From Tumebacillus algifaecis (lineage in GTDB: Bacteria > Bacillota > Bacilli > Tumebacillales > Tumebacillaceae): a DNA stretch of 64,000 nt. Position 1 is the first letter of the stretch. Every line of letters starts with the position of its first letter. This document shows positions 1-64,000 of this stretch, piece by piece. The stretch is from positions 3,829,501 through 3,893,500 of the forward strand of contig NZ_CP022657.1 of NCBI RefSeq assembly GCF_002243515.1, read 5' to 3'. A program made the position numbers and the translations under genes. Below the pieces are notes generated by a model. It was not told where the DNA came from. It made no database searches and worked only from the letters and a program-made list of their open reading frames with translations.

Positions 1-663
1 TTGAAACGCCTCCGTCATCGACTCCATCCGCTTGATCAACACGCCTGTGAACAGGAAATAGGGCAAAATGAAAATCCGCTTCGCACCCAGCTTCACACAG
101 CGCTCCACCCCGCCTGCAAAATCGGGTTCGGTCACACCGATGTAACAGGTCTCCACGAAGCCGACCGGAACTTGCTCAAACAGCAGTCGCGAAATTTTGC
201 ACAGATCGCTGTTCGCATCCGGATCTGAACTTCCGCGCCCAACGATCAGCACCGCATCATCCGTTCGTTCCGTGCCCGATGGGGAAAAACCAGCTTCGGC
301 CAAACGCGAGCTCAAGATGTCCAGCGCCTTCGTATGCACCCCGATCGGTTTGCCATAGGAGAAAGCGACGTGCGGATGGCGTTCTCGCGCTTCATCGATC
401 TCATGCGGGATGTGCAGTTTCGAGTGCCCGGCACCGAACAGAATCACCGGAACCAGCGTCACCGCTTCTGCACCGCGCGCTACGCAGGTGTCGATGCCCT
501 TGGGGATGCTCGGCGCGGCAAATTCGAGAAAACAGGTCTCCACAATCGGAAACTCTTGCGCCAACTGCTCCTGTACCCGCTCAGCGAACACCAGCAGTTC
601 CTGATTGCCTTCCGGGTCGCGGCTTCCGTGTCCAACCAGCAAAATCGCGTGTTTTTTCGACAT
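1..663 (-). CDS. cbiX: Sirohydrochlorin cobaltochelatase CbiX, 3' end beyond window
   Basis: Inserts Co2+ into sirohydrochlorin at the start of the oxygen-independent cobalamin pathway. The visible 221 residues start at the ATG at 663, 7 bases behind an AGGAGG (671-676) that overlaps the stop of the upstream cbiH, so the two are translationally coupled. Seen: an N-terminal LLVGHGSRDP motif, a second metal-site region FGAGHSKLHIPHEI near residue 70-80, and a second half that repeats the fold (LIVGRGSSDPDAN, near residue 140), as in two-domain CbiX proteins. No stop is reached before the window edge, so the C-terminus is unseen, including any Fe-S/His-rich tail known in some Bacillus CbiX. A sirohydrochlorin ferrochelatase (SirB) is the alternative, but the cobalamin neighbours favour CbiX. 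Confidence 0.9.
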   Translation of the reverse strand, partial: MSKKHAILLVGHGSRDPEGNQELLVFAERVQEQLAQEFPIVETCFLEFAAPSIPKGIDTCVARGAEAVTLVPVILFGAGHSKLHIPHEIDEARERHPHVAFSYGKPIGVHTKALDILSSRLAEAGFSPSGTERTDDAVLIVGRGSSDPDANSDLCKISRLLFEQVPVGFVETCYIGVTEPDFAGGVERCVKLGAKRIFILPYFLFTGVLIKRMESMTEAFQ

Positions 664-674
664 GTGTAGTCCTC

Positions 675-2438
675 CTAGTCTCCGCAGACCGTATCGACGG
701 TGATGGCGGGAACGTGTTCGTTGTGGTGATAACCTGCGACCGAACCAATTCGTTTGAAAAATTTATGAAAACGCTCGTCAGGGTGACCTTTTTCTTTGTA
801 CTCGGCCAAAACGCGGCCCACCGTATCGACGAGCTCGTCAGCCGAGATCCCTTCGGCGACCGGCTGCGCGGGATGGGCGTTTCTGCCGATCGTCTTCCCA
901 CCGAGGAACAGGTCAAATTTGCCACGGCGATAGATGACAGCGAGGTCTTCATGCACCGAGCCGTAGCAGGCCATCGCACAGCCTGCAAAACCGATCTTCA
1001 GTTCCTTAGGAACGGCAAGCCCTTGGAATCGTTTGGCGATTTCATCCGCTTCCGGGATCGACTGCGACTTCTCCCCATTGCAGAAGTCGCATGCTTTGAT
1101 CTGCACCACGTCACCGATCGGCTGCACGAGGAGCCCGACAGCTTGCAACTGGGCGGCGATCTGCTCCGGCTCTTTGGTCGTCACGCGCAGCAACACATAA
1201 TGGTGCGGCGTGTACTCGATCTCGCCGTCCTCACCCGCCGCTTCGATCAGCGTGGCCAATTGACGCGCGTTCAACTTCTTGTTGCCCACCCCAGGTGAGA
1301 CGGCGATTTCCAAAATGGCTGGCATCGCGTCAAACGGGTTGAGGGTCGGCTGTTGTACCGCTTTGCTGCTCACAACCCCGCGTTCGGCCAGCATCTGAAC
1401 GGCCTGCAGAGCCAAGTCGAGCGGTTGCGCGCTTTTCGCAGGCGCTGTGCGAAGCACATCCTCACCTTCGCACACCCCGCTTACAACACTCGCCCCGTCC
1501 TGCTCGGGCTCGCTCCTTTGCGTTTCGGCCAGCGTCTCAGCCGCCGTGTTAGCATCATCTGGCAACGTGACCGATCCGCTATCTCCTCCAGTCGGTCGCT
1601 CCGTGACGCCGCCGTGGAGTGCCCACGGTTCGTGCTCCGCTTTCAGGCGCTCATTCGCTCGGATCGGTTGCTCCGCTCGGTCCAACGTGTACTTGCGCTG
1701 ATACCCGCGCGGCGTGATCATTTTTCCGTCATACACAAACGTAGTGCTGTTGCCGATGATCACCGTCGTCAGCATTCCGATGTCATGTTCGAGCATCTCG
1801 CCGAGTGTGGTCAGAATCACCGACTGGCGATCGCGATACGCGCTTTTCACCAGTCCGACCGGAGTATCGGCCGCACGGTATTTCAGCAAAATCTTTTGTG
1901 TCTCCACGATCTGCCGCGTGCGCTTTCCGGAGCGCGGATTGTACAGCGCGACAATAAAGTCACCCATACCTGCCGCTTCCACCCGGCGTGCGATCAGCTC
2001 CCACGGTGTCAAGTGGTCACTGAGCGAGATCGTGCAGGCATCGTGCATCACAGGTGCCCCAAGCAACGAAGCGCAGGAGTTGATCGCCGAGATGCCCGGG
2101 ATCACTTCCACTTCCACGCCGTCCGCTTCCCGCCAGCCTTTTTGCACCAGCACCTCATAGACGAGGCCGGCCATGCCGTATACGCCAGCATCGCCCGAGG
2201 AGATCACCGCCACCTTTTTGCCCATCTCCGCTTGGCGCACCGCTTCGATCGCTCGGCTCACCTCTTCGGTCATGCCCGTACGCACGATCTCTTGATCGGT
2301 CAACAGCCCGCGGATCAGATCGACATAAGTGTTATACCCGATGATCACGTCCGACTCCTGAAGCGCCTCGCGCGCACGCTCCGTGATGTGTTGAAAACTC
2401 CCCGGTCCAAAACCGATGATCAACAGCTTCCCGCGCAT
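675..2438 (-). CDS. cbiH: CbiH60-type precorrin-3B/cobalt-factor III C17-methyltransferase fused to an Fe-S sulfite-reductase-like domain
   Basis: Ring-contracting SAM-dependent methyltransferase of the cobalamin pathway. I chose the ATG at 2438 because GGGAG lies 9 bases upstream; the ATG at 2447 abuts that site. Residues 1-240 form the tetrapyrrole methylase (IIGFGPGS near the N-terminus, GDAGVYGMAG, VIPGISAINSCAS, SDHLTPWE, LYNPRSGKR). A low-complexity acidic/Ala-rich linker (about 260-350) joins it to a nitrite/sulfite-reductase-like domain with a ACDFCNG...GFAGCAMACYG cysteine set suited to a 4Fe-4S cluster. This architecture matches the CbiH60 protein known from Bacillus megaterium. It follows a cobalamin riboswitch and terminator and precedes cbiX. 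Confidence 0.9.
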   Translation of the reverse strand: MRGKLLIIGFGPGSFQHITERAREALQESDVIIGYNTYVDLIRGLLTDQEIVRTGMTEEVSRAIEAVRQAEMGKKVAVISSGDAGVYGMAGLVYEVLVQKGWREADGVEVEVIPGISAINSCASLLGAPVMHDACTISLSDHLTPWELIARRVEAAGMGDFIVALYNPRSGKRTRQIVETQKILLKYRAADTPVGLVKSAYRDRQSVILTTLGEMLEHDIGMLTTVIIGNSTTFVYDGKMITPRGYQRKYTLDRAEQPIRANERLKAEHEPWALHGGVTERPTGGDSGSVTLPDDANTAAETLAETQRSEPEQDGASVVSGVCEGEDVLRTAPAKSAQPLDLALQAVQMLAERGVVSSKAVQQPTLNPFDAMPAILEIAVSPGVGNKKLNARQLATLIEAAGEDGEIEYTPHHYVLLRVTTKEPEQIAAQLQAVGLLVQPIGDVVQIKACDFCNGEKSQSIPEADEIAKRFQGLAVPKELKIGFAGCAMACYGSVHEDLAVIYRRGKFDLFLGGKTIGRNAHPAQPVAEGISADELVDTVGRVLAEYKEKGHPDERFHKFFKRIGSVAGYHHNEHVPAITVDTVCGD

Positions 2439-2466
2439 CTCGTTCATCTCCCATCTGAAAATTTCA

Positions 2467-2496
2467 AATAAAAAACGCCTCCCCGAAGGAAGGCGT
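2467..2496 (-). terminator. Rho-independent terminator in the cbiH leader
   Basis: Inverted repeat ACGCCTtCC / GGaGGCGT with a TTCG-type loop followed on the minus strand by a run of seven T. It lies between the first cobalamin riboswitch and cbiH, the position expected of a B12-controlled attenuator. Confidence 0.8.
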
Positions 2497-2591
2497 CTAA
2501 ACGTCCACATGCAAATGCATTCACAAAAAAGCATTCATGACAAACGATCGCCCACCCCTCTTATATCCCCGTAAGAAGGTATGGAAAACAA

Positions 2592-2741
2592 TACAGGTAG
2601 GTCTCCTGACTCATGGATCATCACATCCTCTGCCTTCCCATCGTGAAACAGTGGCTTGTTAGAGGATGCTACCCAAATTACAGTGGCGGGACCGTGCCGG
2701 ACTTACACCGGCTTCCCTTTTAAGCTCTTGCGAGCACCTGA
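2592..2741 (-). promoter_or_regulatory. Cobalamin riboswitch 1
   Basis: The minus strand contains the conserved AdoCbl aptamer elements in order: a GGTGC start, GGGAAGCCGGTG, the B12-box core GCCACTG (twice: one in the core at about 2680, one in the following arm), a GGGAAGG segment, and the closing GAGTCAGGAGACCTACCTG. It sits about 150 nt upstream of cbiH and is followed by a terminator hairpin at 2467-2496, so it most likely represses cbiH-cbiX by premature termination when adenosylcobalamin is abundant. Confidence 0.93.
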
Positions 2742-2746
2742 ACGTT

Positions 2747-2776
2747 ATCCTATTTATTTGTGATCGAACGATTCAA
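2747..2776 (-). promoter_or_regulatory. Candidate sigma-A promoter for the cbiH-cbiX leader
   Basis: On the minus strand TTGAAT (2771-2776) and TAGGAT (2747-2752) are separated by 18 bases and lie just before the aptamer start. This is a match by eye only. Confidence 0.45.
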
Positions 2777-2791
2777 AGTATAGGTGAAAAA

Positions 2792-3886
2792 TTAGGGCTT
2801 GTCGAGACCTAAATCGGCAAACGTGGCCATCTCCGACACCAATCGACAAGCGGCTTCCAACAGCGGAATCGCCAGCACCGCCCCCGTTCCTTCCCCGAGG
2901 CGCATCTCCAACATCAACAGTGGTTCCAACCCGATTTCCTGCAACAGGGCAAGGTGGGCAGGCTCCTGGGAAAGATGCGACGCGAACAGTGCCTGTTTCA
3001 CCCGTTCTTCCATCCGTACGGCGACCAGCGCCGCCGCCGCCGCGATCACGCCGTCCACGATCACCGCCATCTTGCGCTCCCACGCGCCGAGGACGACACC
3101 GACCAGCCCGGCGATTTCCAGCCCGCCCAGTTTGGCGAGCACATCGAGCGGATCGTTCGCATCCGGCCGATTGACCGCGATCGCCTGCGCGATGATGCGC
3201 GCCTTGTGCAACACTTGCTCATCCGCGATGCCAGTTCCGCGACCGACCAACTGCAACAGCGCCGCCTCGTTCTCCGCACTGGCAGACGGTGCGCACTCGT
3301 CAGGACTCATTTTGGAACCCGCTTGTTCCTCGCCCACTGCTTCTGCGATCCACTCAGCTCGCCCGAGCAAAACGGCGGCCAGCGCCGCGCTCGGCGTCGT
3401 GTTTCCAATGCCCATCTCGCCAAGTGCGACCACCTGCACGCCTTGCGTATGCAACCGTTCGACCGTCTCCACGCCGACTGCGATCGCCTGCTGGGCCTCC
3501 TCTTTCGTCATCGCTGGCCCTTTTGCCAGATTGGCTGTGCCCATGCGCACCTTTCGCGAGAGCACGCCCGGCACGTCTCCTTCCACCCGACTGCCGACAT
3601 CGACCACATGCACCGCACAGTTCATCTGCCGGGCCAACACGTTCACCGCCGCTTTGCCGTTGGCGAAGTTTTGCATCATCAGCCCCGTTACAGCGGATGG
3701 GAACGCGCTCACCCCTTCCTCGGTCACACCATGATCGCCGCACATCACCACCACGGCGCGCTGCTCCACCTTCGGGAACACCGTGCCTTGCAACCCTGCC
3801 AAACGAATTCCGATCTCCTCCAGTTTCCCGAGGCTTCCCGGCGGTTTCGTCAAAATGTCCCAACGTTCTTTTGCCGCATTGATCAT
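2792..3886 (-). CDS. cobT: Nicotinate-nucleotide--dimethylbenzimidazole phosphoribosyltransferase
   Basis: Makes alpha-ribazole 5'-phosphate for the lower ligand of cobalamin from nicotinate mononucleotide and DMB. The 364-residue product matches the usual family length. It has the family start region (DILTKPPGSLGKLEEIG), CGDHGVTEEGVS, GEMGIGNTTPSAAL, and the catalytic-glutamate segment RLGEGTGAVLA near the C-terminus. Start ATG at 3886 with AAGGGAT upstream. A Ser/Pro/Glu-rich insertion near residue 200 (after GEEQAG) is unusual but in frame. It is controlled by the second cobalamin riboswitch and its hairpin terminator and lies downstream of cobO on the same strand. Confidence 0.95.
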   Translation of the reverse strand: MINAAKERWDILTKPPGSLGKLEEIGIRLAGLQGTVFPKVEQRAVVVMCGDHGVTEEGVSAFPSAVTGLMMQNFANGKAAVNVLARQMNCAVHVVDVGSRVEGDVPGVLSRKVRMGTANLAKGPAMTKEEAQQAIAVGVETVERLHTQGVQVVALGEMGIGNTTPSAALAAVLLGRAEWIAEAVGEEQAGSKMSPDECAPSASAENEAALLQLVGRGTGIADEQVLHKARIIAQAIAVNRPDANDPLDVLAKLGGLEIAGLVGVVLGAWERKMAVIVDGVIAAAAALVAVRMEERVKQALFASHLSQEPAHLALLQEIGLEPLLMLEMRLGEGTGAVLAIPLLEAACRLVSEMATFADLGLDKP

Positions 3887-3908
3887 CGCACATCATCCCT
3901 TCAAGAAA

Positions 3909-3944
3909 ATAGAAAAAGTCCAAGCCTAAAAAGGCTTGGACTTT
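3909..3944 (-). terminator. Rho-independent terminator between riboswitch 2 and cobT
   Basis: Perfect 12-base arms (AAAGTCCAAGCC / GGCTTGGACTTT) with a 6-base loop, followed on the minus strand by TTTTTC. Placed between the aptamer and the cobT start, so it is the likely expression platform. Confidence 0.85.
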
Positions 3945-3971
3945 CCAAATCCAAACAAAACGATCCATCTC

Positions 3972-4121
3972 GACAGGCAGGTCTTCTGGCTCTCGGATCA
4001 TCCCCATCTTCCCTGTCCTTCCCAGACCGAATCGGTCCAGTGGTCAGAGAGGGTCCCCGAATACAGCGGCGGGCCCGCGCGTTTGCTTCCCTATTCTCCC
4101 GTCGTGACGGGCACCTGTCGA
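3972..4121 (-). promoter_or_regulatory. Cobalamin riboswitch 2
   Basis: Minus-strand CGACAGGTGC opens and GCCTGCCTGTCG closes the P1 helix. Between them are GGGAAGC, the B12-box core (GCCGCTG at about 4070), GACCACTGG, GGGAAGG and GAGCCAGAAGACC, as expected of an adenosylcobalamin aptamer. The sequence differs from riboswitch 1 outside the conserved core, so it is not a recent copy. It controls cobT. Confidence 0.93.
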
Positions 4122-4170
4122 TTGACATCCATTTTTCTAGCTCATAGACTACGGCAAGCCGCGCGAAAAA

Positions 4171-4716
4171 TCAATACTCGATGCCAAAAACAGCGGGGAT
4201 GCCTTCGTCATAGTAATGCTTGACCGGGTTCATCTCCGTCACCAAGTCGGCAAGTTCGATCACTTCTGGCAAAGCGTTGCGCCCGGTGATCAACAGGTGC
4301 ACGTAATGCGGGCGAGTTCGGATCGCTTCGAGCACCTCTGCCAACGGCAACACATCGGCCACAGGAAAGCGCTCGATCGACAGCGCATTGTTCAACTCAT
4401 CCAAAATCACCAGATCGTACTCCCCCGACAGCACGCTCTCCTTCGCCACCGTCCAAGCGCTTTTCAGTGCCGCCCGATGCTCCTCCGGCGTCTTCGTCCA
4501 GGTAAACCCGATCCCGAGCTGGCGGATTTCCACGCCCAATTTTTCCAAGGCGATCTGCTCACCATAGGTACGCTCCGGCGACTTGATAAACTGCAAAATC
4601 AGTACCTTGTACCCACGCCCGACCGCTCGCACGCACAGCCCCATCGCCGCGGTCGTCTTGCCTTTGCCATCACCGGTGTAGACCAGCGTCATGCCTTGTC
4701 GCTTCTCTCGTTCCAT
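4171..4716 (-). CDS. cobO: Cob(I)yrinic acid a,c-diamide adenosyltransferase (CobA/CobO/BtuR type)
   Basis: Transfers the adenosyl group of ATP to Co(I) corrinoids. Start ATG at 4716 has AGGAG 7 bases upstream; a longer in-frame ORF upstream lacks a ribosome site. The 181 residues carry the Walker A variant GDGKGKTTAA, the substrate segment QFIKS, the Walker B-like YDLVILDELNNA and the C-terminal TEMNPVKHYY typical of BtuR-family enzymes. The gene ends about 50 bases before the start of cobalamin riboswitch 2, so read-through from cobO into cobT would still pass the riboswitch. Confidence 0.95.
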   Translation of the reverse strand: MEREKRQGMTLVYTGDGKGKTTAAMGLCVRAVGRGYKVLILQFIKSPERTYGEQIALEKLGVEIRQLGIGFTWTKTPEEHRAALKSAWTVAKESVLSGEYDLVILDELNNALSIERFPVADVLPLAEVLEAIRTRPHYVHLLITGRNALPEVIELADLVTEMNPVKHYYDEGIPAVFGIEY

Positions 4717-4988
4717 GTGCTCACTCCTGTTCATATCGCACCGCCGCTTCGATCCGTTCGAGCAAACCGGCTTTGCTTTTCGTCTTGAGCTACTTGTACG
4801 GCTCCTGATTGCTTCTGCGCCATTTAAGCACAGATTACCCGTCCGCTTCAAGCCACTTCAGACCCAAAATCTTGCTATGCACGGTGGTCGCAGGCATAGC
4901 ATACAGACTGGACGAGAGCATAAACCGCAACTGTTTTTCTCCGTCTGTGTAAAATACTTCGATTACAGTATAGGTAAAACTGCTCGAC

Positions 4989-6023
4989 TCAGCGTACACA
5001 CCGCATCACACAGTCGCCAAACTCACGGAGGTAGTGCAGATAGTCCCCATCCGGTCCGCTGTAGTTATAACGTTTGTTGCACATCCTGACGACGACAAGC
5101 TCCTCTTCCGGCACCACCAACAGGGCCGGACCTGTCACGCCAAGAATTTGATACGAGCCTTTGGGAACCGTAGAGCCAATCTCACTTCGCAAAGCCTGCC
5201 GATCCTGCACATACCAAAAACAGCCGATCGAAGGCAGATCGGGATCGGACAGCTCAGGACTTTGCACCTCTGTCGCCAGCCGTACAAGTTCCGCAGGCAC
5301 GACCTGTCTGCCGTTCACTCGCCCGCGCGTCAGATGCAAGTACCCCCACATGGCGAACTCGCGCGCCGAGACAAACAGATTGCGCTGCATTCCGTCCCCG
5401 CTGCCATCTGTGCCCAGCACCAACTCCGTCTCCTCCGGCCGATCCAAAATCACCGACACCAACTGCTCCGTAGCTTCTGTGCGCCATCCGGTCTCTGTGA
5501 ATCCGAGCGGCCCGAACACCGTGTCCTGCAAAATTTCTGCCACCGTCTTCCCCGTCGCACGGCGGATGATCTCCGTCATCATCACCACATTCACCCCGCG
5601 ATAGGCCCACGAACTTCCTGGAGCAAACTCGCGATACAGCTTGCCATCGGCATCAGCATGCAAGCCATGCGTATGCGTCACAAGATGCCGGATCGTCGTC
5701 CCCTGTAGCAAATCGTCGTCATACTCTGGCAGATAGTCGAGCACGAGATCGTCCAGACCGCCAAGCTTTCCTGCATATATGGCCCACGCCGCCGCCAATC
5801 CAATGTAGCTTTTTCTGGCCGAGGCGACATTGAACTGCGAGCTGGCTGTCACCTTCCGCGCCCCTGCCGCATGTGAATGAAAGCCAGCGTATCGCTCCAT
5901 CACGATCTCATCCCGCTGGATGACCAGAAGTGCCGACCCGCTCCCACCATTCAGGTGGTTGATCTGCTCCACATAGGCGGCCAATTTTTCAAATCGACCG
6001 TTCTGTTTCGTCTCCAACTGCAT
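4989..6023 (-). CDS. Serine hydrolase of the beta-lactamase (class C/PBP4*) family
   Basis: 344-residue predicted cytoplasmic protein with the beta-lactamase fold; substrate unknown. The ATG at 6023 has AAGGAGG 10 bases upstream and is preferred over an upstream ATG at 6062. The nucleophile motif SxxK is seen as ASARKS near residue 68, followed by LVTHTHGLHADADGK and a C-terminal VVPEEELVVVRMCN strand. The expected YxN motif appears as WAYRGVN, so the Asn of the triad region is not in its usual place. There is no signal peptide. A convergent-divergent arrangement with the SRAP gene leaves it as a single-gene unit. Confidence 0.8.
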   Translation of the reverse strand: MQLETKQNGRFEKLAAYVEQINHLNGGSGSALLVIQRDEIVMERYAGFHSHAAGARKVTASSQFNVASARKSYIGLAAAWAIYAGKLGGLDDLVLDYLPEYDDDLLQGTTIRHLVTHTHGLHADADGKLYREFAPGSSWAYRGVNVVMMTEIIRRATGKTVAEILQDTVFGPLGFTETGWRTEATEQLVSVILDRPEETELVLGTDGSGDGMQRNLFVSAREFAMWGYLHLTRGRVNGRQVVPAELVRLATEVQSPELSDPDLPSIGCFWYVQDRQALRSEIGSTVPKGSYQILGVTGPALLVVPEEELVVVRMCNKRYNYSGPDGDYLHYLREFGDCVMRCVR

Positions 6024-6124
6024 CCCGTGTCGCCCTCCTTTTCTGTCCCGTTGTACTTTCACTTCTCTCCTGATTTCTCCTCCTTGACTCCGCTCGTGGT
6101 ATCATGATCAGAGGAGGTGTTCCT

Positions 6125-6790
6125 ATGTGCGGACGATTCACCCTGACCATCACACCCGATCAACTCGCTCTGCGCTTCGATGTGCCCGAGCCTACCTATG
6201 ACTACCGACCCCGCTACAACATCGCGCCCGGACAAAACATTACCGCTGTGATCCAAAGCGCAGGACAGAACCGGATCGGTCAGCTCAAGTGGGGGCTGGT
6301 GCCGCCGTGGGCGAAAGACGAAAAGATCGGGTACAAGATGATCAACGCCAAATCGGAGACGGTGCGGGAAAAACCAGCCTTCAAAAGCGCCTTTCTCCGC
6401 AAACGCTGCCTGATTCCCGCCGACAGTTTTTACGAATGGCAAACGACCCAAGGCGGCAAGCAACCGATGCGAATTTTGCTGAAAAACCATGATCTCTTCG
6501 CCTTCGCGGGCCTCTACGAATCGTGGACCGCCCCAGATGGCAACCGATTGCACACCTGTACAATCCTCACCACCAAACCCAACTCGTTGGTCGCCCCGAT
6601 TCACGACCGCATGCCGGTCATCCTCCGCCGCGAGGACGAAGCGCTGTGGCTCGACCGTGACAAACACGACGCCGAACTGCTGCACTCCTTGCTCATCCCC
6701 TTTCCTGAGGACGAGATGTACGCCTACCCCGTGGATAAGCTGGTCGGTAACGTGCGCAATGAGGTGCCCGCGTGCATCGAAAGCCTGTAA
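6125..6790 (+). CDS. yedK: SRAP-domain protein (YedK/HMCES family)
   Basis: Forms a thiazolidine DNA-protein crosslink with abasic sites in single-stranded DNA. The start was set at the ATG at 6125, so that the mature protein begins with the catalytic Cys2 (MCGRFT); GAGGAGGTG precedes it by 5 bases. Other family residues visible are RYNIAPGQ, LKWGLVPPWA, INAKSET, and the IPADSFYEW block with its conserved Glu, then CTILTTKPN and the catalytic-region HDRMPVIL. 221 residues, the usual length. It is followed by a bidirectional terminator. Confidence 0.93.
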   Translation: MCGRFTLTITPDQLALRFDVPEPTYDYRPRYNIAPGQNITAVIQSAGQNRIGQLKWGLVPPWAKDEKIGYKMINAKSETVREKPAFKSAFLRKRCLIPADSFYEWQTTQGGKQPMRILLKNHDLFAFAGLYESWTAPDGNRLHTCTILTTKPNSLVAPIHDRMPVILRREDEALWLDRDKHDAELLHSLLIPFPEDEMYAYPVDKLVGNVRNEVPACIESL

Positions 6791-6795
6791 CCAGA

Positions 6796-6833
6796 AAAGC
6801 CACCGCGACGGCCTTGGCCCGCGATGGCTTTTC
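6796..6833. terminator. Bidirectional terminator
   Basis: Inverted repeat AAAAGCCAcCGCG / CGCGaTGGCTTTT with internal GGCC pairing between the converging SRAP gene and the membrane-protein gene at 6838. T-runs are present on both strands. Confidence 0.7.
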
Positions 6834-6837
6834 AGAT

Positions 6838-7377
6838 TTACATCAGATCTTTCATGCGCTCCTTCTTACTCGAATCTCCTTTTCGGAGCAATAGCGCAAC
6901 ACCGAGCAGCAAGAACAGCGCAGCAAACCCGTACCGTCCGACCCAGACGAGATGTCCGATCCCAAAGACGGTGAAGAAGATCACCGACAAACCGCCGAGA
7001 ATCCCGACTGGGATCAGCAATCCTGCGTGGCGTCCGCCAAAAATATACAGTTCAAACAACCCCAGCGCGACCGATGCCAAAAAGCCCGGCCACATGTAGC
7101 TCCACGCATCGAACAGTATCGAGATCTGGCAGACTGTGCCGACACCGAGTAAAATCCCACCTGGCACCAGCAGTCCTGGCAAGCGACCACGGCTGTAAAA
7201 AAAGCCGATATGAAAGCCCAATCCGAGCGGTATCAAAATCAGCGACGGCCAGAACATGCCAAAGATCACATCGGGTGCGATCAACTCTCCCAAAAATCCG
7301 AACTGCCCACTTAAAAACAGCAACCCCAGTACGATAAAGATAATGCCCAACCAATTTCGGGTATTCAAAAGCCCCAC
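6838..7377 (-). CDS. Polytopic membrane protein, LiaF/DUF5668-like N-terminal segment
   Basis: About 179 residues, almost entirely hydrophobic, with roughly six membrane segments and a charged tail (LRKGDSSKKERMKDLM). The first segment NWLGIIFIVLGLLFLSGQFG resembles the hydrophobic repeat in LiaI/LiaF-like membrane proteins, so an envelope-stress role is possible but not shown. The longest frame starts at GTG 7377; a TTG at 7368 has GAGG 8 bases upstream and may be the true start. I do not recognise a specific function. Confidence 0.7.
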   Translation of the reverse strand: MGLLNTRNWLGIIFIVLGLLFLSGQFGFLGELIAPDVIFGMFWPSLILIPLGLGFHIGFFYSRGRLPGLLVPGGILLGVGTVCQISILFDAWSYMWPGFLASVALGLFELYIFGGRHAGLLIPVGILGGLSVIFFTVFGIGHLVWVGRYGFAALFLLLGVALLLRKGDSSKKERMKDLM

Positions 7378-7433
7378 CTCGCTCTACGTTAGATGGGGCT
7401 AGTGTACCATATTGTGCAAAGGACTGGTAGATT

Positions 7434-8276
7434 TTAGTACGAATAAAACCCTTGACCCGATTTGCGGCCATGCAATCCAGCTTCCACCATTTTGCGGAGC
7501 AACGGGCAAACGCGGAATTTCGGATCTTGGTAGCTTTCATACAGGATGTCGAGCGACTGTACGACCGTATCGAGGCCGATCAGGTCGGCCGTCTCCAGCG
7601 GGCCCATCTTGTGGCCGAAGCACTCTTTGAAGATGTCATCGACCGACTTCGGATCGGCCACTTGGTCTTGCACCACATAAGCCGCTTCGTTCATCAACAA
7701 ATGGGACAGACGGTTGGAAACAAAACCGGGCAAGTCGTTTACCATGATCGCTTTCTTTTCCATCGAGCCTAGGAAATCGTTGGTGAACTGAATCGTTTCT
7801 TCTGACGTATGCCAGCCTTTGATCGACTCCACCGTCGGCTTCATCGGCACCGGGTTCATAAAGTGCACGCCGATCACCTTATCGGGACGCTTCATCAGGC
7901 TGCCGATCTTCGTGATCGAAATGCAGGACGTGTTGACGAGAAACACCGTTTCTTCGTTGCAGATCTCGTTCATTTTCACGTAGCAATCGCGCTTGATCTC
8001 CCACACTTCCGGGACGTTCTCGACGATGATGTCCGCATCGGCCAACAGCGAATAATCGGTGGTAAACGTCAGGCGTGGCATGACAACATCCACCGGCTCC
8101 AATTGCTTGTCCTTCTGATAAAAGCCAGCAAAGCGCACGTTTTGGTAGATCGACGCTTTTGATTTTTCCAACACTTCCGCTTGCAAATCAACTACGACCA
8201 CTTCATGCCCAGCCTGTGCTGCGCTTTGCGCAACGCCAGAACCCATCACACCAGCACCAATAACTCCAACCTTCAC
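7434..8276 (-). CDS. 3-hydroxyacyl-CoA (3-hydroxybutyryl-CoA) dehydrogenase
   Basis: NAD(P)-dependent oxidation/reduction of 3-hydroxyacyl-CoA in fatty-acid or butyrate metabolism. I start at the GTG at 8276 (GAGGGGTG upstream), giving an N-terminal VGVIGAGVMGSGVAQ Rossmann loop. Then follow VENVPE, the NTSCISIT loop, the catalytic His region GVHFMNPVP, GFVSNRL and a C-terminal domain ending GRKSGQGFYSY. 280 residues match the single-function short form. It stands alone, downstream of the ydjO terminators. Confidence 0.9.
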   Translation of the reverse strand: MKVGVIGAGVMGSGVAQSAAQAGHEVVVVDLQAEVLEKSKASIYQNVRFAGFYQKDKQLEPVDVVMPRLTFTTDYSLLADADIIVENVPEVWEIKRDCYVKMNEICNEETVFLVNTSCISITKIGSLMKRPDKVIGVHFMNPVPMKPTVESIKGWHTSEETIQFTNDFLGSMEKKAIMVNDLPGFVSNRLSHLLMNEAAYVVQDQVADPKSVDDIFKECFGHKMGPLETADLIGLDTVVQSLDILYESYQDPKFRVCPLLRKMVEAGLHGRKSGQGFYSY

Positions 8277-8361
8277 TGAAATCCACACCCCTCTTGTTGA
8301 ATCCTTCTGATTTTACTATTTAATTCGCATTCGCCACCGATACCTCCTCCACAAGTATCGA

Positions 8362-8396
8362 AAAAAGAAAAAGCAGGTCGAAAATTCGACCCGCTT
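8362..8396 (-). terminator. Rho-independent terminator
   Basis: Stem AAAGCgGGTCGA / TCGACCtGCTTT followed on the minus strand by TTTTTCTTTTTTC. Second of two terminators downstream of ydjO. Confidence 0.75.
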
Positions 8397-8420
8397 TCAC
8401 AATACGTGCTACTTCCTTAA

Positions 8421-8460
8421 CAAAAGAGCACCCGTTTGTCGGTCAGACAGACGGGTGCTC
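8421..8460 (-). terminator. Rho-independent terminator of ydjO
   Basis: Stem GAGCACCCGTcTGTC / GACAAACGGGTGCTC followed by TTTTG on the minus strand. Confidence 0.75.
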
Positions 8461-8490
8461 CTTCATCTGAGCGATGTATCGATGGAGAAA

Positions 8491-8724
8491 TTATTCCTCG
8501 ATCTGCACACCTTTTTTAATCGATTTCAAATCGCCATTCGGATTGTCAAGAACTGGTAGCAACTTGGTGCTGCTCTCCATTGGGGAATTACAAAGCCGAC
8601 AAGTCGGCACATGCTCGAAGGCGAAGTTGTCTCGCATCCAGCCCTTGCAATCATCTTGTGTGCAGGACCAAATACGAGTATCTTCCATCGGAATTTCTTC
8701 TTGCGACTTTGCTCGATTATACAT
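8491..8724 (-). CDS. ydjO: YdjO-family cold-inducible zinc-ribbon protein
   Basis: 77 residues with two Cys pairs (WSCTQDDCKGWMRDNFAFE then TCRLCNSPM), the pattern of the small YdjO family found in Bacillus and relatives. GAGGGGG lies 9 bases upstream of the ATG. The molecular role is not known; the YdjO family is annotated as cold-inducible, which fits its position directly downstream of the cold-shock gene, from which it is separated by a terminator. Confidence 0.88.
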   Translation of the reverse strand: MYNRAKSQEEIPMEDTRIWSCTQDDCKGWMRDNFAFEHVPTCRLCNSPMESSTKLLPVLDNPNGDLKSIKKGVQIEE

Positions 8725-8759
8725 GGTCGAACCCCCTCAGTTGATTTTGCGAAGACGAA

Positions 8760-8796
8760 ATAAAAAACTGCCCCTAACCAAGTTAAGGGCAGTTTG
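8760..8796 (-). terminator. Rho-independent terminator of the cold-shock gene
   Basis: Stem AAACTGCCCtTAAC / GTTAgGGGCAGTTT followed by TTTTTATTT on the minus strand. Confidence 0.85.
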
Positions 8797-8807
8797 AAGT
8801 TGTTAGC

Positions 8808-9008
8808 TTACAGCTTTACAACGTTCTCAGCTTGCGGGCCACGAGCGCCATCAACAATGTTGAATTCAACTTTTTGGCCTTCGTCGAGAGTTTTGAAGCC
8901 GTCGCCAGTGATAGCGGAGAAGTGAACGAATACGTCGCTGCCGCCTTCAACTTCGATGAAGCCGAAACCTTTGTCAGCGTTGAACCATTTAACTGTACCT
9001 GTTTGCAT
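8808..9008 (-). CDS. Cold-shock protein (CspA/CspB family)
   Basis: 66-residue single OB-fold nucleic-acid chaperone. RNP1 (KGFGFIEV) and RNP2 (VFVHFSAI) motifs are intact, with NADKGFGFI and GPQAENV at the usual places. GGAGG lies 10 bases upstream of the ATG. The transcript leader from the predicted promoter at 9089-9118 is about 75 nt and AT-rich, in keeping with post-transcriptional cold control in this family (inference). Confidence 0.97.
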
Positions 9009-9359
9009 TTGGAAAAACCTCCAGAAAATTAGATTAACATGTTTCTTTTATTCTCGTGAAAAAATAAAATTCACACATTGAAAAAAGTATCATACGTACA
9101 ACTGATAACCCTTTGCAACACGTGAATTAGGTAATCCGTTTGTATTTGTTCTTATCTTACCATAGGCAATCCGGAAAAGCAAATCATTGGAACGAAATTC
9201 TCACAACAAAAATTGGCATGGCCACTCGCCCCCCTTTTCCATGATTGTAAACATAAGGGAGCCCTTCGACTCCCACTGCATCCCTTTCTAACTTGCTTTG
9301 AACGCATCCCCTTGCAACAAGAAGGCCAGTTGCTCAAACCGTTCCAACTTTTGCACCTG
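9009..9359. other. Intergenic region csp-ybaK
   Basis: Holds the cold-shock leader and promoter (to about 9118). The rest is AT-rich with no convincing gene. Just after the ybaK stop (9360-9362) the same frame stays open for about 23 codons to a TAG near 9289 with coding-like composition (VQKLERFEQLAFLLQ), but it has no start or ribosome site of its own. Confidence 0.5.
9089..9118 (-). promoter_or_regulatory. Candidate sigma-A promoter of the cold-shock gene
   Basis: Minus-strand TTGCAA (9113-9118) and TATGAT (9089-9094), 18 bases apart, followed by an AT-rich leader. Confidence 0.55.
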
Positions 9360-9833
9360 TTATGTTTTGATGACATCGGCCAGTTCATATTTGATGACCT
9401 TCTTTATTTCATCAAGGCTGACCTCAATCTGATAGCCGATTTTCCCACCACTAAAGATCAGGGTCGCCAGATTCGATGCGCTGGCATGGATGACAGTGCG
9501 GAAAAATTTTTTCATCCCAATCGGAGAACATCCACCATGAATATACCCTGTCAAACCCAATAGATCCTTAGATTTCAGCATCTCAATCGACTTTTCACCG
9601 ACCTGTGCAGCCGCCTTTTTTAAGTCAAGCTCCTCTGCAACAGGAACAAGAAATACGTAATGGGTTCCCGTCTTCCCGGTTGTGACCAGCGTTTTAAACA
9701 CATGCGCCGGATTTTGACCCAACACGGTAGCGACATCGACACCGCTGACCGCATCTGTGTGTGTATAATAATGCTCCTGATACGCAATCTTCAGGCTATC
9801 GAGCTTGCGCATCGCGTTCGTTTTCTCGCTCAT
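9360..9833 (-). CDS. ybaK: Cys-tRNA(Pro)/Cys-tRNA(Cys) deacylase YbaK/EbsC
   Basis: Trans-editing enzyme that clears mischarged Cys-tRNA(Pro). Start ATG at 9833 with AAGGA five bases upstream; 157 residues. Family features: VFKTLV with the conserved Lys near residue 45-50, VPVAEELDLKKAA, the GLTGYIHGGCSPIGMKK loop, and ATLIFSGGKIGYQIEVSLDE. Single-gene unit. In-frame coding-like sequence continues after the stop. Confidence 0.92.
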   Translation of the reverse strand: MSEKTNAMRKLDSLKIAYQEHYYTHTDAVSGVDVATVLGQNPAHVFKTLVTTGKTGTHYVFLVPVAEELDLKKAAAQVGEKSIEMLKSKDLLGLTGYIHGGCSPIGMKKFFRTVIHASASNLATLIFSGGKIGYQIEVSLDEIKKVIKYELADVIKT

Positions 9834-10109
9834 CTTTTTCCTTTTCTCCTCTCCACTCAATATTTTTCTCGCCGCTATGACCGATGTTTTCGTAGCATGT
9901 CATCACCTTAAAAAATGCACTAGGCAAGCATACGACAAAAAAGCGTCTAGACAAAGCCCCTCCCCTTCATCAAGAGTTCCGTTTTCGAAATCGGTAGCTT
10001 TACACATTGGATTCTAAACGTCGATTGGGAAAAGGGAATACATGATTGTTCCCCCTTTTTTCCTCTCTACTTGGAAGGAAACTGACTTCTCTTCCATCTG
10101 AGTGAATCG

Positions 10110-10577
10110 TTATTGTTTTTGGATGGATTCAATCACCCATGTTTCGAAAGGGGACCAGGGCAGTGGATAGGTATATGATGCCAGACGAACTTTGAATAAA
10201 TCTCCTTCCAAGTTGATCACCGTGAAGTAAATCTGATTCGGTTCGTTCTCCAAATCCTCGGTTGAGGAAACGATTTTCACTTGCAGCGGACGTGACGCAT
10301 CCTGAAGTGCCTGCAATAATTCTGGTGCGATCGTATTTGGTAAATAGTCATCCGCTTGGAACGTATCGAGCTCATTTTTTAGTTGCGCATTGCGATTCCA
10401 TTCTGAATGTCCAACAACTGGGATACCGATCAAGATGACAGTAAGAATCGCAGTCGTGATCAGCTTCCTCTTTGAAAAGCGTCTTTGTCGCATGCCGACA
10501 ATCAAGAAAACCAACAAAATGATGAAGATCAATAACATCAACAAGCCAGCAAACAGATCGTAAGGAATATCGATCAC
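10110..10577 (-). CDS. Small membrane-anchored protein of unknown function
   Basis: 155 residues starting at GTG 10577 (the only in-frame candidate before the first membrane segment; the ribosome site is weak). Two hydrophobic segments (about 10-28 and 40-56) are separated by a basic loop RQRRFSKRK. A roughly 95-residue, probably extracytoplasmic domain rich in acidic residues follows. I do not recognise the family. It lies at the left edge of the decayed element and may or may not belong to it. Confidence 0.55.
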   Translation of the reverse strand: MIDIPYDLFAGLLMLLIFIILLVFLIVGMRQRRFSKRKLITTAILTVILIGIPVVGHSEWNRNAQLKNELDTFQADDYLPNTIAPELLQALQDASRPLQVKIVSSTEDLENEPNQIYFTVINLEGDLFKVRLASYTYPLPWSPFETWVIESIQKQ

Positions 10578-10709
10578 CCTTTCAAGTCATTAGTCATTTA
10601 CGTCAGAAGCCCCCTGTACTTCGTATTGAACTCACTCGTAAGAAAAAACATCATGACAGATTGCTCAAAAGTAGAGGTCATGGCTTTGAACTTTACATCA
10701 CTGCTTGAG

Positions 10710-10823
10710 TTAGGCGTGAATTTGCACCAATCTAATTGCTTGAGCAAGTGCATCTAGATCGGACATTTCTTCGTGATCCATATAAAATTTCCTATCCTGA
10801 TTCACTTCATCAAACAGAAACAT
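10710..10823 (-). CDS. Very small acidic protein (37 aa), hypothetical
   Basis: An ATG at 10823 with AAGGGGG 7 bases upstream opens a 37-codon frame ending in TAA at 10710. The product is acidic in its first two thirds (FDEVNQDRKF, HEEMSDLDAL) with a hydrophobic end (AQAIRLVQIHA). No family recognised. The good ribosome site is the only support, so this is a tentative gene call. Confidence 0.4.
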   Translation of the reverse strand: MFLFDEVNQDRKFYMDHEEMSDLDALAQAIRLVQIHA

Positions 10824-11170
10824 TGCATATCCCCCTTATTATGTAGGGTTCTTTCTCACAGGAGGAGTTTCCTCTTCATTTGGTAAGCCGAACAGCAAGT
10901 CGATACAATGAACTAGCCAAGGTTCGCTTTCCCAACCTTTTCAAGTTCTCGGTGGCGTTCGTCAACCCCGAGAGCGGATGCAGCTATGCAAGCAATTCGA
11001 TCATGAGTAGAGGGAAACGGGTATTTTCATGTATTGAAGTCAAACCATAGATGAGCGTCTGCACCTATAGCGGACCGGCTATGCGCTCTGCTTGACCGCC
11101 TCCCGCAGTGCGCCTTGCGTTCCTCTCTAAGCCGCGCCCTATCCTCTTCCTTGCGCAGCTGTTCCGCCTC
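10824..11170. other. Gene-free stretch with coding remnants
   Basis: No intact gene seen. On the minus strand, around 11095-11160, a short coiled-coil-like frame (AEQLRKEEDRARLREERKA) continues the frame of IEQQQGVEGQ across a TAA near 11171. This looks like what is left of a small phage-type coiled-coil gene interrupted by a stop. Confidence 0.35.
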
Positions 11171-11540
11171 TTAGCATTGCCCCTCCACTCCCTGCTGCTG
11201 TTCAATGCTATGTCTATCCGAATCTGTTAGTACGCAAAAAGCCCCGCTATTTAGCGGGGCTAGGCGAAAAAAAGAGACCGCTTCATCGCGCTCTCGTGGT
11301 GTTGCACTTGCGACTCGGACAACGTCGTAGTGCTGATATTTGGTTAACCTCTGGACGGAGACCGATATGAGAACGTCACATTCGACGATCCGGCCATATC
11401 CGAAGTACAATGCAGCATGCGTGTAGGCGTTTCCCGTTAACTTTGCGATCAGCCAGGATACCACCCAACTAGTCCACCTGCGCCGATCGATGCTCGTCCA
11501 TGCCGCGGACGAGGATAATGTCGCCAGGCGTCAGTTCCAT
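11171..11540 (-). pseudogene. Frameshifted YiiX/NlpC-P60-like permuted papain hydrolase
   Basis: The first frame starts at ATG 11540 inside the end of the DUF4376 gene and reads MELTPGDIILVRGMDEH before a TAG. The second frame (from about 11464) continues with WLIAKLTGNAYTHAALYFGYGRIVEC. Joined, these match the N-terminal half of phage-borne YiiX-like proteins (GDIILVRG ... HAALYxGxGRIVE, with the catalytic His in YTHAAL). After VASATPRERDEAVSFF the frame runs into a terminator hairpin (11236-11262), so the C-terminal catalytic Cys region is missing or displaced. Broken and truncated. Confidence 0.6.
11236..11262 (-). terminator. Rho-independent terminator at end of tail-gene cluster
   Basis: Stem AGCCCCGCTA / TAGCGGGGCT with a 3-base loop and TTTTT on the minus strand. 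Confidence 0.75.
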
Positions 11541-12151
11541 TCGATCGACGGCAGCTCCTCGATCGTCTGTGCCACTTCCACAGTAGCTTTGAGCGTCCAG
11601 AACTTCGCGATCTGCGCTTCTTTGTGGGCATCGCCGTCTAAGCACACCTGCTTGAACTGATCGACTGTGTGGGTAAGCGGTCCGGCATCCTTAGTCTTCC
11701 AGAGAAATTCGGTTGGCGCGGTTCCGGCGGCAATGCCTGCCAGTCGTCCGGTGAGGTTTGCTTGGTCTTCGCGATCGAAGCCGTATTGGTGCTCCTCTCC
11801 AAGTGCCGTGGAGACAAAACCACCGATGATCGCTTGGTTGCAAAAGTCGTTGAGCTGAGCGATCTTTGCCGCTTTAAGTTGGTCGAGATTGAGCCCTGTT
11901 GCGTCAACATCAAACACGATGGTCCGTGAGAGTGGTTGAACACGATATGGATAGCGGGCAAAGTTCTCCGCAAACTCACCGAACGGTAACTCCAACACGC
12001 CGACTGTTGCTGGTACTCGTTCGGCCAGTGCAACATATGAGGAAAAATCCTGTTCGATTGTGGTCTCAACCACATCTCCTGACCGTTCACCAGTGTCCAC
12101 CAGTACATTGCCTGTCGCTTTGTCATAGTAGATTTTTCGTCCGATCTGCAT
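11531..12151 (-). CDS. DUF4376-type phage tail-associated protein
   Basis: 206 residues. The ATG at 12151 has GGAGGTGA 5 bases upstream. The N-terminus (MQIGRKIYYDKATGNVLVDTGER) and the following QDF segment are typical of a phage protein found beside tail fibres in Firmicutes phages. The C-terminal 100 residues (LKAAKIAQLNDFCNQAIIGG, HTVDQFKQV, KFWTLKATVE) match DUF4376. It follows the tail-fibre gene by 14 bases and overlaps the start of the broken YiiX-like gene, so it is the middle of a late phage operon. Intact. Confidence 0.8.
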   Translation of the reverse strand: MQIGRKIYYDKATGNVLVDTGERSGDVVETTIEQDFSSYVALAERVPATVGVLELPFGEFAENFARYPYRVQPLSRTIVFDVDATGLNLDQLKAAKIAQLNDFCNQAIIGGFVSTALGEEHQYGFDREDQANLTGRLAGIAAGTAPTEFLWKTKDAGPLTHTVDQFKQVCLDGDAHKEAQIAKFWTLKATVEVAQTIEELPSIEWN

Positions 12152-12165
12152 AAAAGTCACCTCCA

Positions 12166-12954
12166 TCATTCTATTGCGAGCCATTTGTGACTTCGGGCAG
12201 ATCCATTGACAGTTTCGTATGCCACAAGCATTTCGAAACCATCGGCAAGTACAAGGAACTGGCCTGGGCCTGTTCCTTGCGTGAGAGTTGAATTCATGTA
12301 TGTCGTGGCGGCCGACACTTCCCAAAAGGAGTTCCGATATGGTCCGTTTATATAGTCCGTTGTTCTGACTATATAAGCTTCTGCGTTCGAAGCGAGTGAA
12401 TTAGCGATAATGAGTGAAGGTTGGAAGCCCAATCCTGTGACTGTGATCTTGTGCCATGCACCTGTTTTCACTCCGGCCGCTGTGCCACTTGCAAATCGTT
12501 TTCCTGTGATAATTCCAGCAATTCCGTTAGCCAATTCCTGAAACGAGTGAGGGGCAGTTCCTGCTACCGTGCCCCCCTTGGCGACAACGGCGGCTGCGAC
12601 CTGCGCTTTCCCATTATCGACAGATGTAAAAAGCTCAATTTGGTTTCCTGTGAGTTCCATAAGGACACTCTCTAAGTCATCTCTTGAAAAAGTGCCGCCT
12701 GCAAAGTCAACTTTTATCGCACTGGCCGGGTGCGCGGCAGTCGCCGTGTTTACATGAGCATCCACCTTGGCCTGCGCTCCTGTAGGAGTCTCCGCTCCGA
12801 TCTGTTGCGGTGTCACGCCATGCGGATTGTTCTTCTCTGCGGCATGATCCTCAATAAGCTGCCTCCCCTCTGCAATTCCTCCTTCAATCCGATTTATATC
12901 CTTCTCCGACAATACATCATTGTAATTCCAGTCTGTCTTCGGAACGTAAGGCAT
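12166..12954 (-). CDS. Phage tail fibre-like protein
   Basis: 262 residues with AAGGAGG 7 bases before the ATG at 12954. The N-terminus (PYVPKTDWNYNDVLSEKDINRIEGGI) is a tail-fibre attachment-type start. A repeat region follows with HAAEKNNPHGVTPQQIGAET and AAHPASAIKVDF, the NPHGVT/HPASAI motifs common in tail fibres. The C-terminal 130 residues would be the receptor-binding tip. The gene appears intact although its neighbours are broken. Position and order suggest it is the last structural gene of a siphophage-like module. Confidence 0.8.
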   Translation of the reverse strand: MPYVPKTDWNYNDVLSEKDINRIEGGIAEGRQLIEDHAAEKNNPHGVTPQQIGAETPTGAQAKVDAHVNTATAAHPASAIKVDFAGGTFSRDDLESVLMELTGNQIELFTSVDNGKAQVAAAVVAKGGTVAGTAPHSFQELANGIAGIITGKRFASGTAAGVKTGAWHKITVTGLGFQPSLIIANSLASNAEAYIVRTTDYINGPYRNSFWEVSAATTYMNSTLTQGTGPGQFLVLADGFEMLVAYETVNGSARSHKWLAIE

Positions 12955-13020
12955 GTAGCACCTCCTTCTTGGTCTCACTATATAGCCGCTAAAGATCCAA
13001 AAAGATGAGGTGGAAATATA

Positions 13021-13047
13021 ATAGCCCCGCCATGTAGGCGAGGCTGT
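13021..13047 (-). terminator. Possible terminator
   Basis: Stem AGCCtCGCC / GGCGgGGCT with a short loop, followed on the minus strand by an AT-rich stretch (ATTATATTTCC). Downstream of the broken gene at 13053. Confidence 0.5.
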
Positions 13048-13052
13048 TCATT

Positions 13053-13435
13053 CTAATTTTCTGTCCGTAGAACTTCGGCGTCATGATGGAAGCTGTCCCG
13101 CATTTCCACCATGTGCGCTCCTTCCCACATCGTGCCTAAAGCGCTGATGATGATGTCCGCCGCCACTTGGTCTGCCTGCCCAGATCGGTTGTGATCTCCA
13201 GTACTACCGCCTGCCGGAGTGTATTTACTGTGTAGTTGCAGGCAACGGTGATCTCGTCGCTCGAGGTCTGAGTGATCGAGCCGTAGAGGGCGATGGCGAG
13301 CTGAACTGACACTATGTCGAGCTTTAGGGCTGGCGTCTCTCCAGTGGGTGCCGCGCAATTGTGAAACTGAAGAGTATAGGAAAAAGAAAGACCGCCTGCG
13401 CGTTTAGACCTAATGGCAGTAGAGTCGCGGGCGAT
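13053..13435 (-). pseudogene. Frameshifted phage-type gene of unknown function
   Basis: Two overlapping minus-strand frames carry coding-like sequence. The first includes PALKLDIVSVQLAIALYGSI and NYTVNTLRQAVVLEITTDLG. The second, shifted near 13170, continues QADQVAADIIISALGTMWEG and ends DAEVLRTEN with a TAG at 13053. No start with a ribosome site is seen, and the first frame is open only from 13435. I infer a frameshifted gene of the element; the family is not recognised. Confidence 0.4.
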
Positions 13436-13494
13436 CTATCCTTATCCTGTTGAACCTATTGCTTTAGATGGACTTTTATTTCATAGTCACTCCA

Positions 13495-13965
13495 CTAGCG
13501 AGCAATACCCGTTAAGACGTAGTCATTAGTAGTGAAATGGCTTAAATAGCTGTACACTCTGATGTAGTACTTCTTCCGATTATCCAAATATTTCACTATT
13601 TTCTCATCCTTGTTTGAACCATTTCGGGAGAATCCGACCAAATTGTAGTTCTCATCGTACAGTTCTAAATCATAATCAAGAGCAAAACTAGCGCTTGGAA
13701 TTTGTAAAGTAATTTCAAAATTCTGTCCCCTGCCGAGAATCTCGAAGAAATCCTCATCTTCTCCAGTTGCGGTTGACCTTGTAGGGGTTCCCCAGAGATT
13801 TGCTAGAACCGCAATCGCTCCAAATGCTGTTTGTAGGCGCTTCGCATCCGCAAAGCTATCATTGTTTTCGTAGCTATCTCCACCAGTAGCCGCATTCACT
13901 CCATGAGGTGCGACCGCAGAAGCGAGAACCAATGCAGTGAGCATTCCAGCAACCAATTTCTTCAT
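13495..13965 (-). CDS. Secreted protein with a PPC-like (pre-peptidase C-terminal) beta-sandwich domain
   Basis: 156 residues. The ATG at 13965 has GAGGAGTG 6 bases upstream. A signal peptide (MKKLVAGMLTALVLASAVA..GVNA, cleavage about residue 26) precedes SYENNDSFADAKRL and a domain with DYDLELYDENYNLVGFSRNG and KYYIRVYSY, characteristic of PPC domains. There is no catalytic domain, so it is a stand-alone binding module. It sits within the decayed element between phage genes and a tRNA remnant and could be cargo. Confidence 0.75.
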   Translation of the reverse strand: MKKLVAGMLTALVLASAVAPHGVNAATGGDSYENNDSFADAKRLQTAFGAIAVLANLWGTPTRSTATGEDEDFFEILGRGQNFEITLQIPSASFALDYDLELYDENYNLVGFSRNGSNKDEKIVKYLDNRKKYYIRVYSYLSHFTTNDYVLTGIAR

Positions 13966-14122
13966 CAAAAACACTCCTCTGTTTTGTATTTTCATATTTA
14001 TATTACAAAATAAATTATTTTTTTGAATTCTGCACAAAGGTTGATTTCGTACCCAAACCAATACTTTTTCGCTTGCATTCTGATATGAACAATTAGTAGA
14101 TATTCATTTATGCATACTCTGC

Positions 14123-14195
14123 TGCTCCCGGCAGGATTCGAACCTGCGACCTGCCGCTTAGGAGGCGGCTGCTCTCTCCGCTGAGCTCTAGGCCC
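14123..14195 (-). tRNA. tRNA-Arg(CCT)-like sequence, probably degenerate
   Basis: On the minus strand the D-arm (GCTC..GAGC), anticodon arm (GCCGC / CTCCTAA loop / GCGGC, anticodon CCT), and T-arm (GCAGG TTCGAAT CCTGC) are perfect. The acceptor arms do not pair: the 3' strand reads CGGGAGC while the 5' strand is GGGCCTA, and position 8 is not U in the best alignment. No CCA is encoded. Either a phage-borne tRNA with a replaced 5' end or the scar of an integration. Probably not functional. Confidence 0.6.
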
Positions 14196-14421
14196 AAGAT
14201 ACACGCATATGCGATGGAGTGCTTGAAGCGTCATTACATTTTTTTCAAAAATGCTTCTTTGATTGCACTTCTCCAATATTCATAAATGAATATTCATTGG
14301 CGATAACGCCTTCTTTTGTACAGCAAATAATACCCCAGCTTCTCTAAAACGCAGTTTTCAATGTTACACAATTGGTTTCCCTGTGATATAATTAATTAAA
14401 ACTATAAGGAGTTGGTTAAAA

Positions 14422-14742
14422 GTGAAAAGATTCGTAGTTGGCACTCTTGCTGTTTTGTCAGCCCTTGCAATCGCTTCATCCGCTAGCGCAGCCCCTGTTA
14501 GCCTTGTTTCTTCCAGTCCAGCCTTACCAAGTGTAGAAAGTGTCATCCAGCCTGAAGCCCAATCAAAAGAAGTTGAGTTGTATATTTCCTACACGATAGG
14601 GCAGACTATCTATCCAGTCATTCATTACTCTGATAAATACGGTTATACTGGATATATTCACCAGATAAGTTCTGAAACTAATGGTGACACTATTACAGTG
14701 CTATACAGAGGGACACTCTACAAGTGGGATAGACTTCCCTAA
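14422..14742 (+). CDS. Small secreted protein of unknown function
   Basis: 106 residues. GTG start at 14422 with AAGGAG 10 bases upstream. The signal peptide VLSALAIASSASA is followed by a cleavage site (ASA/AP). The mature part is about 83 residues, Ser/Thr/Tyr-rich, no cysteines, with VELYISYTIGQTIYPVIHYS as its core. No family recognised. It has its own terminator at 14742-14773 and lies between the tRNA remnant and the recombinase remnant, so it may be cargo of the element. Confidence 0.65.
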   Translation: MKRFVVGTLAVLSALAIASSASAAPVSLVSSSPALPSVESVIQPEAQSKEVELYISYTIGQTIYPVIHYSDKYGYTGYIHQISSETNGDTITVLYRGTLYKWDRLP

Positions 14743-14773
14743 AAAAGGAGGCTCTTGCCTCCTCTTTTTTATT
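14742..14773 (+). terminator. Rho-independent terminator
   Basis: GGAGGC TCTT GCCTCC followed by TCTTTTTTATT. Confidence 0.85.
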
Positions 14774-14847
14774 GATCCAAGCAAATGTAGAAGCATCTGC
14801 ACGCGATGCATTTACCAAAAAACGCATAAATTTGTTCTCCTTCGTAC

Positions 14848-15158
14848 TTATGTTTGGAAATAGAAAGACCACCTGCCTTGATCGTCATGATCTGCAAGCG
14901 GTCTATCCATCATCAATTGCTTCTGGCACAAGTGTATCACGCGGTGAATGTGCATCGCAAAAACTGTCCGAAATGTCCGAAGTGTCCGTGGTTGTTTGTC
15001 GTATATCGCCCAAGCGAGTTTCCGGTTCACCTCGTGCGCCCGCTGGCGAGATACTTCAAGGCGTTTGGAAATCTTCGTCACCGTCTTGCCGCCCTCGCTG
15101 CACTGACGTTGTTCGGATTCTAGGCCATATCGGCCCGATCAATCTTGGTTTTGGTCAT
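14848..15158 (-). pseudogene. Frameshifted small gene with a helix-turn-helix-like segment
   Basis: A minus-strand ATG at 15158 reads MTKTKIDRADMA and then meets TAG. In the neighbouring frame the sequence runs on as GLESEQRQCSEGGKTVTKIS, then KRLEVSRQRAHEVNRKLAWA, which looks like a recognition-helix region (KTVTKISKRLEVSRQRAHEV). Composition suggests a former DNA-binding protein of the element broken by a one-base shift near 15120. No family match is claimed. Confidence 0.35.
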
Positions 15159-15279
15159 AACACTTCCGCCCCCTTTTCTACATATTGAATCACCCAAAGT
15201 ACAGTATTCTATTTACTTTTTCATGAAATTTATGTTATTATTAAATTGTTACAAAATAAAAAAATCGGAGGTGTTTGTC

Positions 15280-15405
15280 ATGTTGAAAGCTGCCGGTATT
15301 TTTGTTTTGGCTGCTGTGCTTACTGTTGGAATTTTCGAGTGGGGTGGACCACCACTAGACGAATGGGGTTGCTACTGGCAAGGCGATTACCGTGTTTGCC
15401 AATAG
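15280..15405 (+). CDS. 41-residue single-span peptide with a Cys/Trp-rich tail
   Basis: ATG at 15280 with CGGAGGTG 7 bases upstream; TAG at 15403. One hydrophobic segment (AAGIFVLAAVLTVGIF, residues 4-19), then an extracytoplasmic tail with PPLDEWGCYWQGDYRVCQ: two cysteines 9 apart that could form a ring. A strong terminator follows 8 bases after the stop. The tight RBS-gene-terminator unit argues that it is expressed. It could be a small membrane protein, a prepeptide or a toxin-like peptide; I cannot assign it. Confidence 0.65.
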   Translation: MLKAAGIFVLAAVLTVGIFEWGGPPLDEWGCYWQGDYRVCQ

Positions 15406-15412
15406 CCGATGT

Positions 15413-15443
15413 GCAGAGACCGCTGAAGCGGTCTCTTTTTTTC
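15413..15443 (+). terminator. Rho-independent terminator
   Basis: Perfect stem AGAGACCGC / GCGGTCTCT followed by seven or more T. Confidence 0.9.
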
Positions 15444-15487
15444 ACCTCGCCCGCCTTTTATATCTGGTCTCTCGCTCGGACAACCAA

Positions 15488-15834
15488 TTGGAGGAAGAGG
15501 CGATGGCTCCTCTTCTTAAAGAGATCGAATCGCTTGATAAAAGGATAAACAACTGGTTGGAACTAGTAGGCGAGGGTCTGGGGGAGTGCTTTCATCGGAA
15601 AAATCAAACATGCTGAGATACAAAAGGAGGGGATCAAAGTGGAGTTGAAACGGATCGAACGAAGAACTCGTAAAAAACATCCTCAAAACGAAAAAACACT
15701 CACTATTCTCCCGCATGATCACGAGAAAAAGCAAGTGCTTCAGGAATTTGTAAACACTGTAGTCGTTGAAAGCCGCGCCATACATGAGTTTGACGCCGAT
15801 CTCTCGTACAGGGTTTTTAATGGTGGAGGCGAGG
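15488..15834 (+). pseudogene. C-terminal remnant of a large serine recombinase
   Basis: Two plus-strand pieces: KEIESLDKRINNWLELVGEG (about 15517-15576), then after a stop and frame change KRIERRTRKKHPQNEKTL and QEFVNTVVVESRAIHEF, ending YRVFNGGGEG (15645-15834). These correspond in order to the coiled-coil and the final FVxxVVV beta-strand region at the C-terminus of phage large serine recombinases. The last codons run into the tmRNA 3' end, as happens when an integrase gene abuts its attachment site. The catalytic N-terminal domain is gone. Confidence 0.5.
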
Positions 15835-16189
15835 GGAGTCGAACCCCTGTCCGAAGACCTCGCTGCATGAGCTTCTACGAGTGTAGTCGTCTCTTTTGGA
15901 AGTTCGCCGTCAGGACGCGGAGCGACACGCTGCCATCAGGCTAGCTCGTTTACGTTTCGCTGGAGGACCACGAGCAAGTCCTCAAGCTATCCCGCTAGAG
16001 TGACGTCCTAAGGGCTACGCAGGAGTAAGCACAAAGGACGGATTCACAGACTAAGCTGCGAACGCGAGGTTTTGGTTAAAGCTAGGTTTCTTAGCGTTTA
16101 TCGCTTTCCGCGTTTTTTACGTGGCCTCGCAGCCCCACGACTCGCAACATCATACTCGAACAATCCCCGTCGAATCCAAAAACGCCCCC
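15821..16189 (-). ncRNA. ssrA: tmRNA (10Sa RNA)
   Basis: Acceptor strands GGGGGCG (5') and CGCCTCC-A-CCA (3') pair over 7 bp; the T-arm GGACAGGGGTTCGACTCCC and the conserved GGATTCGACGGGGAT near the 5' end are present. The tag reading frame is visible at about 16060-16105: AKKPSFNQNLAFAA then TAG, similar to Bacillus tags ending in NQNVALAA. The RNA rescues stalled ribosomes together with SmpB, encoded just upstream on the same strand. The 3' end serves as the apparent attachment site of the decayed element at 10.6-15.8 kb. Confidence 0.96.
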
Positions 16190-16225
16190 ATGATAGAAGG
16201 GTCTTGCCGGAACTGCACGCTTACT

Positions 16226-16231
16226 AGTATA
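16226..16231 (-). promoter_or_regulatory. Candidate extended -10 of the ssrA promoter
   Basis: Minus-strand TATACT preceded by TGG (extended -10), about 37 bases upstream of the mature tmRNA 5' end; the -35 is weak. A short 5' leader would be removed by RNase P. Confidence 0.45.
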
Positions 16232-16264
16232 CCACACTCTCCCCCGCCACGGCGGAGGTACTTC

Positions 16265-16735
16265 TTAGTACTTCTGGCGTTCTCTGAGCACACGCTCCAT
16301 CTCACGCTTGGCATCGCGGTTTGCGATGTCCTGACGCTTGTCGTAGTTCTTCTTACCCTTCGCAAGACCGATCAGCACCTTGCAGTAGCCATTCTTGATG
16401 TACAGCTTGAGCGGAACGAGCGCATAGCCCTTCTCACGCGTCTGACCGAACAGCTTGTTGATCTGGTGCTTGTGCATCAGCAACTTGCGCGTGCGGGTCG
16501 GGTCTACGTTGTGGCGATTGCCCTCTTCGAACGGCGAGATATGCAGGTTCATCAGGTGTGCTTCACCGCTAGAAATACGGGCGAAGCTATCCTTGAGGTT
16601 GGCGCGGCCGCGGCGGATCGACTTGATCTCCGTGCCAGTCAGAACGAGACCCGCTTCGATCGTTTCTTCGATGAAGTAATCATGCGTTGCTTTTTTATTC
16701 TGGGCGAGGACTTTCGGTTCTGTCTGTGCCGACAT
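16265..16735 (-). CDS. smpB: SsrA-binding protein SmpB
   Basis: 156 residues; binds the tRNA-like domain of tmRNA and mimics the codon-anticodon helix. Conserved [42 protein letters not shown], a RTRKLLMHK segment and a basic C-terminal tail ([26 protein letters not shown]) needed for trans-translation. AAGGAGGTG precedes the ATG at 16735. Directly downstream of rnr and upstream of ssrA, the common order in Bacillota. Confidence 0.98.
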
Positions 16736-16796
16736 CGGCGTGCCACCTCCTTATGTTCCAAAAATATTAGCATACCCCTCGCACGATCGTCAAGAG

Positions 16797-16830
16797 AAAA
16801 ACCCGCTGAATCGATCAGCGGGCTTTTCTC
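16797..16830 (-). terminator. Rho-independent terminator of rnr
   Basis: Stem AAGCCCGCTGA / TCAGCGGGTTTTT; the hairpin includes the rnr stop codon. T-run on the minus strand. Confidence 0.75.
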
Positions 16831-19184
16831 TTTTTGTTTTTGCGACGCGCTTTGTTCACCGCTTGCTTCAATTCGGCCAGTTCGGCTGGTGTGCGTCCCG
16901 TCTTCTTTTTCTCCGCCGTCTTTTTGCCAGCGTTAGCCTTAGCGTTGGCGTTGCCGCCTTTACCTGCTACCTTGCTGCCTTTGACCTGTTTGGTCTTGCG
17001 GCGCTCGGCCAATTCGGCGCGCTGCTCGTTGTTTTTCACATGGTTGAGCAGTTGGAAGTCGATCGTGCGATCCGTCTTGTTCGCACCCATCACTTTGATC
17101 TTCACCGGATCACCGATGCGGTAGATGCGACCTGTGCGCTCCCCGATCAGGCAATACTGCTTCTCGTTGAAGTTGTAATAGTCGTCGATCATGTAGGAGA
17201 TATGAATCATCCCCTCGATCGAATTTTCCAACTCAACGAACATCCCAAAGGAGGTCACGCCGCTGACGATGCCCTCGAACACTTCGCCAACTTTGTCCAA
17301 CATGTATTCGACCTTTTTCATATCGTCCGTCTCGCGCTCCGCTTCCACCGCGACGCGCTCGCGTTCTGACGTGTGCTTGCCGACCGTATCCATCATCTCT
17401 TGAAGACGCTCGATCCGCTCATTGCTCAACTTCCCGCCGTTGTTGATCACATCGCGAATGATCCGGTGAATCTGCAAGTCCGGATAGCGGCGAATCGGTG
17501 AAGTGAAGTGGCTGTAGTATTTGGCAGCCAGCCCGAAATGGCCGAGCGGCTCCGGCGAATATTTCGCCTGCTTCAACGAGCGCAGCATGACGGTGTTGAT
17601 GATCCGCTCCTCCTGCGACCCTTTCACTTTTACCAGCAACTCTTGCAGCGCGTGCGGATGAATCTTGTTGTTGCCGCCCGCCCCTTTGATGTGGTAGCCG
17701 AAGTTGTGGATAAACTCGTTGAAATTTTGCAGACGGTCAGCATCCGGCTCTTCGTGAATCCGGTACAGGAACGGGATGTTCATCCAAAAGAAGTGCTCAG
17801 ATACCGTCTCATTGGCCGCGAGCATGCATTCTTCGATGATCATCTCAGCAATCGTGCGCTCACGCTTTTTGATGTCGGCTACTTTGCCGTCCGCGCCGAT
17901 GATGATCTTCGTCTCCTGAAAATCGAAGTCGATCGCACCGCGGTCCATCCGGCGGTCGCGCAGTTTCATCGCCAGTTCCTCCATCGTTTGGAACATCGGC
18001 ACCAGCGCGGCATAGCGCTCCATCAAGTCCGGATGTTGATCTGGCTCAGTCAGGATTTTCCGCACGTTCGTATAGGTCATGCGCTCCGTCGTATTGATGA
18101 CCGACGGGTAGATGTCGTGGCGCACCAGTTCCATGCTCGGGGAAAATTCCATCTCGCAGGTCATCGTCAAGCGATCCACCTGCGGGTTCAACGAACAGAT
18201 CCCGTTGGACAAACGATGCGGCAACATCGGAATCACGCGGTCTACGAGATAGACGGACGTACCGCGCGCATACGCTTCCTGATCGAGCGGTTCCCCTTCG
18301 CGAACGTAGTAGGACACGTCTGCGATATGTACGCCGAGCAGGTAATTGCCATTGTCAAGCCGTTCGACGTTGACCGCATCGTCAAGGTCTTTCGCGTCTT
18401 CGCCGTCGATCGTCACACAGACCCAATCGCGCAGGTCTTTGCGGCCTGCCATGTCACGTTCGGTGATCAGATCGGGTGCGTCGTTCGCCGCTTCCAGCAC
18501 CTCTTCTGGGAACTCTTCCGGCAGTCCAAATTTGCGGATTACCGACAGGATATCCACGCCTGGATCGTCCGGGTTGCCGAGCACTTCTAGCACCCGACCC
18601 TGCGGATTGCGCCAGCCTTCCGGGTAGGCAGTGATCTCCACCACGACCTTGTGACCCTCTTTTGCCCCGTTGTAATCTTCCTCAGCCAAAAAGATGTCCT
18701 GTCCAAGACGCTTGTCATCAGGGGTGACAAACGCATAGCGGCCCGTCATCGTCACGATCGTACCGACGACCGTCTTCGTGGCACGCTCCAAGATGCGGAT
18801 GATCTCGCCTTCCTGACGCTTGCCGCCGCCTTTCTTGTTGATGCGGGCGATGACGCGGTCGCCATGCATCGCACCATTCATATCGCCTGCTGCCACAAAC
18901 AAGTCTTGCGGCCATTTCACACTGTCTTCCGGGATCACAAAGCCAAACCCTTTCGATTTGCCTTGCAGTTTCCCTACGACCAGATTCATTTTTTCAGGTA
19001 CACCAAACGCATCACTTCTGGTGCGGACGATCTGCCCGGTGTCTTCCATCAAGCGAAGGATTTGGATCAGCTCTTCCAGTCCATCCGTGTTGTCAATGCT
19101 GAAATGGTCTTCCAGTTCAGCGATGGTCATCGGCTTGTATTCAAGCCCGCTCATCAGTTCTAACAGTCGTTCTTCGGTTAGCAC
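16815..19184 (-). CDS. rnr: Ribonuclease R
   Basis: 789-residue processive 3'-5' exoribonuclease that degrades structured RNA and, with SmpB-tmRNA, non-stop mRNAs. Order: N-terminal winged-helix (residues 1-65), two cold-shock domains, the RNB catalytic domain with DGEDAKDLDDAV (metal-binding aspartates) near residue 270, and HIADVSYYV, RGTSVYLVDRVIPMLP, HFTSPIRRYPDL, then an S1 domain (GEVFEGIVSGVTSFGMFVEL) and a Lys/Ala-rich basic tail. The GTG start at 19184 has AAGGGGGG upstream. Confidence 0.97.
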   Translation of the reverse strand: MLTEERLLELMSGLEYKPMTIAELEDHFSIDNTDGLEELIQILRLMEDTGQIVRTRSDAFGVPEKMNLVVGKLQGKSKGFGFVIPEDSVKWPQDLFVAAGDMNGAMHGDRVIARINKKGGGKRQEGEIIRILERATKTVVGTIVTMTGRYAFVTPDDKRLGQDIFLAEEDYNGAKEGHKVVVEITAYPEGWRNPQGRVLEVLGNPDDPGVDILSVIRKFGLPEEFPEEVLEAANDAPDLITERDMAGRKDLRDWVCVTIDGEDAKDLDDAVNVERLDNGNYLLGVHIADVSYYVREGEPLDQEAYARGTSVYLVDRVIPMLPHRLSNGICSLNPQVDRLTMTCEMEFSPSMELVRHDIYPSVINTTERMTYTNVRKILTEPDQHPDLMERYAALVPMFQTMEELAMKLRDRRMDRGAIDFDFQETKIIIGADGKVADIKKRERTIAEMIIEECMLAANETVSEHFFWMNIPFLYRIHEEPDADRLQNFNEFIHNFGYHIKGAGGNNKIHPHALQELLVKVKGSQEERIINTVMLRSLKQAKYSPEPLGHFGLAAKYYSHFTSPIRRYPDLQIHRIIRDVINNGGKLSNERIERLQEMMDTVGKHTSERERVAVEAERETDDMKKVEYMLDKVGEVFEGIVSGVTSFGMFVELENSIEGMIHISYMIDDYYNFNEKQYCLIGERTGRIYRIGDPVKIKVMGANKTDRTIDFQLLNHVKNNEQRAELAERRKTKQVKGSKVAGKGGNANAKANAGKKTAEKKKTGRTPAELAELKQAVNKARRKNKKRKAR

Positions 19185-19259
19185 AGTTATCGGTGCCCCC
19201 CTTCTTCTTTTCTAAAGTATGCGCAGACTGGCGCGGGGCTAAACAAAAAGAGGGCCATT

Positions 19260-19982
19260 TCACACGTTGCCCTCTGCTGCCCCCTCAATCCGCTCGATAA
19301 AGTTGACCACGCGCTGGCAAACTTCCTCTCGTTCGCAATCGTGGCAGATCATGTGCCCCGAACGAGAAAAGAATTGCAACTCTTTCTGACCGCACGCGGC
19401 CGCCTCCAAAATGTAGGCAGCACTGCGCGGCTCGACCAAATCGTCCAACTCGCCTTGGACCACCAAAAGCGGTACGTTCAACTCGGCCAGCTTCGGTTTG
19501 ACCTCCTGAATCAGACGCCGGAAATGAACGAGCGAGCGCAGCGGCGTTCCTTTGACCTTTAACATGTAGCGCGCCACATCATCGTGACGGTCTCCGGCGC
19601 GCATCGACTTTTGGATCGCTTCGGCGATCGTGCGAAAAAGTTGTTTGTGGTTGATCGTGTAAATCGGCGAGGAGAGCATCGTCAGCGATCCGATACGCTC
19701 TGCGTGCTTGATCGAGAGGTAGGCCAAGATCAAGCCGCCCATCGAAAAGCCGACCAAGTGGATTTTTTCATGAGGGTGCTCATTCATCAGGCTGATCAGT
19801 GCTTTTTCTGCGCTCTGGATCCAGTCCCGCCACGTCACACGGTTCATCTCATGTCGCGTCGTGCCATGTCCTGCCAATGTCGGCATCGCGACGATGTGTC
19901 CGGTTGCGGCCAAAACTTTCGCCAGCGGCTCCACTTCAAAAGGTGTGCCGGTATAGCCATGTAACAGAAGACAAACTCCCAT
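19260..19982 (-). CDS. Carboxylesterase, alpha/beta hydrolase (Est30-like)
   Basis: 240 residues. The oxyanion region LLHGYTGTPFEVEP, nucleophile elbow GFSMGG (Ser near 95), acid GELDDLV and catalytic His in SRSGHMICHD are all present, as in the Bacillus/Geobacillus carboxylesterase Est30. This gene is commonly found between secG and rnr in Bacillales, as here. ATG at 19982; GGGGAGG lies 11 bases upstream. Cytoplasmic; likely hydrolyses short-chain esters. Confidence 0.9.
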   Translation of the reverse strand: MGVCLLLHGYTGTPFEVEPLAKVLAATGHIVAMPTLAGHGTTRHEMNRVTWRDWIQSAEKALISLMNEHPHEKIHLVGFSMGGLILAYLSIKHAERIGSLTMLSSPIYTINHKQLFRTIAEAIQKSMRAGDRHDDVARYMLKVKGTPLRSLVHFRRLIQEVKPKLAELNVPLLVVQGELDDLVEPRSAAYILEAAACGQKELQFFSRSGHMICHDCEREEVCQRVVNFIERIEGAAEGNV

Positions 19983-20012
19983 CTTGTTCGTCGCCTCCCC
20001 GCCCCTGTTTAT

Positions 20013-20052
20013 GAAAAAAGTACCGCCTCCTCCAAAGGACGAGCACGGTACT
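20013..20052 (-). terminator. Rho-independent terminator of secG
   Basis: Stem AGTACCG / CGGTACT enclosing a longer loop, followed by TTTTTTC on the minus strand. Confidence 0.7.
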
Positions 20053-20069
20053 CCATTTGTTAGTCGATG

Positions 20070-20309
20070 TTACGCGTTTGCAACCAGCCAAGCGACCCAC
20101 AAGGTGAGGCCAATGAAGCCAATTGCCAATCCTGCCGTAATTTTAGCCAGAACTGCATCAAAACCACGAGCTTTACGGCCAACGAGTTGTTCCGCACCGC
20201 CAGTGATCGCGCCGGACAGACCTGCGCTCTTACCTGATTGAAGCAGGACGACCAAAATCAAACCGAGTGCAAAAATTACGAGCAGAACCTTCGCAATCGT
20301 CAATAACAT
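20070..20309 (-). CDS. secG: Preprotein translocase subunit SecG
   Basis: 79 residues with two membrane segments (LTIAKVLLVIFALGLILVVL and FIGLTLWVAWLV) and the SecG signature LLQSGKSAGLSGAITGGAEQ with the loop QLVGRKARGFDAVLAKIT. ATG at 20309 has GGAGGTGA 5 bases upstream and is preferred to an upstream in-frame ATG. It follows eno at the end of the glycolytic cluster. Confidence 0.97.
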   Translation of the reverse strand: MLLTIAKVLLVIFALGLILVVLLQSGKSAGLSGAITGGAEQLVGRKARGFDAVLAKITAGLAIGFIGLTLWVAWLVANA

Positions 20310-20397
20310 CCAACTCACCTCCAGGGTGTGGAACGTGCCCACACAGTTACATCCTCTATATTAGCAGAAAGCTCCTTTGGTGACAAGAAAGGGCCGT

Positions 20398-21699
<1,302 letters not shown>

Positions 21700-21723
21700 T
21701 TATGTAAATGGGATGGGATTCCG

Positions 21724-23262
21724 TTACGAAATGATGCTTTTGCCAGTCATCTCTTCAGGTTGTGCCAGTTGGAGCAAGTTTAGTACGGTCGGCGCGATGT
21801 CAGCGAGGATGCCCCCGTCGCGCAGCGCGACCCCTTCTTTGGTGACGATGAACGGCACCGGCTCGGTCGTGTGCGTCGTGCACGCTTCCCCGCTCGGCAG
21901 GATCATCATGTCCGCATTGCCGTGATCGGCGGTGATCAGGCAGACGCCGCCTTTTTCCAACACTTTCTCGACCACTTGGCGCAGACAGGTATCGACAGTC
22001 TCTACCGCTTTGACCGCCGCTTCCAAAGAACCGGTGTGTCCAACCATGTCGGCATTGGCAAAGTTAAGGCAGATGAAATCGACACCCGCTTCGATCTTTT
22101 CCACACAAGCGTCCGCCACGCCCTGTGCGCTCATCTCCGGTTGCAGGTCGTAGGTGGCCACTTTCGGCGAGGGGATCAGCGCGCGCTCTTCGCCTTCAAA
22201 CTCATCTTCGCGACCACCTGAGAAAAAGCTGGTCACGTGCGGGAATTTTTCCGTCTCCGCGATGCGCAGCTGCGTGAGCTTGTTTTGCGTCAACACTTCG
22301 CCCAGCGTGTTGTCGAGGCTGGTCGGCTTGTAGGCGACAAATCCGCCCACCGACTCGGAAAATTTGGTCAGGGTGACGTAGTACAGGTCTTGCGGACAGC
22401 GTTCGCCGCGATCGAAACCGCGGAAGTCCTTGTTGGTGAACACCTGCGAGATCTGAATCGCCCGGTCGGGACGGAAGTTAAACATGATGACCGCATCTTT
22501 GTCTTTGATCAGCCCAACCGGAGTTCCGTCTTCCTTTTTGATCACCGTCGGCAGGACAAATTCGTCTGTCACCGAGGCGCGGTACGAATCTTCTAGGGCC
22601 TGCAGCGGGTCGGACGCAGACGGCCCTTCGCCGTAGACCATCGCCCGGTACGCTTTTTCTGTGCGCTCCCAGCGTTTGTCGCGGTCCATCGCATAGTAGC
22701 GGCCTTGTACGGTCGCAATATGACCGACACCGTTGTCGCGCATGCGTTTTTGCAGGTCGATGATATATTGACGCGCCGTGCCTGGGATGACGTCGCGACC
22801 GTCGAGGAAGGCGTGGACAAACACTTGGTCCTGCCCCATGCCCTGCTCATGGCAGAGGTCGAGCAGTTCCATCAGGTGCGAAATGTGGCTGTGCACACCA
22901 CCGTCCGACACGAGCCCGTACAGGTGGAGGGCGGTGCCGTTCGCTTTGCAGTGTTCGATGGCATTGAGAAACGCCTGATTATGCTTAAACTCGCCTTCGC
23001 GGATCGACTTGGAGACCCGGGTCAGATCTTGATACACGATGCGTCCGGCACCGATGTTCAAATGCCCGACTTCCGAGTTGCCCATCTGCCCGACCGGCAG
23101 GCCGACCGCTTCGCCCGAGGCGGTCAGCGTCGTGTGCGGATACTGGTTCCAATAGCGGTCAAAATTCGGCTTCTTCGCCAGATAAACGGCATTGCCTTTC
23201 GTCTCCTCGCGCCAACCGAAACCGTCGAGGATGATCAAGGCGACAGGTGCAGGACGTGTCAT
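21724..23262 (-). CDS. gpmI: Cofactor-independent phosphoglycerate mutase
   Basis: 512-residue, two-metal (Mn2+) enzyme of the alkaline phosphatase superfamily. ATG at 23262 follows AGGGGGA. Metal/catalytic motifs: LDGFGWR near the N-terminus, [13 protein letters not shown] with the phosphoserine Ser, [51 protein letters not shown], and TADHGNAD near the C-terminus. Sixteen bases separate it from tpiA upstream. Confidence 0.98.
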
Positions 23263-23278
23263 ATGGTCGTTCCCCCTC

Positions 23279-24037
23279 TTACTTCAGTGCGCCTTGGAGC
23301 AGTTTGGCAAACGAGCCTGGATCGAGGCTCGCCCCGCCGACCAATGCGCCGTCAATGTCGGGCTGAGCCATCAGCTCTGCGATGTTTTCAGGCTTAACCG
23401 AACCGCCGTATTGGATGCGCAGCAGATCGCCTTTTTCCTTGCCGTACATCTCGCTTGCCACTTGGCGGATGTGTGTGCAGACATCGCCTGCATCTTGTGC
23501 CGTCGCCGTCTGTCCCGTGCCGATCGCCCAAATCGGTTCATAAGCGATGACCACGCGAGACACATCGTCAGCCGACACGTTGGCAAGGGCGGCGCGGACC
23601 TGCTCCTCGACCCAGTTTTTCGTGATGCCTTGGTTGCGCTGATCGAGGTCTTCACCGACACAGATGATCGGCAACAGTCCGTGCTTGAACGCCGCATGCA
23701 CTTTTTGATTGACCGTGTCATCCGTCTCGCCAAAATACTGACGGCGCTCGGAGTGACCGATGATCACATAGGAGCAGCCGACATCTTTGAGCATCAGCGC
23801 CGACACTTCCCCGGTGTATGCTCCTTCTTCCGCCTGATGCAGATTTTGCGCGGCCAGTTTGATCGTACCGCCTGCAAGCAGATTGTTCAGGGCATAGAGT
23901 GAGGTCGCCGGGGCGCAGAGCACCGCCTCGACATCTGTCGTGTTCGGAGCGAGCTGTTGCAGATGCTCGACGAAGGACTGCGCCTGCGCGACCGTTTTGA
24001 ACATTTTCCAGTTGCCAGCGAGAATCGGTTTACGCAC
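23279..24037 (-). CDS. tpiA: Triosephosphate isomerase
   Basis: The GTG at 24037 is preferred because GAGGAGGAG lies 6 bases upstream and it places the conserved [13 protein letters not shown] at the N-terminus; 252 residues. Catalytic Lys (NWKM), His (GHSERR), Glu ([10 protein letters not shown]) and loop 6/7 (GGSVKPENI) are intact. Upstream, instead of a short gap to pgk, there is a 51-bp tandem array derived from the pgk 3' end. Confidence 0.98.
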
Positions 24038-24054
24038 TAGATTCTCCTCCTCTA

Positions 24055-24260
24055 CCTGTCGTTCTTTATTTGTCATTCAGGGCGACAACTCCCGGCAATG
24101 CTTTGCCTGTCGTTCTTTACTTATCATTCAGGGCGACAACTCCCGGCAATGCTTTGCCTGTCGTTCTTTACTTATCATTCAGGGCGACAACTCCCGGCAA
24201 TGCTTTGCCTGTCGTTCTTTACTTATCATTCAGGGCGACAACTCCCGGCAATGCTTTGCC
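24055..24260 (-). repeat. 51-bp tandem repeat: four copies of the pgk 3' end
   Basis: Period 51 (unit starts at 24061, 24112, 24163, 24214), four copies, 206 bp. Each unit on the minus strand encodes [13 protein letters not shown], a TAA stop, then AGAACGACA. The copy nearest tpiA differs at two silent/near-stop positions (GACAAATAA against GATAAGTAA); the other three are identical. Because 51 is a multiple of three, all copies stay in frame with pgk, each ending with its own stop. The first copy to be translated (24214-24260) provides the true pgk end. Confidence 0.97.
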
Positions 24261-25406
24261 TTCGAGGAATTCGAGCGATGCGCCGCCGCCAGTGGAGATG
24301 TGCGACATCTTGTCGGCCACACCCGCTTTTTCGACTGCTGCCACCGAATCCCCGCCGCCGACGATCGTGGTGCCGGAGCATTTGGCCACCGACTGCGCGA
24401 CCGAGATCGTACCTTTGGCAAAAGCGTCCATTTCAAATACGCCCATCGGACCATTCCAGATGATCGTATTCGAACGCTGCACGACCAATTCGAACGTGCG
24501 CATCGATTTCGGCCCGATGTCAAGCGCCATCCAGCCGTCCGGCACGCCTTCGAGTTCAGCATCGACGACGCGATGTTCCGCATCGGCCTTGAACTCGGAT
24601 GCGACGACGAGGTCTTCCGGCAGGAACACCATCACGCCCATGCTCTCCGCTTTGCCAAGCAGTGCCGAGGCGAGTAACAACTTGTCCTCTTCGACGAGCG
24701 AATTGCCCAGCTTGTAGCCGAGCGATTTCAGGAAGGTGTTCGCCATCCCGCCGCCGATGATCAACTGGTCCACTTTGCCGAGCAGATTCTCCAAGACGGT
24801 GATCTTGTCCGACACTTTGGCCCCGCCGATGATCGCGGTAAACGGGCGGTTGGGGTCATCCAGCGCTTGACCCATGAAGTTGATCTCTTTCTCCATCAAC
24901 AAGCCTGCTACCGCGGGCAGATGCTCCGCGATGCCAGCCGTCGATGCGTGTGCGCGGTGCGCCGTGCCAAACGCGTCGTTGACATAGACATCGGCCAGCT
25001 CCGCAAATTGCTTGGCAAGCTCCGGGTCGTTTTTCTCTTCGCCCGCATGGAAGCGAACGTTTTCCAACAAGAGGACATCGCCGTCTTGCAACAGGTTGAC
25101 GCGCTCCTGCACCTCGGGCCCGATCGAGCCTTGCGTTTTTTCCACAGCTTTGCCGAGCAGCTCGGACAGACGCTGTGCGACCGGCTCCAACGAGTATTTG
25201 CTATTCACTTCGCCTTTCGGGCGGCCAAGGTGCGACGCAAGGATGACGCGAGCTCCTTCTTCGATCAGATAGCGGATCGTCGGCAACGCCGCCACAATTC
25301 TTGTATCATCGGTGATGGTCGCGCCGTCGAGCGGGACGTTAAAATCGCAGCGGACAAATACTTTTTTGCCCTTCACATCGAGATCGCGAACCGATTGCTT
25401 ATTCAT
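24219..25406 (-). CDS. pgk: Phosphoglycerate kinase
   Basis: 395 residues; GGAGG 8 bases before the ATG at 25406. Substrate and nucleotide motifs: [78 protein letters not shown] and GGGDSVAA. Full length. Its last 17 codons (including the stop) have been copied three more times downstream, so the transcript carries a 150-nt repeated 3' segment before tpiA. Confidence 0.98.
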
Positions 25407-25484
25407 AGGAAGTTCCTCCGATCATAGGAAATGAGGAGGTGTCGATATCCGTTCCTCCTCATGTATCTTTTCCCTATCGATTTT

Positions 25485-25520
25485 ACCAAATGTTACTGCC
25501 TGATGGAACTAACATTTGGT
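25485..25520. other. Perfect stem-loop between gap and pgk
   Basis: 11-base perfect arms ACCAAATGTTA (25485-25495) and TAACATTTGGT (25510-25520) with a 14-base loop. No T-run follows on the minus strand (AAAATCG), so it is not a terminator. It could stabilise or mark a processing site in the polycistronic transcript, by analogy with the processed cggR-gapA mRNA in Bacillus subtilis (known there upstream of gapA), or be a protein-binding site. Confidence 0.6.
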
Positions 25521-25577
25521 GAAAGTGTCATACTTTTTTCAAGGACATCCCTGAAATATGTTATACAGTTTCAGTTC

Positions 25578-26588
<1,011 letters not shown>

Positions 26589-26603
26589 CTATATGTCTCC
26601 TCC

Positions 26604-27641
26604 TTAGGATTCAATCTCTCTTTTTGTCTGTCCCAGAATCGCGTCTGCCGCCGCTTCATCGGTGATCAGCACCTGTAGCGGACTTCCATAGGCCACGGCA
26701 GAAATCGCCTCTGCCTTGCTTGTTCCTCCCGCGACTGCCGAAATGCGCTCAATGTGCTTCAGGTCGCTCAAGCGCAGCCCCACCGTGTTCATCGCATGCA
26801 CGATGTTGCCCATCGCATCAAAATAGTACCCGAACGCTTCTGCGATCGCCCCGTGCGCCTCGATCTGCTCGATGCGGCTCTCAGGGAGTCGTCTGCGCTT
26901 CGCCATAGGAATAGCTTGCCCGATGCCGTGCAGGACAATCCGAGCGGAGCGCAAGCGGTGCAAGGTGTCCTGCACCTGCGGGTCGCTCATCAGCGACTGC
27001 AGCGCTTCATCGCTCAACACGTCTGGTGCGTGGAGCAGGCGGTAGGTGCCGCCCAGTTGAGCGGCGATGCGCGAGGCGATGGTGTTGGCCTGAAATTCCA
27101 TGTTCTCCCCGACCCCGCCGCGCGCTGGCAACACTTCTACGCCAAGCGATGCACGCGAGATCGATTCGGCGACGGTGGCGATGGTCGTGCCTCCGGTGAC
27201 CGCCAGAATGTCGTCTTGGCGCAAGGTCTTCTTCAACCATTCTGCCGCCGCGTGACCGATCGCCTTTTTCACCAATGGATCGGCATCGGCGTCCCCGGCC
27301 ACGATGTGCACTTCCTGCAGTCCCAACTTCTCAGCCAACCGTCGCTCTTTCTCGGCCAACCCTTCTACTTCGCGGATCACATCGGCCAACTGCACAAGCA
27401 GGTTGATGCCGCGCTCCGTCAGGTGCATCCCGACCGTTTCCACGACGATCAGCCCCTGATCTTTTAAAAAATCGACTTCGGCGCGGAGTATGCGCTCGGT
27501 CGTATTCAATTGTTGCGCTAAGGCTCGTCTGCCGATCGGCTGGGTAAGATAGAGATGATGCAAGATGCGGTAGCGCTTTTTCATCATTTCGATCAGATCT
27601 GGCACGAGCTGTTGCTGAAGCTCCAACAGGTGTGTTGGCAC
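26604..27641 (-). CDS. cggR: Central glycolytic genes regulator CggR
   Basis: SorC/DeoR-family repressor of the gap operon, released by fructose-1,6-bisphosphate. GTG at 27641 has AGGAAGG 8 bases upstream; 345 residues. N-terminal winged helix (LVPDLIEMMKKRYRILHHLY, QPIGRRALAQQLNTTERILR) and a C-terminal sugar-phosphate domain (ILAVTGGTTIATVA, LPARGGVGENMEFQANTIAS, LHGIGQA, AVAGGTSKAEAISA). Lies 15 bases upstream of gap, so it is autoregulated with the operon. Confidence 0.97.
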   Translation of the reverse strand: MPTHLLELQQQLVPDLIEMMKKRYRILHHLYLTQPIGRRALAQQLNTTERILRAEVDFLKDQGLIVVETVGMHLTERGINLLVQLADVIREVEGLAEKERRLAEKLGLQEVHIVAGDADADPLVKKAIGHAAAEWLKKTLRQDDILAVTGGTTIATVAESISRASLGVEVLPARGGVGENMEFQANTIASRIAAQLGGTYRLLHAPDVLSDEALQSLMSDPQVQDTLHRLRSARIVLHGIGQAIPMAKRRRLPESRIEQIEAHGAIAEAFGYYFDAMGNIVHAMNTVGLRLSDLKHIERISAVAGGTSKAEAISAVAYGSPLQVLITDEAAADAILGQTKREIES

Positions 27642-27670
27642 AACATTCACCTTCCTGAGTCTTCCTAATC

Positions 27671-27709
27671 GGGACTCAAATCGTCCCTCGTATGCAAATA
27701 GTGTCCCAC
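27671..27709 (-). promoter_or_regulatory. Candidate CggR operator upstream of cggR
   Basis: The minus strand has two direct GGGAC half-sites (TGGGACACTATT.. and AGGGACGATTTGAGTC), 20 bases apart, matching the known B. subtilis CggR operator pattern of tandem CGGGACN6TGTC. It lies about 30-70 bases upstream of the cggR start, where repression would act. Confidence 0.6.
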
Positions 27710-27716
27710 AACTGGT

Positions 27717-27743
27717 GAAAAAAATGCAGACGCAACGGTCTGC
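27717..27743 (-). terminator. Rho-independent terminator of rpoN
   Basis: GCAGAC CGTTGC GTCTGC followed by ATTTTTTT on the minus strand. Confidence 0.85.
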
Positions 27744-27790
27744 TCCTTTTTATCTTATCCAACTATCGGTCATTGCGCAACCGCTTTTCC

Positions 27791-29143
27791 TTATTCTTCA
27801 TATCGTTTGCGTAAAGACGATGAGGGGATGTGCTCTTCTTCACGATATTTGGCCACCGTGCGGCGCGCGATCTCAATGCCTTTTTCCTGCAACAGTTCGG
27901 TCAGCTTTTGGTCGCTGAGCGGCTTGCGCGGGTTCTCGGCCTCGACCAGCTGTTTGATCTCCGATTTGATGCTTTCGGCCGAAGCGCTTTCGCCAGATGT
28001 GGTCTGAACGCCCGAGGTGAAAAAGTATTTTAGTTCAAATACACCGCGCGGCGTCTGCACATACTTGCCGGTGGTGGCGCGGGAGACGGTCGATTCGTGC
28101 ATGCCGATCTTTTCAGCGACCTGACGGAGCGTCAGCGGCTTGAGGGCGCGAACTCCCTGCTCAAAAAAGGCGCGTTGCAACTCGACGATCGCTGTGGTGA
28201 CGTTGTAGATCGTCTGCCTGCGCTGCTCGATCGACTTGAGCAGCCAGAGCGCATGGCTCAGCTTGCTGTTGATGTAATCTTTCGTCTCTTTGTGCAGTTC
28301 ATCGCTGGAAGTCAACATGTTGCGGTAAAAGTCGTTGATGCGCAGGCGCGGTACCGACTTGTCATTGACGATGACCACATAGTCGCTTCCGACTCGCTCC
28401 ACCGTCACATCGGGGATGATGAAGGAAGGCGATTCGGTCGAGTACATGCGCCCCGGTTTGGGATCGAGCTTTTTGAGCAGATCGACCATCCGTTGCACCT
28501 CGACAGGCGAAACGTTTAACAGCCCCGCGACGCGGGTGATCCGCCCTTGGGCCACCTCTTCGAGATAGTGGTCGATCAAGCGCTCGATCGCAGGGGGGAC
28601 GTTTTCCATTTCGGCCAACTGCAAGCGGAGACACTCCCCGAGATTGCGCGCGCCGACCCCAGTCGGCTCCAAGCTTTGCACGTGCTGCAAGGCGTGCAAG
28701 ACGCGCTCCTTTTGCACGGCAAGCGCCACAGCACAATCTTCCACCGACAGCGTGAGGTAGCCGTTGCTGTCGAGATTGCCGATCAGATACGTCCCGATGC
28801 GGAGCATTTCTCCGGTGAGCGGCAGCAGTCGGAGCTGCTTTTCCAGATGTTCATGCAAGGTGACCCCTTGGCGGATGCCGTCTTGCGCTTCTTCTTGCGC
28901 CGGAGCATACGAACCGCCAGCCGTCTGCGAACCACCGTTTTGACGCAGTTCTTTGGCCAGTTCGGTCCAATCGATCGTGCGTTCCACTTCGAGCATCGGG
29001 TTGTGCTGCGTTTCGCTTTCCAAAAAGTCGAGCAGTTCGAGTGACGAGAACTGCAGCACGGTGATCGCTTGGCGGAGTTCTGGCGTCATGATCAGCTTTT
29101 GTGTCTGTTCCTGCCAGAGTCCGTAGCCCATTCCTACCTGCAT
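27791..29143 (-). CDS. rpoN: RNA polymerase sigma-54 factor (RpoN/SigL)
   Basis: 450 residues. Region I is Gln/Leu-rich (LWQEQTQKLIMTPELRQAITVLQ), a core-binding region follows, then the helix-turn-helix (MHESTVSRATTGKYVQTPRG) and the C-terminal RpoN box ARRTVAKYREE that reads the -24 element. GAGGAG just upstream of the ATG at 29143. In Bacillus, sigL also lies upstream of cggR. Its presence implies bacterial enhancer-binding proteins elsewhere in the genome. Confidence 0.97.
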   Translation of the reverse strand: MQVGMGYGLWQEQTQKLIMTPELRQAITVLQFSSLELLDFLESETQHNPMLEVERTIDWTELAKELRQNGGSQTAGGSYAPAQEEAQDGIRQGVTLHEHLEKQLRLLPLTGEMLRIGTYLIGNLDSNGYLTLSVEDCAVALAVQKERVLHALQHVQSLEPTGVGARNLGECLRLQLAEMENVPPAIERLIDHYLEEVAQGRITRVAGLLNVSPVEVQRMVDLLKKLDPKPGRMYSTESPSFIIPDVTVERVGSDYVVIVNDKSVPRLRINDFYRNMLTSSDELHKETKDYINSKLSHALWLLKSIEQRRQTIYNVTTAIVELQRAFFEQGVRALKPLTLRQVAEKIGMHESTVSRATTGKYVQTPRGVFELKYFFTSGVQTTSGESASAESIKSEIKQLVEAENPRKPLSDQKLTELLQEKGIEIARRTVAKYREEEHIPSSSLRKRYEE

Positions 29144-29217
29144 GCTCTCCTCACCCTTTCGCTTCTTGCTTTGCTTCTAAGTGTAGCAAAACGTCATCGG
29201 AAAAGCGATTGCTAGGT

Positions 29218-29409
29218 TTAGACAAACAGGACGTGCACCCGCCCAGACTGATCGAGCAATGCATATCGGACATCCCGAATGTCATAGATTTGCAATTGGG
29301 AGAGCATCTCGCGCACCCAAGGTTCCGACTTGCCCAGTTTCATTAAATTGTCATAGACCAGCTTTCCGTGCCGAACGAGGGGCATCGGCTGCGCGGTGAG
29401 TTCCTCCAT
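29218..29409 (-). CDS. Stand-alone YetF/DUF421 C-terminal cytoplasmic domain
   Basis: 63 residues: MPLVRHGKLVYDNLMKLGKS, then WVREMLSQLQIYDIRDVRYA and LLDQSGRVHVLF match the soluble C-terminal domain that normally follows three membrane helices in YetF-type proteins. Here it starts at its own ATG with AAGGAG 8 bases upstream and lacks any membrane part. Either a truncated paralog or an independent small protein. It lies between rpoN and the divergent comER. Confidence 0.7.
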   Translation of the reverse strand: MEELTAQPMPLVRHGKLVYDNLMKLGKSEPWVREMLSQLQIYDIRDVRYALLDQSGRVHVLFV

Positions 29410-29547
29410 GCTCAGACTCCTTTTTTGATGTGCAAAACATCCTTTTTATTCAGGGTGCCGTAAACCAGCGCAAAAAATTCATTGTTCTTATCAGGCAGAC
29501 CTGTCGAATATGCTCGTAGTATAGACATTCAGAAGGAGGAGACTGCC

Positions 29548-30363
29548 TTGCGGATTGGATTTATCGGGACAGGGAGTATGGGAGGTATGTTAGTCCGGGC
29601 GTTTTCCCAGTCCACGCCCCCTTCGGAGCTTCAGGTCGTCGCCTGCAACCGAAGTCCGGAAAAACTGGCCCAAATCACGTCGCGCTTTCCCCACGTGGAA
29701 ACGGCTGCATCCCCTGAAGAAACGGTTTCCCGCTCCGACATCGTCTTTTTGTGCGTGAAACCTGGCGATGCTAAGGGTGTCATACAGCAAGTCTTGCCTT
29801 ATATTCGGGAAAATCATTATTTTATCTCGATCAACAGTGCGGTGATGCTTGAGGAGATGGAAGCGATCCTACCCTGTCGCGTGAGCAAAATCATCCCGTC
29901 GATCACGCAAGTCGGGCTGTCTGGCGTCACGCTGGTCATGCATGGCAGCCGCATGCACACCGAGGAGCGCCGCTTTATTGAAGGCTGGCTTGAGCGCATC
30001 TCCAAACCGATCGTTGTCGAGGAATCAGACCTGCGCGTCTGCTCCGACCTCAGTTCGTGCGGACCAGCTTTTTTGGCGGTGATGCTGCGTGAGTTTGCGA
30101 TGGCGGCGGTCAGACAGGGCGGGATTCCACGCGATTTGGCCGATTCGCTGGTCAAAGAGATGACGATGGGGGTCGGGAAACTGCTGACCGAAGAAGGCTT
30201 TGAGTTTGAAGACATCATCCGCCGCGTCGCGGTGCCAGGCGGGATCACCGCCGAAGGGATCAAAGTGCTGCACCCGTCCTTACACGGGGTGTTCGACCAA
30301 CTGCTGGTCACGACCCGCTCCAAATCGAAACATCACGGAACGGCTGAGCACGACCATAAGTGA
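29548..30363 (+). CDS. comER: ComER, pyrroline-5-carboxylate reductase-like protein
   Basis: TTG start at 29548 with AAGGAGGAG 6 bases upstream; 271 residues. Rossmann start RIGFIGTGSMGGML, VFLCVKPGDAKGVI, the ISINSAVMLEEM strand, and a C-terminal dimer domain with CGPAFLAVMLREFA and RRVAVPGGITAEGIKVL: a ProC relative. The substitutions and the usual neighbourhood make ComER (linked to sporulation/biofilm entry in Bacillus) more likely than biosynthetic ProC. A His-rich tail (KHHGTAEHDHK) is unusual. Confidence 0.85.
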   Translation: MRIGFIGTGSMGGMLVRAFSQSTPPSELQVVACNRSPEKLAQITSRFPHVETAASPEETVSRSDIVFLCVKPGDAKGVIQQVLPYIRENHYFISINSAVMLEEMEAILPCRVSKIIPSITQVGLSGVTLVMHGSRMHTEERRFIEGWLERISKPIVVEESDLRVCSDLSSCGPAFLAVMLREFAMAAVRQGGIPRDLADSLVKEMTMGVGKLLTEEGFEFEDIIRRVAVPGGITAEGIKVLHPSLHGVFDQLLVTTRSKSKHHGTAEHDHK

Positions 30364-30368
30364 GCATA

Positions 30369-30403
30369 ACAAAAAGCGGGGTCACCAAGACCCCGCTCCC
30401 TTC
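30369..30403. terminator. Bidirectional terminator comER/thiD
   Basis: AGCGGGGTC / GACCCCGCT hairpin between converging genes, with an A-run on one side. Confidence 0.75.
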
Positions 30404-30410
30404 TGTTTCA

Positions 30411-31217
30411 TTAAATGTGCTGTTGATGACGCCGCACATACGCCCAGTGGTTGGTCGGTCCATGACCTTGACCCAAGCCGAGCGAATCTTCGATCGCACA
30501 GGTGATAAACTGCTTGGCGGTATGTACCGCTTCATAAACCGCAGCGCCTTTCGCCAATTCGGACGTGATCGCGGCAGAAAATGTGCAACCCGTCCCATGC
30601 GTGTGCTTGGTCTCAAAACGCGGCGAGACAAATTCGGCAAACTGCTCCCCATCGTACAAAATGTCGAGCGCATCGCCTTCGAGGTGTCCGCCTTTGACGA
30701 GAACATAGCGCGTGCCAAAGCTGTGAATCTGGCGCGCCGCTTCCTTCATCTCTTCCACCGTGCGGATCGTGCGTCCAGTCAGCACTTCCGCTTCCGGCAA
30801 ATTCGGCGTGACGACGGTGGCGAGCGGAAGCAAGTGGCGGATCAACGCTTGCTGTGAATCATTTTCCAGCAGCTGCGCTCCGCCTTTGGCAACCATGACC
30901 GGATCGACGACAAGGTTCGGCAGTTGGTGTTCTTTGATCTTCATGGCGACCGTTTCGATGATCGGCACTTGTGCCAGCATGCCGGTCTTGATCGCATCCA
31001 CGCCGAGATCGACGGCGACAGCATCGATCTGCTGTGCGATCGCCTCCAGCGACAAGTTGTAGATGCCGTGAACACCCAGCGTATTCTGGGCGGTAACGGC
31101 GGTCAGGGCGCTCATTCCATACACGCCTAGTACGGTAAACGTCTTCAAATCGGCTTGGATTCCGGCGCCGCCGCCCGAATCACTGCCTGCAATCGTAAGC
31201 GCACGAGATACAGTCAT
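30411..31217 (-). CDS. thiD: Hydroxymethylpyrimidine/phosphomethylpyrimidine kinase (ThiD/PdxK)
   Basis: 268-residue ribokinase-fold enzyme of thiamine biosynthesis or pyridoxal salvage. Motifs: [68 protein letters not shown] and the anion hole [13 protein letters not shown]. The ATG at 31217 lies in a short leader without a TPP riboswitch. Bacillus has several paralogs (ThiD, PdxK); which activity dominates cannot be told from the sequence. Confidence 0.9.
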
Positions 31218-31351
31218 TCTCTGATCCCCTCCATTCGGTGCTGTCCTCTATTTTACCAAGACCGGTGCAAACTTCACAGTTGCTTTTTGCAAACGATTCC
31301 TGTATCATAGCAATTGTTCTTCTTCACAAGAACATGCTCATTTCACAACAT

Positions 31352-31426
31352 GTGCCCTTAGTGTATCGGATATCACGGTGGCCTCCGGAGCCGCAGAGGC
31401 AGGTTCGACTCCTGCAGGGCACGCCA
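31352..31426 (+). tRNA. tRNA-Arg(CCG)
   Basis: Acceptor GTGCCCT pairs with AGGGCAC over 7 bp; positions 8-9 TA; anticodon loop CTCCGGA gives anticodon CCG; T-arm GCAGG TTCGACT CCTGC; encoded CCA at 31424-31426. A terminator hairpin follows. Confidence 0.97.
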
Positions 31427-31442
31427 ACAGATCGAAGAAAGA

Positions 31443-31476
31443 AAGGCTTCCTACAAGCGTAGGAAGCCTTTTTCTA
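31443..31476 (+). terminator. Rho-independent terminator of tRNA-Arg
   Basis: AAGGCTTCCTAC AAGC GTAGGAAGCCTT followed by TTTC; the T-run is short but the stem is perfect. Confidence 0.85.
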
Positions 31477-31574
31477 TTTCATGCCTTATCTTTTTTCTTT
31501 AAGCTTGAAACTTCTTGCCTAAAACATCGTCTTACATAGTAAGAGGAAAATAACCCCCAAGGAGGACTCCCCTC

Positions 31575-32441
31575 ATGAAAAAGCCACTTCTCGCAGGTTT
31601 GATCGCAGGCGCACTGACGACAGCGCTGTTCTCCAGTTCGGCGCAGGCAAGCGTCGAGCTCTCCCCATCCGTTCCACAGTTGCAACCCGGTGTGTGGGAC
31701 TATGTTCAGGAACACCATCTGCGCGACCTGCCCGACCCCAACGAAACGCTGGCGATGGTGCAAGCCTACGCGAACACCGCACCGACTGCCGAGCAGATCC
31801 CCTACTACCGCGCGCTCGTTCAAAAATATCCGGAAAGTCGTCACGCGCACGAGCGGCTCGTCAGCGCCTTGCAGTCATCGCTGCAAGACGGTCATGACCC
31901 ACACCCCGCCAAGACAAATGTTGAAATCCTCCAACATTATTTGACCGCATCAAAAATTGCCGATTCCTTTGGCCAAACGCTCTACATAGAGAGCATCCGC
32001 CACTATGCGCTCGAATCCAGCATGCCGGAGAAAGCATCCGAATGGTATGACAAACTCCTTCGTAAAAATCCGTACAACTGGAATCTCAACATGACCTATG
32101 CGGAGCTCAACAAAGCGCTGAACAATCCGAAAGCGGAACTGTTCTACCTAAAAGCGATCAGCGCTCGCCCGGAAGGCAACCTGGATGCTCACATCGGCTA
32201 CACCGAGTATCTGCTCGACCAAGGCCGCTATGCCGAAGCGTTTCGCGTCGCACTGCTGCCCGGTGAAAAAAGCGATTACCTCGATTTTCTACACGGGTAC
32301 GCATTAGAAAAAATGGGCCGGGGCTTCCTCGCCGCCTCGTACTATTATCAAGCGCAAGGATTCTCCAAAGACTTCCCATTCCCCTCGCGCTATCAGATTG
32401 CAGCGAGCCCTTACCAAACTGGACTTCATTTTCTCGACTAA
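31575..32441 (+). CDS. Exported TPR-like protein (paralog of the next gene)
   Basis: 288 residues; AAGGAGGACTCCCCTC precedes the ATG. Signal peptide LLAGLIAGALTTALFSSSAQA with cleavage after AQA. The mature protein is an array of alpha-helical TPR-like repeats (for example EKASEWYDKLLRKNPYNWNL, AELFYLKAISARPEGNLDAH). It is alignable end to end with the N-terminal 290 residues of the protein at 32779: both have QPGVxxxxQ..L..LPDPNE, RPxGNxDAHxxYxExLLxQGRY, SxYxxFLHGYALEKxGxG and a closing SxYQxGL. It lacks the C-terminal domain of its paralog. Function unknown; likely protein-protein contacts outside the membrane. Confidence 0.75.
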   Translation: MKKPLLAGLIAGALTTALFSSSAQASVELSPSVPQLQPGVWDYVQEHHLRDLPDPNETLAMVQAYANTAPTAEQIPYYRALVQKYPESRHAHERLVSALQSSLQDGHDPHPAKTNVEILQHYLTASKIADSFGQTLYIESIRHYALESSMPEKASEWYDKLLRKNPYNWNLNMTYAELNKALNNPKAELFYLKAISARPEGNLDAHIGYTEYLLDQGRYAEAFRVALLPGEKSDYLDFLHGYALEKMGRGFLAASYYYQAQGFSKDFPFPSRYQIAASPYQTGLHFLD

Positions 32442-32446
32442 TCCAC

Positions 32447-32481
32447 GCCGCCTCTTTCTCGATGAAGGAGGCGGCTTTTTT
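32447..32481 (+). terminator. Rho-independent terminator
   Basis: GCCGCCTC / GAGGCGGC stem with TTTTTT downstream. Confidence 0.85.
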
Positions 32482-32778
32482 GCGGTCTGCACCCGGAGCG
32501 CCCTATGGTCTCCGCCGCCAAACGCATGTCCAGCTTGGCGCCACCATCCTCGCGCCTCGTCTTTGCTACATGTACCGCCACCTTCCACCTTCCGCTTCAC
32601 TGCTTATCCCTTCAGATCGAGAGCACATCCACATTAAAAATACCTCAACATTTTCTGGAACATTTTTTGTATTACTTCTTATATCGTATATAAAAATTGA
32701 ACATTGTGAACTTACATGCTATGTGTTATCCTTTTCCCGTATCATTATAATATTTTTTACATTCGGAGGTGTTTCACT
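32482..32778. other. Leader region of the TPR/SleB-like gene
   Basis: First half is GC-rich without a supported gene; second half is AT-rich and holds two promoter-like matches for the downstream gene: TTGAAC and TATGTG 17 bases apart near 32697-32725, and a perfect TATAAT near 32746 with a poor -35. CGGAGGTG at 32764-32771 is the ribosome site of the next gene. Confidence 0.4.
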
Positions 32779-34266
32779 ATGAAAAAGCTGTTCAGCATCA
32801 TGCTGGCAGCAGCACTGCTGCTCCCTCCTGCAGGAATGGAATGGAGCGGTAGCGCAGTTGCGACTGCTGCCTCGGACAAGAAGTTCCAACCCGGGGTAGA
32901 AGAGTTCATCCAAGGCAACTACCTCGGTCATGCCAACGAACTTCCGGACCCGAACGAGTCTGTCGAAGTGTTGCAGAGCTACCTGACCGCCAAGGGTTCG
33001 CCCAAAGAACTCGACACGTTCAAGAATCTGGTGAAGAAGTTCCCCGATTCCCGCCATGCCAATGTCGGTCTCGCGATGGCGTACTACAACGAGTTCGCCG
33101 CGACGAAAGACAGCAAACTGGCCAAACTCGCTTTGCAGCACGAACTGAAAGCGGCCGAAATCGCACTGACTTACGGCAAGGTGCAGTACACCGGCTGGAT
33201 CAAACAGATCGCGCTGGATGCAGGCACGCCGGAAGCGGCCGTCGCGTTTTTTGACAAAGCGCTCGCCGCTTACCCTGGCGATTTCGAAGCAGCTCTGCAC
33301 AAAGCAGAAACGTTGGGCAAGATGGGCAAAAAAGCGGAGGCAGAAGCTTCCTTTAAACAGGCGGTCGATCACCGCCCGGCGGGCAACATCGATGCGCACG
33401 CTTCCTATGCCGAATTCTTGCTTGAGCAAGGCCGCTACGAAGAGGCTGCGCTGAACACGATCCTGATCGGTGAAAGCGCGTACTACATCAGCTTCCTGCA
33501 CGGCTATGCGCTTGAGAAATTGGGCAAAGGCGAAGAAGCGCAAGCGCATTACGCCAAATTTGCTGAGTTCTCCCAATCGTTCCCGGCTCCGGCGAAGTTT
33601 AAGATCGAGCGTTCCGCCTACCAACTCGGCCTCAGCTTCGAACAACCGGTCGGCGCTGTTGCCAGCGCAAAAATGAGCCCAGACAACACGCTCGAAGCGG
33701 TGATCATGCCTGAAGCAACCACGGCGACGACCAACCTGTCATGGGCGGTCACCTGTGAGGCAGGCGGCGAAACGGTCGGCGGCATGCGCATGGTCGGCTG
33801 GTCGATTCGTCAGCGCGTCAACCGCGGCTCGACCAAAGTAAACGGCACGACCTGCCTGTCTGTCACCAACTCCGGAACGACGATGGATGACAAATACGGC
33901 AACGTCATCTGCCAATCAAGCCAATATTCTGGCGTCACCTGCAACTCGTCCAAAGATGTAACCAAGTGCACCAACTCGAACGTCCGCACGACGACGACCA
34001 ACCAAGTCGCGTTTGACGTGTACAATGGCCTGGTGCCAGACCCGTACACCGGGTACTGCCCGACCGGCACGAGCAGCAGCACGACCTACTGCACGGCGAC
34101 CTGCACAGGTGCCACGAACAACACAACCTCCTTTACCGTAAAAACTCCGCACTCGTTCTTGGCCTACTCGCATGCTCCGCTGTGGGGCTGTGCAATCAAT
34201 GCGGGTGCCGTTTGCGGTAACGGCGGCGGCGACAACTATTTTGACTACAACAACGCGAACAACTAA
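32779..34266 (+). CDS. Exported TPR-like protein with a cysteine-rich SleB-like cell-wall hydrolase domain
   Basis: 495 residues. The ATG at 32779 has CGGAGGTG 7 bases upstream. Signal peptide (LLLPPAGMEWSGSAVATAA region), then about 260 residues of TPR-like helices paralogous to the preceding gene. The C-terminal 190 residues hold LSWAVTCEAGGETVGGMRMV and SIRQRVNRG, which fits the SleB/Hydrolase_2 core (EAxGE...G...V...I..RV), followed by a Thr/Ser-rich region with ten cysteines in all (for example TTYCTATCTGATN) and an Asn-rich end. A hairpin and then a DsbA-like gene follow. I infer an extracellular peptidoglycan-active enzyme stabilised by disulfides; no substrate is known. Confidence 0.72.
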   Translation: MKKLFSIMLAAALLLPPAGMEWSGSAVATAASDKKFQPGVEEFIQGNYLGHANELPDPNESVEVLQSYLTAKGSPKELDTFKNLVKKFPDSRHANVGLAMAYYNEFAATKDSKLAKLALQHELKAAEIALTYGKVQYTGWIKQIALDAGTPEAAVAFFDKALAAYPGDFEAALHKAETLGKMGKKAEAEASFKQAVDHRPAGNIDAHASYAEFLLEQGRYEEAALNTILIGESAYYISFLHGYALEKLGKGEEAQAHYAKFAEFSQSFPAPAKFKIERSAYQLGLSFEQPVGAVASAKMSPDNTLEAVIMPEATTATTNLSWAVTCEAGGETVGGMRMVGWSIRQRVNRGSTKVNGTTCLSVTNSGTTMDDKYGNVICQSSQYSGVTCNSSKDVTKCTNSNVRTTTTNQVAFDVYNGLVPDPYTGYCPTGTSSSTTYCTATCTGATNNTTSFTVKTPHSFLAYSHAPLWGCAINAGAVCGNGGGDNYFDYNNANN

Positions 34267-34275
34267 TGCCTGAAT

Positions 34276-34300
34276 GAAGAGGGCTTCGGCCCTCTTCTCC
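34276..34300 (+). terminator. Hairpin downstream of the SleB-like gene
   Basis: GAAGAGGGC TTCG GCCCTCTTC with a stable UUCG-type loop but only a weak T-run (TCCTTC). Probably a partial terminator or an mRNA-stabilising hairpin that lets some transcripts reach the DsbA-like gene. Confidence 0.6.
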
Positions 34301-34325
34301 TTCACAAGCACAGAGGAGAGAAAAC

Positions 34326-35054
34326 ATGAAAAAATGGCTGGCTCCCGTATTGATTCTCTTTGGTGTTCTGATCATCATCCAATCTGTTGCCATCGTCCTT
34401 ACCCTATTTAAAATGAACGATCTGGAGCAAGCGCTCCCCGCACTGAGCAAACAGGTTCAACAGGCGGCTGAAGACCCCAATCAAAACGTTGACAAGCCGG
34501 GCGCGCAAACAGCCCCGACCCCGGTCGAATCGGAAGGCTTCCCAGAGCGGGGACCCAAAGATGCAGCGGTGACCATCGTCGAATTTACCGACTTCGAATG
34601 CACCTTCTGCAAATCGGTACAACCGACGATCGAGCAAGTGATGGAAAAGTATGACGGCAAAGTCCGCCATGTGTTCCGCAACTACCCGATCGGGGCGATT
34701 CATGCCGGAGCGGTCAATGCCGCGATGGCCGGACTCTGCGCGAACGATCAAAATAAATTCTGGGACTATCACGACCAACTCTTTGCCAAAGCGAACGACA
34801 GCGGCTCGCTAACCAAAGAATTGCTCAAACAAACGGCGGTAGACCTCGGCCTGAACGCATCTGCATTTAACACCTGCTTCGACAACAAAACGCACCTCGA
34901 CCGCGTCCAAAAAGACTTTGAAGCGGGCAACACCTACACCGTTTCCGGCACGCCGACCTTTTTCATCAACAACCGCATCGTCACTGGTGCTCAACCGTTC
35001 GATGTTTTCACTGAAATTATCGAAGAAGAGCTGGCCAAAGCTGCCAAATCATAA
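34326..35054 (+). CDS. Membrane-anchored DsbA/BdbD-like thiol-disulfide oxidoreductase
   Basis: 242 residues, 59 bases after the SleB-like gene, with GAGGAGA upstream of the ATG. N-terminal anchor (VLILFGVLIIIQSVAIVLTL, residues 8-27), a 40-residue linker, then a thioredoxin fold with a DsbA-type helical insert: VTIVEFTDFECTFCKSVQPT (active site CTFC), FRNYPIGAIHAGAVNAAMAG and the cis-Pro loop VSGTPTFFINNR. Two further cysteines (GLCAND, NTCFDN) could form a structural bond as in BdbD. Its place next to a ten-cysteine exported protein suggests it oxidises that protein (inference). Confidence 0.88.
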   Translation: MKKWLAPVLILFGVLIIIQSVAIVLTLFKMNDLEQALPALSKQVQQAAEDPNQNVDKPGAQTAPTPVESEGFPERGPKDAAVTIVEFTDFECTFCKSVQPTIEQVMEKYDGKVRHVFRNYPIGAIHAGAVNAAMAGLCANDQNKFWDYHDQLFAKANDSGSLTKELLKQTAVDLGLNASAFNTCFDNKTHLDRVQKDFEAGNTYTVSGTPTFFINNRIVTGAQPFDVFTEIIEEELAKAAKS

Positions 35055-35083
35055 GAGGGACCCCGGAGGGTCCCTCTATTTTG
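35054..35083. terminator. Terminator between DsbA-like gene and ltaS
   Basis: AGAGGGACCC CGGA GGGTCCCTCT followed by ATTTTG; lies between converging genes. Confidence 0.85.
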
Positions 35084-37019
35084 TGACGTGCTCGTTCTCC
35101 ATCACCCGCGGCAACGTGTCCCAGCGGACGATCAGATCGTTCATTTTAAACTCCCACTTGGCGCGTTCCCAACCGGGTCGGCACGTTTCAACCGGGAGCA
35201 ATGCACCATCATTCGTGCGGTCATGGCATTCTCCGTGGTTGAAGAGACCGTCCTGACTGGCCAGATAGAACAGATTGTCGGTCGCAAAGGTCGTCGGGTT
35301 GGCGTACTGGCGCAAAGCGGAGAAGCTCTGACCTGGCTGCATGTTCAGCAGGTCTTGGCCGAAATAGAACACTTTGCTTTTGTCCACACCAAGCAGGTTG
35401 ACCAGCGTCGGCATCAGGTCCATCTGCCCACCTGGGGTGTGGTTGACGCCAGCTTCGATACCTCCGGGCAGACGGATGAAGAGCGGTACCTTCTTTTGTT
35501 CGTGATAGAGGTAATCGTCCACCTCACGCCCGATCCCTTCATATTTGCCGATCTCCTGCTTGTCCAGACCGTTCGCAAAATGATCGCCATACACGACGAA
35601 CAGGGATTCGTCCATGATGCCTCGTTCTTTTAACTCCGCCATGTACTCGCCTAGCGCTTTGTCCGCATAGTGCTGTGCATGCAAGTAGTCGGTGAACAAC
35701 TCGCTGTACTGCCCAGCCGGGATGTTCAACTCTTTGTAGGCATCGGGAATCTTGTAATCGGTGTGACCGGACAAGGTGATGTAAAAAGAAAAAAACGGTT
35801 GGTGCGTAATGCTGATCACGTCCAGCGACTTGTTGAATAAGGTGCGATCGGATGCTCCCCAACCGATGACATCTTCGTTTCCAAAAAAGCTTTCGGAGTA
35901 AAATTTGTCAAACCCTTGCGCTTTGTACATGTTCTCTCGGTTGTAGAAATCTGGCTTGTAGGTATGAAACACAAACGCAGAACTGTAGCCGCTCTCCTTG
36001 AGCACGGTCGGCAGTGCACGGTACTGGTTGTCCGCTTCCTGCGTGTAGACCGCCCCCGCTTCTGCCGGGTAGAACGAGTTTAAGGTCATAAATTCTGCAT
36101 CTGACGTGTTGCCTGTACCGATCTCAGCCAAGTAGTTATCGAAATAGATCGACTCCCCGATCAGTTTGTTGAGATGAGGCGTCACTTCCTGACCGTTCAC
36201 TTTGCTGTTGATCACAAAGCGTTGCAACGCTTCCATCTGCACGATGATCAAATTCTTGCCCTTGGCAACATCCTGCCCATTCGGAGTCGGCTCTTGGCGA
36301 CGCTCGGCCATCCATGTGCGGATTTCGCGGAGGTCGCTCTCTTGCAACTGTTGGATGTTGTTGCCGCCGATATAATGATACGCATCCACCGCATGATAGC
36401 TTAAAATTCCCATGTGGCGGATCATCACGTTGTTGGTATACATCTCCGTGTAGGCTGGCTTGCCGTACACAGCGACCAGCCCATACCCTTGCAGGGCGAG
36501 CAGCGCTACACTGCATCCAGCCAGCAGAACTGAGGTGCGCGCGCGTATTGGCAGACTGCCGATACGGTTCACCAGCTTGTCCTTGCCGCCGATCACAAGC
36601 AGCGGGATCAGCACCACAAAATCGACTAGCAACAGCAGGTCTGAGCGTTTGATCAGGTTCCCGATCTCCGTGGTCACCGTGCCCAACTGTCCTGCCGTCT
36701 CCAACATTGGCAACGGGATGACACGATTGTAGTTCCGATAGAAAAGAAGGTCGGCAAAAATGATAAAACTGATCACCAGATCAAAGATGAGCAGCGCCGC
36801 CAAGCGAATTTTTTTCGGCAACAAAACGAACAAGCTGCTGAGCAGAAACAGCCCGGCCAACGTTGCGACCCATTGCAAGGGCGAACCGATGCCAAGGCCA
36901 ATCCAAACATCGAGCAGCACAAATTTTATGAGCAAAAAGCCATTGAAGTAGAGCAGGTCACAGTTTTGCTCCGCAAAGGTTCGTAAACGGCCCCCGATCT
37001 GTTGCATCTGAGTGCGCAT
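35076..37019 (-). CDS. ltaS: Lipoteichoic acid synthase-type sulfatase (LtaS family)
   Basis: 647 residues. Five N-terminal membrane helices (to about residue 190) and an extracellular sulfatase-fold domain: GKNLIIVQMEALQRFVIN (metal Glu), the nucleophile Thr in IGTGNTSDAEF near residue 300, YITLSGHTDY, VVYGDHF, and a C-terminal PLFIRLPGG region with HTPGGQMDLMPTL. It polymerises glycerolphosphate from phosphatidylglycerol, as primase or synthase, in family members; which paralog this is cannot be said. Two extra cysteines (GECHDR, VETCRP) occur near the end. Start ATG at 37019; AGGAGG lies rather far (15 bases) upstream. Confidence 0.9.
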   Translation of the reverse strand: MRTQMQQIGGRLRTFAEQNCDLLYFNGFLLIKFVLLDVWIGLGIGSPLQWVATLAGLFLLSSLFVLLPKKIRLAALLIFDLVISFIIFADLLFYRNYNRVIPLPMLETAGQLGTVTTEIGNLIKRSDLLLLVDFVVLIPLLVIGGKDKLVNRIGSLPIRARTSVLLAGCSVALLALQGYGLVAVYGKPAYTEMYTNNVMIRHMGILSYHAVDAYHYIGGNNIQQLQESDLREIRTWMAERRQEPTPNGQDVAKGKNLIIVQMEALQRFVINSKVNGQEVTPHLNKLIGESIYFDNYLAEIGTGNTSDAEFMTLNSFYPAEAGAVYTQEADNQYRALPTVLKESGYSSAFVFHTYKPDFYNRENMYKAQGFDKFYSESFFGNEDVIGWGASDRTLFNKSLDVISITHQPFFSFYITLSGHTDYKIPDAYKELNIPAGQYSELFTDYLHAQHYADKALGEYMAELKERGIMDESLFVVYGDHFANGLDKQEIGKYEGIGREVDDYLYHEQKKVPLFIRLPGGIEAGVNHTPGGQMDLMPTLVNLLGVDKSKVFYFGQDLLNMQPGQSFSALRQYANPTTFATDNLFYLASQDGLFNHGECHDRTNDGALLPVETCRPGWERAKWEFKMNDLIVRWDTLPRVMENEHVTK

Positions 37020-37084
37020 TTCCGCGATCAGCCCCCTCCTAAGCTCTATTCTTATATCAAGCCACTCCGGCTAAACAGGTTGTC

Positions 37085-37109
37085 AAAAAAACCGTTCCAA
37101 TTGGAACGG
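37085..37109 (-). terminator. Rho-independent terminator of the UDG gene
   Basis: CCGTTCC AATT GGAACGG followed by TTTTTTTGAC on the minus strand. Confidence 0.9.
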
Positions 37110-37126
37110 CCATTCCCGATGTAAAT

Positions 37127-37816
37127 CTATACGTCCGTAGGATCAAGCAGTTGACAAATTATTTGAAATATCCCATACCACATCGCTTTTGTCAACTTTC
37201 CGGTAAATGTATTTTGCTGGCTTGGATGGTAGGAAGCAACCAAATGCGGCCGTCCATCGTCAAACGTATAACAGGCACCGTGGGCAAAGGTTAGACCTTT
37301 AACGTCGTATCCTTCTTCCTGCATGAACTTCTTATAGTTGTCAAATGCGATTTTGCCAAGCGCCAACACGACCTTCTTTTCGGTGAGCAAGCGCAGTTCC
37401 TCCGTAAAAAAGGGACGACAGTTCTGAATTTCGCCTGCGGTCGGTTTGTTCTGTGGCGGGGCGCAGCGAACGATGTTGTTGATGTAGGCGTCCACCAATT
37501 GCAGACTGTCGGTGCGATGCAACGCTTCTGGTTCGGTGGCAAACCCGAAATGATGCAGCGCTCCATACAGCCATTTGCCCGACTCATCGCCGGTGAACAC
37601 CCGTCCCGTGCGGTTGGCCCCGTGCGCGCCCGGTGCGAGGCCCAAGATGATCAGCCGGGCCTTCGGGTCGCCAAAACCGGGCACTGGGCGGCCCCAGTAG
37701 GTGTCGTCCTGATATTTTGCTTTCTTCACCTGTGCAACTTCCTGACACCACTCTCGAAGTCGAGGGCAGGCGTCGCAGGAAGTGATGCGCAAAGACAGCT
37801 CTTGAATGCGTGTCAT
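37127..37816 (-). CDS. Family 5 (UDGb-type) uracil-DNA glycosylase with 4Fe-4S cluster
   Basis: 229 residues. Motif 1 GLAPGAHGANRTGRVFTGD is the UDGb form (with Ala in place of the usual polar catalytic residue), motif with SYHPSQQN near the C-terminus. Cysteines for the Fe-S cluster: CDACPRLREWC near the N-terminus, plus RCAPPQNKPT and NCRPF. Removes uracil and related deaminated bases from DNA. ATG at 37816 has GGGGAGAGG upstream. Single-gene unit divergent from the ankyrin gene. Confidence 0.92.
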   Translation of the reverse strand: MTRIQELSLRITSCDACPRLREWCQEVAQVKKAKYQDDTYWGRPVPGFGDPKARLIILGLAPGAHGANRTGRVFTGDESGKWLYGALHHFGFATEPEALHRTDSLQLVDAYINNIVRCAPPQNKPTAGEIQNCRPFFTEELRLLTEKKVVLALGKIAFDNYKKFMQEEGYDVKGLTFAHGACYTFDDGRPHLVASYHPSQQNTFTGKLTKAMWYGIFQIICQLLDPTDV

Positions 37817-37907
37817 TTCCCTCTCCCCTTTTCACTCATTATACAGGAAATTGCCCAGCCGATCTCGAATCAGTGTATTATCTGTACTTACAGGGAGGTT
37901 CATTAAA

Positions 37908-39926
37908 ATGAAGAAGAAGACAGTTATTTCAAGCCTCTTCGCACTCATCCTAACCCTACCTCTGGCCCATGCACCTGTGCAGGCCGCTATCACCCCCGTT
38001 GAGATTCAGGTCAACGGCAAGGTGCTGTCCACAGATCAGGCTGCGTTTAATGATGATGGAACGGTATTTGTGCCGATCCGCCATTTGGCCGAAGCGCTCG
38101 GCGGCACTGCTACATGGGACAATACCAGTCGCATCGCGACTGTGACGATCGGCAATAAGAAGATTGATTTTGAGATCGGCAAGGACATCGCCACCGTCAA
38201 TAACGAACGGCTCCGCATGAGCGGGAGCACGCAGATCGTCGGCGAACGCACGATGGTTCCGATCCGCTTTATCGGGGAACATGTTGGCGGTGAAGTCAAA
38301 TGGGATCAGGCAAAACATGCGGTGATCATCGATACTCGCTCTGCACCGTTGTTTGACGCGATTCGCGCAGGCGATGTCCGAAAGGTCACCGAGCTGTTGA
38401 ACGACGGTCTCAACCCGAACGCGATCCAACTGCAAAAGTCGGCTCTGTTCACCGCGATTGAATCGGAAGAGTTGGAGATCGCTCGACTGCTCCTGCAAAA
38501 AGGGGTCGATCCCTATGGAGCGACCAACTTGCAAATGCCTACGGCCCTCCATGAGGCGGTGACCCGCGCCGATGTTCGCGCGGTCGAATTGCTGCTTTCA
38601 GCGGTGAAAAGCCCAACCTTCGAACAAAAGTTTAATCAGGAGTCTGCCTTGTACTACGCGGTGCTGCACAACCGCAATTCGATCGTGAAGGTGATGCTGG
38701 AGCACGGCGTCAACCCGAACATTCCAACGATTCTCGAATCGTATCAAAACTCTCCGGACGACCGCCCGGACAACGAATTGCTACTGTATGCGGTCCGACA
38801 AAACAACACGGAGATGGTCGCCGACCTGCTGGCCGCAAAAGCGGACCCGAACGTCCTATTCGAAAGCGAGATGCCGACCATTTTGCACCATGCGGCCTAT
38901 TTCAACATGGATACCAACATCCGCACGTTAAAGCGCTATCAAGCCGATCCGAACCGGACCACCAAGCAAGGCTGGACTCCGTTGATGATCGCCGCAGAGC
39001 GCGGACATACTGCCGCGGTCCAAGCGCTGATCGAGTCGGGCGCTCAGCTTGATCTGCAAAACGCACTCGGCGCCAACGCCTACCTGATCGCGAAAACGCA
39101 CGGCAATGAAGCGACGATGAAACTGCTGGCCGCAGCCGGTGCAGACACCGCGTACAGCCCCAAACTGAGCGACGATGCGGTCCACTTCCGAAAGCACACC
39201 ACCCATTTTCAAGAGGACGACACCGAGCTGATGCGCGCCGCCTATATCGGGCAGACCGGCTTGGTGCGTGCACTGATCGAAGGCGGTGCTAATCCGAACG
39301 CGCTCTCGGTCAATGGCTCGGCGATCAACTATGCGAGCGGCTACACCGAAACGGTCAAAGCGATCCTGAGCGCCCCGTCCTTTACAGACGAGGAGAGCAA
39401 GAACAATGCTTTGAATACGGCCATCGATGGAAGAAACGTGGAACTGGCCACCGCTTTGCTCCAAGCAGGCGCGAAGTCGACGTACCAAACGTACAACTTG
39501 GCACTGAACAACGCACCGGAGATGCTCGACTCCTTGTTCAAAAACGGACTCGACCCGAACGACGGGCTGTATGGAACAAAAAATTACGGCCTGACTCTTG
39601 CTTCCATGTGGAATCAGATCGACCTAGTCCGCACCTTCCTCGCCAACGGTGCCGACCCGAACCTCGCAGATGAGGAGGACAAAACACCGCTTATCCATTC
39701 CATCCGGCGCGGCGATGTGAACACATCTTCCCTCTTGCTCGCCAAAGGTGCCAAAGTCAACCACACCGACAACTCCGGCCACAGTGCGCTGTACTATGCG
39801 GTGAAGCGCAGTGACGTTGCCGCTGTCAAACTGCTGCTCGATGCAAAAGCGGAAGTAACAGCGGAGATCCGCGAAATGGCGAAGCAAAAAGTCGCACAAG
39901 ACGTGCTCGACCTGCTTCCAAACTAA
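37908..39926 (+). CDS. Exported copper-amine-oxidase-N domain plus ankyrin-repeat protein
   Basis: 672 residues. ATG at 37908 with AGGGAGG 9 bases upstream. Signal peptide (LFALILTLPLAHAPVQA), then a copper amine oxidase N-terminal-like domain (about 28-145: VQVNGK-type start, FVPIRHLAEALGGTATWDN, ERTMVPIRFIGEHVGGEVKWD), which in Firmicutes is a wall/stalk-associating module. From about residue 150 to the end are around 14 ankyrin repeats (for example TPLMIAAERGHTAAVQALIE, SALYYAVKRSDVAAVKLLLD). No enzyme domain. A surface-exposed binding scaffold is likely. Confidence 0.88.
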   Translation: MKKKTVISSLFALILTLPLAHAPVQAAITPVEIQVNGKVLSTDQAAFNDDGTVFVPIRHLAEALGGTATWDNTSRIATVTIGNKKIDFEIGKDIATVNNERLRMSGSTQIVGERTMVPIRFIGEHVGGEVKWDQAKHAVIIDTRSAPLFDAIRAGDVRKVTELLNDGLNPNAIQLQKSALFTAIESEELEIARLLLQKGVDPYGATNLQMPTALHEAVTRADVRAVELLLSAVKSPTFEQKFNQESALYYAVLHNRNSIVKVMLEHGVNPNIPTILESYQNSPDDRPDNELLLYAVRQNNTEMVADLLAAKADPNVLFESEMPTILHHAAYFNMDTNIRTLKRYQADPNRTTKQGWTPLMIAAERGHTAAVQALIESGAQLDLQNALGANAYLIAKTHGNEATMKLLAAAGADTAYSPKLSDDAVHFRKHTTHFQEDDTELMRAAYIGQTGLVRALIEGGANPNALSVNGSAINYASGYTETVKAILSAPSFTDEESKNNALNTAIDGRNVELATALLQAGAKSTYQTYNLALNNAPEMLDSLFKNGLDPNDGLYGTKNYGLTLASMWNQIDLVRTFLANGADPNLADEEDKTPLIHSIRRGDVNTSSLLLAKGAKVNHTDNSGHSALYYAVKRSDVAAVKLLLDAKAEVTAEIREMAKQKVAQDVLDLLPN

Positions 39927-39945
39927 ACGCTACATCACAACGGCC

Positions 39946-39983
39946 AAAGCTGACCGCAGATTCCTTCTTCTGCGGTCTTTTGC
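39946..39983 (+). terminator. Rho-independent terminator
   Basis: GACCGCAGA / TTCTGCGGTC stem followed by TTTTG. Confidence 0.75.
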
Positions 39984-39992
39984 GCTCAGAAA

Positions 39993-40316
39993 GTGAAGGT
40001 GACTCTGCCCTTGCACCGCATCCAACAAGACTTGATCCGCTATCAACAAGCACATCAGCATCCGATCAATCAGCTCCTGCATTACTTCGCTTTCCTCGCC
40101 GCACTGCTCGGCTGGATTTGGCTCTTCCTCGACTGGCGGGTGACCCTCATACTCGCTGTCTTGCACTACGCCCTGTCGTGGACCGGCCACTTTTGTTTTG
40201 AAAAAAATCAGCCTGGGTCGCTGAAGTCACCTTGGCTTGGTTTTTCCGCAGGCTTTCTCTGGTTTTTCATCCGAACGCTCGAATTGCTCTTGCGCCGTAA
40301 ACTACTTCCAGTGTAA
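39993..40316 (+). CDS. DUF962/Mpo1-like small membrane protein
   Basis: 107 residues with conserved HQHPINQLLHYFAF near the N-terminus and HYALSWTGHFCFEKNQPGSL followed by WLGFSAGFLWFF, the pattern of DUF962 (relatives of yeast Mpo1, an Fe2+-dependent fatty-acid alpha-dioxygenase; His residues are retained). Three or four membrane segments. The GTG at 39993 lacks a good ribosome site; a TTG at 40011 lies 8 bases after GAAGGTGA and may be the true start. Confidence 0.75.
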   Translation: MKVTLPLHRIQQDLIRYQQAHQHPINQLLHYFAFLAALLGWIWLFLDWRVTLILAVLHYALSWTGHFCFEKNQPGSLKSPWLGFSAGFLWFFIRTLELLLRRKLLPV

Positions 40317-40371
40317 AAGGTACACCTCACGTACAGGTTAAACCTATGACTTGTTATGGAGGTGTTCTTGC

Positions 40372-40647
40372 ATGGAAGAAAGCTTGCCCAGTTTGGATCC
40401 TTCTCAAAAACGCAAGGACCCCAAGCTCTTTGTGATTCTCGGCTGGATTTTTGCCGTGATAACCCTGTTCTTCCTGCCCTTTTTGTTTGGCCCGGCAGCG
40501 ATCATCATGGGTGCCATCGCCATAAAACGCGGCGCGAAGGCGAACGGCATCTGGATCATCGTGCTGGCTGCTCTTGTGCTTCTCCTCTATCTGGTGCTCA
40601 CCGTCTTTGCGGTCTCCTTCCTGATGAACTTGCCGACCGCACCCTGA
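40372..40647 (+). CDS. Small two-span membrane protein (DUF4190-like)
   Basis: 91 residues; GGAGGTG 7 bases before the ATG at 40372. A charged N-terminus with a Pro/Ser segment (PSLDPSQKRKDPK), then two hydrophobic stretches separated by the short polar hairpin AIKRGAKANG, as in DUF4190-type proteins. Function unknown. Confidence 0.7.
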   Translation: MEESLPSLDPSQKRKDPKLFVILGWIFAVITLFFLPFLFGPAAIIMGAIAIKRGAKANGIWIIVLAALVLLLYLVLTVFAVSFLMNLPTAP

Positions 40648-40809
40648 TCTTCACACGCTGCACAGCCTCGATCACTACAGCGGACCAACTCGTGCTTTGA
40701 GCACTTCGGCCATCGTGATGCAGGCTCGCACAGTAGATCGCCACTCACCTCTCTTTGGCTTGGCGCATAGGCTACTATCAGCCCACTGCCTACAGGGAGG
40801 TGACAGATC

Positions 40810-41490
40810 ATGAGCACGCTTGGACTGCAAGAGGGCTGGGCGGAGAACCGTCCCGTCCATTTCGTATCTGCAGGTCTCACCCCGCTGACGCTGGCCGGAA
40901 TGTATGTGTTGATTCGCGGCTATGACCCGCGAGGCGGGCCTTTGCTTGCGGCACGACAAAAGCAGATACTCGACTCGATTCCTGGCATGAGCGGCCACAG
41001 CGCACTCCGGCTGGTGCATTTCGTCGAAGTGCCGCCCGATCTGCCGCTCGATGCGGTCACCGGGGTGCAAGACGTGCTGAAACGAGCGTTGCGCGTTCGG
41101 ACACCTGGCATGGTCGTCAACGCCCCCGTCGTACCACTAGAAGCGAAAAGCCCGCTCTACCCGATTGTGCCCGCTTGGCATGAAGGAATGCTCACCGGAT
41201 ATCTCGACATCGGGCCGATGCCGATACGCACCGGAAATGCCTACCAATGCATCCGCGGGATCGACAAGACGACGGGAAACATCGTCCCCGTGCCAGGTCA
41301 AAAGCTGATCTTCGACTCACTGCCGACCAATCCATCCTACAGCTCGGTACGGCGCTTGCATTATGTGCGGGTGCCTGAAGAGGTGGAGGCTCATACATTA
41401 CGCAGTGTCGAACAGATCATGGAGCGGCGACTGGCGGTGCGTCCCACGACGATGTATCTCAATGTCCCGATCCCAGAAACGCGGCTGTAA
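40810..41490 (+). CDS. Unrecognised protein with an internal duplication of about 77 residues
   Basis: 226 residues; CAGGGAGGTG 7 bases upstream of the ATG. Two halves align: about 34-110 (LIRGYDPRGGPLL, DSIPGMS, LRLVHFVEVPPDL, VQDVLKRALRVRTPGMVVNAPV) and about 145-222 (CIRGIDKTTGNIV, DSLPTNP, VRRLHYVRVPEEV, VEQIMERRLAVRPTTMYLNVPI). Each half has an RG-D/G-IP-H-x-V-P-P/E-R-R-P-N-P pattern. No signal peptide or membrane segment; no cysteines. I do not recognise the family. It is a single gene flanked by a strong bidirectional terminator. Confidence 0.7.
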   Translation: MSTLGLQEGWAENRPVHFVSAGLTPLTLAGMYVLIRGYDPRGGPLLAARQKQILDSIPGMSGHSALRLVHFVEVPPDLPLDAVTGVQDVLKRALRVRTPGMVVNAPVVPLEAKSPLYPIVPAWHEGMLTGYLDIGPMPIRTGNAYQCIRGIDKTTGNIVPVPGQKLIFDSLPTNPSYSSVRRLHYVRVPEEVEAHTLRSVEQIMERRLAVRPTTMYLNVPIPETRL

Positions 41491-41500
41491 CGTGCCGACA

Positions 41501-41552
41501 TAAACAGGAAAACCACGTTTCGCTCGATTGGCGAAACGTGGTTTTCCTGTTT
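41501..41552. terminator. Long bidirectional terminator
   Basis: Near-perfect 22-base arms (start AAACAGGAAAACCACGTTTC) around a short loop; serves both the duplicated-domain gene and the HPr gene. The HPr stop at 41551 is at its edge. Confidence 0.9.
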
Positions 41553-41805
41553 ATTGATGGGTGACAAGCTCTGCCAATTTCTCCACCGCAAGCTCCGCAT
41601 CGGGCCCATCGGCACGGATGATCACTTCTGAGCCACTGGCGATCGCCAGCGACATAATGCCCATAATGCTTTTTGCATTGACCGCTTTTCCTGCTTTTTC
41701 AACATAGATCTCGCTGGTAAAACGGTTCGCTTCTTGCACGAACAGCGCGGCCGGTCGGGCATGCAATCCAGCAACCAGTTGCACAGTCACAATCTTCTCT
41801 GCCAC
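41551..41805 (-). CDS. ptsH: HPr-family phosphocarrier protein at the crh locus
   Basis: 84 residues from the GTG at 41805 (AGGAGG 8 bases upstream). Has both the catalytic His site (GLHARPAALFV) and the HPr-kinase Ser site (NAKSIMGIMSLA). The position behind rapZ-yvcK-whiA is that of crh in Bacillus, but Crh has Gln in place of the catalytic His. So this protein keeps PTS phosphotransfer capacity and can also serve as the CcpA cofactor after Ser phosphorylation. No ptsI neighbour is seen. Confidence 0.9.
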   Translation of the reverse strand: MAEKIVTVQLVAGLHARPAALFVQEANRFTSEIYVEKAGKAVNAKSIMGIMSLAIASGSEVIIRADGPDAELAVEKLAELVTHQ

Positions 41806-41827
41806 CTTCTGGCCCTCCTCGCAACTC

Positions 41828-42772
41828 TTAATTTTTGTTAGTATAACCCGTTTTTGCCTTTTCTGCCAACTCATCCAGCTTGCGCAGGCGATGATTGACA
41901 CCCGACTTGGACACGACGCTGGGCAACATCTCCCCGAGTTCCTTCAAGTTGATGTCGGGAAACTGCAATCGCAACTCGGCAACTTCACGCAAACGGGGCG
42001 GCAAGTTCTGCAGACCGATGACCCGTTCGAGCAGTTTGATGTTCTCAATCTGCCGCACCGAAGCTTCGATCGTCTTGTTCAAGTTGGCCGTCTCACAGTT
42101 GACCAGACGGTTGACTTGGTTTCGCATCCCTTTGACGATGCGGATGTCTTCAAATTTCAAAAGCGCCTGATGTGCGCCGATGATGTTCAGAAATTCGATG
42201 ATCTTCTCGACTTCCTTTAGATAGACCACATAGGACTTCTTGCGGTCGATCAGTTTGGCGTTGAGATCGTATTCGTTGATCAACGTCAGCAGCGCGGCAG
42301 AGTGGTCATAATCGTTTGAAGCGATCTCCAAATGGTAGGAAGAACCTTCCGGGTCGTTGACGCTGCCTCCCGCGAGAAAGACTCCGCGCAGATAGGAGCG
42401 CTTGCAACAGTTCTTTTTGACCAGCTCTTGATTGATCCCGGCGACAAAGACCAGATTTTCCCCGGCGATGCACAGTTCCTGCAAAATCTCTCGCACCTGA
42501 AACGGTACGCGCATCATGTAGACGTTGTTTTTCTTCAAGCGCATCTTCTTGCGCACCAAAATCTCTGCATGCACACCGAACAGTTCTTTGAGCAACGTGT
42601 ACATCCGGCGGGCAATCGCCGCGTTTTCGGTGGTCACATCGAGCGAGATTCGCTTGCCGGAGATGAGCACCGTACCGTTCATGCGGATCAGGGCGGCCAG
42701 TTCTGCCCGTTTGCAGCAGGGTTTTAAGTCGAGTTGGGTCAGTTCTTTTTTCGTGCGGGCAGCAAAAGACAT
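41828..42772 (-). CDS. whiA: WhiA, DNA-binding regulator of cell division/sporulation
   Basis: 314 residues. N-terminal LAGLIDADG-like domains ([18 protein letters not shown]-type segment, [20 protein letters not shown]) and a C-terminal helix-turn-helix ([37 protein letters not shown]). RapZ-YvcK-WhiA-HPr form the conserved Bacillota cluster. Ends 23 bases before the HPr start. Confidence 0.97.
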
Positions 42773-42794
42773 CGATTGCCACCTCCTTTCCGTA

Positions 42795-43961
42795 TTAGCG
42801 GCGGAGTTTGTTCGGATCGCGGCCGATCAAAGCCAAAATCTGCTCGGAGATCATCCGCGCATCGTGTCGCGCATAGATGGAGTAGTGCAGAAAATTGCGC
42901 GCGATCACGTTGAGCCCCAGATTTTGCAGATTCCAAAGGTCGGCCACCACCGGCGCCGCCCGTTTCTCGCGGTACTGCTCGATCACGGCTGGCGGGATCG
43001 GTGCGGAATTGACGAGGATGTAATCGAACAAGGGGCGCTCGATGTGATCATAAATCGCTTTGACGTGATCGGATGCGGTATAATGATCCGTTTCTCCCGA
43101 TTGCGTCATCACGTTGCAGATGTATACTTTTTTCGCCGCAGCGTCTGCGATCGCTTGCGTCAATTTTGTCACGAGCAGATTGGGCAGGATGCTGGTGTAC
43201 AGCGAACCAGGACCGATGACGATCACGTCCGCCTGCTCGATCGCTTCTAGCGCTTCAGGCAATGGCTCCAGATCGTTCGGTTGCACTTCGACCCGCTCGA
43301 TCTTCTTGCCGGAAAGCGGAATCTGGGACTCGCCCTCCACAAAGCTGCCATCTTCCATATAGGCGCGCAAGATGACCGCTTCCCGCACAGCAGGCAGGAC
43401 TCGGCCGCCGACGGCCAGTACGCGGGACGCCTCTTTGATCGCCGTTTCAAAATCTCCGGTGACATCTGTCAAAGCGGCGATCAGCAGGTTGCCAAACGAA
43501 TGTCCGGCCAGTCCTTCCCCGCTTTTGAAGCGGTGGGACCACAGCTTTTCCAGCAGTGGTTCGGTGTCCGAAAGCGCTACCAAACAACTCCGAATGTCTC
43601 CGGGCGGAGGCATGTCAAAGTCGGAGCGCAACCGCCCCGACGAGCCTCCGTCGTCGGCGACTGTCACGATCGCCGTGATGTCGATGTCAAACTCTTTTAA
43701 ACCTCGCAACAGCACGGACAGCCCGGTGCCGCCACCCACGACGACGATACGCGGCTTGCGCTTTTCGAGCAGCATCTGCGTGCGGGTGATCTGCTCATCG
43801 CGCCACCACCCGAAAGCGAGCAGCCCAGAGCCCATCAACAGACAGACCAGCCCGATCAGCGATGTTTGCCCAGGGAGGCTGTGAATTCCGATCCCAGCTG
43901 CGATCAGTCCAAGTCCGAACGAGCAGACTGTCCAGGCGAGGAGCAACCAATAGCGCACCAT
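42795..43961 (-). CDS. yvcK: YvcK/GlmR gluconeogenesis factor with an N-terminal membrane anchor
   Basis: 388 residues. The CofD-like domain begins at about residue 70 ([20 protein letters not shown]) with [46 protein letters not shown] and [16 protein letters not shown]. Binds UDP-sugars and supports cell-wall precursor synthesis during gluconeogenic growth. The 65 residues before that core hold two hydrophobic segments ([20 protein letters not shown] and [20 protein letters not shown]), an extension absent from B. subtilis YvcK; it predicts membrane tethering. Six bases separate it from rapZ. Confidence 0.95.
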
Positions 43962-43967
43962 CTCCGG

Positions 43968-44837
43968 TTATTCCTTTTCGGAGTCGCGGTGCACGACGCT
44001 CGCCCACTCGCGGTTTTTGAGATGTTCATGCAGCGTTTCGGCCAGTGCGACCGAGCGGTGTTTGCCACCGGTGCAACCGATGCCGATCACCACTTGCGTC
44101 TTGCCTTCTTTGCGAAATTGCGGGATAAGGAAATCGATCATGTCCTCCAGCTTGGTCACAAACGATTGAGTAATCGGCCATTTCATCACATAGTCATACA
44201 CATCTGGGTTCTTCCCGGTCAAAGGACGCAGGGAATCGACATAGTGCGGGTTGGGCAAAAAGCGCACATCGAACACCATATCCGCTTCGATCGGCACGCC
44301 GTATTTAAAGCCGAACGACATGATATCCACTTTCAAATGCCGATCCTCAATGTGTGAAAATTGACTGAGGATTTTTTGCCGCAGTTCGCTCGCTTTCAGA
44401 TGTGAAGTGTTGATGATCAGGTCGGCATTGCCGCGGATCTCCTCCAACATCTTGCGCTCATCTGCGATCCCTTCGACGATCCGCCCGTCTTTGGCGAGCG
44501 GATGGCGGCGGCGCGTTTCTTTGAAACGGCGCACGATCGTCTGGTCATCCGCCTCGAGAAAGACGATCTGGTAGTTGATATCGGGCCCCTTTTGCTCGAG
44601 TGCCTCCAACGCTTCCATCAGGTCGCTGAAAAAGGCCCCACCGCGCAGATCGCAAACCAACGCCACTTTCGTCACATTGCCCGAGGACTGAATGATCAGA
44701 TCGCCAAACTTCGGGATCAAAGCGGGCGGCAGGTTATCAACACAGAAAAATCCGATATCTTCGAGTGCCTGCATCGTCACCGATTTTCCCGCGCCGGACA
44801 GTCCGGTGATCAACAGTAGGTTAATACCCGCTTGCAT
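43968..44837 (-). CDS. rapZ: RapZ/YvcJ nucleotide-binding RNase adapter protein
   Basis: 289 residues from the ATG at 44837 (AGGGAGTG upstream; an upstream extension of the frame has no ribosome site). Walker A LLLITGLSGAGKSVTMQALE, Walker B-like VALVCDLRGGAFF, FLEADDQTIVRRFKETRRRHPL, and the C-terminal FGFKYGVPIEADMVFDVRFLPNP and IGCTGGKHRSVALAE. In Bacillus the orthologue affects competence; in enterics it controls GlmS via small RNAs. Confidence 0.97.
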   Translation of the reverse strand: MQAGINLLLITGLSGAGKSVTMQALEDIGFFCVDNLPPALIPKFGDLIIQSSGNVTKVALVCDLRGGAFFSDLMEALEALEQKGPDINYQIVFLEADDQTIVRRFKETRRRHPLAKDGRIVEGIADERKMLEEIRGNADLIINTSHLKASELRQKILSQFSHIEDRHLKVDIMSFGFKYGVPIEADMVFDVRFLPNPHYVDSLRPLTGKNPDVYDYVMKWPITQSFVTKLEDMIDFLIPQFRKEGKTQVVIGIGCTGGKHRSVALAETLHEHLKNREWASVVHRDSEKE

Positions 44838-44921
44838 TCTCTTCACTCCCTGCAAGTTCATGCCAATTTGTATCTTCTTAGTGTAGCAGATGACCGAACG
44901 GAAAGAAAGAAATCCAAGGCA

Positions 44922-44959
44922 CAAAAAAAGAGCCGGGCGTATCACGCACGGCTCTTTTT
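44922..44959 (-). terminator. Rho-independent terminator of the chemoreceptor gene
   Basis: AAAAAGAGCCG / CGGCTCTTTTTTT stem with an internal CGTG/CACG helix, T-run on the minus strand. Confidence 0.85.
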
Positions 44960-44974
44960 GCTAACTTGGTACGA

Positions 44975-47059
44975 TTACGATCTTTCGGTGCCTTTTTCAG
45001 CACCTTCATCGCTTGGGTCAGCCAGATCTTTTACATCTTCCGAGCTTTCTGTCAACTCCGCATCGGCGGCAAGCTGATCCTGTTCGGAACCGCCTTCCGT
45101 CGAAGCAGCAGATTCAGCATCGGTTGCCCCAACAATTCCATCATACGCTACGAAGTCCTGTTGGGAGGCTTCACCCTCTGATTGCGGCAAATTGTTCGCT
45201 GCGAGTTGACTGTTCGCCCGCGCCTCGGCGATCGAGACGACCAAGCCAGTACCGGCATGGACCTCTTCTTCCACCGTGAAGCGGGAGACGCTCAACTGCA
45301 AAGCATCAGCCAATTTCGAAAGCGTGACGGCAGACGCTGCCACCTCTTGCATCGAAGCGAGCTGTTGCTCAGTCGCCGCAGAGACTTCTTGCACCCCTGC
45401 TGCCGACTCTTCGGAGATCGCTGCCACATCTTCGATGTTTGCAAACACTTGGTTGGCCGAGACGGAGATCGTAACGGTCGTGTCCGCTACGAGGCGAATC
45501 CGCTCGAGCATCTCTTCGACAGACGTCACGATGTTATCAAAGGAGCTATTCGTTTCCTGCATCGCTTTGACACCCGCATCGACGCGCTGGTTGGAACCGC
45601 CGAGCGCCACTTTCATCTGCTCCATGCTCTCATGAGCAGACGAGACGATCGAGCGCACTTCACCTGCCGCCTGCGAAGACTGGTCGGCAAGTTTCTTCAC
45701 TTCGTCAGCGACGACCGCAAAACCGCGCCCATGTTCGCCCGCCCGCGCTGCTTCGATCGCAGCGTTCAGGGAGAGCAGGTTGGTTTGCGACGCGATCTCG
45801 GTGATCACGTTGACAAACTGGATGATGCGGCCCAGTTCCGAATAGAGGTGTTCGAACGCCTGCACCGTCTCCACGTTGGCGGAGCGGATGCCTTCGATCT
45901 GTCCGGATGTGGTGTTCAGCACCGAACGACCGGACAGCGCCGTGTCTGTCGTCTGCTGTGCCGCTTCCACGATGCGATCCATCGTGTTCTTGATCTCACC
46001 GACCGACTCGGCCAGATGTTGCATCAGGTCTGCGCTTTCCTGTGTGCGTTCTACTTGGCGCGTCGTCCCTTCCGCAACCTCTTGGATCGTCGTCGCGACC
46101 GACTCGGCCGCTCGGTTGCTCTCCTCAGCTGAGAGCGCCAGGCGCTCCGAAGCTGCAGCAACGGACAGCGAGGCGGTGTTGACCTGGCCGATGATCTGGC
46201 GCAGGTTGGAGATGACATCCGATGTGGAGGTGGCGAGTTGCCCCAGTTCGTCGCTAGAATTGATCTTCACATCAACGCGCAGATCGCCTTGAGCCAGCAC
46301 TTCATTGACTTGGACCATGTGATTGATCCGGCGCTGCAAGTAGCGGTTGGTCGCAAGACCGAGCGCGCCAGCAAACAGTGCGATCAGCGAGATGACGATC
46401 GTCGTCAAAATCCAAGCCGAGCGGTAGATCGAGTCGAGCAGCCCTTTTGATTCGGCGATCACGCGTTGGTTTTTATCGTTGATTTGGGTGAGAGTTTTGG
46501 AAAGATTCTTATAGCCGGAGGAAAGGTTGCCCTCCCAGAGTTGGAAAGCGATCACTTCGCTCTTACCCGCCTCAGCTATTAATTTTGTCTGTGAATCTTT
46601 AAAGAACGCCCAGTTATTTTCTAGGTCTTCGAGCGACTTTTGATCCTCTTCTGATTTATCTGCCAAATTTCTATACTCGCTGATGCTCGCTTCGATCACC
46701 TTGTTCAGGTCCTCGAGCTTTTTCAGTTGGATCTGTTTTCCGTCCTTGTTGTTGCTACTACGGATATAGTTAACCATTTCACGGTCGTATTGAGCAGCAG
46801 TAACCTTCATTTCTTCAGCGACCTGCATCGCCCGGAGATTGACGGTCAACGCTTCGTCCATGTTGTCTTGGAGCATTTTCAATTGCCAGATCGACATCAC
46901 GCCGACTGCCAGAATTCCTACAAACGTTACAACGATGATAAGACCCAATTTTTGACTCAGCTTCATCTTGATCTTGCTGTCGATGCCTTCATAGACACGA
47001 TCCAGCCATCGGAACGTCGCACGTTGAAAAACGCTCTTTTTCTTTTCTGTTGGCGTCAC
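44975..47059 (-). CDS. Methyl-accepting chemotaxis protein
   Basis: 694 residues from the GTG at 47059, which has AAGGGGG 7 bases upstream (a TTG at 47089 is poorly spaced). TM1 about 35-57 ([20 protein letters not shown]), a 4-helix-bundle sensor of about 160 residues, TM2 ([20 protein letters not shown]), HAMP, then the signalling domain with hairpin tip [22 protein letters not shown]. The last 70 residues are very acidic and Ser/Ala-rich ([20 protein letters not shown]), with no CheR-binding pentapeptide seen. Ligand unknown. It splits the usual distance between rapZ and trxB. Confidence 0.95.
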
Positions 47060-47471
47060 TACCCTACCCCCTTCTTTCTTCCCAAACAAACTCCAATCAG
47101 AATTATTTATTCTCTTCTTCTCTACGAAACGTCCACATTCCTGCCATATTTACGCTTAACCTGCTATAACATTTAATCAAGCTAAACTAATGGTTCATGA
47201 CTGTACATTTATGTGAAAATAGAAACAAATCAGCTCCTGTACAGCGCCCTTCACAGCATACCACTGCACCTATTCGTTCACAACGAAAAACGAGCAGCAA
47301 TCTCTCGCCACCCATCCGTTTTTAGACAAAAAAAAGAGTGAGACACACCCGAACGGGCTGGTCTCACTGGGAAAGAGTACTGAAAAGGGGGGTCAAATTT
47401 GCTTGTCTTTATCATAGCTCTTTATTATTGCGAGACGATTACACAGACGTGAACAGTACGTGACATTTATT
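47060..47471. other. Intergenic region mcp-selB
   Basis: Contains the AT-rich leader of the chemoreceptor gene (47060-47230) and the selB terminator at 47326-47372. No gene supported. I looked for a sigma-D motility promoter and found no clear GCCGATAA-type -10. Confidence 0.5.
47326..47372 (-). terminator. Rho-independent terminator of selB
   Basis: GTGAGAC ... GTCTCAC outer stem with an inner CCCG/CGGG helix, followed by TCTTTTTTTTG on the minus strand. Confidence 0.8.
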
Positions 47472-49388
47472 TTAGTTCTCACTCGTCTCGGCCACCAGCA
47501 CGCGCTTGGCTTCGATGCGTTTCGTAAATTTCTGCTGATCAAAATACTCCAGCACCGCCACCGCCAGCTTGCGCGACGTGCCTGCCCAATCGCGGAATTC
47601 GGCCACGCCGAAAGGTCCGACCTTTGCATAGCGCTCGCGAATCAGCGCTTTCGCCTCCGCAAGGGTCGATGCCCAAAAATGCACCCCATCCTCGAGCTCG
47701 ACCAACATTCCCGTCTCTCGCAGGTAGTGATAGAGTCCGACCAGCGTCTGCTCCAGCGCCTTCGATTCCTTCAGCACCTCTTCAAATGACGGCGGTTGAT
47801 AGCCACCGCGCAAAAAGAGTTCCTCGATCTTCCCGAGCACTTCTTTTTCGCGCAGCGTAAACGGCACCACATAGCCATTGATCGCCAGCTTATCTCGCTG
47901 CAGAACGAACCGTTCTTGTCCAGCTGTCGTCATGAGCAGGGCGTCGAACAGCTTCGGTTTGACCTTCTTGCCCAACTGAGACAACACCTGTGCTTTCGGG
48001 ACGGTGATGTGATACTTCCCTTTTGCAAAATGAGCTCTGATCTTCTCCTCGATCTCATCGAACAAACGGAGCATCGCCTCAGTTCCGACATAACCGCCCG
48101 CCACCTCTGTCACCTGCCCCGTTTGCAGCAGAGGGGCGAGCCAGTCTTGAACCACATCCTCCGTCGCATGAACCGCATCTGCCAGCGCTCGCGTTCCAGC
48201 GCCCGGATCGTCTTGCAACGCTTGCAAGATCAGTTGATCCGGTCCGCCTTTTTCCCGCTGTTCCAACTCTTCCAGCACATAGTCGCGACGGCGTCTGTGC
48301 TCGCGTGCTGGATGGGGGTCGATGATCGTGCCACCGCCGATGGTCAGCATCGGTGAAAACGTGCGGATGATAAAGCGGTCGCCTGACGCGCAGACGATCG
48401 GACTCTCCAGATCGATCTGCACCAGACTGTCTTCGCCTGGCGACAGTTGGTCACCGTCAAGAATGCTCACCCGTCCCATCGCTTCGCTCGCCCCGATGTA
48501 GAAGCGAATCCGCATCCGATTGGTCAAGGCGCGCGGCGCATCGTCGAGCAGATGAAGACGCGCATCCACGCGATTTGTGGCCTGATACAGCCCGCTTTGG
48601 GCGATCACCATGCCGCGCTCCAGATCGGACCGCTCGACCCCGTGCAGATTGAGCGCCGCCCGCTGTCCAGCGCGCGCAGAATCTGCCGACTCGCCGTGCA
48701 CCTGAATGTGCCGCACTCGTACAGGCAAGCGTTGCGGCAAAATTTCCACCGTGTCCCCGACCTGCACCTGTCCGGCATAAACGGTACCTGTCACCACCGT
48801 GCCAAATCCCGCGACCGAAAACACCCGATCCACAGGCAGGCGCAATGGTGCGGTCACTTCCCGCGGCACCACTTCTGCCGCCAAGCGCCCGATCTCTTGG
48901 CGCAACGATTCGATCCCCACTCCTGTTGTGGCCGACACCGGAATGAGCGGCGCGGCGGCCAGAAACGTCCCGGCCAACCCGCTGCGCACTTCCTCTTCGA
49001 CCATCAACAGCCATTCGTCTTCCACCCGATCGATCTTGGTCAACACGATGATGCCTTTTTGCACGTGCAACATCTCCAAAATATGCAGGTGCTCGAGCGT
49101 CTGGGGCATGATCCCATCCTGTACATCGATCACCAGCAGGATCAGGTCGATCCCGCCCGCTCCCGCCAGCATGTTACGCACGAAGCGCTCATGCCCTGGA
49201 ACGTCAATCACCCCGACGCGTCTGCCGTCGGGGAGATTGACGGGGGCAAATCCGATGTCGATCGTAATGCCCCGCTCTTTTTCCTCTTTGTGAACATCTG
49301 TATCTTTCCCGGTCAATGCTTTGACCAGCGTCGTTTTGCCGTGATCGATATGTCCGGCCGTTCCTAGGATCAGAAATTGATCGTTCAT
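47472..49388 (-). CDS. selB: Selenocysteine-specific elongation factor SelB
   Basis: 638 residues from the ATG at 49388 (AAGGA 9 bases upstream). GTPase domain: ILGTAGHIDHGKTTLVKALT, ERGITIDIGFAP, GVIDVPGHERFVRNMLAGAG, VLTKIDRV; then EF-Tu-like domains 2-3 (VDRVFSVAGFGTVVTGTV) and C-terminal winged helices (residues about 380-638) that bind the SECIS hairpin. Delivers Sec-tRNA to UGA. selA, selD and tRNA-Sec are not in this window, so the genome must carry them elsewhere if the system works. Confidence 0.95.
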   Translation of the reverse strand: MNDQFLILGTAGHIDHGKTTLVKALTGKDTDVHKEEKERGITIDIGFAPVNLPDGRRVGVIDVPGHERFVRNMLAGAGGIDLILLVIDVQDGIMPQTLEHLHILEMLHVQKGIIVLTKIDRVEDEWLLMVEEEVRSGLAGTFLAAAPLIPVSATTGVGIESLRQEIGRLAAEVVPREVTAPLRLPVDRVFSVAGFGTVVTGTVYAGQVQVGDTVEILPQRLPVRVRHIQVHGESADSARAGQRAALNLHGVERSDLERGMVIAQSGLYQATNRVDARLHLLDDAPRALTNRMRIRFYIGASEAMGRVSILDGDQLSPGEDSLVQIDLESPIVCASGDRFIIRTFSPMLTIGGGTIIDPHPAREHRRRRDYVLEELEQREKGGPDQLILQALQDDPGAGTRALADAVHATEDVVQDWLAPLLQTGQVTEVAGGYVGTEAMLRLFDEIEEKIRAHFAKGKYHITVPKAQVLSQLGKKVKPKLFDALLMTTAGQERFVLQRDKLAINGYVVPFTLREKEVLGKIEELFLRGGYQPPSFEEVLKESKALEQTLVGLYHYLRETGMLVELEDGVHFWASTLAEAKALIRERYAKVGPFGVAEFRDWAGTSRKLAVAVLEYFDQQKFTKRIEAKRVLVAETSEN

Positions 49389-49407
49389 CGCGCTCAATCC
49401 TTTTGCT

Positions 49408-50352
49408 TTATGCTTGATCCTCTTCCCACAACTCGACATAGTGACCGGCATAGAACGCCGCCACCGCGCCGTCCGCCGTAGCGGTGACCACTTGGCGCAA
49501 GACGGTCTCACGTCCATCGCCCGCCGCAAACACGCCTGGCAGTTTCGTTTCCATCTTGTCGTTGGTCACCACATAGCCCGATTCGTTCAGAATCGGCAAG
49601 TCGGTGAAGAATTTCGTATTGGGCACCATGCCGACGTAAATAAAGATCCCGTCACAAGCAAATTCGCTCGCTTCGCCCGTTTTCGTATTTTTCAACTGGA
49701 GCTTTTGCACTTTGCCGTCGCCTTCGATCGTCTCGACCGTCGTATCCCAGATGAAGTTGATCTTCTCATTTTTAAAAGCGCGATCCTGCAAAATCTTCTG
49801 TGCGCGCAGCGTGTCGCGACGGTGAATGATCGTCACTTTCGATGCGTGGCGGGTCAGATAGATGCCTTCCTCAACCGCCGAGTCGCCACCGCCGACCACG
49901 ACCAGTTCCTTATCACGGAAAAACGCACCATCACAGGTCGCACAGTAGGAGACGCCGCGCCCGCGAAGTTCATCTTCGCCAGGAGCACCCAGTTTACGCG
50001 GTTCTGCACCTGTGGCCAGAATGATCGTCTTGGTCAAAAATTCGCCGCGACCCGTGATCACTTTCTTGATCTTCTGATCGGCATCTTCGATGCGCTCCAC
50101 ATCGCCTGTGATCATCTCTGTCCCGAAGTCTTCCGCCTGTTTGTGCATGATCATCGACAAAGATGGACCGTCTACAGACTCCACGCCTGGGTAGTTTTCG
50201 ATCAAATGGGTGGTCGATGCTTGACCGCCCGGCATCCCGCGCTCGATCAGCGCTACTTTCAGGTTGGCACGACCTGCGTATAGACCAGCAGCCATCCCGG
50301 CCGGACCGCCGCCGATTATGATCACATCATAAAGATTGTTGGTTTCGCTCAT
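49408..50352 (-). CDS. trxB: Thioredoxin reductase
   Basis: 314 residues. FAD motif VIIIGGGPAGMAAGLYAGRA, redox-active CATCDGAFF (CATC), NADPH motif VVVGGGDSAVEEGIYLTRHA, and GDGRETVLRQVVTATADGAVAA near the C-terminus. Reduces thioredoxin with NADPH. trxB near the rapZ-yvcK-whiA cluster is conserved in Bacillales; here the chemoreceptor and selB lie between. Confidence 0.98.
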   Translation of the reverse strand: MSETNNLYDVIIIGGGPAGMAAGLYAGRANLKVALIERGMPGGQASTTHLIENYPGVESVDGPSLSMIMHKQAEDFGTEMITGDVERIEDADQKIKKVITGRGEFLTKTIILATGAEPRKLGAPGEDELRGRGVSYCATCDGAFFRDKELVVVGGGDSAVEEGIYLTRHASKVTIIHRRDTLRAQKILQDRAFKNEKINFIWDTTVETIEGDGKVQKLQLKNTKTGEASEFACDGIFIYVGMVPNTKFFTDLPILNESGYVVTNDKMETKLPGVFAAGDGRETVLRQVVTATADGAVAAFYAGHYVELWEEDQA

Positions 50353-50412
50353 CAGAATTGCCCCCTTGTATTCAAAAGACGCGCAAGCACCTCTTGGCTA
50401 GTATGAGAAAAG

Positions 50413-50450
50413 AAAAGGACGAGGATTCCTACTCCTCATCCTCGTCCTTT
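50413..50450 (-). terminator. Rho-independent terminator of the TPR gene
   Basis: AAAGGACGAGGAT / ATCCTCGTCCTTTT stem, T-run on the minus strand. Confidence 0.85.
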
Positions 50451-50489
50451 AGTATATCTAAGCATGGGTGGTATGTACTGTAACTCTCC

Positions 50490-52217
50490 CTACAAATCCT
50501 CTCCGTAACTGGGCGGTTGCATCAACTGGCGATAGATCTTCGACACCGCACCTGCCGTGACACCGTAGCGCGCGGCCACTTCCGCCTGCGTGACTTTCAC
50601 ACCCAGTTTGCGCAGCACCGCATACTCCAGCGCGGCAGCCCAATTGGCCAGTTTGACGATGCGCGGCGGCGCGTGAAACACCTGATTGAGATAACCGGTC
50701 CAAATGTCCCTCGCCAGATGGCGAGCCGCTTCGCCATGCGCGCTGTCCAAGTTGGAAAAGGTCAGGTCGAGCACTTCCTGCCACTCCGCCTTCCACGTCA
50801 GCAGATCGTCCTGCGGGAGTGACTGCACGCGAAGCAAGACCTCTTCTTTGTCGAGATGGGCCTGAAACGGGCCTTCCGCTCCGATGTGGCGCAACACGTA
50901 GATCGCCAGCCTCTTCAACTGATCGATCTCCTCCGGGTTCTTGATAAACTCGCGCAGGACGTGCTCCACCTCTTTGTCGGCCAACAGCGCAAAGGTCTGA
51001 ATCACCTGAATCTTCGTCTCCAGATCGCCATGCTTGAGCGCCCAGAACAGCGAGGAGCGGATCAGCGGGTCATTGCGCCAAGCGCCCAACTGCCCGGTCT
51101 GAATCTGCTCTTTCATGATCCGAAACTGCTCCTGAAACGGGATGTGATACTGATAGGACACCGTGTCCATCTCCCGCTGGGCGGCCAGCGCTTCTTTGAC
51201 CTTGTTCAAATAATAGCCTGGCGTCTCCGATTCCGGATCGAGCGTCTCGATTTCCTCCCAGACTTTCTTCGCTTTTTCCAAAAATCCGAGGTTGGCGGCC
51301 GACGCCGCGACACAGTGCAACAGCGCCGTATCGGTCCGGTCGCCCCAGCGCAGCAATTGCCGAAACAAGCGATACGCCGTCGTATGCTCGCCCAAGATGC
51401 CCATCGTGGTCGCCAACTTATATGTATGATCAAAATACAGCGGGTACAGCTTGCGCAATCCTGCCAGGATCTCCTGCAACTGCTGTTGATTGCCTAAATG
51501 CTGATGAAAGACCGCCAAGTTGCACAGCGCGTGCACATTGGAAGGATCGCGCTCCAACACTTCGCTTGCGATCTCGATCGCCTTGTCGATATCGCCTTGG
51601 TAGTAATAGGCGAGCGACAGGTTGTTGCGGGGCGCTGTCGAGTCAGGCTGCTGTTCCACAGCCTTTTCCAAATACTCGGACGCCTCCATGAACTTGCCTT
51701 CCTCGAGCAGTTTGCGCGCCGTATCATGTCCGCCCGCCTCTTCCGACTGCTGCTGTTTGCGCTCTTGAAACACTTTGCCGCCGCCAAACTCCTGCACCAA
51801 GATCTGCATCATTTCCTCAGCGTCTTCGGCAAACTCCCCGTGCGGGTCGAGCTCCAGATAGCGGGCGACATGTTCTTCCGCATGTTCATAATCGCCCAGA
51901 TTGGCACAGTTGTTCGCCATGTAAAAATAGCATTCGAACATGTCCGGGTCGATCTCTTTGATCACCTTATGCAAAATCCGATTCGATTCCTCAAATTCGC
52001 CCAACTCGGAGAGGACGCCTGCCAGATTGCAGTGGTTGACCGGATTATCAGGCTCCAGTTCCGCAGCTTTCCGGAAATTTTTCATCGCATTTTTCAGGTC
52101 ATGACGATCCAGATAGTGCACCGCCCGCTCAAAGAAGAAGGCGGCATCCACTTGGAATGGAATGACATTGCTATGATGTGTGCGTAGTTTCTCTTCCTGG
52201 CTATTCGGTTTATCCAC
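50490..52217 (-). CDS. TPR-repeat protein with a C-terminal helix-turn-helix
   Basis: 575 residues from the GTG at 52217 (GGGAGGTG upstream; GTG at 52226 overlaps that site). N-terminal and central TPRs (HDLKNAMKNFRKAAELEPDN, FMEASEYLEKAVEQQPDSTA, DIDKAIEIASEVLERDPSNV), then a helical region, and at the C-terminus an HTH-like KVTQAEVAARYGVTAGAVSK. A YvcD-like TPR protein occupies a similar place near trxB in Bacillus. The terminal HTH suggests a nucleic-acid contact; no function is established. Confidence 0.82.
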   Translation of the reverse strand: MDKPNSQEEKLRTHHSNVIPFQVDAAFFFERAVHYLDRHDLKNAMKNFRKAAELEPDNPVNHCNLAGVLSELGEFEESNRILHKVIKEIDPDMFECYFYMANNCANLGDYEHAEEHVARYLELDPHGEFAEDAEEMMQILVQEFGGGKVFQERKQQQSEEAGGHDTARKLLEEGKFMEASEYLEKAVEQQPDSTAPRNNLSLAYYYQGDIDKAIEIASEVLERDPSNVHALCNLAVFHQHLGNQQQLQEILAGLRKLYPLYFDHTYKLATTMGILGEHTTAYRLFRQLLRWGDRTDTALLHCVAASAANLGFLEKAKKVWEEIETLDPESETPGYYLNKVKEALAAQREMDTVSYQYHIPFQEQFRIMKEQIQTGQLGAWRNDPLIRSSLFWALKHGDLETKIQVIQTFALLADKEVEHVLREFIKNPEEIDQLKRLAIYVLRHIGAEGPFQAHLDKEEVLLRVQSLPQDDLLTWKAEWQEVLDLTFSNLDSAHGEAARHLARDIWTGYLNQVFHAPPRIVKLANWAAALEYAVLRKLGVKVTQAEVAARYGVTAGAVSKIYRQLMQPPSYGEDL

Positions 52218-52294
52218 AGGCGTCACCTCCCGAGTATTTCTAATTTGTCCTAGTATATCACAATCAAGAAAGCACTGTCATAATGAGCAGTCAT

Positions 52295-53260
52295 TCACGG
52301 TCGGCTCGTATCGAGCGACAGCGATGAAATCGAGCGATTGGTGTGAATCCGTTCGATCGCTTCTGCAAACAGTGGGGCGACAGACAGCACTTTCAGTTTC
52401 GGAAGTGCGTCGAGCCGCTGAATCGGCAGCGTATCGGTGACGACCACCTCCTTGATCAGCGGATGATTGAGCCGTTCATGCGCCGGATGGGAGAACACCG
52501 CATGTGTCGCGCAAAGGATGCCTTCTTTGCGCGCTCCATGCTCGACCAACCCTTCGATCACCTTGACCAGCGTGCCGCCCGTGTCGATCATATCTTCAAT
52601 GATGATCGGCACCTTGTCTTTCACCTCGCCGATCACATGGGTGATCTCCGCTTCATTGTGCTTGGGCCGACGTTTGTTCATCAGAGCGACGGGCAGATCG
52701 AGATAGGTCGCCAGCCGCTCTGCCGTCTTCGCCCGCCCCGCATCGGGGGAAACGATGATCGCACGGCTCAAATCTTTGGTACGAAGATAATCGGCGATCA
52801 GGTCGAGCGCCGTTATATGATCGACCGGAATGTTGAAAAATCCTTGGATCGCCGGCGCGTGTAAATCCATTGTAATCACGCGCTCCGCCCCGACGGTGGT
52901 CAACACATCGGCTACCAACTTGGCAGTAATCGGCTCTCTCGGTTGATCTTGCTTTTCCTGACGTGCATAACCGTAGTACGGCAAAATCACATTAATCATG
53001 CCGGCTGAAGATCGTTTCAACGCATCGATCATGACCAGCAGCTCCACAAAATGATCATTGACCGGATGCGAAAATGATTGAAAGACATAGACATCTGCGC
53101 CGCGCACGCTTTCTTCGATGCTGACGTACGTCTCACCGCTTTGAAAGCGGGACAATTTCGCCACACCAAGCGGCACCCCGAGCATTCGGCACACTTCATG
53201 GACCAGCTCCGGATTGGAGGAACCGGAGAAGATCTTCACATCCTTTGCAGGTCGTTTCAA
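52295..53260 (-). CDS. prs: Ribose-phosphate pyrophosphokinase (second-type Prs)
   Basis: Makes PRPP from ribose 5-phosphate and ATP. I take the TTG at 53260, because AAGGAGTG lies 6 bases upstream; 321 residues. Motifs: KIFSGSSNPELVHEV, YVFQSFSHPVNDHFVELLVM, PYYGYARQEKQDQPREPITA, TMDLHAPAIQGFF, VSPDAGRAKTAERLA and the PRPP loop VPIIIEDMIDTGGTLVK. The RQDRK catalytic region appears as RQEKQDQ, a difference from the main housekeeping Prs of Bacillus, so this may be a paralog. The main prs (with glmU/spoVG) is not in the window. Confidence 0.92.
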   Translation of the reverse strand: MKRPAKDVKIFSGSSNPELVHEVCRMLGVPLGVAKLSRFQSGETYVSIEESVRGADVYVFQSFSHPVNDHFVELLVMIDALKRSSAGMINVILPYYGYARQEKQDQPREPITAKLVADVLTTVGAERVITMDLHAPAIQGFFNIPVDHITALDLIADYLRTKDLSRAIIVSPDAGRAKTAERLATYLDLPVALMNKRRPKHNEAEITHVIGEVKDKVPIIIEDMIDTGGTLVKVIEGLVEHGARKEGILCATHAVFSHPAHERLNHPLIKEVVVTDTLPIQRLDALPKLKVLSVAPLFAEAIERIHTNRSISSLSLDTSRP

Positions 53261-53321
53261 GGCAATCACTCCTTCGATCAAAATGTGAGATAGCTTACAG
53301 TCAGGGGTTCAGTTTGGAGTT

Positions 53322-53337
53322 ATTCTAAATATAGAAT
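53322..53337. promoter_or_regulatory. Palindrome overlapping the rubrerythrin promoter region
   Basis: ATTCTA AATA TAGAAT, perfect 6-base arms with a 4-base centre, 30 bases upstream of the start codon. It includes the likely -10 (TATAGA). It does not fit the PerR or Fur consensus. A redox regulator site is possible. Confidence 0.4.
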
Positions 53338-53366
53338 TAATCCATGTTCAAAGGGAGGAAACAAAA

Positions 53367-53798
53367 ATGGCATACGAAATCAAAGGCACCAAAACGGCAG
53401 AAAACCTCAAAACAGCATTCGCAGGTGAATCGCAAGCGAACCGCCGCTACCTGTTCTTCGCAGAAAAGGCTGACGCAGAAGGTGAAGTTGAAGTAGCAGA
53501 ACTGTTCCGCGCGATCGCAAACGGCGAGACCAAGCACGCATTCGGTCACTTCGACGCACTGCGCAACAACGGCGAAGGCGACCCGGTGACCGGTCTTCCG
53601 GTCAACAATGCAAAAGAGATGCTGGCATCTGCCATCGCTGGTGAAACTTATGAGTACACCGAAATGTATCCGGGCTTTGCAAAAACGGCTCGCGATGAGA
53701 ACTTCGAAGAGATCGGCGAGTGGATGGAAGTCATGGCAAAAGCTGAGCGCGTTCACGCACAGCGCTTTCAAAAACTGCTCGATTCGCTCGAAGCGTAA
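53367..53798 (+). CDS. Rubrerythrin without rubredoxin domain
   Basis: 143-residue four-helix di-iron protein, peroxide detoxification. Paired metal motifs: [32 protein letters not shown] (ExxH), [28 protein letters not shown] (ExxH). The C-terminal rubredoxin domain of classical rubrerythrins is missing, as in erythrin/sulerythrin-type proteins. GGGAGG 8 bases upstream of the ATG. Followed 83 bases later by DUF3501, a frequent partner. Confidence 0.95.
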
Positions 53799-53881
53799 GG
53801 GCTGAAAGATCCGCCCCGTACATCATACGTGCCGGGCGGTAACTTCATCATCATGACCAAGGAACCGGAGGTGGATTTTTT

Positions 53882-54472
53882 ATGACAACAGCGTTGATTA
53901 GCAAAAGCGACATCGTGGCACTCCCGACGTACCGTCAAGGCCGCGACGAATATGTCAAAAAGATGATCCAGTATAAGAAGGCCCGCCGTGTGCGCTTCAA
54001 TGAGGACATTTCGATTTTGTTCGAAAACAAAAACACGGTCCTCTTCCAAATCCAGGAACTTCTGAACAACGAGGATCTGACCGACCCGAAAGAGATCAAT
54101 GAGTATATTGAGATCTACTCGGGGATGGTACCGGGCACAAACGAGCTGTCGGCGACCTTGTTCATCGAAACGGATGAGCAAACGGCGCTGACCGAGCTTT
54201 TGGGCAAGCTGAAAGGCATCGAACATCACCTCTCCTTGGTTGTGAACGGTGAAACGATCAAAGCGGTCTTTGAAGAAGAGCACGACGATCGCGAGTTCAC
54301 CACATCGGTGCACTACCTCAAGTTCCCGCTGACCGGAACGGCGATCGCGTATCTCGCCAACGGCTCCTATGAGCACGAAGACGTGAAGCTGGTGCTTGAC
54401 CATGAGCACATGAACGTCACCGTCGCGCTCACGCCAGACACGATCGCGTCTTTGGCTAAAGACTTGGCCTAA
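53882..54472 (+). CDS. DUF3501 family protein
   Basis: 196 residues; GGAGGTG 9 bases before the ATG at 53882. Family features: LPTYRQGRDEYVKKMIQYKK, RRVRFNEDISILFENKNTVL, FQIQELLNNEDL and ELSATLFIETDE. DUF3501 proteins commonly sit beside rubrerythrin in gene neighbourhoods and the pair is likely co-transcribed here, ending at the terminator at 54477-54513. Biochemical role unknown. Confidence 0.88.
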   Translation: MTTALISKSDIVALPTYRQGRDEYVKKMIQYKKARRVRFNEDISILFENKNTVLFQIQELLNNEDLTDPKEINEYIEIYSGMVPGTNELSATLFIETDEQTALTELLGKLKGIEHHLSLVVNGETIKAVFEEEHDDREFTTSVHYLKFPLTGTAIAYLANGSYEHEDVKLVLDHEHMNVTVALTPDTIASLAKDLA

Positions 54473-54476
54473 TCGA

Positions 54477-54513
54477 AAACGCCCACTGCCGCAAGAGGCA
54501 GTGGGCGTTTTTT
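54477..54513 (+). terminator. Rho-independent terminator
   Basis: ACGCCCACTGCC GCAAG AGGCAGTGGGCGT then TTTTT. Confidence 0.92.
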
Positions 54514-54568
54514 CTACACATGCTCAGTTGGTGTATGTCCCACACTAAGCACAGGGAGGTGGTCAGGC

Positions 54569-54871
54569 ATGCTTTCATTTACCGGCTTTCTGTTGATCAG
54601 CATAGGTCTGTTTGCGCTTTTTTATGTGTGGTACTGGGCCGTGCACCGCAACGGCGTGCCAAACGCCGCCCAAGCGGAGGCAGGCGACAGGCGGACCCAC
54701 GACGATACGCACAGGAAGCGTTCGAAGGTGTGGCCGCGCAACGTCGCGATGGTCGAATTCGGCTCGTTCGATGAGCCTGAAGACGCAAAGCGCACCGCAG
54801 AACGTCAGATCACCGATCCGCACCGTCTGTTGTCCGCCCCAAAAAGCGAGGCCCCGCGCGACAGCAAGTAG
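54569..54871 (+). CDS. Small N-anchored membrane protein of unknown function
   Basis: 100 residues; CAGGGAGGTGG 5-10 bases upstream of the ATG at 54569. One hydrophobic segment (FTGFLLISIGLFALFYVWYW), then a strongly charged tail rich in Asp, Arg and Lys (DRRTHDDTHRKRSKVWPR). Own terminator at 54888-54912. No family recognised. Confidence 0.65.
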   Translation: MLSFTGFLLISIGLFALFYVWYWAVHRNGVPNAAQAEAGDRRTHDDTHRKRSKVWPRNVAMVEFGSFDEPEDAKRTAERQITDPHRLLSAPKSEAPRDSK

Positions 54872-54887
54872 CAGCACCATACCCCTT

Positions 54888-54912
54888 CGCACGCGCGCGA
54901 AGGGGTTTTTGC
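54888..54912 (+). terminator. Rho-independent terminator
   Basis: CCCCTTCGC ACGC GCGAAGGGG followed by TTTTTG. Confidence 0.9.
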
Positions 54913-54999
54913 AAGCATCCAAGGTGAACTCAAGCTATAATCGGACAAGATGTGGTATAATATACCAAGATTTACGCATTTCGAAAGGAGACTGTGTAC

Positions 55000-55485
55000 A
55001 TGACCACTTTCTACGACCTGACAGCTACGACCGCCCAAGGCGAATCGCGTTCCTTGGCTGACTACAAAGGAGACGTCCTGCTGATCGTCAACGTCGCATC
55101 CAAATGCGGCTTCACCCCGCAGTATGAAGGTTTGGAAAAATTGTATCAGTCCTACAAAGATCAAGGGCTGCGCATCCTCGCCTTCCCGTCCAACGATTAC
55201 GGCGCACAAGAGCCGGGCACGATCGCCGAAGTGCAGCAGTTCTGCTCGATCAACTACGGCGTCACATTCGATCTGTTCGACAAGGTGCACGCCAAAGGCG
55301 CTGACCAGCATCCCGTCTACAAATACTTGACCAACCATGCGCCGGAAACTGGCGACGTTCACTGGAATTTCGAAAAGTTCCTCGTCGGCCGCGATGGCCA
55401 GATCATCGGGCGCTTCGGCTCCCGCGTTGCACCGCTCGATGGCGAACTGACAGACGCTGTCGAAAAAGCGTTGGCTGTCGAGTAA
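55000..55485 (+). CDS. Glutathione peroxidase-family thiol peroxidase
   Basis: 161 residues; AAAGGAG 9 bases upstream of the ATG at 55000. Active site NVASKCGFTPQYEGL with cysteine (TGC) rather than selenocysteine, FPSNDYGAQEPGTI with the conserved Gln, and HWNFEKFLVGRDG with the conserved Trp-Asn. Probably thioredoxin-dependent in this background. Neither the BsaA context nor a signal peptide is present. Terminator follows. Confidence 0.95.
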   Translation: MTTFYDLTATTAQGESRSLADYKGDVLLIVNVASKCGFTPQYEGLEKLYQSYKDQGLRILAFPSNDYGAQEPGTIAEVQQFCSINYGVTFDLFDKVHAKGADQHPVYKYLTNHAPETGDVHWNFEKFLVGRDGQIIGRFGSRVAPLDGELTDAVEKALAVE

Positions 55486-55509
55486 CCGTTCAATTTGCAC
55501 AAGCAAGAG

Positions 55510-55547
55510 ACCTCATCGCCAGAGCGGCGGTGAGGTCTCTTTTTTGT
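55510..55547 (+). terminator. Rho-independent terminator
   Basis: GAGACCTCAtCGCC AGAG cGGCGgTGAGGTCTC then TTTTTT. Confidence 0.9.
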
Positions 55548-55572
55548 GCACTGATCGACCATCAAAAAACTG

Positions 55573-55602
55573 TGCATATTGTTGAAATCTGGAATCATCC
55601 TA
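55573..55602 (+). promoter_or_regulatory. Candidate sigma-G (forespore) promoter of the ger operon
   Basis: TGCATA (55573-55578) and CATCCTA (55596-55602), spaced 17 bases, fit the forespore sigma consensus (TGnATA, CATnnTA). It ends about 20 bases before the TTG start, so the leader would be very short. gerA-type operons are known to be sigma-G dependent. Confidence 0.55.
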
Positions 55603-55621
55603 TATGCAAGAGGTGAGTGCC

Positions 55622-56944
55622 TTGTCTGATACCATTTCGCTAGCATCGTTAGAAAAACTGGGCGACTTTCAAAAGCAGTCCATTCGGCTTTTGGAGCACG
55701 ACGTGTGTTTCCTCTTTTTGCATACTCTGGTCGATGCCCACCAAACCAAGCAACAACTGTTCACATGGAGTGCGGAAGCAGTCACTCGGGCGTGGGATGT
55801 GGAGATGTTGCTGGTTCGGATCGAAGGAGAAGCGATCAGTTCTGATCAACTGACCGCCGCCCTCGTCAATGGTATGGCCATCCTCCAGTTCCCAGATCGG
55901 GCACAATACATTCAGTTTGTTCCGATTCGAAAAAAGTTCGATCGTTCGATAACAGAATCACAGACGCAAAGCGTGGTTCAAGGCGCGCAAAATTCATTTA
56001 CTGAGGATCTCAACACCAACATTGCACTGCTGAGAAAACAGTCGGTAACCCCCGAATTGATCTATCGTCCCGTCACGCTTGGCACCCATTCGAAGCGATC
56101 TGCCGCCATGCTCTATCTGGAAGGAACGGCAAATCCTGAGCTGGTCGATCAGGTCTGGCAAGCCATTCAAAAAGGAGCAAAGCTCAAACATCACACCTCG
56201 CAAAGCATGTTAAAAACGCTGCAACAAAAATGGTGGAATCCGTTTCCGACCGTTTACAGCACCGAACTGCCGCACGAAGCGACTCATTTACTGCAGGAAG
56301 GGCGAGTGCTCGTCTTTCTAGATCAATATCCTATGGCAATGGCTGCACCCGGCTTGCTCCAAGATGCATTTGGACTGGCCGAAGATCGGAACTATCCGAG
56401 CATCATCACCTATTTTTTTCGCATTTTTCGCGTGATCGCCTTTATCATCGCGATCACCGCTCCTTCGCTGTACGTGGCGCTGATCGCCGTCAATCCGGAG
56501 GTCCTCCGCATTCAGTTGGCCTTGTCGATCGCCCAGAGTCGGGAGGGGGTGCCCTATCCGGCGCTGGTCGAAGTGTTGTTGATGATGTTGGTGATGGAAC
56601 TCGTGATGGAGGCGAGCGTTCGGCTTCCCAAGAGCATTGGACCAACGGTGACGATGGTTGGGGGGATCGTGTTGGGACAAGCAGTGGTACAGGCACAATT
56701 GGTCAGCAACCTGTTGATCATCGTGATCTCGGCGATGACGATCGCCAACTTCTCCATCATCGGCTACCAGAACGCGGTAGCCGTGCGCCTCGTGAAATAT
56801 GCGTTGCTCATCATCACGACAATCTACGGACTGATCGGCATGATCGTCGGCGTGGCGTGGTGCATTGCGTTTATAAGCGGGATGACAACGTTTGGTATCC
56901 CCTATCTCAGCATCATGAAAGTAAAAGAGGGTTCGCATGAATAA
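55622..56944 (+). CDS. gerAA: GerA-family spore germinant receptor subunit A
   Basis: 440 residues from the TTG at 55622 (AGAGGTG 6 bases upstream); a little shorter than most GerAA proteins. N-terminal soluble half, then a membrane region of about five segments (YFFRIFRVIAFIIAITAPSL onward) with VEVLLMMLVMELVMEASVRL and the conserved PKSIGPTVTMVGGIVLGQAV. Forms the germinant-binding complex with the B and C subunits in the spore inner membrane. The germinant cannot be predicted. Confidence 0.95.
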   Translation: MSDTISLASLEKLGDFQKQSIRLLEHDVCFLFLHTLVDAHQTKQQLFTWSAEAVTRAWDVEMLLVRIEGEAISSDQLTAALVNGMAILQFPDRAQYIQFVPIRKKFDRSITESQTQSVVQGAQNSFTEDLNTNIALLRKQSVTPELIYRPVTLGTHSKRSAAMLYLEGTANPELVDQVWQAIQKGAKLKHHTSQSMLKTLQQKWWNPFPTVYSTELPHEATHLLQEGRVLVFLDQYPMAMAAPGLLQDAFGLAEDRNYPSIITYFFRIFRVIAFIIAITAPSLYVALIAVNPEVLRIQLALSIAQSREGVPYPALVEVLLMMLVMELVMEASVRLPKSIGPTVTMVGGIVLGQAVVQAQLVSNLLIIVISAMTIANFSIIGYQNAVAVRLVKYALLIITTIYGLIGMIVGVAWCIAFISGMTTFGIPYLSIMKVKEGSHE

Positions 56945-58019
56945 TCAAGTGTATCAATATCGTGTGCTCTTCTTTGTCATCCATCTGGGCTCCGTTTTTC
57001 TGTTGTTCCCAGAAATGATCCTCTTGCTCGGACGCACGCCCTGGCTTCCGATCTTGTTCGGGATGATCATTCAACTTCTGTTGCTCTGGCTGTATCTCTC
57101 CGGGCTGCGCGCATTTCCGGGGCAAAATCTGATCGACATCTTTTTGTCCAAAGGCAAATGGTTCGCACGTCTTTTGTTGCTGCCCTATATCGTGTACCTG
57201 TTCAACGGCAATTTCATCTTCATCCGCTCCTATGCCGAGATGATGACGATCACCATGTTCAAACAAACACCGATCTGGGCCCTAGCTGTGCTTCTGCTCA
57301 TCATTCCTTTGTACATGGCCAGCAAAGGACTTAGCACAATTTTGCGGACCACGATGCTGCTGTCCATGCTGTTCCTGCCGATGTTGCTCGCGACCATCAT
57401 CGCATCCGCTCAAAATATTGATATCCGCAATGCATTTCCGATCGGCGAATTTTCCTTGCAATTTCTGGGGAGTATCAACTTTATCAGTTTGTTTTTTGTC
57501 TTCAGTCCGTTCTTGATCCTTGGCATGCTCAATCACAACGAGAAGGTCCTGACCGAAAACAAACGACCCGCGATGTACTATTTGATCTCCGGCGCCGTCG
57601 CACTGTTTTGTTTGATCGCCGTATACATTCCGATCCTGTCCTTTGGCTTGGAGATGAACCAACGGCTCCAATATTCCATGCTGATTGCGATCGATGCGGT
57701 CGATTTGGAATGGTTCGTCTTTGATCGGATCACGGTGTTCTACGTCAGTTCCTTGCTGGCATTTGTGTTCATTTATTTGGCGATCCAATGTTGGATTTTC
57801 ACCCAGTTGGTGTCCAAATTGTTTCTTCCTCGGCTGAAGCCAAGTCTGATCACGTGGAGCTTTGGTCTGGTCACCTTGGTGGGAACGGTGTTGATCCCGA
57901 CCTGGGAATGGGTATTTAAAGCAGTTCGCTTAGATACCCCGTTTCGCTTCTACTCGATGGTGCTGATTCCGCTTCTCATCAAAGGCATGTCGCTTCGAAA
58001 AGGCAGGTCGATACAATGA
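56937..58019 (+). CDS. gerAB: GerB-family germinant receptor subunit B (APC-type permease fold)
   Basis: 360 residues; overlaps the A subunit by 8 bases (coupled translation). About ten membrane segments, with the AFPGQNLIDIFLSKGKWFAR stretch and the family HNEKVLTENKRP loop. Related to amino-acid transporters; the probable germinant-binding subunit. Confidence 0.93.
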   Translation: MNNQVYQYRVLFFVIHLGSVFLLFPEMILLLGRTPWLPILFGMIIQLLLLWLYLSGLRAFPGQNLIDIFLSKGKWFARLLLLPYIVYLFNGNFIFIRSYAEMMTITMFKQTPIWALAVLLLIIPLYMASKGLSTILRTTMLLSMLFLPMLLATIIASAQNIDIRNAFPIGEFSLQFLGSINFISLFFVFSPFLILGMLNHNEKVLTENKRPAMYYLISGAVALFCLIAVYIPILSFGLEMNQRLQYSMLIAIDAVDLEWFVFDRITVFYVSSLLAFVFIYLAIQCWIFTQLVSKLFLPRLKPSLITWSFGLVTLVGTVLIPTWEWVFKAVRLDTPFRFYSMVLIPLLIKGMSLRKGRSIQ

Positions 58020-59098
58020 AACGGAAGGTGAAAACTTCTTGGTTGCCACTCGGCTTGCTGCTCTGCTGGCTGCCGATGCTCGTCGGTTGTTGGGACGTAA
58101 AAGACATCAACCATCGCTCGTTGCCAGCGGCGATGGCGATCGACATTTCTGACAAAGGCACTTATGAGGTCTGGGTAAAAATTCCGAAGATCGGCGGCAA
58201 GACCAGCAGTGAATATATCGTCACCTACGCGCAAAATCCTTCCCTGTCCAAAGCGATCGATACCATTTCGGCCAACCTCGACCGCACCGTAGATTTGTTA
58301 CATATCAAAATGATCTTTATCTCCAAGAAGGTGTGTATACGCGGTACTTCTGAGGTGGTGGACTATGCGATTCGAACCCGAGAGATTGGGAACAAAAGCA
58401 AATTGGCGATCGTAACGGGTGACATGAATCAATTTTTTAGCTCGACCTCGAAAAGTGTGTCTGGAAGCACTGGGATTTCCTATGATAATTTTTTCAGCAC
58501 GCAGTCCGGATGGACGCCGGAAGTGGTCCGGATTTCGCTCTGGGAAGCCTACCGCGGACGTTGGTCCATGACGCAAGACAGCGTGCTGCCGGTCATCACC
58601 AGAGGTACCACCACCTTGTTGACGCTCAAGGGCGGCGCGTATATGAGAGAGGGAAAGCTGACGGGAACGCTTAATCTTAACGAGACCTTTACCTACAACG
58701 TCTTCAAAGGTGACTTCAGGGGCGGTATTGTGCAGTTCTTTGAAAGCGGAGCCGTCCGGATTCTGGAAGCGAACGTGGACAAAAAAGTAAAGATTATCGG
58801 CGATCGACCCATCTTGGACACCCGATTCAAACTGACCGTCACCGTGCTGGAGCGCAAGGGCAATGCAACCGATGAGACGTTGATCAAAGACATCCAACAG
58901 ATGTTCACCAAGACATTTTTAGACACGCTGGCCCAAGCACAATCGGATCGAACTGACATCTTTGCCATCGGTCAGTTGTTTCGGAGCAAATATTCGTTCA
59001 GCCAATTGCAAAAATGGAAAGACGAGCTCTATCCACAGCTGAAAGCGAACATCAAAGTCGATGTGATCATCCGCAACCGCGGGAATTTGAGAAATTAA
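58016..59098 (+). CDS. gerAC: GerC-family germinant receptor lipoprotein subunit C
   Basis: 360 residues; 4-base overlap with subunit B. Lipobox LPMLVGCWD with Cys near residue 25 and the family WDVKDINHRSLPAAMAID start, then the typical alpha/beta extracellular domains. Last gene of the tricistronic operon. Confidence 0.94.
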   Translation: MKRKVKTSWLPLGLLLCWLPMLVGCWDVKDINHRSLPAAMAIDISDKGTYEVWVKIPKIGGKTSSEYIVTYAQNPSLSKAIDTISANLDRTVDLLHIKMIFISKKVCIRGTSEVVDYAIRTREIGNKSKLAIVTGDMNQFFSSTSKSVSGSTGISYDNFFSTQSGWTPEVVRISLWEAYRGRWSMTQDSVLPVITRGTTTLLTLKGGAYMREGKLTGTLNLNETFTYNVFKGDFRGGIVQFFESGAVRILEANVDKKVKIIGDRPILDTRFKLTVTVLERKGNATDETLIKDIQQMFTKTFLDTLAQAQSDRTDIFAIGQLFRSKYSFSQLQKWKDELYPQLKANIKVDVIIRNRGNLRN

Positions 59099-59122
59099 AA
59101 ATCCCCCTTTTCTAAGGGGGCC
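59099..59122 (-). terminator. Terminator at the 3' end of the ABC genes
   Basis: CCCCCTT AGAA AAGGGGG, followed on the minus strand by ATTTTTAATT; also abuts the gerAC stop on the plus strand. Confidence 0.75.
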
Positions 59123-59128
59123 GTATCA

Positions 59129-59764
59129 TCAATGAAAACGGTTCTGTCGATTCAACAAGATCTGACCCAACGTCAGCAACAGCACACCACAGAGAAATGT
59201 GGTGACGGATCGACTTGCGAACGCTGAAATCGGCAGGACTCGATCATTAAACAGATAGACATTCACGTACGGGAAAAGCTCCCCTTTGGTGAATATTTGC
59301 GTGCAAGAGTAGAGAATGAGCACCACAAGGGACCAACCGCAATTTCGGAATAGAACGACCGATGCATAGCCCAGTCCGGCAAAAAATATACTTTGTGTCG
59401 CGAACTGAAGAAACAAAGACGCCGTTACGAACTCGGGGAACCAGACATCGATCAGCGCAATACTTGCCAGCAAAAACAACAGATAGCCCGCCAAAAAGAA
59501 CAAAACTCGAAATAGTCCAAGTTGCAAACGTGAGATCGGATAACTAAAAATCGTTTCCCCACCCGGTTCCTCCAAAAGATCTTGAAACAAAAAGATCGAC
59601 CACCAGGCAGCGAAAGCAGGGAGCATCGCTTCCAGCATCGGTAAAAGTTGATTCGTAGAAAAATAGCGTCCAGCCCATACAGACAACACCAAAATCAACA
59701 ACGGAAGATACGCGTTGATCCCCATCGCTTTCCAGTCAAAGAACAAGTTCAGTCTCCCGTTCAT
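59129..59764 (-). CDS. ABC-2 type permease subunit (small)
   Basis: 211 residues, six hydrophobic segments, with no extracellular domain. Its start overlaps the stop of the ATPase gene by 4 bases (ATG at 59764). The short cytoplasmic loop EEPGGETIFSYPISRLQLGL is the type of coupling helix region seen in ABC-2 permeases. Third gene of the ABC group. Confidence 0.8.
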   Translation of the reverse strand: MNGRLNLFFDWKAMGINAYLPLLILVLSVWAGRYFSTNQLLPMLEAMLPAFAAWWSIFLFQDLLEEPGGETIFSYPISRLQLGLFRVLFFLAGYLLFLLASIALIDVWFPEFVTASLFLQFATQSIFFAGLGYASVVLFRNCGWSLVVLILYSCTQIFTKGELFPYVNVYLFNDRVLPISAFASRSVTTFLCGVLLLTLGQILLNRQNRFH

Positions 59765-60618
59765 ACCGATTCCTTCATGAGATATAGATAGCCCTCTTCC
59801 AACGAGGGCGATACAGGGACAGCTCCAATTGGAGGGATGTTTGCTAGAAATCGAACCTGATAGCGATCGCCCACGCGATGACTGGAGATCACGTGCAAAG
59901 AGTCTGCAACCTGATAATATTCATCCTGTGTCACTTCCAAATGCCACACGTTTCCTTCCGCCAATTCGCCCAACTCTCCGATGTACCCATGCGCAATCAG
60001 TTTCCCTTGGTGTAAGATCGCTGCCCGATCACATGTTGCTTCAATGTCTTCCACAATATGAGTGGAGATGATGACGATCGAATGCTCGCCCAATTGTCGC
60101 AACAGTTTACGAAAACGAATTCGCTCCTCCGGGTCGAGACCTGCAGTCGGTTCATCGACGATCAGTATTGGCGGATCGCCAAGGATTGCTTGTGCGATGC
60201 CAACTCGGCGCACCATCCCTCCCGATAATTGCCCAATTTTTTTATCCTTTTGATCGTACAGATTCACCTGTTGCAAAACTTGCTCAATGATCTGTGCACG
60301 ATTCTTTTGCAACCCCTTTAGAACTGCAAGATGATCCAGCACTTCATGCACTTTCATTTGTTTATATAGGGAAAAGTTTTGAGGAAGGTAGCCAATCAGG
60401 CCACGCACCTCTTGTGTCTTGCTCCAATCCACTTCTCCAAAGGAAATCTGACCACCGCTTTTCGGCAACAGAGTCGTCAAGATCCGCATCAGAGTGGTCT
60501 TACCAGCACCATTTGGACCTAGCAGACCAAACATGCCAGTAGGAATCGTGATTGAGATATCCTCTAACGCCCTTACTTTTCCGAAATTCTTAGAGACTTG
60601 TTCAAGTTTAAGTTCCAC
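59761..60618 (-). CDS. ABC transporter ATP-binding protein
   Basis: 285 residues. Walker A GLLGPNGAGKTTLMRIL, Q-loop YLPQNFSLYKQMKV, signature GQLSGGMVRRVGIAQAI, Walker B ILIVDEPTAGLDPEE, and H-loop VIISTHIVEDIEA. Belongs to the CcmA/drug-exporter type that pairs with ABC-2 permeases. Starts 5 bases after the large permease stop on the same strand. Confidence 0.95.
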   Translation of the reverse strand: MELKLEQVSKNFGKVRALEDISITIPTGMFGLLGPNGAGKTTLMRILTTLLPKSGGQISFGEVDWSKTQEVRGLIGYLPQNFSLYKQMKVHEVLDHLAVLKGLQKNRAQIIEQVLQQVNLYDQKDKKIGQLSGGMVRRVGIAQAILGDPPILIVDEPTAGLDPEERIRFRKLLRQLGEHSIVIISTHIVEDIEATCDRAAILHQGKLIAHGYIGELGELAEGNVWHLEVTQDEYYQVADSLHVISSHRVGDRYQVRFLANIPPIGAVPVSPSLEEGYLYLMKESV

Positions 60619-60622
60619 TCTG

Positions 60623-62677
60623 TCACTGTCCTCCTTTTGATGCTGCCTGAAGAGAAGAAATGTCTTTCCAACCCATGGACTCGCTCTGTTGCAAAAGCTT
60701 CAGCCATTCATGAAAGAACGTTTGCATCCGGTGAGAATCGTTCGAATTTTGCTCCACGTACGTCATGATTTGTTGTAATGTTTCCGCTTCTCGTTTCATT
60801 CCGCTCATCTGATAGCTTCGCTGGAGGCGTCTTACACTCACAGACGATACATCACCTTGTCGAAAATGAACCCAATAATCATAGCTATTCACCAGTAAAA
60901 CATGCATGTCTAACGGTTGTTTCACCGACTCAGGAGAGCGTATGAATGCAAAAAGCAATTTCTCGATTTGAGAAGTTTCGTGTTGCAACAATCCTAAATT
61001 GTAGGATTGGTTAATGTTAACCAAGACATGATCTTGCCCAAGCCACATATCGCCTGTATAGTTGTTGGTTTCGGTCGGTGTTGAAAGAAAGAACACCGTT
61101 TCAGGCAAAGAGGTTGGAGTAGAGAACCTCCAGTCTCCGTTGATGAGTCCCAACGCCTGCTGAGTACGCGACAAATAGGCTGGCACATCCTTCAACATAG
61201 ACGTTAGCGAAACGGGGTAAATCACACGAGTTTGACCTATTTTTGTCTCTGTCATCATGCCGCCCACAATGGTAAGACCATTTGGTACAGTTCCCTTCCA
61301 TTGATTGTTTGCTGTTTGCGGCAAATTCGTGTACAGCTGAACATTGCCCTGATACTGCAAGGAATATGCGATGTCATGTTGCGGAGCGAGAGGAGTACGT
61401 CGCAGATCAATCGAACCTACGTGCATCGCTTGATGAGAACCCTCTGTTGGCAGCCAAGGGAAATAGTTCGGTAACATGACCGCCTGCTCGTTTGCAAAAA
61501 AGTAAGGAGAGCTGTGTCCTTCGTATTTCACATTCAGCAAGACCTGCTGTCCCTGTTTCACTTTCGATAGAAAAATGATTTCCGTCTGGTCTCCCCTTTG
61601 CTGAAATTGCAAAGGCTGCCCCATTTCATCTGCAACTTTAGTGACTCGAAGATCATGATACAAAGTAAAAACCAAACGGTCGATGTTCTCTAGCGGCAGT
61701 ACCTGTAGCATCACCTGCGCTTGAAGACCATTGTCCGTCTTCAGAGCAATCTCATAGGATGTGATCTGGTACGCAGTAGTACTCTCGATCTGGACTGCAC
61801 GGTTGTGCTCATAGTAAGCATAGTCATTCACTTGGCTCTTCTGTTGATAACTTGAAAAATTGAATGATAGCAACACCAGCCCCACCACCAAAAGGGGGAA
61901 AAAAAGTAGTTGCTTGACCGGGATAGTACGTCTGTAATTTTTAAACAACGTAATCATCCATATAACCCCAACCACAATCAACAATAGAAAACTTTTCTGG
62001 TTCCATCGAAATGACTCCATCGGGAGACCGTATACGGGATCATAAGGATCAGTAAAGCTGGTTTGACCTAAGTTGATAAATTGTAAAAACTGAGTGGCAT
62101 TCACTCCTGTAACGGCCATCGGTAATTGATAGATCGAAACATTAAGCGGCCCGAGAAACGTCCAAAGTAACAACAAAAGCGGATATGCGGCTTTTGATTT
62201 CATGTACGCCCCGACGATCATTCCGATGATGCCCGATAGGAAGAACGGTACTCCCCAATACAAGAGCAAGTACAACAAGGCTTTCTGATAAAACACAGCC
62301 GCTACATCTGCTCGGAAATAGAAACCATAAAGCACCAAAAGAGTGCTTGCAAGAAATAGAGTGAGTATGCTCCACAAAGCTGCAAGTTTCCCCAAGATTT
62401 TCGAACGAAAACCGTTTGCAAGACTGAGAAAAATCTCCTCAGAGGAAGAAAAGTACTCTCTCCTTACCAGGGACAGACCTAAGAGTAACGAAACAAAAAT
62501 ACCAACCTGCACGATAAAAGCGGAAGCAACGAGTGTCCCCCCAGGGTCTTTTTCACCCATAAAAAATGAAAATGTATACCCAACATACGTTACTAAAAGA
62601 AAGAAAAACAGCCATGTCCAATAATTTCGTCGTAACAACTTGATTTCCACAGCAAAGGAACTCAAGAATGTGTTCAT
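60623..62677 (-). CDS. ABC-2 permease with a large extracytoplasmic domain resembling an M1-type peptidase
   Basis: 684 residues from the ATG at 62677. The first roughly 280 residues hold about seven membrane segments (WLFFFLLVTYVGYTFSFF; ASAFIVQVGIFVSLLLGLSL; LLFFPLLVVGLVLLSFNF). The remaining 400 residues are soluble; a segment LGLLQHETSQIEKLLFAF sits where gluzincin peptidases have HExxH, but reads HETSQ, so a metal site is probably lost. Operon with an ATPase and a second permease, downstream of an exported CxxC protein. Role: export or membrane-protein handling, not established. Confidence 0.75.
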   Translation of the reverse strand: MNTFLSSFAVEIKLLRRNYWTWLFFFLLVTYVGYTFSFFMGEKDPGGTLVASAFIVQVGIFVSLLLGLSLVRREYFSSSEEIFLSLANGFRSKILGKLAALWSILTLFLASTLLVLYGFYFRADVAAVFYQKALLYLLLYWGVPFFLSGIIGMIVGAYMKSKAAYPLLLLLWTFLGPLNVSIYQLPMAVTGVNATQFLQFINLGQTSFTDPYDPVYGLPMESFRWNQKSFLLLIVVGVIWMITLFKNYRRTIPVKQLLFFPLLVVGLVLLSFNFSSYQQKSQVNDYAYYEHNRAVQIESTTAYQITSYEIALKTDNGLQAQVMLQVLPLENIDRLVFTLYHDLRVTKVADEMGQPLQFQQRGDQTEIIFLSKVKQGQQVLLNVKYEGHSSPYFFANEQAVMLPNYFPWLPTEGSHQAMHVGSIDLRRTPLAPQHDIAYSLQYQGNVQLYTNLPQTANNQWKGTVPNGLTIVGGMMTETKIGQTRVIYPVSLTSMLKDVPAYLSRTQQALGLINGDWRFSTPTSLPETVFFLSTPTETNNYTGDMWLGQDHVLVNINQSYNLGLLQHETSQIEKLLFAFIRSPESVKQPLDMHVLLVNSYDYWVHFRQGDVSSVSVRRLQRSYQMSGMKREAETLQQIMTYVEQNSNDSHRMQTFFHEWLKLLQQSESMGWKDISSLQAASKGGQ

Positions 62678-62705
62678 CCAACTCTTCCCTTCAAACTCGT
62701 ATGTA

Positions 62706-62733
62706 AGGACAGACCGGTTGCCCAATCTGTCCT
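62706..62733 (-). other. Hairpin between the exported CxxC gene and the ABC genes
   Basis: Perfect 8-base arms AGGACAGA / TCTGTCCT with a 12-base loop, 7 bases after the stop at 62740 and 30 bases before the large permease start. No T-run. Such hairpins often protect a highly expressed first cistron. Confidence 0.55.
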
Positions 62734-62739
62734 GAAGAA

Positions 62740-63114
62740 TTAATTCGTAGCACTACCACTTGCAACTACACCATAGTAGTTTGGCCCATCCGGATCGAGC
62801 CAAAGATAGTGGAGGGATTCCGATGCATTAAACGTGTAATTAGTAAAAGATGCGCCAGCAGTCAATGATTGATCAAATTTTCTGGTATCTGGGCAAGCTG
62901 TGCAGTTTTGTTGGTATACTTCAACCCAAACTTTGTTCGTTGAAATCGGGTTGTTATAGCCATCTACTGAAACTGTCCCTTTCATTGACACCGAACCGCC
63001 GCGAGCAAAAGTATCATAGTACCCAATCGTAGCCGAAGAGGTACCTGCCGCGTAAGCAGAAGATCCCACCAAAAATGCGGCTGCTAAAAGTGGTAAGTAG
63101 AGCTTTTTGTCCAT
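62740..63114 (-). CDS. Small exported protein with a CxxC motif
   Basis: 124 residues; AGGAGG 8 bases before the ATG at 63114. Signal peptide LYLPLLAAAFLVGSSAYA with cleavage after AYA. The mature part is beta-rich and Gly/Ser/Tyr-rich, with a single pair of cysteines in NCTACPDTRK (CTAC). No family recognised. First gene of the unit that continues into the ABC genes, so it is either the cargo or an extracytoplasmic partner of the transporter. Confidence 0.7.
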   Translation of the reverse strand: MDKKLYLPLLAAAFLVGSSAYAAGTSSATIGYYDTFARGGSVSMKGTVSVDGYNNPISTNKVWVEVYQQNCTACPDTRKFDQSLTAGASFTNYTFNASESLHYLWLDPDGPNYYGVVASGSATN

Positions 63115-63669
63115 ATCATATTCCTCCTAGATCTGTGATTTCATTCATAGTTGAAAAAGTAACATAACAAATCATTCGTCATAAACGCAAGTGTAAGTAT
63201 ATATTTTGTTACAAGATTCGTCAACTAAAATTTCCCAAATAGATAAACCATGTATAAACTTTTCAACACCTTACAAAATCTTTCTTTCCCAAGCGCTCTT
63301 CACCCACATTTTTCTTTTGGCCCCGCTGCTATTCATAAAAAACGTACTGTTCGTTGATCAAAATGAAATTCGCTACACAATCAAATGGCTTGCGATTCGA
63401 CTGTGAGGAAGAGTTGCAAAGCTGAACACGACCGCTGAAAATAAATATGAACTCGTCTGATGGGCGACAAAATGCATCTTCGTTCATGTCCATCATCTCA
63501 TAATATAGAGGCTAATGCGTTTTCGTCCGCACTACTTCGATCAAGCACTCGAAGCGTTTACAAACGACAGACAATTCCCTTGCGCAAACATCCCGATTCT
63601 GAATGGCTGTGAAAACACGAATTTGCATCCCCGCCCTTTGCAATTGCAAAGAGGGTTATACGAATACGT
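63115..63669. other. Gene-free region
   Basis: About 555 bases, AT-rich up to 63420. It contains the leader of the exported CxxC gene and a 22-base near-palindrome (63636-63657, CCCTTTGCAA / TTGCAAAGAGGG) just downstream of the GNAT stop. A plus-strand open frame at 63206-63406 has no ribosome site or coding character. No RNA gene seen. Confidence 0.5.
63636..63657. other. Near-palindrome after the GNAT gene
   Basis: CCCTTTGCAATTGCAAAGaGGG; lies 12 bases after the GNAT stop (minus strand). No T-run, so a terminator role is doubtful. Confidence 0.35.
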
Positions 63670-63999
63670 TTACAACGGCAGACGGTAATAGCCGAACGCT
63701 GTGGTCAGCTCAAACCCGATCGATTGATAGAGCCCGAGCGCTTTGCGGTTTTCGGTTGCTACCTCGAGCGCATGGCGCGAACGTCCCGCCGCCTGTAGCC
63801 GATTGACCAGCGTCCAGAGGATATAGCGCCCATATCCTTTGCCGCGCTGCTCTGGCTCAACGACGAATCCGTAGTAAAATGCGGTATCCGCCTCACTTAA
63901 ACTGATCGAGATCGCGGCGATCTGCCGACCCTCGACGACCCCAAGGTAGACCTGGCGGTTCGGGTTGTTCAAGTCGTTGGCGATGTTGTCTCGCATGTC
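63670..63999 (-). CDS. GNAT-family N-acetyltransferase, N-terminus beyond window
   Basis: At least 110 residues; the frame is still open at the window end, so the Met codon at 63996 need not be the start. Acetyl-CoA binding motif EPEQRGKGYGRYILWTLVNR, followed by HALEVATENRKALGLYQSIGFE and a final GYYRLPL, as in RimI-like GNAT enzymes. Substrate not predictable. Confidence 0.88.
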   Translation of the reverse strand, partial: DMRDNIANDLNNPNRQVYLGVVEGRQIAAISISLSEADTAFYYGFVVEPEQRGKGYGRYILWTLVNRLQAAGRSRHALEVATENRKALGLYQSIGFELTTAFGYYRLPL

Positions 64000-64000
64000 A

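Follow-up and report, generated by a model that had tools for sequence, protein, structure and literature searches.

What does an apparently exported protein of a Gram-positive bacterium do with ten cysteines, and does the thiol oxidoreductase encoded next to it serve those cysteines? To our knowledge, exported proteins of low-GC Gram-positives are generally held to exclude cysteine. Whether a DsbA in these bacteria can be dedicated to one substrate could be tested cleanly, with two genes only, on a ten-cysteine exported domain that travels with its own oxidase.

The locus lies in a 64,000-nucleotide stretch of DNA (the window) from Tumebacillus algifaecis, which is probably a spore-former. 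The ORF listing places three reading frames, all on the + strand, where the original prediction had them. tprA (31575–32441) encodes a predicted exported TPR protein of 288 residues (TPR_14, E = 1e-7). tprB (32779–34266) encodes a 495-residue protein with a signal-peptide-like start, a TPR module (TPR_19, E = 1.1e-11) and a C-terminal domain (CTD; 33733–34263). The third gene (34326–35054) encodes a BdbD-like DsbA. The best start for tprB is the ATG at 32779, with CGGAGGTG just upstream, in favour of which a longer reading frame from 32716 was set aside. A T-tailed, terminator-like hairpin follows tprA (32447–32475, + strand), and the likely transcription unit is therefore tprB plus the DsbA gene, with tprA outside. 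The 59-base gap between these two genes (34267–34325) holds an intercistronic hairpin (34276–34297, + strand); hairpins of different sequence also lie between the CTD and DsbA genes in two other genomes of the family (G006 and G003). Scanning of both strands places a further terminator-like hairpin (35054–35077, + strand) between the DsbA gene and a convergent sulfatase-type gene. All these terminator sites are consensus matches only, with 11 found in the region against 5.5 expected by chance.

The proteins encoded by tprA and tprB are paralogues, sharing 38% identity over 266 residues (E = 1.8e-57) and both matching TPR models of Pfam. The earlier description of tandem exported paralogues thus holds for the common module and needs qualification for the word tandem, because the terminator-like hairpin lies between tprA and tprB. 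The CTD is, as anticipated, present only in the second protein, tprA being a paralogue of its N-terminal part. Relatives of tprA occur in G006 (60% identity) and G005 (59%), and a plasmid search with the TPR module returned no match.

There are no cysteines in tprA, ten in tprB (counted from 32779) and four in the DsbA. The predicted ten-cysteine domain is borne out in that all ten fall within the last 177 residues of tprB, at CTD positions 8, 41, 60, 70, 79, 109, 120, 124, 153 and 161, with no CxxC pair. We found four members of the CTD family, in G000, G003 and G006 and in a clostridial MAG (L030). Each CTD has ten cysteines, nine of them in identical columns in all four and the tenth in three, that of the MAG member being shifted by two columns. 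The sequence Cys-Glu-Ala-x-x-Glu is invariant, and Thr, Ser, Asn and Gly abound in the inserts of the domain. When the window CTD served as query against the genome collection, no relative was confirmed, and a second scan combining alignment with only two peptide patterns, from which distant relatives can escape, confirmed two loci. A class-level search at E up to 0.1 had matches in 41 of 398 genomes, of which three are the strong ones already known; the other 38 are weak (best E = 0.0014), many with internal stops, and were not accepted as members. CTD relatives were found neither on plasmids and phages (tblastn) nor on viral contigs.

Profile comparison supports assignment of the CTD to a far-diverged branch of the Hydrolase_2 (SleB/CwlJ) domains. 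Aligned by hhalign against 26 Hydrolase_2 sequences (PF07486), the four CTDs score 44.2 (probability 92.5, E = 4.9e-7), compared with a mean of 11.5 and a maximum of 21.1 for 200 column shuffles and 13.6 for the reversed control. The window CTD alone scores 40.9 with rows from its own genome removed, while 400 genomic ORFs (of 546 sampled; mechanical ORFs, antisense included) reach at most 25.9. In the same test the CwlJ-like protein and SleB of the same genome score 61.5 and 191.4, and tprA 9.1; the T. lacus CTD alone scores 27.7 (probability 36), barely over the highest genomic-ORF control. The resemblance to the EAxGE...RV features of SleB that drew attention to the domain is thus above chance. 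Like the SleB catalytic domain (4f55, 4fet), the CTDs have an EAxxE motif with a catalytic-type Glu and an xRV ending the second helix, as well as a VIxQxxQ(F/Y)S block, incomplete in some members, and a DP(Y)TG block. In the hhalign alignment these blocks run in SleB order across 86 columns. The SleB-like reading stands at this level, although the CTD lies under the Pfam cut-off and several signature residues are replaced.

Those replacements bear on whether the domain could be an enzyme. Both Glu residues of the EARGE motif are kept in all four CTDs (CTD residues 9 and 13, E12 and E16 in alignment numbering), the Arg in none and the Gly in two. The Asn of xNRV, invariant in the 26 aligned Hydrolase_2 relatives, is Gln in every CTD, and the Arg is kept. 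MAFFT pairs a GGxNxF stretch with the IGxHxF block (His to Asn, three CTDs aligned); the hhalign alignment ends before this block. The Glu of CEAxxE (codon 33757–33759, + strand), immediately 3′ of the invariant Cys, is the predicted catalytic residue by analogy with SleB (PMC12331253). On balance, we think it probable that tprB is a secreted, glycan-cleaving SleB-like enzyme whose disulfides are made by the co-encoded orphan BdbD-like DsbA. It is rather unlikely that the CTD is instead a SleB-derived, catalytically dead, disulfide-braced module for surface or wall binding, which the DsbA folds and which cuts nothing. The loss of Arg, Asn, in two members Gly and, by the MAFFT alignment, His, and the Thr-, Ser-, Asn- and Gly-rich inserts, are consistent with such a module, but both Glu residues of the motif, the one at the catalytic site included, are invariant, which argues against it.

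The downstream gene is, as described beforehand, that of a membrane-anchored, BdbD-like CxxC oxidoreductase. Its product matches Thioredoxin_4 (PF13462) at 102.5 bits (cut-off 23.2) and has an N-terminal membrane anchor, a CTFC active site (C92-T-F-C95; 34599–34610, + strand) and a GTPTF loop; CTFC or CPFC and the GTPTF loop are present in all three DsbAs of the family. Among solved chains the best match is BdbD 3eu3 (E = 2.2e-17), which we take to be the Bacillus subtilis protein, with DsbA 4pwp narrowly second. With BdbD and other Thioredoxin_4 DsbAs it shares the CxxC, the GTPTF-type loop and a match over the whole domain. Its best NCBIfam match, NF041057 (Rcas_1661 family thioredoxin-like (seleno)lipoprotein; E = 2.1e-37), reaches 129 bits and yet stays below the family cut-off of 190 bits. 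Unlike in the BdbD–BdbC pair, the window genome has no detected PF02600 (DsbB/BdbC) gene and the DsbA is coupled to tprB. PF02600 had no match in G000, G003 or G006, the 2 of 15 genomes that have it being G001 and G007, in the latter beside bdbD, and VKOR was found in none of the 15, G000, G003 and G006 included. Because neither DsbB nor VKOR was detected, re-oxidation of the DsbA would fall to some other oxidant, such as oxygen or cystine. Clostridial DsbA proteins that likewise have no known DsbB or VKOR partner are described in PMC12453122; a putative dedicated substrate next door would set the window DsbA apart from them.

Is this oxidase dedicated to tprB? The suggested neighbourhood search for pairs of TPR–SleB and DsbA genes found the two adjacent in three of the four CTD members, in two different settings. 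Across seven genomes of the family, a full-length exported DsbA is present in all three with the CTD gene (G000, G003 and G006) and in none of the four without it. In G000 it is the only full-length PF13462 match. G001, G002 and G005 have partial matches only (24.9 to 41.2 bits, cut-off 23.2), which we read as FrnE-like and which, wherever their start can be seen, have no leader; G004 has no match. These genomes were searched for DsbA with PF13462 and the window DsbA only, so that exported oxidases belonging to other families could escape. The idea of a dedicated oxidase therefore gains from matched presence and absence in seven of seven family genomes and from adjacency in two settings, and is weakened by the MAG member, which has no adjacent DsbA and no PF13462 match in its genome.

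That MAG member would fit better with the DsbA being a general exported oxidase, or a reductase or isomerase, that sits beside tprB through joint movement; so would the finding that plasmids of many organisms (1881 records) carry distant relatives of this DsbA, none of which reaches 60% identity; a search of viral contigs found none. The four family genomes that lack the DsbA also lack tprB, a pattern for which joint transfer or loss is an equally good explanation. We nevertheless regard a general role as unlikely, since the same pair recurs in two different chromosomal settings and presence and absence match in all seven family genomes. In T. lacus and in the MAG, a lipoprotein-like gene also adjoins the CTD gene (36% identity). 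Its product was set aside as a partner: the search did not find the gene in G000, in G006 some 28 kb separate it from tprA, and G005 has it although that genome has no CTD.

In the favoured reading, a secreted enzyme with a dedicated oxidase, tprB would be a two-part protein in which a TPR module, serving placement or partner binding, is joined to a divergent SleB/CwlJ-type domain, a SleB core grown by loops and a tail. The membrane-anchored DsbA would introduce up to five disulfides into it outside the membrane during secretion, and the CEAxxE Glu would then cleave the glycan strands of peptidoglycan. A more elaborate version, which we consider improbable, is a redox-gated wall lysin: the Cys before the catalytic Glu and its partners would hold the enzyme off until the DsbA, itself recharged by a small disulfide or by oxygen, has closed the disulfides, so that glycan is cleaved only under oxidising conditions. 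The pair may serve to test what recharges a DsbA for which no DsbB is known, and whether disulfides can stabilise or gate a SleB-type enzyme.

That the CTD is unrelated to SleB and its motifs convergent is very unlikely, given profile scores far beyond two control sets and the ordered motif blocks. In support of the SleB-like reading, the one Pfam family that any CTD matches, even with E allowed to rise to 10, is Hydrolase_2, in two of the four members and below its cut-off (best E = 0.089). In favour of convergence, no CTD reaches the Pfam cut-off, and the window protein has not even a sub-threshold match to Hydrolase_2. Direct searches of Pfam, PHROGs, NCBIfam, PADLOC and PDB sequences gave no confident name, the last no CTD relative. 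A structure prediction from three CTDs alone had a pLDDT of 30 and was discarded. With a 23-row alignment, AlphaFold returned block-mean pLDDT values of 81–95 over residues 1–100, save one block at 63, and the top three Foldseek rows for this model are SleB catalytic domains (4f55/4fet, E = 0.2–0.39; VIA Z 7.6–7.8). As regards the hydrolase fold sought in the original prediction, this model was steered by the 20 Hydrolase_2 rows in its alignment. Metal binding (for example of zinc) by the ten cysteines, with whose density and even number it is compatible, as are disulfides, is highly improbable in view of the signal-peptide-like start, the neighbouring thiol oxidoreductase and the scatter of cysteines over the CTD with no CxxC pair.

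The locus combines known parts in a rare way and is not a system of a new kind. SleB proper has an N-terminal peptidoglycan-binding domain and ypeB as its neighbour. By contrast, the N terminus of tprB matches TPR-type models, with no peptidoglycan-binding model listed, and the next gene encodes DsbA. G000 has a separate SleB, and we read the gene 3′ of it as ypeB. The ten cysteines, the large inserts and the Asn-to-Gln change in xNRV further set the CTD apart from other Hydrolase_2 domains. By description alone, the DsbA–tprB pair resembles SdbA–AtlS of Streptococcus gordonii, a Gram-positive oxidoreductase and autolysin, in which the thiol-disulfide oxidoreductase is required for autolysin activity (PMC5112981). 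Separately, in a weak cysteine census of 33 exported-like ORFs, a single doubtful ORF (L130, 13 cysteines) exceeds tprB; the ORF caller keeps many antisense ORFs.

tprA (31575-32441, +; 288 amino acids) and tprB (32779-34266, +; 495 amino acids) encode proteins that share 38% identity over 266 amino acids and both begin with a signal-peptide-like segment, bearing out the original prediction of two exported TPR paralogues. As also predicted, TprB contains ten cysteines, and a DsbA-like gene (34326-35054, +; 242 amino acids) follows tprB after 59 bases; TprA has no cysteine. Terminator-like hairpins, identified as consensus matches only, lie 3′ of tprA and 3′ of the DsbA gene, suggesting that tprB and the DsbA gene are likely to form a transcription unit. 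The 59-base gap itself holds a hairpin (z -2.5), as do the corresponding gaps in the related genome G006 (z -1.7) and in Tumebacillus lacus (z -4.4), with hairpins that differ in sequence. A tRNA-Arg (CCG) gene lies closely upstream of tprA (31352-31426). The source genome is 4.5 Mb, and NCBI places the genus in the Alicyclobacillaceae.

The C-terminal domain (CTD) of TprB receives no confident name from Pfam, NCBIfam, PHROGs or PDB sequence searches. Across the four CTD members, Hydrolase_2 (PF07486, SleB/CwlJ type) is the sole Pfam family detected at E values up to 10, matching two of the four (best E 0.089) and not the window CTD. We compared a profile of the four CTDs with one of 26 Hydrolase_2 sequences, comprising two from the window's genome and 24 of 51 viral-contig loci picked by hand for coverage and removal of near-copies. 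The profiles match with probability 92.5, E 4.9e-7 and score 44.2, and their blocks line up in the same order: EAxxE, the xRV end of a helix, VIxQxxQ(F/Y)S and the region of DP(Y)TG. Controls score far lower: 200 column shuffles give a mean of 11.5 (sd 2.1, maximum 21.1) and the reversed profile 13.6. With the own-genome rows left out, the window CTD by itself scores 40.9, against at most 25.9 for pieces of 400 genomic ORFs; these were drawn from the 546 that a mechanical ORF call gave in 400 kb of the genome. Among single sequences the T. lacus CTD is weak (27.7) and the remaining three reach 41-46. Homology of the CTD to Hydrolase_2 is thus well supported at the profile level, so that the predicted SleB-like character stands although Pfam does not name the domain. 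Scoring without the own-genome rows gives 9.1 for TprA, 61.5 for the genome's CwlJ-like protein and 191.4 for its SleB, and the CTD has diverged further than the CwlJ-like protein.

A structure model from three CTDs only was useless (pLDDT 30). With 20 Hydrolase_2 rows added, block means reach 81-95 over the first hundred residues (one block 63) and pLDDT falls below 60 beyond them. In Foldseek the top three hits all belong to the catalytic domain of SleB (E 0.2-0.39, probability 0.60-0.82). VIA aligns 82-85 residues with Z 7.6-7.8, values described as common by the tool. The model is compatible with a SleB fold, though it is not independent evidence because its alignment included Hydrolase_2 sequences.

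All four CTDs have ten cysteines, nine in identical columns; the tenth shares a column in three and is two columns off in L030, the locus in a clostridial MAG. Invariant in all four are the catalytic-position Glu, which is essential in SleB (PMC12331253), the preceding Cys and a second Glu. Other signature residues have changed: in EARGE the R is replaced in all four and the G in two, the N of xNRV is replaced in all four, and so, according to the MAFFT alignment, is the His of IGxHxF. With the Glu pair kept but these residues altered, the CTD is likely, but not assured, to be an active enzyme. On balance we favour a secreted wall enzyme that would depend on disulfides, for which the neighbouring DsbA would act as co-encoded folding catalyst. 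The main rival, a dead, braced surface module, would accommodate the replaced residues but sits less easily with the invariant Glu pair, and we consider it rather unlikely. The nearest functional precedent found for the favoured disulfide-dependent enzyme is SdbA-AtlS of Streptococcus gordonii (PMC5112981). Among the matches listed, no title or abstract opening dealt with a protein of this kind, whether for SleB together with disulfide or BdbD (15 of 247 matches), for TPR and disulfide together with Hydrolase_2 or SleB, or for Tumebacillus together with disulfide.

The window DsbA matches Thioredoxin_4 (PF13462) with 102.5 bits (cut-off 23.2). BdbD 3eu3 is its best solved chain, DsbA 4pwp narrowly second; the top NCBIfam model, the Rcas_1661 family, falls under its own cut-off. 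Among the seven family genomes, full-length PF13462 matches occur only in the window genome, T. lacus and G006, exactly those with a CTD, a coincidence of 1 in 35 for independent genomes, which relatives are not. In G001, G002 and G005 the profile matches only in part, though still above the Pfam cut-off (24.9 to 41.2 bits), in proteins that we read as FrnE-like and that are leaderless where the start is visible; G004 has no match. DsbB (PF02600) was found in two of 15 genomes, G001 and G007, adjoining in the latter its own bdbD, and not in the three with CTDs; VKOR was found in none of the 15. The three DsbA proteins are thus putative orphans, which would need some other means of re-oxidation. 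Clostridial DsbA proteins lacking DsbB or VKOR are discussed in PMC12453122. The DsbB-type gene of G001 (L111:1471-1887, -) occurs in a genome without a full-length PF13462 match.

The predicted dedication of the oxidase is supported in part: DsbA adjoins the CTD gene in three of the four members, in one setting common to the window and G006 and a different one in T. lacus, but not in the MAG. In T. lacus an acyl-CoA carboxyltransferase-like gene appears to precede the pair, and a set of branched-chain amino-acid transporter-like genes to follow it. The MAG, titled Tepidanaerobacteraceae, encodes a TPR-CTD protein 50% identical to TprB over 455 amino acids, with an apparent frameshift upstream of the TPR part; no DsbA gene lies beside it, and a search of the 3.2 Mb genome gave no PF13462 match, pointing to either an incomplete MAG or a different oxidant. 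The fusion of a TPR module to a far-diverged SleB-like domain with ten cysteines, linked to an orphan DsbA of the BdbD type, is a rare, narrowly distributed variant.

G005 has tprA and neighbouring genes in common with the window, and no CTD or full-length DsbA match in its genome. In G006, what we read as a GGDEF-EAL-like gene and LtaS-like fragments separate tprA from tprB, and G001 retains a broken TPR remnant related to both (L137:5335-5943). This pattern fits gain, or repeated loss, of the tprB-DsbA cassette. The LtaS-like (sulfatase) gene beside the G006 pair survives as short fragments only (L006:7023-7704, -) and looks like a degraded copy; its G005 counterpart is long (L136:492-2435). 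Two genes that we read as transposase-like (L030:11268-13947) are found some 3 to 5 kb downstream of the tprB-like gene in the MAG, a hint of mobility. Next to tprB, both the MAG (L030:8583-9485) and T. lacus (L007:7180-7989, -) encode a lipoprotein-like protein that Pfam does not name; the two are homologous, with 36% identity, and G005 and G006 have relatives located elsewhere. Within the window, 37806-39926 encodes a protein with a start that is signal-peptide-like by eye, a copper amine oxidase N-terminal domain and then many ankyrin repeats.
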